Assembly (NCBI GenBank): GCA_023388355.1
Contig: JAEWGI010000025.1
Span: 1 to 25,665 of the forward strand
Source of the DNA: Pseudomonadota bacterium
GTDB lineage: Bacteria > Pseudomonadota > Gammaproteobacteria > Xanthomonadales > Xanthomonadaceae
Length of the DNA: 25,665 nt
Direction: 5' to 3'
The notes below the pieces were generated by a model, which worked only from the letters and a program-made list of their open reading frames with translations, made no database searches and was not told where the DNA came from. Below, piece by piece: positions 1 to 25,665 of this stretch. Numbering within the stretch: position 1 is the stretch's first letter; every line of letters starts with the position of its first letter. The position numbers and the translations under genes are program-made.

Positions 1-99
1 AAGCAACCGCCCCGAGGCCCCGCACCGCAACCCCCAACAACCCCCAGCCCCCCACCACCAGCTCGCCCCACCCCCAACCCACCAACGGTCCCACCCCCC

Positions 100-115
100 C
101 GGCACACCCCTTGCA
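100..115 (+). promoter_or_regulatory. sigma-54 (-24/-12) promoter candidate for flgA
   Basis: The sequence reads GGCAC-N5-TTGCA, with the GG at 101-102 and the GC at 113-114. This is the 12-bp GG-to-GC step of RpoN promoters (consensus TGGCAC-N5-TTGC). The first T of the consensus is C here. It lies 35 bp upstream of the flgA start, leaving room for a leader of about 25 nt with an AGGAG ribosome site at 141-145. Early and middle flagellar genes in this family are commonly RpoN/FleQ dependent, so the location fits. The surrounding C-rich sequence makes a chance match possible. Confidence 0.6.
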
Positions 116-150
116 CCCCACCCCCCGAACGTCGAACCCCAGGAGCACCC

Positions 151-858
151 ATGCCTGTCGCCGACTCCCGTCCGCGTCGCCCCGTACGCCCAGCCGCCCG
201 GCCCGCGCTGGCGCTGGTCCTGCTGCTGGCGATCGCTGCGGCGCTGCCCGCGCTGGCGCGCGAGCGGCAGCCGCTGGAGGACATCGCCGCGGCCGCCGTG
301 GCCGCGCTCGGCGCCGGCGATGCGCAGTCGGCCGAGGCCGTGCTGGCGCCGTCGCTGCGCCTGGCGCGCTGCAGCCAGCCGCTGGAGGCCGTGGCCACCG
401 GCCCGACCACCGCCCAGGTCCGCTGCGACGACAGCCCCGGCTGGCACCTGTACGTGCCGGTGCGGGTGCGGCGCGAAGCCGAGGTCGTGGTGCTGCGCAC
501 CCCGGCCGCCAGCGGCGTGCCGATCACCGCCGACCAGCTGGTGGTCCAGACCCGCGACATCGGCGACGCCGCCGGCGCCACCTTCACCGATCCGCAGGCC
601 CTGGTCGGCCGCGTCCCCAGCCGGGCGCTGGCCCCGGGCGTGGTCCCCACCGAACACGATCTCTCGCTGGGCGTCCCGCTGCGCCGCGGCGATCCGGTGG
701 TGCTGGTCTCGCGCGTGGGCGGGGTCGAGGTGCGCGTGCCCGGCCGGGCCATGGGCCCGGCCCGCGCCGGCGGCCGGATCGGGGTGCAGAACGTGTCCTC
801 GCGCCGGGTCCTGCGCGGCCGGCTGGTGGCCGAGGGCACGGTCGAGCTGCTGCCGTGA
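151..858 (+). CDS. flgA: FlgA, flagellar basal body P-ring formation chaperone
   Basis: This 235-residue protein is exported to the periplasm and assists assembly of the FlgI P-ring around the flagellar rod. Residues 1-38 form an arginine-rich n-region, a hydrophobic stretch (ALALVLLLAIAAALPALA) and a likely signal peptidase site. A SAF-like beta-clip region follows at about 110-175 (GVPITADQLVV.. and the LAPGVVPTEHDLS segment). The C-terminus has the typical FlgA ending, with GVQNVSSRRVLRGRLVAEGTV close to the last residues. Length is normal for the family. The ATG at 151 is supported by AGGAG five nt upstream. The gene is followed by flgM on the same strand with its own promoter. An in-frame overlap with other long open frames reflects only the high GC. 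Confidence 0.94.
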   Translation: MPVADSRPRRPVRPAARPALALVLLLAIAAALPALARERQPLEDIAAAAVAALGAGDAQSAEAVLAPSLRLARCSQPLEAVATGPTTAQVRCDDSPGWHLYVPVRVRREAEVVVLRTPAASGVPITADQLVVQTRDIGDAAGATFTDPQALVGRVPSRALAPGVVPTEHDLSLGVPLRRGDPVVLVSRVGGVEVRVPGRAMGPARAGGRIGVQNVSSRRVLRGRLVAEGTVELLP

Positions 859-886
859 GCGGCCCGAAACAATTTGGTGACGGGGC

Positions 887-913
887 TCAAGTTCCGCCAG
901 GGAGCGCCGTTAC
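887..913 (+). promoter_or_regulatory. sigma-28 (FliA) promoter of flgM
   Basis: The sequence reads TCAAGTTC-N11-GCCGTTAC. The FliA consensus is TAAAGTTT-N11-GCCGATAA, so 6 of 8 positions match in each box and the 11-bp spacer is exact. It lies 33 bp upstream of the flgM ATG (946) and just after the flgA stop. A FliA promoter on the anti-FliA gene gives the classical negative feedback loop seen in other flagellar systems. Confidence 0.75.
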
Positions 914-945
914 AGTGCTCGACCAGGCACCCCCAGGAGCGAGCC

Positions 946-1251
946 ATGACCCACAAGATCGACGGCAGCGGGCCGATCGTCCGGCCCCAGGAAGCGGCCA
1001 CGCGACCGCTGCCGGCGGCCAGCGCGAGCGCCGAACGCGGCGCGCCCGTGGCCGCCACCGAGAGTATCCGCCTGACCGGCGAGGCCGAAGGCCTGCAGAC
1101 CATGGCGCGCGAGCTTGGCGCCGGGCCGGCGGGCATCGACGTGGCCAAGGTGAACGCGCTGCGCGCGGCGATCGCCGACGGCAGCTACCAGGTCGACGCC
1201 CAGGCCGTGGCCTCGCGCATGCTGGACCTCGAGCAGCAGCTCGGAGGCTAG
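946..1251 (+). CDS. flgM: FlgM, anti-sigma-28 factor
   Basis: This 101-residue protein binds FliA (sigma-28) and keeps late flagellar genes off until the hook is complete and FlgM is exported. The first half is low-complexity and probably disordered (rich in A, P, S and R). The second half carries the FlgM core: SIRLTGEA, then IDVAKVNALRAAIADGSYQV and a final amphipathic helix VASRMLDLEQQL. The start at 946 is preferred over an upstream GTG at 874 because AGGAG at 935-939 sits six nt before it, and because the sigma-28 site at 887-913 lies inside the longer version. The next gene, flgN, begins one base after the stop codon, with its ribosome site GGAGG (1243-1247) inside the flgM end, so the two are co-translated. 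Confidence 0.92.
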   Translation: MTHKIDGSGPIVRPQEAATRPLPAASASAERGAPVAATESIRLTGEAEGLQTMARELGAGPAGIDVAKVNALRAAIADGSYQVDAQAVASRMLDLEQQLGG

Positions 1252-1252
1252 G

Positions 1253-1606
1253 ATGAGCGCCGTCGCCGCCGACGTCTTCGACCATCCGCTCGAAGCGCTG
1301 GAGCGGGCGCTCGACGCCGAACGCCGGGCGCTGCTGGACAACGACGTCGACGCCCTGCTGGCCTCGACCGCCGACAAGCTTGCCGCCCTGCGCCGCGCGG
1401 AGGCCGCGCAGCCGGGGATGATCGCCGCCGACCGGCTCGAAGCGCTGCGCGAGCAGAACCAGGCCAACGGCGTGCTGCTCTCGCGCCGCAGGCGTGAAGT
1501 GGGCTGGGCCCTGCGCCATCTCGGACGCGTCGAATCCACCGGCGTGTACGATTCGCGTGGACAGCCCGGCGCCCGCCCCCAGGCGCGCTGTCTCGGAGTG
1601 GGATGA
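1253..1606 (+). CDS. flgN: FlgN, flagellar export chaperone (FlgK/FlgL)
   Basis: This 117-residue, mostly helical, charged cytoplasmic protein is consistent with FlgN, which escorts the hook-filament junction proteins FlgK and FlgL to the export gate. It shows FlgN-type pattern: an N-terminal helix (LEALERALDAERRALLDNDVDALL), a KLAALRRAE segment and a late ANGVLLSRRRREVGWALRHL helix. Similarity across the family is weak, so position directly behind flgM is an important part of the call. The ATG follows GGAGG by five nt. Its stop codon (1604-1606) overlaps the start of the histidine kinase gene in an ATGA arrangement, so the kinase is translationally coupled to flagellar chaperone synthesis. 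Confidence 0.82.
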   Translation: MSAVAADVFDHPLEALERALDAERRALLDNDVDALLASTADKLAALRRAEAAQPGMIAADRLEALREQNQANGVLLSRRRREVGWALRHLGRVESTGVYDSRGQPGARPQARCLGVG

Positions 1607-2886
1607 GCGAACGCGAGAACACGACAACCAGCCAGGCCGCACTGTCCGACGCCGAACTCGGAATCCAGTGGTCGTTCCGGACCACCGAGAACGCGGTGAT
1701 CCTGCTCGACCGCGAGCGCCGCCTGCTGTGCGCCAACCCTTCGGCCCAGTCGCTGGCCGAACGCGCGCTGCCCGGCCAGGGCCCTGCCGAACTGCTTGAA
1801 CTGCTGCCCGCCGAGGCCTGGCAGCAGGCCGGTGCCAGCGGCCGCTGGGCCGGCGAGGTCAGCATGCCCTCGGGCGTGGTGCTGAAGATCGTGGTCCGCA
1901 ACGGCCGCGGCGGCGGCGAGGACGTCGACCTCAACCTCGTCATCTTCGAGGACATCACCCAGCGCAAGGCCCGCCAGGCCGAACTGCAGCAGCGCCACGA
2001 CGAACTCCAGGCCGCGCACCGGCGCCTGGCCGGCACCCAGGAGCAGCTGCTGCAGTCGGAGAAGATGGCCTCGATCGGCCTGCTCGCCGCCGGCGTCGCG
2101 CACGAGATCAACAACCCGATCGGCTACGTGCACTCCAACCTGGGCACGCTGCAGGAATACGTCGGCGCGCTGTTCGCGCTGATCGAACACCAGGACGCGG
2201 CGCTGCAGTCGGCCGAACCCGACGCGCGCGACGAGATCCGCGCCCAGCGCGAGCGCCTGGACATCGACTTCATCCTCGGCGACCTGCCCAAGCTGCTGTC
2301 CGAATCGCGCGAGGGCATCGAGCGCGTGACCAGGATCGTGCAGGACCTCAAGGAGTTCTCCTACGTCGGCCGCGGCGACGCGATGCGCCCGTCGGACCTG
2401 CACAAGGGCCTGGAATCGACCCTCAACATCGTCTGGAACGACCTCAAGTACAAGGTCCGGGTGGAGAAGCACTACGGCGAACTGCCGCTGGTCGAATGCC
2501 ACCTGTCGGAGATCAACCAGGTGCTGGTGAACCTGCTGATCAACGCCGGCCAGGCGATCGAGAACCGCGGCAGCATCGTCATCGCCACCGGTGCCGAGGA
2601 CGGCGAGGCCTGGATCGGCATCACCGACAGCGGCTGCGGCATCCCGGCCGACGCGCTGCCGCGCATCTTCGACCCCTTCTACACCAGCAAGCCGATCGGC
2701 CGCGGCACCGGCCTGGGCCTGGCGATCGCCTACAGCATCGTGTCCAAGCACCACGGCCGGATCGAAGTCCAGAGCGAACAGGGCGTGGGCAGCACGTTCC
2801 GCGTGGTGCTGCCGGTGGTACAGCCCGCAACGGCCGAAGCGCAGGGCGGATCGCCCGGCGCCGACCCCGCACCCAGCCCCAAATAG
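1603..2886 (+). CDS. Soluble PAS-domain sensor histidine kinase
   Basis: This 427-residue protein has no membrane segment, so it senses in the cytoplasm. Residues 20-120 form a PAS-like domain (TTENAVILLDRERRLLCANP, ending at FEDITQRK). A coiled coil (about 120-155) leads to the H-box AHEINNP with phospho-acceptor His167. The ATPase part has the N-box NQVLVNLLINAGQAI (305-319), the G1 box DSGCGIP (342-348) and the G2 box GTGLGLAIAYSI (368-379). It belongs to the flgM-flgN transcript through a 4-nt overlap. The response regulator at 3466-5205 is convergent, and the two probably form a pair. Xanthomonas has a comparable kinase/GGDEF-EAL-REC pair (RavA or RavS with RavR). Equivalence with that pair is my inference from domain order and flagellar context. 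Confidence 0.88.
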   Translation: MSERENTTTSQAALSDAELGIQWSFRTTENAVILLDRERRLLCANPSAQSLAERALPGQGPAELLELLPAEAWQQAGASGRWAGEVSMPSGVVLKIVVRNGRGGGEDVDLNLVIFEDITQRKARQAELQQRHDELQAAHRRLAGTQEQLLQSEKMASIGLLAAGVAHEINNPIGYVHSNLGTLQEYVGALFALIEHQDAALQSAEPDARDEIRAQRERLDIDFILGDLPKLLSESREGIERVTRIVQDLKEFSYVGRGDAMRPSDLHKGLESTLNIVWNDLKYKVRVEKHYGELPLVECHLSEINQVLVNLLINAGQAIENRGSIVIATGAEDGEAWIGITDSGCGIPADALPRIFDPFYTSKPIGRGTGLGLAIAYSIVSKHHGRIEVQSEQGVGSTFRVVLPVVQPATAEAQGGSPGADPAPSPK

Positions 2887-3440
2887 GCTGGGGTGAGCAA
2901 AGCGAACCCCAGCGCCCATCGTGCCGCAGGGCGACGTTGGGGTTCGCTTCGCTCACCCCAACCTATGCTGTGACCCGACGTCGGGTTCGCAGGCCCATCG
3001 AACCGTGCGCCCGGCAAAGGCGAAGCTCCCAGCTCCACATAGGCTGGGGTAAGCGAAGCGCACCCCAGCGGCCAATCGCGCCGCAGGGCGGCGTTGGGGT
3101 TCGCGTCGCTCACCCCAACCTATGGTGTGACCCGACGTCGGGTTCGCAGGCTCGCCGAACCGTGCGCCCGGCAAAGGCGAAGCTCCCAACTCCACATAGG
3201 CTGGGGTAAGCGAAGCGAACCCCAGCGCCCAATCGCGCCGCAGGGCGCCGTTGGGGTTCGCTTCGCTCACCCCAACCTATGCTGTGACCCGACGTCGGGT
3301 TTGCAGGCTCGCCGAACCATGCGCCCCGGCAAAGGCGAAGCTCCCAGCTCCACATAGGCTGGGGTAAGCGAAGCGCACCCCAGCGGCCAGTCATGCGCAG
3401 GGCGCCGTTGGGGTTCGCTTCGCTACCCCAACCCATGCGC
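2883..3440. repeat. Tandem REP array, four units of about 157 bp
   Basis: Units begin at ATAGGCTGGGG at 2883, 3039, 3196 and 3354. Each unit has a forward palindrome (ATAGGCTGGGGT.AGC..AGCG.ACCCCAGCG), a spacer of about 25 bp, then an inverted palindrome (GTTGGGGTTCGC..CGCTCACCCCAACC). The first three units continue with a perfect 14-bp palindrome ACCCGACGTCGGGT and an arm ending CGAAGCTCCCA.CTCCAC. The fourth is truncated in that arm. The array fills the space between the convergent kinase and GGDEF/EAL genes and contains no credible gene. Open frames crossing it (reading WGEQSEPQRP-type peptides) are artefacts of the repeats. The core matches the palindromes beside the RAYT gene at 19564. 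Confidence 0.9.
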
Positions 3441-3465
3441 TCGACCATCCTCTCCGGGCGCGGGT

Positions 3466-5205
3466 TCAGTACACCGGGTAGTCCGCATCCCCCAGCCGCT
3501 CGTGCGAGCGGAACGCGGCCTCGATGTGGCTGCGCAGTTCGTCGTCGTTCCAGGGTTTGGTCAGGAAGCGGTAGATCGAGCCGCGGTTGATCGCCTCGGT
3601 GATCGTGGCCAGGTCGGTATAGCCCGACAGCACCATCCGCACCGTGTCCGGATACAGCTCGCGCACCTTGGCCAGGAATTCGGTGCCGCTCATGTCGGGC
3701 ATGCGCTGGTCGGAGACGATCACCTGCACCGTGTTGCTGCCCAGCAGGTCGAAGGCCTCGCGCACGGTGGTGGCGGTGAGCACCTTGTAGCCGTCGCGGC
3801 GGAACAGGCGCACCAGCGAGCGCAGCACGTTGTCCTCGTCGTCGAGCAGCAGCAGGGTGCGCTCGGGCCGCGTCTCGGCGAACGCGGCCGGCAGCAGGAA
3901 GCGGCGCTGGATCAGCGGATCGAGCAGTTCGGCCGGCAGCGGCGGGCTGAACAGGTGACCGAGGAAGAAATCGCAGTGGTTGCGGCGCAGGAAGCCCAGC
4001 TCGGCCTCGGTCTCCACGCCCTTGGCGGTGAGCTTCATGTTCAGCCGGTGGCCCATGGCGATGATGCCGCGCACGATCGCCGCGCTGCGCGGATCGCTGG
4101 CCACGTTGCGGATGAAGCCACGCCCGATCTGCAGCCGGTCCAGCGGGTACTGGCCCAGCGCGGCGAAGCTCAGCCCGCCCTTGCCGAAATCCTGCACGGT
4201 CAGGGTCGCGCCCAGCGCGCGCAGGCCGGTGAGGGTGTCGTGGATGCGGTGCACGTCCAGCGCCAGCGCGCTTTCGGGCAGCTCGAACTCGAACGACGCC
4301 GCCGGCAGCTGGTGCCGGTGCAGGCGCTCGCCGATCGCGTCCAGGCAGTCCGTGCGCGCCAGCAGCACGCCGTCGATATGCACCGACAGCGTCAGGTAGT
4401 CCAGGCCGCGGGCGCGCCAGGCCGCCAGCTGCGTCATCGCCGCGTCCAGCACCCACAGCCCCAGTTCGCTCGACAGGCCGGCGCGTTCGACCCGGGCCAG
4501 GAACCGGTTCGGCCGCAGCAGCCCGTGCTCGGGCGAGTCCCAGCGCAGCAGCCCGCTCGCGCCGACCAGGCTGCCGTCCTGCGCCGCCACCTGCGGCTGG
4601 TAGTACAGGCGCATCTCGCCGTGTTCGAGCGCGGCCACGAAGCGGTCGGCGAAGCCCGGCTCGGACGTGGCCTTGGCCGGCGCGCCCGAATACAGGCCGA
4701 TGTTGTTGTGGCCGGCGCGCTTGCTCTCGCGCAGTGCGCGCTCGCCGCTGGCCAGCAGCGCGGCCGCGTCGGCGCCGTGCTCCGGGAACACCGCGATGCC
4801 GATCGACACCGTCACCGGCAGCATGTACGGCGGGATCGACAGCGGCCCTTCCAGCGCGTCGCGGAACAGTTCGGCCAGGGCCTCGCCGCTGGGCTCGCCC
4901 TCGCGATAGGCGATGCAGGCGATGAACTCGTCGCTGCCCAGCCGCCACAGCGTCGCCTCCTCCGGCATGGTCGAGCGCAGCCGCTGCGCCACCGCCGCCA
5001 GCACCTGGTCGCCGACCTCCTCGCCCATGTTCACGTTCACCAGCTGCAGCATGTCGATGTCGACGTGCAGCAGGGCCACCTTGCGCCTGCTGGCCTGCGC
5101 CGCCGACAGCATCGCGCCCAGGCTCGGGCCACCCGCGCCAAGCCGATACAGCGAGGTCACCGGATCGACCGGCACCCCGCTGGATTCCTGGAAACCGAAA
5201 CTCAT
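3466..5205 (-). CDS. GGDEF-EAL-REC protein, EAL domain degenerate
   Basis: This 579-residue cytoplasmic response regulator has its receiver domain at the C-terminus. Residues 40-175 are GGDEF-like, with GSDEF (90-94) in place of GGDEF. Residues 185-435 are EAL-like, but the EAL motif is SGL (217-219). The usual DDFG is QDFG (338-341), the K-x-D of the second half is Q359-I-G361, AEGVET is AKGVET (394-399), and the Q of QGY is L415. The receiver domain (449-565) is intact, with Asp499 in SDQRMP and Lys550 in TKPW. In the family these EAL residues bind metal and cyclic di-GMP, so phosphodiesterase activity is unlikely. It probably acts as a binding or output module for the convergent kinase. 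The ATG has no ribosome site. TACTCT lies six nt upstream, suggesting a leaderless transcript. Confidence 0.9.
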   Translation of the reverse strand: MSFGFQESSGVPVDPVTSLYRLGAGGPSLGAMLSAAQASRRKVALLHVDIDMLQLVNVNMGEEVGDQVLAAVAQRLRSTMPEEATLWRLGSDEFIACIAYREGEPSGEALAELFRDALEGPLSIPPYMLPVTVSIGIAVFPEHGADAAALLASGERALRESKRAGHNNIGLYSGAPAKATSEPGFADRFVAALEHGEMRLYYQPQVAAQDGSLVGASGLLRWDSPEHGLLRPNRFLARVERAGLSSELGLWVLDAAMTQLAAWRARGLDYLTLSVHIDGVLLARTDCLDAIGERLHRHQLPAASFEFELPESALALDVHRIHDTLTGLRALGATLTVQDFGKGGLSFAALGQYPLDRLQIGRGFIRNVASDPRSAAIVRGIIAMGHRLNMKLTAKGVETEAELGFLRRNHCDFFLGHLFSPPLPAELLDPLIQRRFLLPAAFAETRPERTLLLLDDEDNVLRSLVRLFRRDGYKVLTATTVREAFDLLGSNTVQVIVSDQRMPDMSGTEFLAKVRELYPDTVRMVLSGYTDLATITEAINRGSIYRFLTKPWNDDELRSHIEAAFRSHERLGDADYPVY

Positions 5206-5262
5206 GCCGGCAGAGTAGCCGGTTGCCTTGCCCGCTTCACCGCAACCGCTGGTCCGGCGTCT

Positions 5263-5342
5263 GTGGGAGCGGCTTCAGCCGCGATCAGGATCACGGATGC
5301 GATGCGGTCCCCGTTCCCGATCGCGGCTGAAGCCGCTCCCAC
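5263..5342. repeat. Inverted repeat pair (REP-like, GTGGGAGCGGC family)
   Basis: A 24-bp arm beginning GTGGGAGCGGCTTCAGCCGC (5263-5286) is repeated exactly in inverse orientation at 5319-5342, separated by 32 bp. Each arm is itself a hairpin (GCGGCTTCAGCCGC). GTGGGAGCGG.. palindromes of this kind are common as intergenic REP pairs in pseudomonads and xanthomonads. This family is unrelated in sequence to the GTTGGGGTGAGC family elsewhere in the window. It separates two co-directional minus-strand genes. Confidence 0.88.
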
Positions 5343-5358
5343 GAGGAGGCGGGGTTTC

Positions 5359-5817
5359 TCAGCGCGCGCTGACGTCGCCCGTTGCCGCGGGCGACCCGCC
5401 GCCGGCCGCAGCCGGAGCCCGCGCCGCGCCCACGTTGATCCGGATCCGGGTCAGCTCCGCGCCGCCCATGGCCTGGTCCAGCCGCACCACCACCCGTCCG
5501 CGCTCGCTGGCCCAGAGCTGCTGCAGCGCCGGGCCGTCGCCGCGCAGCGCCAGCGCCCGGTAGCCGTGCCGCGGCATTTCCGCTTCGAAGAAGGCTGCCG
5601 CCGAATCCGGGGTTCCCGCCCAGGCATAGCTGCGGGCGTGGCCGTTGGCGTCAAACATCCGTGCCTGCTCCGGCACGGGGATTGCATCGAGCAGGGCGGA
5701 CGCCGGTCGACGATCGACCACCTGCACGCTGACGCCAATCGTGGTGTCGCGCGCCGGGGCGACGCCGGCTAGTCCGCCGAGGGCGATGAGAAACGCCAGG
5801 GTTTGATGGGGACGCAT
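5359..5817 (-). CDS. Small exported protein of unknown function
   Basis: I do not recognise this 152-residue protein. It starts with a signal peptide (MRPHQTLAFLIALGGLAGVAPA, cleavage near residue 22), so it is probably periplasmic. The middle has a pattern seen in many small xanthomonad envelope proteins: a proline-containing strand (AIPVPEQARMF), a segment reading SAAAFFEAEMPRHGYRALAL, and two beta-strands (GRVVVRLD and ELTRIRINV). The tail is low-complexity Ala/Gly/Pro. No cysteine or catalytic motif is visible. It lies divergently upstream of the pilus operon, with about 400 bp between, which does not by itself link it to pilus assembly. TAGTCT sits four nt before the ATG and there is no ribosome site. 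Confidence 0.7.
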   Translation of the reverse strand: MRPHQTLAFLIALGGLAGVAPARDTTIGVSVQVVDRRPASALLDAIPVPEQARMFDANGHARSYAWAGTPDSAAAFFEAEMPRHGYRALALRGDGPALQQLWASERGRVVVRLDQAMGGAELTRIRINVGAARAPAAAGGGSPAATGDVSAR

Positions 5818-5872
5818 GCCGAGACTAACGGCACCATGCGCCCGCGACTGTGGGCCCGAAGTGAACCAAAGC

Positions 5873-5906
5873 GCCGATCTGATTAGGGCATCACGCCCTG
5901 ATCGGC
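5873..5906. repeat. Imperfect hairpin in the region between the exported-protein gene and the pilus operon
   Basis: GCCGATC and AGGGC on the left pair with GCCCT and GATCGGC on the right, around a five-base loop (ATCAC) and with a five-base bulge (TGATT) in the left arm. It has no T-run, so it is not a clear terminator. It lies 55 bp before the exported-protein gene on the other strand and about 240 bp before the pilus promoter. The rest of 5818-6115 shows no gene I can support. Confidence 0.45.
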
Positions 5907-6115
5907 CCCAGGTCGCGTTCCGGCCTCCATGCTGGCCCTGGGCTGCCGCCCCGGGTCAGGAACTGTCGTGGGCGGACTCTCTGAATGGTTTCATACAAAA
6001 GTGAACGCAGGTCACGCTTTCCAAAGCTTTTCCGATGCGATACAACGGTTCTGCGCAGGGGATCACGGAACGAGACCTTCAGACGCGCTGGGGATTTGCC
6101 GTTATCGTCAGGTTT

Positions 6116-6131
6116 TGGCATCCGACTTGCT
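6116..6131 (+). promoter_or_regulatory. sigma-54 (-24/-12) promoter of the pilus operon
   Basis: The sequence is TGGCATCCGACTTGCT, matching TGGCAC-N5-TTGCW at all positions but one, with GG (6117-6118) and GC (6129-6130) exactly 12 bp apart. The expected start is near 6142, giving a leader of about 70 nt before the pilin ATG at 6215. The upstream 250 bp is less GC-rich than the coding DNA and has room for an activator site. Sigma-54 promoters need an AAA+ activator; which one acts here cannot be read from the sequence. NtrC (12593-14002) is one candidate inside the window. Confidence 0.75.
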
Positions 6132-6214
6132 TCGCTGTCAGGCGTTGCAGTGTGCGGGTGCTCACACCCGGGCGCGGCATCCCGTCATCCATTCCCGTCC
6201 GTGAGAGCCCGCCC

Positions 6215-6739
6215 ATGAACAAGAGCCGTCTTTTCCTCGCCGTGTGCGCCGCCGCGTTAGCCGGCAGTGCGTCCGCCGGCCCCTCGCCGCAGACCGCGAC
6301 CTTCCAGGTCACCGCCACCGTCGCGTCGAGCTGCACCGTCACCGCCACCAACATCGCGTTCGGCGCCTACGACCCGGCCGACACCCACGCCACGCTCGCC
6401 GCCGACGCCAACGGCACGGTCAACGTGCGCTGCACCCGCGGCACCACCACCGCCGTGGCCGCGCTCGACGAGGGCGACTTCCCGGCCGCCGGTTCGACCT
6501 GCGCCAACCCGCAGCGGCAGATGGCCGGCGCCGGCGCCGAGCGCCTGCGCTACGACATCTACCAGGACGCCACGCGCAACACGCCCTGGGGCTGCGACGC
6601 CGCCAACGACCAGGCGATCCCGACCTTCACCTCGTCGCTGACCCCGGTCCAGCTGGTCACCTACGGCCGCATCCCGGCCGGCCAGGACGCGGCGATCGGC
6701 AGCTACGCCGACACCGTGCAGGTCTCGGTCACGTTCTGA
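6215..6739 (+). CDS. Archaic (Csu-type) pilin, spore coat U domain
   Basis: This 174-residue secreted subunit begins with a signal peptide (MNKSRLFLAVCAAALAGSASA). The mature protein opens with an extension (GPSPQTATFQVTATVA) and then enters the spore-coat-protein-U fold: SSCTVTATNIAFGAYDP, NGTVNVRCT, a cysteine pair in the middle (STCANP and WGCDAA), and the closing YGRIPAGQDAAIGSYADTVQVSVTF. The extension is the right length and alternation for a donor strand that fills the groove of the neighbouring subunit, so this is likely the main shaft pilin. It is first in the operon and nearest the sigma-54 promoter, as expected for the most abundant subunit. The ATG at 6215 is chosen from the signal peptide. 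The ribosome site is weak (GAGAG). Confidence 0.88.
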   Translation: MNKSRLFLAVCAAALAGSASAGPSPQTATFQVTATVASSCTVTATNIAFGAYDPADTHATLAADANGTVNVRCTRGTTTAVAALDEGDFPAAGSTCANPQRQMAGAGAERLRYDIYQDATRNTPWGCDAANDQAIPTFTSSLTPVQLVTYGRIPAGQDAAIGSYADTVQVSVTF

Positions 6740-6787
6740 GTGCGCGCGGGGCCGCTTCGGCGGCCCGTCCCGCTCCGGGAGTCGACA

Positions 6788-7549
6788 GTGAAACCGGTCA
6801 CACGACGCGCCCTGCGCGTGCTTGCCTGTGCCTGCGCGGCGTTCGCCGCCATCGCCGGCAGCGCGTTCGCGGCCGAGTTCAACCTCAACCCCACCCGGGT
6901 GCACCTCGACCGCGCGCGCGCCGTCGAGACCCTGGCGCTGGGCAACGGCGACCAGCAGCCGCTGAGCTTCGAGGTCTCGGTCAAGCGCTGGACCATGGCC
7001 GCGGACGGCAGCTGGCAGCTGCAGCCCAGCGACGACCTGATCGTGCATCCGCTGGTGTTCACCGTGCAGCCGGGCGAACAGGCGCGGCTGCGCGTGGGCA
7101 CCCTGCAGCCCGAGACCGGCAGCGAACGCGCCTACCGGGTCGAACTGCAGCAGCTTCCGCGCAATGGCGGCGACGGCATGGAGATCCAGGTGCTGACCCG
7201 GGTCAGCGTGCCGGTGTTCGTGCAGCCGTCCGCGCCGGCATCGGCGGCGGCGGTCTCGTCGGCGACGTTCGACGCCGAAGGCCTGCGCCTGACCCTGGCC
7301 AACACCGGCAGCGCCTACCTGCCGCCGCAGGACGCGCGCCTGCGCCTGCTGGACGGCAGCGGCCGCACCCTGGCCGAATCCGCGCTCACCGTGGGCTACG
7401 TGCTGGCCGGCGCACGGCTGCCGCTGCCGGCGCAGCCGGTGGCCGCCGCCGCCTGCGCGCAGGCCGCACGGGTGGAGCTGGATCTTTCCGAAACCGGTGG
7501 AACCCTCGTCGCGCCGCTCCCGGCCGGTTCCCGGCGATGCGGCGGCTGA
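6788..7549 (+). CDS. Periplasmic pilus chaperone (PapD-like, CsuC type)
   Basis: This 253-residue chaperone holds unfolded pilins in the periplasm and passes them to the usher. It has a signal peptide (to about LACACAAFAAIAGSAFA), then a first immunoglobulin-like domain opening AEFNLNPTRVHLD and containing LSFEVSVKRW and a segment reading HPLVFTVQPGEQARLRVGT, the PapD-type strand pattern. The second domain covers the last 100 residues. The start is the GTG at 6788: GGGAG at 6777-6781 sits six nt upstream and the signal peptide follows directly. An earlier in-frame GTG at 6740 would add 16 residues without a ribosome site. The 3' end overlaps the usher start by 13 bp, so the two are coupled. 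Confidence 0.88.
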   Translation: MKPVTRRALRVLACACAAFAAIAGSAFAAEFNLNPTRVHLDRARAVETLALGNGDQQPLSFEVSVKRWTMAADGSWQLQPSDDLIVHPLVFTVQPGEQARLRVGTLQPETGSERAYRVELQQLPRNGGDGMEIQVLTRVSVPVFVQPSAPASAAAVSSATFDAEGLRLTLANTGSAYLPPQDARLRLLDGSGRTLAESALTVGYVLAGARLPLPAQPVAAAACAQAARVELDLSETGGTLVAPLPAGSRRCGG

Positions 7550-9900
7550 GGCGCGGCCTCCGGCTGCGGTCGACCTCGGCCGCGCTGGCGCTGCTGCTGG
7601 CGTCGGCCGCATCCGCCCAGCCGCACGACGAGATGCTGCTGCTGGACCTCTGCCTCAACGCGCGCTGCAGCGGCATCGCCGCGGTGGTGGTGCGCGATGG
7701 CGCCGTGCTGGTCGACCGCGAGGCGCTGCTGGCCGCCGGCCTCGACCCGACCGCGCTCGTCGCGCAGCAGATCGACGGCCGCGGCTACGTCGACCCGACC
7801 GCGCTGGGGCAGGGGATCGAGGTGCGGCTCGACCGCGCCAACCTGCGCGTGGATCTGGTCCAGGACGCCGCCGACATGCCCACGCAGACCGTCGACCTGC
7901 GCACCCGCGAACGCGCCGATCCCTCGCCCCGGTCCTGGACCGCCTTCGTCAACTACGCCGCCGCCGTGGGCGATGGCCGCAGCGACGGCGACGTAGGCCT
8001 GGAAACCCTGTTCCTCGACGCCGCCGTCGGCCGCGGCCCGGCCGCCCTGCGCAGCACCGGCTACTGGAATCCCGACTACGGCTGGCGCCGCGGCCTGACC
8101 CGGCTCGAGATCGACCAGCCCGCCCACCTGCGGCGCTGGACCATCGGCGACCAGATCGCGGTGGCGCGCGACCCGCTCGGCGGCGGCGCCCTGCTCGGCG
8201 GCGTCGGCATCGAGCGCGCCTTCGACCAGGACCCGTACCTGGTCACGTTCCCACAGCCCTTCTACCAGGGCGTGATCGACACCCCCGGCGTGGTCGAGGT
8301 GTACGCCAATGGCACCCTCATTGGTCGCCGCGAAGTCGCCGCCGGGCCGATCAACCTGCAGAACCTGGGCGTGCCGCCCGGGCGCAGCGACGTGCGGGTG
8401 GTGGTGCGCGATCCGTTCGGCAACCGCCGCGACCTCGCCGCCACCACCTACTACGGCGGCAGCGCGCTGCTTGCGCCGGGTCTGTCCGACTACGCCCTGC
8501 GCGTGGGCCGGGTGCGCGCCGGCGGGCTGGATGGCGACTACGGCGATTCCACCGCCTGGCAGGCCTGGTACCGGCGCGGCCTCAGCGACCGCATCACCTG
8601 GGGCGTGCGCGGCGAGGGCGATGGCGACTTCACCAATGCCGGCGTCGACGCCGCGCTGCGCACCAACATCGGCGAGTTCGGCGCCGCCCTTGCGCGCAGC
8701 GACGACGATGACGCCGGCAGCGGCCACGCCCACTCGGTCAGCTACAGCTATGGCGGCCCGCGCGCGGGCCTGTCGCTGGGCAGCCGCCGCTTCAGCAGCG
8801 GCTACCGCATGCTCGGCACCGGATTCGAGCTGTTCGGCGCGCGCCTGCGCGAGGACGCCTACGCCAACCTGTCGTGGTCGCCCACCGCGCGCCTGCGCAT
8901 GCAGCTGGGCTACGGTCGCCAGCGGCGCGAAGGGCTGGCGGCCGAACGCACCGCCAGCCTCTCGTCCGCCTGGCGGCTGTCGGCGGACGCGCAGCTGCTG
9001 CTGAGCGTGCAGCGCAGCGACGGCCTGTACGAAGACACCTCGGCCCTGCTGAGCCTCAACCTCGCCCTCGACCGCGACAGCCTGGCCTTCAGCCTGCGCG
9101 ACCGGCGCGCCTCCGGCGACGACGGCGACGGCCGCGGCTACGGCTTCGACGCGCGCCGCTCGCGTCCGGTCGGCATCGGCTGGGGCTACGACGCCAGCGT
9201 GCAGCACGACGACTTCGGCACCAGCGGCTTCGGCCAGGTCGAATACCAGGGCGTCCATGGCCGCTACGCCCTGCAGGCGGATCGTTTCGGCGGCCACGGC
9301 AGCGCGCGCCTGCTGCTCAACGGCGCCCTGGTCGGCATCGGCGGCCGCACCTACGCCACCCCGCCGCTGGACAGCGGCTTCGCCCTGGTGCGCGTGCCCG
9401 GCGTGGCCGGCGTGCCGATCCTGCGCGAACACCTCGAAGTCGGCCGCACCGACGCGCGCGGCGACCTGCTGGTGCGCGACCTGATTCCCTACTACGCCAA
9501 CCAGATCGCGCTCGACCCCAGCCAGGTGCCGCTCGACCACGAGATCGTGCGCGGCTCGACGCGACTTGCCGTGTTCCGCAGCACCGGCAGCGTGGCGATG
9601 CTCGACGCGCATCCGCTGCGCGCCTTCTCCGGCCGCCTGCGCCTGCGCGACGACGACGGCGTGCGCCCGGCCGCCTTCGGCAGCCTGCGCCTCGAACACG
9701 GCGACCACGTCCAGACCAGCCCGCTCGGCGTCGACGGCCGCTTCTACTTCGAACAGCTGCCCGCCGGCCGCCACCACGCCACCGCCGACAGCGACGGCGC
9801 GCGCGCGCAGTGCGCCATCGACATTCCCGAACCGATCCGGGCCGGGATCCTCGAACTGGGCGAAATCGAATGCGCGGTGAGCACACAGGGGGAACCATGA
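7537..9900 (+). CDS. Outer-membrane usher of the chaperone-usher pilus (FimD/PapC/CsuD family)
   Basis: This 787-residue protein forms the outer-membrane pore through which pilins are polymerised. After a signal peptide (MRRLRRGLRLRSTSAALALLLASAASA) comes an N-terminal domain that includes LLLDLCLNARC. The beta-barrel region carries family hallmarks: YWNPDYGWRRGLTRLEID, a segment reading GVIDTPGVVEVYANGTLIG, and GPINLQNLGVPPGRSDVRVVVRDPFG (the plug-domain area, about 245-300). Later come many alternating strands and two small C-terminal beta domains (GVPILREHLEVGRTDARGDLLVRDLIPYYANQI is split across this part). The start at 7537 is inferred from the signal peptide; no good ribosome site is seen and translation is probably coupled to the chaperone gene. 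The stop overlaps the next start (ATGA). Confidence 0.92.
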   Translation: MRRLRRGLRLRSTSAALALLLASAASAQPHDEMLLLDLCLNARCSGIAAVVVRDGAVLVDREALLAAGLDPTALVAQQIDGRGYVDPTALGQGIEVRLDRANLRVDLVQDAADMPTQTVDLRTRERADPSPRSWTAFVNYAAAVGDGRSDGDVGLETLFLDAAVGRGPAALRSTGYWNPDYGWRRGLTRLEIDQPAHLRRWTIGDQIAVARDPLGGGALLGGVGIERAFDQDPYLVTFPQPFYQGVIDTPGVVEVYANGTLIGRREVAAGPINLQNLGVPPGRSDVRVVVRDPFGNRRDLAATTYYGGSALLAPGLSDYALRVGRVRAGGLDGDYGDSTAWQAWYRRGLSDRITWGVRGEGDGDFTNAGVDAALRTNIGEFGAALARSDDDDAGSGHAHSVSYSYGGPRAGLSLGSRRFSSGYRMLGTGFELFGARLREDAYANLSWSPTARLRMQLGYGRQRREGLAAERTASLSSAWRLSADAQLLLSVQRSDGLYEDTSALLSLNLALDRDSLAFSLRDRRASGDDGDGRGYGFDARRSRPVGIGWGYDASVQHDDFGTSGFGQVEYQGVHGRYALQADRFGGHGSARLLLNGALVGIGGRTYATPPLDSGFALVRVPGVAGVPILREHLEVGRTDARGDLLVRDLIPYYANQIALDPSQVPLDHEIVRGSTRLAVFRSTGSVAMLDAHPLRAFSGRLRLRDDDGVRPAAFGSLRLEHGDHVQTSPLGVDGRFYFEQLPAGRHHATADSDGARAQCAIDIPEPIRAGILELGEIECAVSTQGEP

Positions 9901-10421
9901 GCCGCATCCCACGCGCCCGCGACCGGCGCCGCATCCGCTTGGCCGGCATCGTGGTCCTGGCCGGCCTGCTTGCCGGCGCCAGCCTTGCCGCGCACGCGGC
10001 CGACTGCACCATCAACACCACCCCGATCAATTTCGGCGCCTACGACCCGATCACCGCCACCGCCCCGCTCGACAGCACCGGCAACGTGCGCGTGCAGTGC
10101 AGCCTGTCGGGATTCGAGATCCTGTTCGGCGCGAATGTCGACATCGCCCTCAGCCAGGGCAGCTCCGGCACCTACGCAGCCCGCACCCTGCGCCAGGGCG
10201 CGACCTCGGTGTTGCAATACAACCTCTACACCACCGCGGCCCGCGCCACCGTCTGGGGCAACGGCGGCGGCGGCACCAGCACCGTCGGCGGCGCCGTCGG
10301 CGGCTGGCTCACCGGACAGCCCACCACCCGCAACTTCCCCATCTACGGCCGCCTCCCAGCCGGCCAGGACCCCAACCTCGGTCTGCACAGCGACACCATT
10401 ACGGTGACTGTGACGTTCTGA
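9897..10421 (+). CDS. Spore coat U domain pilin without donor strand, likely tip subunit
   Basis: This 174-residue secreted protein has a long signal peptide ending near SLAAHA. The mature part starts immediately with ADCTINTTPINFGAYDP, so the fold begins at its first residues. The first-gene pilin has about 14 extra residues here that can act as donor strand; this one has none. A subunit that cannot donate a strand can only sit at the distal end, so I infer a tip or cap role. It keeps the conserved ending YGRLPAGQDPNLGLHSDTITVTVTF and two cysteines (TINT side and VQCS). The middle has a glycine-rich loop (GNGGGGTSTVGGAVGG). Typical Csu tip adhesins have two domains; this one has one. The ATG overlaps the usher stop and follows GGGGGA. 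Confidence 0.86.
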   Translation: MSRIPRARDRRRIRLAGIVVLAGLLAGASLAAHAADCTINTTPINFGAYDPITATAPLDSTGNVRVQCSLSGFEILFGANVDIALSQGSSGTYAARTLRQGATSVLQYNLYTTAARATVWGNGGGGTSTVGGAVGGWLTGQPTTRNFPIYGRLPAGQDPNLGLHSDTITVTVTF

Positions 10422-10627
10422 GGGGCGAATGCGCAACGCCGCTGCTTATCCTGCGCTGCCTCGTCTCTCCCCGAGAGGCACCCTCTGGCGAAGAGTCAGC
10501 ATGCGCCGCGAATATGCGCCATTGAATCCATCGCCCCGGGCCCGCCCCGTTGCGCGCTTCGGCTACTCGGAGAATTGATCAGAGCGGCACTTATTCCTCG
10601 GCCAGCGAGGTTAAATAGTGCGCACGG

Positions 10628-10978
10628 TCATCCAACCATACGGGCAGCGACGGCATCGAGCTCCTCCTGAGAAAGTCTGTCTAGGCTCCACCCCTCTGCA
10701 AACCGCGCATTTCTCGATTGAGGTAGTCGGTCTGCGGGGAGGTCATCTATGCGCACCCGAGATGGCAGCGCCGCCCCCTCATCCACAAATATGGCCTCCT
10801 GCTGACCAAGATCAGGCAGGGACTTCGTCATGCCTGACAATCCGTCAGGAAGGAATCTAGCGACGTGTTGCTGATCTGCGTGATTAGTCAACCGGAGGAC
10901 CAACCACGTGCCGCACCGGGCAATAACCGTGCTCTCCACGTCCGCGGGCCGCTGGCTTTCCAACATCAGGCAGAGCTG
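10628..10978 (-). pseudogene. C-terminal remnant of a HerA-type ATPase
   Basis: The frame reads QLCLMLESQRPADVESTVIA, then CGTWLVLRLTNHADQQHVARFLP, GLSGMTKSLPDLGQQEAI and a final SRVRIDDLP..RFAEGW. This is the conserved C-terminal third of HerA/FtsK-superfamily ATPases: the SQRP motif, the R-L-T-N-x-x-D-Q arginine-finger region and the leucine-proline tail. Walker A and Walker B regions should lie upstream (higher coordinates) but are absent; similarity stops near 10978, where another frame ends at an overlapping TGA. Full proteins of this family run to about 500-600 residues, and only about 115 remain. HerA partners with nucleases or Sir2-like proteins in anti-phage systems. I read this as the stump of such a gene. 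Confidence 0.6.
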
Positions 10979-11238
10979 GCCCCGGCAATACTGACGTTGC
11001 TTGCGGCCACGCGATTGGCAATTGCGGAATAGTCGCCAAGCTGGCTCAAGGCATGTTCGATATGGCCATTAGCCGGCAGTTCTCCCATCAACGACAGTCC
11101 AGTACGAAGGAGGGTGTCATGGGAACGTTGGTGATTCGGAAGTTCCCGACGAAGCTTTTCCTGAGAGCCGCCGATCACGCTTGTGTGGAGTGTGGAACGG
11201 TACCCAGCAGCATCGGAAGTTGCAGCGTCGCTTCGCAT
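10966..11238 (-). other. Open frame, possible gene fragment beside the HerA remnant
   Basis: A minus-strand frame runs about 90 codons and ends with a TGA that overlaps the ATG inside the HerA remnant (TGATG). Its second half (TGLSLMGELPANGHIEHALSQ, LGDYSAIANRVAAS shown in parts) has balanced composition and looks protein-like. The first half does not. I do not recognise it. It may be the 3' piece of a neighbour gene fused to the HerA stump by deletion, or chance coding in low-selection DNA. Confidence 0.22.
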
Positions 11239-11393
11239 GGCGCCTGCTGGCGAGCGTGCTGACGCACCCGCTGAATCCTTCCGCCGGATTGGCCAGGGCG
11301 CAGGTGCGCAGCTTTTCCCGGCTCCTGGACGATGCCGAGCTGGCGGCGCTGTTCGATCTGACGCTGGACGACGTGGAGCGGCTCAGGAAGTAG
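11205..11393 (+). other. Possible C-terminal gene fragment upstream of ntrB
   Basis: This plus-strand frame gives about 62 residues, including FAWRLLASVLTHPLNPSAG and VRSFSRLLDDAELAALFDLT followed by LDDVERLRK and a stop. The helical, charge-balanced pattern looks like the end of a real protein. There is no start codon with a ribosome site nearby and I do not recognise the family. It may be a remnant cut at the left border (near 11200) of the region, or a small unannotated gene. Confidence 0.25.
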
Positions 11394-11489
11394 GGCCTCC
11401 CGCAGCCGGAATCTGGAACCCGCCACGCGACACTCCGAGCGAAGTGTCGTGCGACTGGCTGAAATTCCACCTGCCCACATCCCACCGCC

Positions 11490-11506
11490 TGCACTATATT
11501 GGTGCG
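11490..11506. promoter_or_regulatory. NtrC-type binding site overlapping the ntrB promoter
   Basis: TGCACTATATTGGTGCG is a near-perfect dyad matching the NtrC consensus TGCACC-N5-GGTGCA, and its core GCACTATATTGGTGC is the same sequence as the well-known enterobacterial glnA NtrC site. It ends directly against the ntrB ATG (11507). Inside it, TATATT (11495-11500) could be a -10 hexamer, six nt from the ATG. Binding here would therefore block the promoter, so negative autoregulation of ntrBC is the simplest reading. Confidence 0.8.
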
Positions 11507-12583
11507 ATGCCTGCGCCCCCCACCTTCGATCCCGCGCTCGACGCCCTGGTCACGCCGGTGCTGCGCGCCGATCGGCACGGGCGGGTCACTGCCTGCAACC
11601 AGGCCTTCGCGCGCTGGCTGCGGGTGGGCCAGAAGCGGCTACCGGACCAGCCGCTGGTGGCGCTGGAAGCGGAGGGCGACGGGTTGCGACTGGCGCTGCA
11701 GGCGCTGGAGGAGGCCGATGGCCCGCGCCTGCTGCGGCGGGTGGCGCTGGCCTTCCTCGGCGGGGAGCCGCGCTTTGCCGACGTGTGGCTGACCCGCGAG
11801 GCCGATGGCGCGACCCTGCTTGAGGCGCATCCGGTGGATGAATTCCCGGGCGAGGACCCGGCGCGGGCGCTGCCGCTGGCGCTGTCGGCCGCGCTCAAGG
11901 GCCTGGCCCACGAGCTGCGCAATCCGCTGGCCGGGCTGCGCGGCGCGGCGCAGCTGCTGGGGCGGCGCGCCGGCGATGCCGAATCGCGCGAGCTGGTCGA
12001 GCTGATCGCCTCGGAAGTGCAGCGCCTGACCCAGCTGGTCGACCAGCTGCTGTCGCCGGCGCCGCCGCGCCCGCACCAGCCGCTCAACATCCACGGCGCG
12101 CTGGAACAGGTGGTGCGCCTGGCCGAACAGGAGGCCGGTTGGGCGGTGCGCCTGGTGCGCGACTACGATCCCAGCCTGCCGCCGCTGCGCGGCGATCCCG
12201 ACCGCCTCACCCAGGCGGTGTGGAACCTGGTGCGCAATGCGATCCAGGCCGGCGCGGCCAACGTCAGCCTGCGCACGCGGGTGGAGTTCGCCGCGCGCAT
12301 CGGCGAACAGGTGCATCCGCTGGCGCTGCGCATGGAGATCGGCGACGACGGCCGCGGCGTTCCCGAGGCGCTGGCCGAGCAGATCTTCCTGCCGCTGGTG
12401 TCCGGCCGCGCCGACGGCAGCGGCCTGGGCCTGGCGATGGTGCAGCAGGTGGCGCGCGAGCACGGCGGTTCGCTCGGCTATCGTTCGCGCCCGGGGCACA
12501 CCGTGTTCACCCTGCTGCTGCCGCTGTCCGAGAACGACAGCGACGAACCGCAACCCGCCACCGACGACGTGGCCGTGCAATGA
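11507..12583 (+). CDS. ntrB: NtrB (GlnL), nitrogen regulation histidine kinase
   Basis: This 358-residue soluble kinase/phosphatase phosphorylates NtrC when nitrogen is scarce, under PII control. Residues 10-110 are a PAS-like domain (VLRADRHGRVTACNQAF). The dimerisation region has AALKGLAHELRNPLAGLRGA, with phospho-acceptor His135. The ATPase core has the N-box QAVWNLVRNAIQAG (Asn244), then IGDDGRGVP and the G2 box GSGLGLAMVQQV. The motif AHELRNPLAGLRGA and the PAS-only N-terminus are typical of NtrB. The start at 11507 is set by the PAS boundary; it has no ribosome site, and a likely -10 six nt upstream suggests a leaderless mRNA. glnA is not adjacent in this window. ntrC starts nine bp after the stop. 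Confidence 0.93.
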   Translation: MPAPPTFDPALDALVTPVLRADRHGRVTACNQAFARWLRVGQKRLPDQPLVALEAEGDGLRLALQALEEADGPRLLRRVALAFLGGEPRFADVWLTREADGATLLEAHPVDEFPGEDPARALPLALSAALKGLAHELRNPLAGLRGAAQLLGRRAGDAESRELVELIASEVQRLTQLVDQLLSPAPPRPHQPLNIHGALEQVVRLAEQEAGWAVRLVRDYDPSLPPLRGDPDRLTQAVWNLVRNAIQAGAANVSLRTRVEFAARIGEQVHPLALRMEIGDDGRGVPEALAEQIFLPLVSGRADGSGLGLAMVQQVAREHGGSLGYRSRPGHTVFTLLLPLSENDSDEPQPATDDVAVQ

Positions 12584-12592
12584 GGTCAGGCG

Positions 12593-14002
<1,410 letters not shown>

Positions 14003-14032
14003 CCTGGCTGGCGGACCCCGCAACGAGAAAAG

Positions 14033-14178
14033 GTTCTTCTCCCGCGGGGGCGTTGCGACGAGGCGGATCTGCTCCCTCCCCCGCTTGCGGGGGAAGGGCC
14101 AAAGGAGGTTCTTCTCCCATTCGCGAAGACGTTCGTTGGTGACAGCGGGGCGGATCTGCTCCCTCCCCCGCTTGCGGG
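14033..14178. repeat. Two diverged direct repeats ending in CTCCCTCCCCCGCTTGCGGG
   Basis: Two segments of about 70 bp each open with AGGTTCTTCTCCC and end with GGCGGATCTGCTCCC followed by TCCCCCGCTTGCGGGGG. The terminal part is a short hairpin (CCCCCGCTTGCGGGGG). The two copies differ in their middle. This is the second repeat family of the window; its hairpin is found again as one module of the arrays at 16.0-16.7 kb and 22.4-22.6 kb. No gene lies between ntrC and the sodC-like gene (14003-14671). Confidence 0.75.
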
Positions 14179-14185
14179 GGGTGAG

Positions 14186-14222
14186 GATGGTCCGTTTGCG
14201 CGGCACTGCCGCGCGGACCATC
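14186..14222. repeat. Long hairpin GATGGTCC..GGACCATC
   Basis: Left arm GATGGTCC plus GCGCGGCA pairs with right arm TGCCGCGC plus GGACCATC, giving a 16-bp stem with a four-base bulge (GTTT) and a one-base apex. No T-run follows, so intrinsic termination is uncertain. It sits 184 bp after ntrC and could protect or terminate the ntrBC transcript. Confidence 0.6.
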
Positions 14223-14237
14223 CGAACGCCCGGCGCG

Positions 14238-14492
14238 CTGCGCCGGGTCGGACGGGTTGGGGTGGGGGCACAGGTCGCCGCGTATCCTGCACACGCGCCT
14301 GCGGCGCGCGCCCCCATCCCAGCCTTCCCCCGCACGCGGGGGAAGGAGCAAAAGGAGGTTTTTCTCCCATACGCGGGGACGCTGCGCCGGGCCGGACGGG
14401 TTGGGGTGGGGGCAGCAGGTCGCCGCGCACCTCACGCGCGCCTGCGGCGCGCGCCCCCATCCCAACCTTCCCCCGCATGCGGGGGAAGGAGC
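14238..14492. repeat. Tandem duplication, 144-bp unit with inverted arms
   Basis: Copies begin CTGCGCCGGG at 14238 and 14382. Each has GTTGGGGTGGGGGC on the left and GCCCCCATCCCAGCC or GCCCCCATCCCAACC on the right as inverted arms around a GC-rich spacer (GCGCGCCTGCGGCGCGC), then CTTCCCCCGCA.GCGGGGGAA. The second copy stops after this hairpin. The same arms recur in the arrays near 16.2, 16.4, 16.7 and 22.5 kb, with a different spacer. Confidence 0.85.
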
Positions 14493-14579
14493 CAGAAACC
14501 TACGCTTCCGCACCGGATCCACCGCCCCGCACACTCACGACAACCTGCATCGCACCAAACCGCGCGCCGTCAATCCGCC

Positions 14580-14608
14580 TTGGCCGTCCGCGCAATCCCC
14601 GTTACGCT
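14580..14608 (+). promoter_or_regulatory. Sigma-70-like promoter candidate for the first sodC-like gene
   Basis: TTGGCC and TACGCT are spaced by 17 bp, and the ATG lies at 14672, leaving a leader of about 55-60 nt. TACGCTCGA also occurs just before the second sodC-like gene (about 15262-15270), which could mean that both paralogues kept the same -10 region. Evidence is positional only. Confidence 0.4.
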
Positions 14609-14671
14609 CGAACGCCCCCGTCGACACAAGACATCGCGTCCACGCCCCCGGTCGCATCGTCGCCGATCTCC

Positions 14672-15253
14672 ATGTCCAGATTCCCCGTCGTGTCGTCCGT
14701 TCGACTCCCGTCCCTCGTGCTGCCGGCCATGTCGGCGCTGCTGCTTGGCGCCTGCGCTTCGGGGCCGCGGAGCGCGCCCGAACCGCAGCCGCCTGCACCC
14801 GAGCCGCGCGAGATCGCCGCCACCGGCACCCATTCGAACGCGATCGCCAATCTCGCCTCGGCCTCCGGCAGCCTGGTCAGCGGGCGCGTGCTGCTTGCCG
14901 CGACCGGCGAGGGCGTGCGCGTGCGCGGCCAGGTCGGCGGGCTGGTGCCCAACGGCGCGCATGGCCTGCAGGTGCACGAGCGCGGCAACTGCAGCGCGGT
15001 GGACGCGCGCAGCGCCGGCCGCTACTACGATCCGCTCGCCGGCGCGCGCCAGGACGGCGCGGTGGGCGAGAACCCGGGCCGGATCGTGGCCGATGCCGAC
15101 GGCGTGGCCACGGTCGACATGACGGTGCGCGGCGCGGTGCTCGGCGGAGGCTCGGACAACGACATCCTCGGCCGCTCGCTGCTGGTGCTGGGCGCGACCC
15201 CGGGCGCGATCAGCGCGCGCGTGGCCTGCGGGGTCATCACCGCCAGCAAATGA
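14672..15253 (+). CDS. SodC-like lipoprotein lacking metal ligands
   Basis: This 193-residue protein has a lipoprotein signal peptide with lipobox LLGAC (lipidated Cys28), then a proline-rich linker and a Cu/Zn superoxide dismutase fold. The fold is recognisable from HGLQVHERGNCS, AGRYYDPLAG, DADGVATVD, DILGRSLLVLG and the ending ARVACGVI. Compared with active enzymes, the first copper His is Gln100, the bridging His is Tyr118, the zinc-loop His residues and Asp are missing, and the last copper His is Leu173. Only His102 remains. The disulphide pair Cys107-Cys186 is kept. It should not catalyse superoxide dismutation; a structural or binding role is possible. The ATG at 14672 is chosen from the lipoprotein signal. 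It lies 44 bp before the intact paralogue. Confidence 0.88.
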   Translation: MSRFPVVSSVRLPSLVLPAMSALLLGACASGPRSAPEPQPPAPEPREIAATGTHSNAIANLASASGSLVSGRVLLAATGEGVRVRGQVGGLVPNGAHGLQVHERGNCSAVDARSAGRYYDPLAGARQDGAVGENPGRIVADADGVATVDMTVRGAVLGGGSDNDILGRSLLVLGATPGAISARVACGVITASK

Positions 15254-15297
15254 AATCCGGGCTACGCTCGATCCCCCGCTTCACAGGAGAACACCCC

Positions 15298-15927
15298 ATG
15301 CGCCACACCCGGATGCTGCTGTTGCCCGCCGCCCTGATGCTTGCCGCCTGCCAGCCGCAGGCACCGGCCGAAGCGCCCGCCGCGACGCCGGCAGCGGACG
15401 CGAGCGCAGCGACCGCGACGCCCGTCGAGGCGGATCCGGGCGCGATGCCGGAGGGCATGGCGGCTGCGCCGGACGCGGTGTCGGCGACCGCCCGGCTGCA
15501 GGCGACCGAAGGCAGCGAGGTCGCGGGCACGCTGACCTTCGCCCCGGTCGATGGTGGCATCCGGGTCACCGGTGAGGTCAGCGGGCTGCCCGGCGGCAGC
15601 GAGCACGGCTTCCACGTGCACGAGAACGGCGATTGCAGCGCGCCCGACGGCAGCAGCGCCGGTGGCCACTTCAACCCGGCCTCGACCGCGCACGGCCGCG
15701 TCGGACAGGGCGAGCACCATGGCGGCGACAGCGACAACATCACCGCCAATGAGGAGGGCGTGGCCACGGTCGATACCCTGCTGCAGGGCGTGACCCTGGG
15801 CGACGCGACCGGCACCGACATCCTCGGCAAGGGCGTGATCGTGCACGCCGACCCGGACGATTACACCACCCAGCCCACGGGCAACGCGGGCGCGCGGCTG
15901 GCGTGCGGGGTGATTGCCGCGCAGTAA
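15298..15927 (+). CDS. sodC: Superoxide dismutase [Cu-Zn] lipoprotein
   Basis: This 209-residue enzyme converts superoxide to oxygen and hydrogen peroxide in the envelope. The signal peptide ends in LMLAAC, so it is lipidated at Cys18. A 45-residue Ala/Pro linker follows. All ligands are present: copper His106 and His108 (HGFHVHENGDC), bridging His124 (GGHFNP), zinc His132, His141 and Asp144 (in AHGRV..EHHGGDSDN), and copper His183 (VIVHADPDD). The Cys113-Cys203 disulphide is conserved. AGGAGA at 15285-15290 precedes the ATG by seven nt. It lies directly behind a degenerate paralogue that shares GVATVD and DILG segments, so the pair arose by tandem duplication. Confidence 0.95.
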   Translation: MRHTRMLLLPAALMLAACQPQAPAEAPAATPAADASAATATPVEADPGAMPEGMAAAPDAVSATARLQATEGSEVAGTLTFAPVDGGIRVTGEVSGLPGGSEHGFHVHENGDCSAPDGSSAGGHFNPASTAHGRVGQGEHHGGDSDNITANEEGVATVDTLLQGVTLGDATGTDILGKGVIVHADPDDYTTQPTGNAGARLACGVIAAQ

Positions 15928-16015
15928 CGGCAGGTGCCAGCCGGGGTGCCCTGCGACCGCACTGTTGGGCGTCCCGGCTCAGCTCCCTCCTCCGCGCCGG
16001 ACGGGCTCAAGGTCG

Positions 16016-17003
16016 CATAGGTTGGGGTGAGCAAAGCGAACCCCAACGTCCGCCATGCGGCACGGGCCGGCTCGCGGGCCTGCGGCAAGAACCGGTGCCG
16101 GGGTTCGCTTTGCTCACCCCAGCCTATTCGCTGTTCTGCGCCCTCCTCCGCGAAGCGGGGGAGGGCCGGGGTGGGGGCAGCCCGGACGCGATTGGCTGGA
16201 TTTCCCGTCGTGCTCCGGCCCCCATCCCAACCCTTCCCCCGGCGGGGAAAGGGCTCAAGGTCGCATAGGTTGGGGTGAGCAAAGCGAACCCCAACGTTCG
16301 CCATGCGGCAAGGGCCGGCTGGAGAGCCTGCGGCAAGGACCGGTGCTGGGGTTCGCTTTGCTCACCCCAGCCTATTCACTGTTCTGCGCCCTCCTCCGCG
16401 AAGCGGGGGAGGGCCGGGGTGGGGGCAACCCGGGCGCGATTGGCTGGATTTTCGTCGTGCTCCGGCCCCCATCCCAACCCTTCCCCCGGCGGGGAAAGGG
16501 CTCAAGTCGCATAGGTTGGGGTGAGCAAAGCGAACCCCAACGTCCGCCATGTGGCAAGGACCGGTGCTGGGGTTCGCTTCGCTCACCCCAGCCTATTCGC
16601 TGTTCTGCTCCCTCCTCCGCGAAGCGGCGGAGGGCGGGGGTGGGTGTAGCTCCAGGCGCGATTGGGCTGGATTTCCGTCGTGCTCCGGCCCCCATCCCAA
16701 CCCTTCCCCCGGCGGGGAAAGGGCTCAAGCCGCATAGGTTGGGGTGAGCAAAGCGAACCCCAACGTCCGCCATGTGGCACGGGTCGGCTGGAGAGCCTGC
16801 GGCAAGAACCGGTGCTGGGGTTCGCTTTGCTTACCCCAGCCTATTCGCTTACCTCTACCGGTTCGCTAGCCGGCTACAGCAGTCGCATAGATTGGGGTGA
16901 GCAAAGCGAACCCCAACGTTCGCCATGCGGCACGGGCCGGCTGGCGGGCCTGCGGCAAGGACCGGTGCTGGGGTTCGCTTTGCTCACCCCAGCCTATTCG
17001 CGT
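16016..17003. repeat. Composite REP array, five units
   Basis: Units start with CATAGGTTGG (CATAGATTGG in the last) at 16016, 16264, 16510, 16733 and 16886. The first module of each, about 100-120 bp, is a REP pair: GTTGGGGTGAGCAAAGCGAA with CCCCAACG, a spacer, then inverted GGGGTTCGCTT.GCTCACCCC ending AGCCTATTCG. In units 1-3 a second module of about 120 bp follows: CCCTCCTCCGCGAAGCGG.. with GGGGTGGG on the left and CCCCCATCCCAACCCTTCCC on the right. Unit 2 is the cleanest at 246 bp. Units 4 and 5 carry only the first module plus a short tail. The array fills the convergent gap between sodC and the 304-residue gene; 15928-16015 holds a partial second module. No gene is credible here. Confidence 0.9.
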
Positions 17004-17025
17004 ATCTCCCCCGGTTCGCTAAGGG

Positions 17026-17940
17026 CTACAGCAGGCGTCCGTCCACCGCCGCATCCGCGGCCACGTACACCACCTCGATCCCGTGTGCGCCCAGCACCGC
17101 GGCCAGCTGGCGCTGGCGGGTTTCGAAGTGGGCGTACATCCGCCGCAGGCGTTCGCCGTCTTCGCCGTCGGGGCGGTAGCGCTCGCGCCAGGCGGCGGGC
17201 GAGAGCATCGCCATGCGGACCTCGCCGCCGACGTAGCGCAGCAGCGGCTCGGGCGCCGAATCCAGCAGCGCTTCGTGCTGCGGCGACAGCAGCGCGGTCT
17301 CGATCAGCGGCCACAGCGAGGCCAGGCCCAGGTGTTCGTACTGCAGCGCGACCATCGCCGCCAGGTCGTGCAGGGTCAGGCAGCGCACGTGTTCGATGCG
17401 GGCGCCGAACGCGTCCTGCAGCAGCAGCGCGGTGTCGGCCGGCGCCATGCCGGCGTCCAGCAGCCGCGCCTCGAACACGTCGGCCACCGCCTGGGCCACT
17501 GCGCCATCGCCGCGCAGCAGGAACGGCAGCACCCGCAGGCTGCCGCCGCGCAGGGCCGGATCGGCGGCCAGCGGCTGCGGCACCGCGCCCTTCGCATCCG
17601 CGCCGAAGGCGACCAGGCGCGGCGCGGCGTCCTGGCCGGGCGCACGCGCCAGCAGTTCCGACAGCCGCCGGTGCAGCGGCCAGCCGGGACGCAGCGCTTC
17701 GGCCGGGTCGAAGTGGGCCGCGGCCAGGCACAGGTCCATCTCGCGCACCTGCGGCGCGAGCGCGGCCAGGTCGCGCCCCAGGCATGCGGCCAGGCGCGCG
17801 GCCTCGGCCTGTGCCAGCGCCGCCTGCCCCGGCGCGCTGCCGTGCGCGAGTTCGATCGCCAGCAGCCCGGCCACGATGCCCGTGGGTACGACAGGTTCGG
17901 GGGAGGTGGTGTGCGAATCGTTCATCGGGCCATTCGCCAC
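17026..17940 (-). CDS. Conserved-looking cytoplasmic protein of unknown function
   Basis: I do not recognise this 304-residue protein. It is soluble, without signal peptide or membrane segment, mainly helical and rich in Ala and Leu. Visible segments include LRVLPFLLRGDGAVAQAVAD, then VFEARLLDAGMAPADTALLL and CLTLHDLAAMVALQYEHLGL, and ALLSPQHEALLDSAPEPLLR; the C-terminal third has HFETRQRQLAAVLGAHGIEV followed by VYVAADA. No nucleotide or metal motif is evident. Codon use matches its neighbours, and the frame is free of stops over its full length. It is divergent from the thiolase gene with only 66 bp between, so the two may share a control region. A second in-frame Met (residue 6) is an alternative start; neither has a clear ribosome site. 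Confidence 0.72.
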   Translation of the reverse strand: MANGPMNDSHTTSPEPVVPTGIVAGLLAIELAHGSAPGQAALAQAEAARLAACLGRDLAALAPQVREMDLCLAAAHFDPAEALRPGWPLHRRLSELLARAPGQDAAPRLVAFGADAKGAVPQPLAADPALRGGSLRVLPFLLRGDGAVAQAVADVFEARLLDAGMAPADTALLLQDAFGARIEHVRCLTLHDLAAMVALQYEHLGLASLWPLIETALLSPQHEALLDSAPEPLLRYVGGEVRMAMLSPAAWRERYRPDGEDGERLRRMYAHFETRQRQLAAVLGAHGIEVVYVAADAAVDGRLL

Positions 17941-18006
17941 GGTACGTTAGACTCGCCATTATGCCCGTCGCAGATGACGGGCCCGCACCGTCAAGAGGCT
18001 CCCACG

Positions 18007-19284
18007 ATGCTGCAAGGTCGTCCCGTCGCCGTGCTGGGCGGCGTCCGCATTCCGTTCTGCCGCCAGAACACCGCCTACGCGGACGTCGGCAACCTGGGCA
18101 TGTCGGTGCGCACGCTTGGCGCGCTGGTCGAGAAGTTCGGCCTGCATGGGCAGCAGCTGGGCGAAGTGGCGATGGGCGCGGTGATCAAGCACTCGTCCGA
18201 CTGGAACCTCGGCCGCGAGGCCGCGCTGTCCTCGGGCCTGTCGGCACTCACCCCCGGCATCACCATGCAGCGCGCCTGCGGCACCTCGCTCGACACCATC
18301 AACCTGATCGCCACGAAGATCGCCACCGGCCAGATCGAGTCGGGCATCGGCGGCGGTTCCGACACCACCTCCGACGTTCCGATCGTCTACGGCAGGTCGC
18401 TGCGCAGGCGCCTGCTCGACGCCAATGCGGCCAAGACCACCAAGGGCAGGCTGGCCGCGTTCAGGGGCTTTCGCCTGCGCGAACTCAAGCCCGACTTCCC
18501 CGGCGTGGCCGAGCCGCGCACCGGCAAGTCGATGGGCGAGCACTGCGAGGACATGGCCAAGGAGTGGAACATCTCGCGCGACTCGCAGGACGAACTGGCG
18601 GTGGCCTCGCACCGCAAGCTGGCCGCGGCCTACGAGGCCGGCTTCTTCGACGACCTGGTGGTGAGCTTCCGCGGCGTCTCGCGCGACAACATCCTGCGCC
18701 CGGACACCTCGCTGGAGAAGCTGGCCACGCTCAAGCCGGCGTTCGACAAGGCGTCCGGTCGCGGCACCCTCACCGCGGCGAATTCGACCCCGCTCACCGA
18801 TGGCGCCGCTGCCTGCCTGCTGGCCAGCGACGACTGGGCCGCCGCGCACGGCCACGAGGTGCTGTGCCATCTGCGCGACGTGCACGTGTCGGCGGTCGAT
18901 TTCGTCCACGGCGAGGGCCTGCTGATGGCGCCGACCGTGGCCGTGGCCGAGATGCTGGCGCGCAACGGCCTGGCGCTGCAGGATTTCGACTTCTACGAGA
19001 TCCACGAGGCCTTTGCCGCCCAGGTGCTGTGCACGCTGCGCGCATGGGAGAGCGAGGACTACTGCCGCACGCGCCTGGGCCTGGACGCGCCGCTGGGCCG
19101 GATCGACCCGGAAAAGATCAACCCGGTGGGCTCGTCGCTGGCCGCCGGCCACCCCTTCGCCGCCACCGGCGCGCGCATCGTGGCCACCGCCGCCAGGCAG
19201 CTGAAGGAGCGCGGCGGCGGCCGCGCGCTGGTGTCGATCTGCACCGCCGGCGGGATGGGGGTGGTGGCGATCCTGGAGCGCTGA
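18007..19284 (+). CDS. Acetyl-CoA C-acyltransferase (FadI-type thiolase)
   Basis: This 425-residue enzyme cleaves 3-ketoacyl-CoA with CoA in the last step of beta-oxidation, or runs the reverse condensation. The acyl-accepting Cys91 lies in MQRACGTSLDTIN, and the second half has the acid/base set: FYEIHEAFAAQ, His382 in AAGHPFAATGAR and Cys412 in ICTAGGMG. Length, and an internal segment resembling the one in FadI (LRRRLLDANAAKTTKGRLAA then FRGFRLRELKP), favour the FadI branch over FadA or PhaA. The ATG at 18007 follows AAGAGG by eight nt. No FadJ-like gene lies beside it in the window, so its partner must be elsewhere. TAGACT at 17948-17953 may be the -10 of its promoter. Confidence 0.92.
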   Translation: MLQGRPVAVLGGVRIPFCRQNTAYADVGNLGMSVRTLGALVEKFGLHGQQLGEVAMGAVIKHSSDWNLGREAALSSGLSALTPGITMQRACGTSLDTINLIATKIATGQIESGIGGGSDTTSDVPIVYGRSLRRRLLDANAAKTTKGRLAAFRGFRLRELKPDFPGVAEPRTGKSMGEHCEDMAKEWNISRDSQDELAVASHRKLAAAYEAGFFDDLVVSFRGVSRDNILRPDTSLEKLATLKPAFDKASGRGTLTAANSTPLTDGAAACLLASDDWAAAHGHEVLCHLRDVHVSAVDFVHGEGLLMAPTVAVAEMLARNGLALQDFDFYEIHEAFAAQVLCTLRAWESEDYCRTRLGLDAPLGRIDPEKINPVGSSLAAGHPFAATGARIVATAARQLKERGGGRALVSICTAGGMGVVAILER

Positions 19285-19392
19285 GCCGCTCCGGCGGAGT
19301 CGCTTTCAGGTGTGCTCCCTGCGTCGACCGCCTCGTGGCCTCCGGAGGCCGCCGTTGTCCATCCGCCGTGGCGTGAGCCGGATGTGGCGCGC

Positions 19393-19468
19393 GTTGGGGT
19401 TAGCAGCGCTAACCCCAACCAATTGCATAGGGGTTGTATAGGTTGGGGTGAGCGCAGCGAACCCCAAC
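19393..19468. repeat. REP pair upstream of the RAYT gene
   Basis: Two palindromes lie 18 bp apart. The first (19393-19419) is a perfect 12-bp inverted repeat GTTGGGGTTAGC with loop AGC. The second (about 19438-19468) reads ATAGGTTGGGGTGAGCGCAG with CGAACCCCAAC. The same two, in the same order and orientation and with similar spacing, occur after the gene at 20151-20231. Confidence 0.9.
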
Positions 19469-19563
19469 ACCCCGATCTCCCCCGACAAGCCACCCGCGGC
19501 ACCTTGCCACCGCCCCCCGGATCGGCAAGGATCGACGACTCGCACCCACATGGACGTGGACGG

Positions 19564-20094
19564 ATGCGCTATCGACGCTGCCGCCAGCCGGGCGGCACCT
19601 TCTTCTTCACGGTCAACCTGGCCGATCGCGCCTCGCGCCTGCTGGTCGAGCGCGTCCACGCGCTGCGCGAAAGCGTGCGCCTGGTGAAGCACCGCCATGC
19701 ATTCGACATCGTCGGCTGGGTCGTCCTGCCCGACCACCTGCACGCGATGTGGACGCTGCCCGATGGCGATCACGACAACGCGATGCGCTGGATGCTCATC
19801 AAGTCCGCGTTCTCGCGCCGGATCGAGGCCGGCGAGCCGACAGGCCGGAGCCGCCGGCGCAAGGGCGAGCGTGGCATCTGGCAGCGACGGTTCTGGGAGC
19901 ACCTGATCCTGGACGAGGACGACCTGCAGCGGCATCTCGACTACATCCACATCAACCCGGTCAGGCACGGCCTCGTGGCACGTGCGTCGGCCTGGCCGTA
20001 CAGCTCGATCCACCGCGACATCCGCGCCGGCGACCTTCCCGCAGACTGGGCCGCGCCGATGGCGGGACAGACGGGTGCATGGGGGGAGCGTTGA
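19564..20094 (+). CDS. REP-associated tyrosine transposase (RAYT, TnpA-REP, Y1 family)
   Basis: This 176-residue protein belongs to the single-strand HUH nucleases that recognise and cut REP palindromes. It opens with MRYRRCRQPGGTFFFTVNLA, a typical RAYT start (arginine-rich, then FFFT). The HUH motif is PDHLHAMW with His58 and His60. The catalytic tyrosine is Tyr127 in YIHINPVRHGLV, followed by a closing WPYSSIHRD. All key residues are present and the frame is intact, so it may be active. The ATG at 19564 is chosen because the family starts here; a longer in-frame start upstream lies in REP DNA. It is flanked on both sides by REP pairs of the same family that fills other intergenic regions in this window. 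Confidence 0.93.
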   Translation: MRYRRCRQPGGTFFFTVNLADRASRLLVERVHALRESVRLVKHRHAFDIVGWVVLPDHLHAMWTLPDGDHDNAMRWMLIKSAFSRRIEAGEPTGRSRRRKGERGIWQRRFWEHLILDEDDLQRHLDYIHINPVRHGLVARASAWPYSSIHRDIRAGDLPADWAAPMAGQTGAWGER

Positions 20095-20110
20095 GGGGGA
20101 CGGTGGGGCG

Positions 20111-20146
20111 GGTGGTGAGGTGGGTGGTGAGGTGGGTGGTGAGGTG
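20111..20146. repeat. Three perfect 12-bp tandem repeats
   Basis: GGTGGTGAGGTG is repeated three times without mismatch, directly after the RAYT stop codon and before the first downstream REP. It is purine-rich and probably arose by slippage. Confidence 0.9.
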
Positions 20147-20150
20147 GCGC

Positions 20151-20292
20151 GTTGGGGTTAGCTGCGCTCACCCCAACCTATGTCGTGACGCGTATTCGGA
20201 TAGGTTGGGGTGAGCGCAGCGAACCCCAACGTCGTCACCCCAAGCGCCCGGGCACAGGCCATAGGTTGGGGTGAGCGAAGCGAACCCCAACG
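20151..20292. repeat. REP cluster downstream of the RAYT gene, three palindromes
   Basis: The first (20151-20177) is GTTGGGGTTAGCTGCGCTCA followed by CCCCAAC. The second (20199-20231) and third (20260-20292) read ATAGGTTGGGGTGAGCG with CAGCGAACCCC or AAGCGAACCCC, then AACG. The first two match the upstream pair at 19393-19468. The third has the GAAGCG centre seen in the arrays elsewhere. The third ends 100 bp before the uup start. Confidence 0.9.
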
Positions 20293-20380
20293 CCGCCGCC
20301 ACCGAACGACGCGCACATCGCACAGGTCGCGCGAAGCGCCGCCACCGCGCCGCCCTGTCCGCGCCAACAGGCAGCCCCGG

Positions 20381-20392
20381 TAGAATTGCCCC
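20381..20392 (+). promoter_or_regulatory. -10 element TAGAAT directly before the uup start (leaderless candidate)
   Basis: TAGAAT at 20381-20386 is followed by six nt and then the uup ATG. A transcript from this -10 would begin at or next to the A of ATG. No ribosome site is present. No clear -35 is seen. The same arrangement occurs before ntrB and the GGDEF/EAL gene. Confidence 0.55.
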
Positions 20393-22285
20393 ATGTCCCT
20401 CCTCCAGTTCCAGGGCGTCGACTTCAGCGTCGGCGGCCCGCTCCTGCTTGAACACGTCGACCTGTCGATCGAGACCGGCGAGCGCGTGTGCATCGTCGGC
20501 CGCAACGGTGCCGGCAAATCCACCCTGATGCGGCTGATGGCCGGCGAGCTGCGGCCCGACGACGGCGAGATCCGCGTGCAGGGCGGCGTGGTCGTCGCGC
20601 GCATGGCACAGGAGGTGCCGCAGGACACGCAGGGCACGGTGTTCGACGTGGTCGCGCAGGGCCTGGGCGACCTGGGGCGCGTGCTCGCGCGCTACCACCA
20701 CGCGCTGCACGAGGGCGACATGCAGGCCATGGGCGAGGCCCAGGCGGAAATCGAGGCACAGCATGGCTGGGACCTCGACCGCCGCGTGCAGCAGGTGCTC
20801 GACCGGCTGGAGCTGCCCGAGGACACCGACTTCGCCGCACTCTCCGGCGGCATGAAGCGGCGCGTGCTGCTGGGCCAGGCGCTGGTGCGCAACCCCGACA
20901 TCCTGCTGCTGGACGAGCCCACCAACCACCTCGACATCGAGGCCATCGCCTGGCTCGAGGGCTTCCTCAAGCAGTTCGCCGGCAGCATCGTGTTCGTCAC
21001 CCACGACCGCAGCTTCCTGCGCGCGCTGGCGACGCGCATCGTCGAGATCGACCGCGGCCGCCTCAGCAGTTGGCCGGGCGACTACGAAAACTACCTGCGC
21101 CGCCGCGAGGAGCGGCTGCACGCCGAAGCGCAGGAGAACGCGCGCTTCGACAAGCTGCTGGCGCAGGAGGAGATCTGGATCCGGCAGGGGATCAAGGCGC
21201 GCCGCACCCGCAACGAGGGCCGCGTGACCGCGCTGAAGGCGATGCGCCGCGAGCGCGCGCAGCGACGCGAGCTGTCCGGCAACGTGAAGATGGAAGTGGC
21301 CGGCACCCGCAACTCGGGCAAGCGCGTCGTCGAGGCCCGGCACGTGAGCCAGGCCTACGGGGGGCGCGTGCTGCTGGACGATGTGTCGGCCACCGTCCTG
21401 CGCGGCGACCGCATCGGCCTGATCGGTCCCAACGGTTCGGGCAAGTCGACCCTGCTCAAGATCCTGCTCGGCGAACTGGTGCCCGACAGCGGCGAGGTGA
21501 AGCTGGGCACCGGCCTGCAGATCGCCTACTTCGACCAGCACCGCAGCCAGCTGGACGATACCCGCAACGCGCTGGAGAACGTCGCCGAAGGGCAGGACTT
21601 CGTCGAGATCAACGGCAGCCGCAAGCACGTGGTCGGCTACCTGCAGGATTTCCTGTTCTCGCCCGAGCGCGCGCGCGCGCCGATCACCCGGCTCTCGGGC
21701 GGCGAGCGCAACCGCCTGCTGCTGGCCAGGCTGTTCGCGCAGCCGTCCAACCTGCTGGTGATGGACGAACCGACCAACGACCTGGACGTGGAAACGCTGG
21801 AGCTGCTCGAGGAGCTGCTGGCCGATTACCCCGGCACCCTGCTGCTGGTCAGCCACGACCGCGACTTCCTCGACAACGTGGTGACCAGCACGCTGGTGCT
21901 GGAGGGCGAGGGCCGGCTGGGCGACTACGTGGGCGGTTACAGCGACTGGCTGCGGCAGCGGCCGTCGCCTGCGGCAATCGCGGCGGCCGCGGCCGCGGCT
22001 GCGACCGGAGCCAGGGGCGACGCGCAGATCGATACGGCTGCCGCAAAAGCGGACGGGCCGACGAAGACGAAGCTCAGTTACCGTGACGCGCGCGAACTGG
22101 AGCAGCTGCCGGCGCGCATCGAGCAGCTTGAATCCGACATCGCCGCGCGCACCGCGCAGATGAATGCCCCGGCCTTCTACCAGCAGGACAGCGCGGCCAT
22201 CGTGGCCGCGAACGACGCCCTGGCGAAGCTGCAGGAAGAGCTCGATGCGGCGTATGCACGCTGGGGCGAGCTCGAGTCGGATTGA
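20393..22285 (+). CDS. uup: Uup, ABC-F family ATPase
   Basis: This 630-residue soluble protein has two ATP-binding cassettes and no membrane domain. Cassette 1 has Walker A GRNGAGKST (36-44), signature LSGGMKRR (150-157) and LLLDEPTNHLD with Glu175. Cassette 2 has GPNGSGKST (345-353), signature LSGGERNR and VMDEPTNDLD with Glu459. The linker (about 235-300) is charged and helical. After residue 525 comes an Ala-rich stretch and then a C-terminal coiled coil (about 560-630, including ARELEQLPARIEQLESDIAA), the feature that marks Uup among ABC-F proteins and binds nucleic acid. Uup acts on ribosomes and in tolerance of branched DNA and transposon excision. It starts 100 bp after the REP cluster of the RAYT gene and probably has a leaderless mRNA. 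Confidence 0.94.
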   Translation: MSLLQFQGVDFSVGGPLLLEHVDLSIETGERVCIVGRNGAGKSTLMRLMAGELRPDDGEIRVQGGVVVARMAQEVPQDTQGTVFDVVAQGLGDLGRVLARYHHALHEGDMQAMGEAQAEIEAQHGWDLDRRVQQVLDRLELPEDTDFAALSGGMKRRVLLGQALVRNPDILLLDEPTNHLDIEAIAWLEGFLKQFAGSIVFVTHDRSFLRALATRIVEIDRGRLSSWPGDYENYLRRREERLHAEAQENARFDKLLAQEEIWIRQGIKARRTRNEGRVTALKAMRRERAQRRELSGNVKMEVAGTRNSGKRVVEARHVSQAYGGRVLLDDVSATVLRGDRIGLIGPNGSGKSTLLKILLGELVPDSGEVKLGTGLQIAYFDQHRSQLDDTRNALENVAEGQDFVEINGSRKHVVGYLQDFLFSPERARAPITRLSGGERNRLLLARLFAQPSNLLVMDEPTNDLDVETLELLEELLADYPGTLLLVSHDRDFLDNVVTSTLVLEGEGRLGDYVGGYSDWLRQRPSPAAIAAAAAAAATGARGDAQIDTAAAKADGPTKTKLSYRDARELEQLPARIEQLESDIAARTAQMNAPAFYQQDSAAIVAANDALAKLQEELDAAYARWGELESD

Positions 22286-22330
22286 TCCGTGGCCGCTTTG
22301 CTTCCCACATGCGGAAGAGGGCTGGGGCCG

Positions 22331-22740
22331 CATAGGTTGGGGTGAGCAAAGCGAACCCCAACGTTCGCCACGCGGCAAGGGCCGGCTGGCGGACCTGCGG
22401 CAAGTAGCCGGTGCTGGGGTTCGCTTCGCTCACCCCAGCCTATTGGCCGCTCTGCTCCCTCCTCCGCGAAGCGGGGGGGCTGGGGTGGGGGCTGCCTCAG
22501 GCGCGATTGGGCTGGATTTCCGTTGTGCTCCGCCCCCCATCCCAGCCCTTCCCCCGGTGGGGGAAGGGCTCAAGCGCGGCGTCCGGTTCTGCTCCCTCTC
22601 CCGCTCACGGGGACGGCTCGGGCCGCATAGGTTGGGGTGAGCAAAGCGAACTCCAACGTTCGCCACGCGGCAAGGGCCGGCTGGCGGGCCTGCGGCAAGG
22701 ACCGGTGCTGGGGTTCGCTTTGCTCACCCCAGCCTATTGG
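22331..22740. repeat. Composite REP array, two units, between uup and hemY
   Basis: REP pairs occupy 22331-22444 and 22626-22740. Each has CATAGGTTGGGGTGAGCAAA with GCGAAC.CCAACG, the spacer TTCGCCACGCGGCAAGGGCC, and the inverted partner ending AGCCTATTGG. Between them lies the second module (CTCCCTCCTCCGCGAAGCGG.. and CCCCCCATCCCAGCCCTTCC). Spacer and order are nearly the same as in the array at 16016-17003, 5 kb away. A partial second module ends just before hemY (22741-22783). The genes on both sides converge here. No gene is seen in 22286-22783. Confidence 0.9.
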
Positions 22741-22783
22741 TTGTTCTGCTCCTTCCCCGCGTGCGAGGGAAGGGCTCAGGGGT

Positions 22784-24037
22784 TCACTCGCGCAGGCGCG
22801 GCACTCCGTGTGCGTCGCGCTCCTCGAATACCGCCTCGTCGGCGATCTGCTGGTGCAGCGCACGCGCCGGCAGCGGGGTCGCCGCGTCGCCGCGGGCGGC
22901 GGCCAGGGCGTTGGCGTAGCACTGGCGGGCGCGGGCCTCGTCGCCGGCCTCGGCGTAGCCGTCGCCCAGCGCTTCCCAGGCGTCGGCGCCGCCGCCCTGG
23001 GCCAGGGCGCGGTGCAGGTAGTCCTCGGCCTGGTCGCGGTTGCCGCTGGCCTGGGAGAACCGGGCCAGGGTCAGCAGCAGGGCGGGGCTGGCGGGATGGG
23101 CCTTGAGCCAGGTCGCGGCGCGCGCGCGACGCTGTTCGATCCGGCCGACCGGCAGCTGGCCGTAGCGCGTGGCCAGGCCTTCGTCCCAGCGCGTATCCAG
23201 GGCGTGCTCGATGCTGCCGGTGGCGGCGTCGTCCCAGCCCAGCTCGGCGGCGCGGCGGGCGTAGGTGGAGACCACGGCCGGTTCGGTCCGCAGCGCGCGC
23301 GGCAATGCGTCCCAACGCTCGGCCAGGGCGTTGGCGTCCTCGGCCTCGCACAGCGAGGCTTCCGCCCACGCGGCCTCGCGTTCGACCAGCACCGCTTCGG
23401 GCAAGGCGTGCTGGGTGCGCAGCGGCCCCAGCAGGCCCCAGGCCTGCGCGGCCTGGCCGCTGCCGCCCAGGGCCTCGGCGCGAAGCGCCAGCCCGCGCGG
23501 CGGCAGCGGCTGTGCGGCGGGCGCGTCGAGCGCGACCAGGGCGTCGGTCGGGCGCTGGTCGCGCAGCGCCAGCTCGGCGCCGGCGATTGCGCGCGAGGCC
23601 GGGTGGCGTTCGCCGAACCCGTCCAGATGCGCCCGCGCCGCGGCCGTGTCGCCACGCGCCAGCGCCGCCTGCGCCGCGCCGGTACGTGCGGCCGCTTCAA
23701 CCCGCTCGTCCTCGGCCGCCTGCAGCAGCAGCTTCTCCGCGCGTGCCCAGTGGCCCTGGTGCAGGGCCTCGAAGCCTTCGCCGATGCGCGCCCGGGCGCG
23801 GCCGTCGCGGTGCCGGCCCCAGGCGCGGAACGGCATCGACAGCAGCGCCCACAGCAGCCACAGCGCAAAGGCGCCCGCGAACAGGAGCGCCACCGCGACC
23901 AGCACGGTGGTGGTGTAGTCGTAGCCGCGCCAGCGCACGAGCACGTAGCCGGGGTCCTGGGCCAGCAGCAGCTGCGCCACCAGGGCGCCGGCCAGGGCCA
24001 GGACCAGCCACAGCAGGAGGTTGCGGAACAGGGTCAT
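22784..24037 (-). CDS. hemY: HemY-like inner-membrane protein with TPR repeats
   Basis: This 417-residue protein is the HemY found after hemD and hemX in gammaproteobacteria; it is not the protoporphyrinogen oxidase of the same name in Bacillus, and its role in haem synthesis is not settled. Two membrane segments (about 5-25 and 42-65) flank the conserved VRWRGYDYTTT motif. The rest is helical TPR-like sequence, with HWARAEKLLLQAAED, TAAARAHLDGFGERHPASRA and, near the end, DAWEALGDGYAEAGDEARAR. The start is placed at 24037 because AAGGAG lies seven nt upstream; a Met seven codons earlier has no ribosome site. It is the last gene of the hemD-hemX-hemY run, 90 bp after hemX. Confidence 0.92.
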   Translation of the reverse strand: MTLFRNLLLWLVLALAGALVAQLLLAQDPGYVLVRWRGYDYTTTVLVAVALLFAGAFALWLLWALLSMPFRAWGRHRDGRARARIGEGFEALHQGHWARAEKLLLQAAEDERVEAAARTGAAQAALARGDTAAARAHLDGFGERHPASRAIAGAELALRDQRPTDALVALDAPAAQPLPPRGLALRAEALGGSGQAAQAWGLLGPLRTQHALPEAVLVEREAAWAEASLCEAEDANALAERWDALPRALRTEPAVVSTYARRAAELGWDDAATGSIEHALDTRWDEGLATRYGQLPVGRIEQRRARAATWLKAHPASPALLLTLARFSQASGNRDQAEDYLHRALAQGGGADAWEALGDGYAEAGDEARARQCYANALAAARGDAATPLPARALHQQIADEAVFEERDAHGVPRLRE

Positions 24038-24127
24038 CGCGGGGCTCCTTGTCGGCATCGACGCATTGCGCCGCGCCCAGCCTCGCGCTTGCGGCGTTGA
24101 TGCGGCGTGCAGTGTCTGAACACGCGC

Positions 24128-25108
24128 TCAGCGGGCGCCGCGCTGGCGGCGCAACTGGGTGAGGGTGGAGCCGAGCGTGGGCAGGTCCACGACCAGTGGC
24201 TGCTCGCGCAGCGCCTGCAGCGCCTGGCGCTGGCGCCCGCGGGCCCCGGAGTCGGGCCACAGGCGCTGCAGCCAGCCGTCGACGCGGGCCAGCGCGGCGC
24301 GATGGCCGTCCACGTCGCCGCGCGCGATCGCCGCGTGCGCCAGGGTCAGTTCCAGCTGCAGCGCGGCCAGCCCGGCAGCGCGGTCGGCCGGATCGACCGC
24401 GACCGCGGCGGCGCTTGGGCGCACGTCGACCAGCCGGTCCATCGCCCGCGACCACCACGGCGGCGGAATCGGATCGGCCGCGGGTTCGCGCGGCAGCGAC
24501 GGCAGGGTCGCGGCGAACGCGTCCAGCCGGCCGGCGGCCATGGCGCGGGGATCATCGCCCAGCGCATCGAGCGCGGCGCGCTCCTGGGCGAGCGCCTGGC
24601 GCAGGTCCAGCAGCCAGGCCGGCTCGGCCATGCCGTCGAGCAGCTGCGCGGCCAGCGCGTAGGCGCGGCGGGCGCCGTCGGCATCGCCCGACAGCTGCAG
24701 CCGCTGCTGGCCCTGGGCGAGCAGCAGCTCGACTTCGTCCAGGCGCAGCGCGCGGCCTGCATCGGGCTCGGGATCGGACAGCCGCTGCACGCTTTCCTCC
24801 ATCAGCGCCGCACGCTGGCCCAGCCCGATCAGCTCCTCGCGCAGCAGGCGGTTGGTGGTCTCGGCCTGCTGCAGGCGGGAGGTCTGCGCACGCTGGTCGC
24901 GGCGCAGCGCGGCGACCCGCTCCTCCAGCGCCCCGATCCGCTGCAGGTCCGCGGCCTCGGCCAGCGCCCGCGCCTGGCGCAGCCCGTCCAGGTGCTGCCA
25001 GGCGAATGCCGCGAGCGCGCCGGCCAGCGCCAGCAGCACGATCAGCGCGATCAGCCAGGCCGCGCGGGAGCGGACGGGTCTGGCGGGGGACGGGGAAGGC
25101 TCGCTCAT
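24128..25108 (-). CDS. hemX: HemX-like membrane-anchored protein
   Basis: This 326-residue protein has a short cytoplasmic Ser/Pro/Arg-rich start, one membrane segment (about 16-36, AAWLIALIVLLALAGALAAF), and a long coiled coil (about 45-105, including IGALEERVAALRRDQRAQTS and TTNRLLREELIGLG). The following domain fits the HemX family (DEVELLLAQGQQRLQLSGDA, then a helical region). It has been called a uroporphyrinogen-III methyltransferase, but HemX has no methyltransferase motif and its function is uncertain. The start at 25108 is chosen because its ATG overlaps the hemD stop as ATGA; an in-frame Met 16 codons earlier lies inside hemD. Confidence 0.9.
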   Translation of the reverse strand: MSEPSPSPARPVRSRAAWLIALIVLLALAGALAAFAWQHLDGLRQARALAEAADLQRIGALEERVAALRRDQRAQTSRLQQAETTNRLLREELIGLGQRAALMEESVQRLSDPEPDAGRALRLDEVELLLAQGQQRLQLSGDADGARRAYALAAQLLDGMAEPAWLLDLRQALAQERAALDALGDDPRAMAAGRLDAFAATLPSLPREPAADPIPPPWWSRAMDRLVDVRPSAAAVAVDPADRAAGLAALQLELTLAHAAIARGDVDGHRAALARVDGWLQRLWPDSGARGRQRQALQALREQPLVVDLPTLGSTLTQLRRQRGAR

Positions 25109-25665
25109 CGCTGCGACGGGGGCTGTGGTCGGGGGGGGATGTTCGAAGGCGCACAACGTGGAATCCGGCCGCGCACGGCCGCCGCCAGCAGCGAGCGCGG
25201 GCGTGCGTCGGCCGCCACCACCACGTCGTCGAAGCCGGCCGCGCGCGCCTGCTGCGCCAGCCTTTCGCTGGCCGCCAGCACGCGCGCATGGCCCAGCCGC
25301 GCGCGCAGCGCCTCGGGCAGCGCGTCGAGCGTCCGCTGCAGCGCCTCGCCGCTGCCCAGCGCCAGGAAGATGGGCGCGCGCAGCGCCTGCAGCCGCGCCA
25401 GCGCCTGCGGCGATGGCGCCACCGGCACGCGTTCGTACACGTCCGCGCGCAGCACCCGCGCGCCGCGCGCGGCCAGGGTGGGCGCGATCAGGTTGCGCCC
25501 GCCCGGCGCGGTCACCAGGGCCACGCTGCGTCCGCGCACCTCGGCCAGTTCGGGCAGCGCCAGCACGCCTTCGCTGTCCATGCGTCGCGGTGACGCGACT
25601 CCAGCCACGCCCGCGCGCCGCAGCGCCCGCGCCGTGCCGGCGCCCACCGCCAGCCAGGGCTGGCC
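25105..25665 (-). CDS. hemD: Uroporphyrinogen-III synthase, 3' part (cut by the window edge)
   Basis: The last 186 residues of HemD are present; the 5' end lies beyond 25665 and the frame is open to the edge. HemD closes hydroxymethylbilane with inversion of ring D to give uroporphyrinogen III. The visible part has GQPWLAVGAGTARALRRAG, a segment reading MDSEGVLALPELAEVRGRSV, ALVTAPGGRNLIAPTLAARG and the VLRADVYERVP motif, all typical of the family. The end, FLALGSGEALQRTLDALPEA and the FDDVVVAADARP segment, also fits. The last 10-15 residues are Pro/Arg-rich and unconserved. A GTG at 25645-25647 is inside the gene and is not its start. It overlaps hemX by four nt. Confidence 0.93.
   Translation of the reverse strand, partial: GQPWLAVGAGTARALRRAGVAGVASPRRMDSEGVLALPELAEVRGRSVALVTAPGGRNLIAPTLAARGARVLRADVYERVPVAPSPQALARLQALRAPIFLALGSGEALQRTLDALPEALRARLGHARVLAASERLAQQARAAGFDDVVVAADARPRSLLAAAVRGRIPRCAPSNIPPRPQPPSQR

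Follow-up and report, generated by a model that had tools for sequence, protein, structure and literature searches.

We describe a REPtron, that is, a RAYT (REP-associated tyrosine transposase) between inverted REP pairs plus one extra REP, in which every intact REP head reads ATAG and the transposase carries leucine at the position equivalent to R104 of E. coli TnpAREP. The locus lies in a window of 25,665 nucleotides, by which we mean the whole stretch of DNA analysed. It resembles known REPtrons in gene, layout and fold; its head is a variant. We give a probability of roughly three in four to the reading in which this RAYT, likely an enzyme that nicks single-stranded REP hairpins and spreads them, recognises ATAG instead of GTAG by means of the leucine. 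The novelty lies in the ATAG head and the residue that goes with it; the system as such is known, and this is a natural variant. The features of the window are as follows, REP coordinates including the 4-nt head.

2883..3438: array of four REP pairs with outward heads, palindromes 22-23 bp apart, one GTT arm and one GCT arm; head ATAG in 7/8, the last REP being degenerate
16017..16997: array of five REP pairs with outward heads, palindromes 24 or 49 bp apart; all 10 heads ATAG
19393..19423, minus strand: outer upstream REP, a perfect palindrome; head ATTG (damaged), centre GCT
19438..19468, plus strand: inner upstream REP; head ATAG, centre GCA
19393..19468: the two upstream REPs as a pair, with inward heads 14 bp apart and a fold into a single hairpin (z -5.6)
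19564..20094, plus strand: RAYT gene, 176 aa, by sequence and fold matches to NF047646 and 4er8
20151..20181, minus strand: inner downstream REP; head ATAG, centre GCA; has GCTAAC in common with the outer upstream REP
20200..20230, plus strand: second downstream REP, with the same sequence as 19438-19468; head ATAG, centre GCA
20151..20230: these two downstream REPs as a pair, with inward heads 18 bp apart and a fold into a single hairpin (z -12.3)
20261..20291, plus strand: extra REP, with the array-type centre GAA and head ATAG
22332..22737: array of two REP pairs with outward heads, palindromes 49-50 bp apart; all 4 heads ATAG

The window gives a single RAYT match, the gene at 19564-20094. 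Its product scores 194 bits against the NCBIfam equivalog profile NF047646 (cut-off 80) and 22.5 against Pfam Y1_Tnp, slightly below the cut-off of 23. By sequence, its sole convincing solved relative is E. coli TnpAREP (4er8, E=1.4e-43), which is also the top fold match (E=1.7e-19) of an AlphaFold2 model with a pLDDT of 86.8; family and fold are thus those of the E. coli REPtron (TnpAREP with its y and z2 REPs). The first-pass annotation had called His58, His60 and Tyr127 intact, and rightly so: the reading frame is intact and the HUH histidines and the tyrosine are invariant across a 34-protein alignment, as is T16, which we assign as the N-terminal Thr of RAYTs. The NP(L/V)(R/K)xG motif reads NPVRHG, and alignment with 4er8 places Leu116 at the position of R104. 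With the IS200/IS605 elements IS608 and ISDra2 the window RAYT shares the Y1 HUH fold (TM about 0.43-0.48 to the model), and the REPs recall the hairpins with a 5' guide tetranucleotide described for that family in a passage of PMC6006769; unlike these elements, however, the protein falls in the RAYT subgroup by profile and the REPs are present in many copies outside the element.

The ATAG head is found on 25 of the 27 REPs in the window, beside the gene as well as in the arrays, and GTAG on none; the two others read ATTG and a degenerate sequence. The heads therefore do not conform to GT(A/G)G, which is how passages of PMC2817692, PMC3686654 and PMC6006769 define the REP head, the automatic search in the last of these having required GTAG or GTGG. 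According to the relevant sections of PMC8266576, TnpAREP cuts single-stranded REP at CT and GTAG tolerates no substitution in the E. coli system, the latter being a point that we count against recognition of ATAG. A search of the full-text literature for RAYT and ATAG as whole words in one paper, which heads inside longer sequences would escape, found none among the papers listed, and no head variant is announced in the titles and abstract starts of the REP literature, a scope that lies mostly outside subscription papers. The difference from the E. coli REPtron is thus twofold, ATAG for GTAG in the head and Leu for R104 in the protein. The same contrast is met closer by, in a Rhodanobacter locus (L006) and a Nevskia locus (L003) whose RAYTs are 65-69% identical to that of the window and whose REPs have the same stem, GGTTGGGGTGAGC..GCGAACCCCAAC, the Rhodanobacter REPs having even the same GCA centre; in both, however, the head is GTAG and the head-contact position holds Arg.

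A section of PMC6006769 names W94, Q95, E100, H101 and R104 of the E. coli protein among those in contact with the GTAG guide, and the corresponding text of PMC8266576 lists R104 with the GTAG-interacting residues, the base being unnamed there. Our lead came from the window and the loci up to L160, in which the first ATAG loci were all without Arg at the R104 position. After it, 93 more loci (L161-L253) were fetched, 23 of them the stronger matches of one search and 70 others, and 70 enter the count. To be counted, a locus needed two or more REPs with matching arms no farther than 400 bp away, the first head base being left free and the majority base taken. Palindromes were called by a rule of our own (five outer pairs, and pairing over 75% or more of the stem), which misses REPs with weaker stems or odd heads, the ATTG copy of the window included. 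From 203 RAYT hits, 198 of them distinct, 68 without a cognate REP pair were left out, giving 130 loci. Fifteen of the 130 have ATAG heads, a proportion that gives no estimate of the frequency of ATAG because the searches began with the window protein and near relatives occur.

At the R104 position, none of the 15 ATAG loci has Arg or Lys (Val in seven, Leu in four, Thr in two, Met and Glu in one each), against 111 of the 115 GTAG loci (Arg in 108, Lys in three, Gln in two, Ala and Gly in one each). Fisher's test of head against Arg/Lys (15/0/4/111) gives p=2.3e-16. The 115 include two ties counted as GTAG, both with Arg: L018 (one GTAG, one ATAG) and L112 (one GTAG, one TTAG); with these omitted (15/0/4/109), p=2.9e-16. 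Since the residue sets of ATAG and GTAG loci do not overlap, the R104 column carries the full label entropy (mutual information 0.516 of 0.516 bits); the next-best column with at most 30% gaps reaches 0.259 bits, and none separates the heads as well. When only the 70 later loci are considered, all 11 ATAG loci were without Arg/Lys, and the GTAG loci had Arg in 58 cases and Gln in one. Among 28 genomes with at least two labelled loci, eight hold both heads, and in 8/8 each RAYT fits its own REPs, which argues against a genome-wide base bias. Near-equal stems also occur with different heads, GTAGGTTGGGGTGAGC together with Arg at L001, L003 and L006, and ATAGGTTGGGGTGAGC together with Val or Thr at L141, L142, L156 and L161.

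The rule has exceptions. Four GTAG loci lack Arg/Lys (L002 with Ala, L009 and L191 with Gln, L022 with Gly), so that loss of the residue is not sufficient, and among Arg loci L233 has one ATAG among three REPs, besides the one-to-one case of L018. A look at single REPs, as palindromes, in the 68 loci left out gave GTAG with Arg 17 times, ATAG with Thr twice, ATAG with Arg once (L039), TTAG with Arg once, and CTAG at one locus whose residue was unreadable; L137, with Leu, has a single ATAG REP.

Some further observations were made on the ATAG loci. The equivalent of H101 is changed to Arg (FWER or FER for FWEH) in six of the 15 ATAG RAYTs (L170, L189, L194, L200, L208 and L226). At L156 (G355 C5) the RAYT is split into two frames, with ATAG REPs still on both sides. 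L258 (G310 C5:837800-840100) has REPs of the window stem, two with ATAG and one with a damaged head, around a RAYT remnant that matches query residues 125-164 at 68% identity; it is apparently a decayed REPtron, and the same genome also has an open RAYT of the ATAG type (L141).

Shared ancestry could in principle produce such a pattern, head and residue marking the same few clades as a by-product of lineage with no physical link between them. In trees built without the R104 column and its neighbours, six head changes are needed (five to six over 200 bootstrap trees), but only three are forced when strongly supported branches alone are kept, and an independent-pairs sign test found three pairs, about two concordant and one undecided (median p 0.5), too few for power. 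These two results are what speaks for a by-product. On the other side, likelihood tests of correlated evolution, each on a single tree, gave LR 39.1 (p=6.5e-8) for 130 rows and LR 32.6 (p=1.4e-6) for 67 rows; the R104 column has twice the information of the next best; R104 is a published GTAG-contact residue (in the sections of PMC6006769 and PMC8266576 cited above); five different residues occur among the ATAG loci; and all eight two-head genomes agree. We thus consider a mere by-product of lineage improbable, and regard the association of head and residue in these alignments as strong, though with only three head changes forced by well-supported branches. The fitted rates allow a change of head only after the loss of Arg/Lys, a hint that the protein residue changed before the head; the four GTAG loci without Arg/Lys fit this order.

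We now turn to the REPs that bracket the gene. As had been claimed at first, the RAYT has cognate REPs on both sides, five in total, in the order (-)(+) upstream and (-)(+)(+) downstream, and the extra palindrome at 20261-20291 does have a different centre. The further claim of one palindrome pair repeated on both sides in the same order, orientation and spacing (about 18-20 bp) stands for the order and for the second palindromes, which are identical; the first palindromes differ (GCT/ATTG upstream, GCA/ATAG downstream), and each pair is better described as two opposed REPs with heads inward and gaps of 14 and 18 bp. An exact 31-base word is common to the two sides of the RAYT, the maximum in 500 two-base-block shuffles being 13, and none of 200 shuffles was as stable as either pair folded as a single hairpin. 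The T in GCTAAC occurs in the outer upstream and the inner downstream REPs and is absent from the other 25 REPs of the window. Being private to the first palindromes of both sides, it supports a duplication of the pair, and together with the identical 31-mers it suggests that the two pairs are related in this way. That the duplication was direct, as first proposed, is less clear-cut: a direct one scores 84 bits against 70 for an inverted one, a modest advantage, because each pair is itself an inverted repeat. Between the stop codon of the RAYT and the downstream pair, at 20110-20147, a GGTGGTGAGGTGG-like unit is also repeated three times in tandem.

The bracket is genuine but ordinary, and its layout is a known one for REPtrons. 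The inner REPs at 19438-19468 (+) and 20151-20181 (-) enclose the gene in the REP(+)-gene-REP(-) arrangement of a classical REPtron, which is the commonest inner layout in our survey (61/130 loci) and which the text of Nunvar et al. 2010 (PMC2817692) describes for the RAYTs studied there, one third of them with alternating REP arrays; REP monomers or dimers flanking RAYT genes are shown in Di Nocera et al. 2013 (PMC3733652). The E. coli REPtron likewise has REPs of alternating orientation on both sides and a long imperfect stem with a central mismatch; it differs in that the window pairs directly beside the gene have inward heads. Such inward-facing pairs would likely be junctions that arose from the joining or duplication of REP units. 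At least two REPs on both sides are found at 36 of the 130 loci. At 21, the adjacent pair on one side has the same order as that on the other, heads being outward in 14 and inward in seven; several different REP stems are represented. By this rule the window falls outside the 21, owing to the damage in its outer upstream head; judged by eye, its bracket is of the heads-inward kind.

It had also been proposed that the gene and its two pairs make up a discrete unit, mobile or fixed as one piece. We searched for the locus in 395 genomes of one family, taken from a larger group, and fetched 30 loci; five contain both neighbour genes, a thiolase and an ABC-F gene (named from their translations), and the other 25 are without the second neighbour inside the fetched flank. 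In these five relatives, whose second neighbour is 83-94% identical, neither a RAYT nor a REP of the window stem lies between the two genes, and the intergenic regions measure 62, 107, 239, 857 and 996 bp against 1108 bp in the window. The absence of the block at this site and the private T and identical 31-mers of the two pairs are in keeping with a unit. However, among the five relatives we saw no empty site with exactly one pair; two of their intergenic regions (857 and 996 bp) contain other DNA, and by eye the spacers are too diverged for the ends of the block to be placed; the window is without a second RAYT; and same-pair brackets accompany several different stems at the 21 loci mentioned. 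Both pairs without the gene were not seen in the five relatives either. In these five relatives, then, the proposal finds support in the absence of the block alone, and we regard movement as a whole unit as unlikely. Among 52 genomes from the genus to which the closest relative belongs, 26 have a RAYT match, the best being 60-61% identical.

Over its 25.7 kb the window has 27 REPs, all from one stem family, five at the gene and 22 in the three arrays. The arrays consist of 11 doublets with heads outward, opposite to the gene-side pairs, and with palindromes either 22-24 or 49-50 bp apart; the pair 16514/16566, inside the long-spacer array, has a short spacer. The doublets are hetero-pairs of a GTT-type and a GCT-type arm, with the exception of 16890, which begins ATT. 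As inverted REP doublets in two spacer-length classes, they resemble the REPINs described in passages of Bertels and Rainey 2011 (PMC3116915); the gene-side doublets differ, their heads pointing inward (TT dimers, in terms used in PMC3733652) and those of the arrays outward (HH). The exact stem is found in only eight of 395 family genomes (11 matches in all), so that the REP expansion of the window is not common to those relatives, and in one of the nine genomes behind the fetched RAYT loci, two of these nine being also among the 395. Elsewhere in the window, reading frames called by program on both strands of 13900-14550 contain recurring motifs such as PSPACGGRLGWG, a hint of another family of intergenic repeats, unrelated to the REPs.

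The GCGCAG centre had been thought limited to gene-proximal copies. Within the window this is borne out, since the GCA centre is present in three of the five gene-side REPs and in none of the 22 array REPs. REPs with an exact GCGCAG centre are found in six other genomes, one copy each, and adjoin a RAYT in only two of them (G005 and G272; away from a RAYT in G073, G046, G292 and G238), so that the centre is no reliable mark of the gene and we rejected it as a marker of RAYT proximity. Three of the isolated copies, L254, L256 and L257 (in G073, G292 and G238), are lone ATAG-headed REPs for which a span of 3 kb gave no significant RAYT match, and are possible relics of lost REPtrons; the fourth, L255 (G046), is headed GTAG.

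The difference in centres bears on another explanation, according to which the gene of the window is an inactive relic, the arrays were spread by some other RAYT, and the gene-side GCA REPs stand outside the active population with AAA and GAA centres. This account would fit the arrays, whose pairs are turned the other way and mix GTT and GCT arms, and also the damaged outer upstream head. Yet the reading frame is intact with its catalytic residues, and gene-side and array REPs have in common both their stem and the rare ATAG head, and we find the relic account doubtful. We favour a RAYT, or its recent ancestor, that would itself have spread the arrays.

In the mechanism that we propose, the window RAYT likely recognises ATAG over GTAG because the equivalent of Arg104 is Leu. 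The side chain at this position would contact the first head base directly, Arg or Lys selecting G, and a short or aliphatic residue, or Thr, accepting A. The guide pairing for CT proposed in a section of PMC8266576 uses tag bases 3 and 4; as these are unchanged in ATAG, the cut site is predicted to remain CT. Judged from the alignments, this is likely a natural specificity switch by one residue. More broadly, we think it probable, with slightly less confidence than for the window itself, that ATAG REPtrons have been overlooked by GT(A/G)G searches, that the R104 residue sets the first base, Arg/Lys going with G and Val, Leu, Thr or Met with A, and that several switches took place in which loss of Arg preceded the change of head.

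The protein alone would point to genomes in which REP populations may be overlooked by GT(A/G)G searches. Arg/Lys is absent in 55 of 119 readable RAYT proteins (among the 121 best matches listed, query included), and such prediction is not exact, four GTAG loci being also without Arg/Lys. A residue that tracks the head over 130 loci offers a cheap and direct test of a specificity change in a domesticated transposase, and bears on how RAYTs and REPs remain matched while both change.
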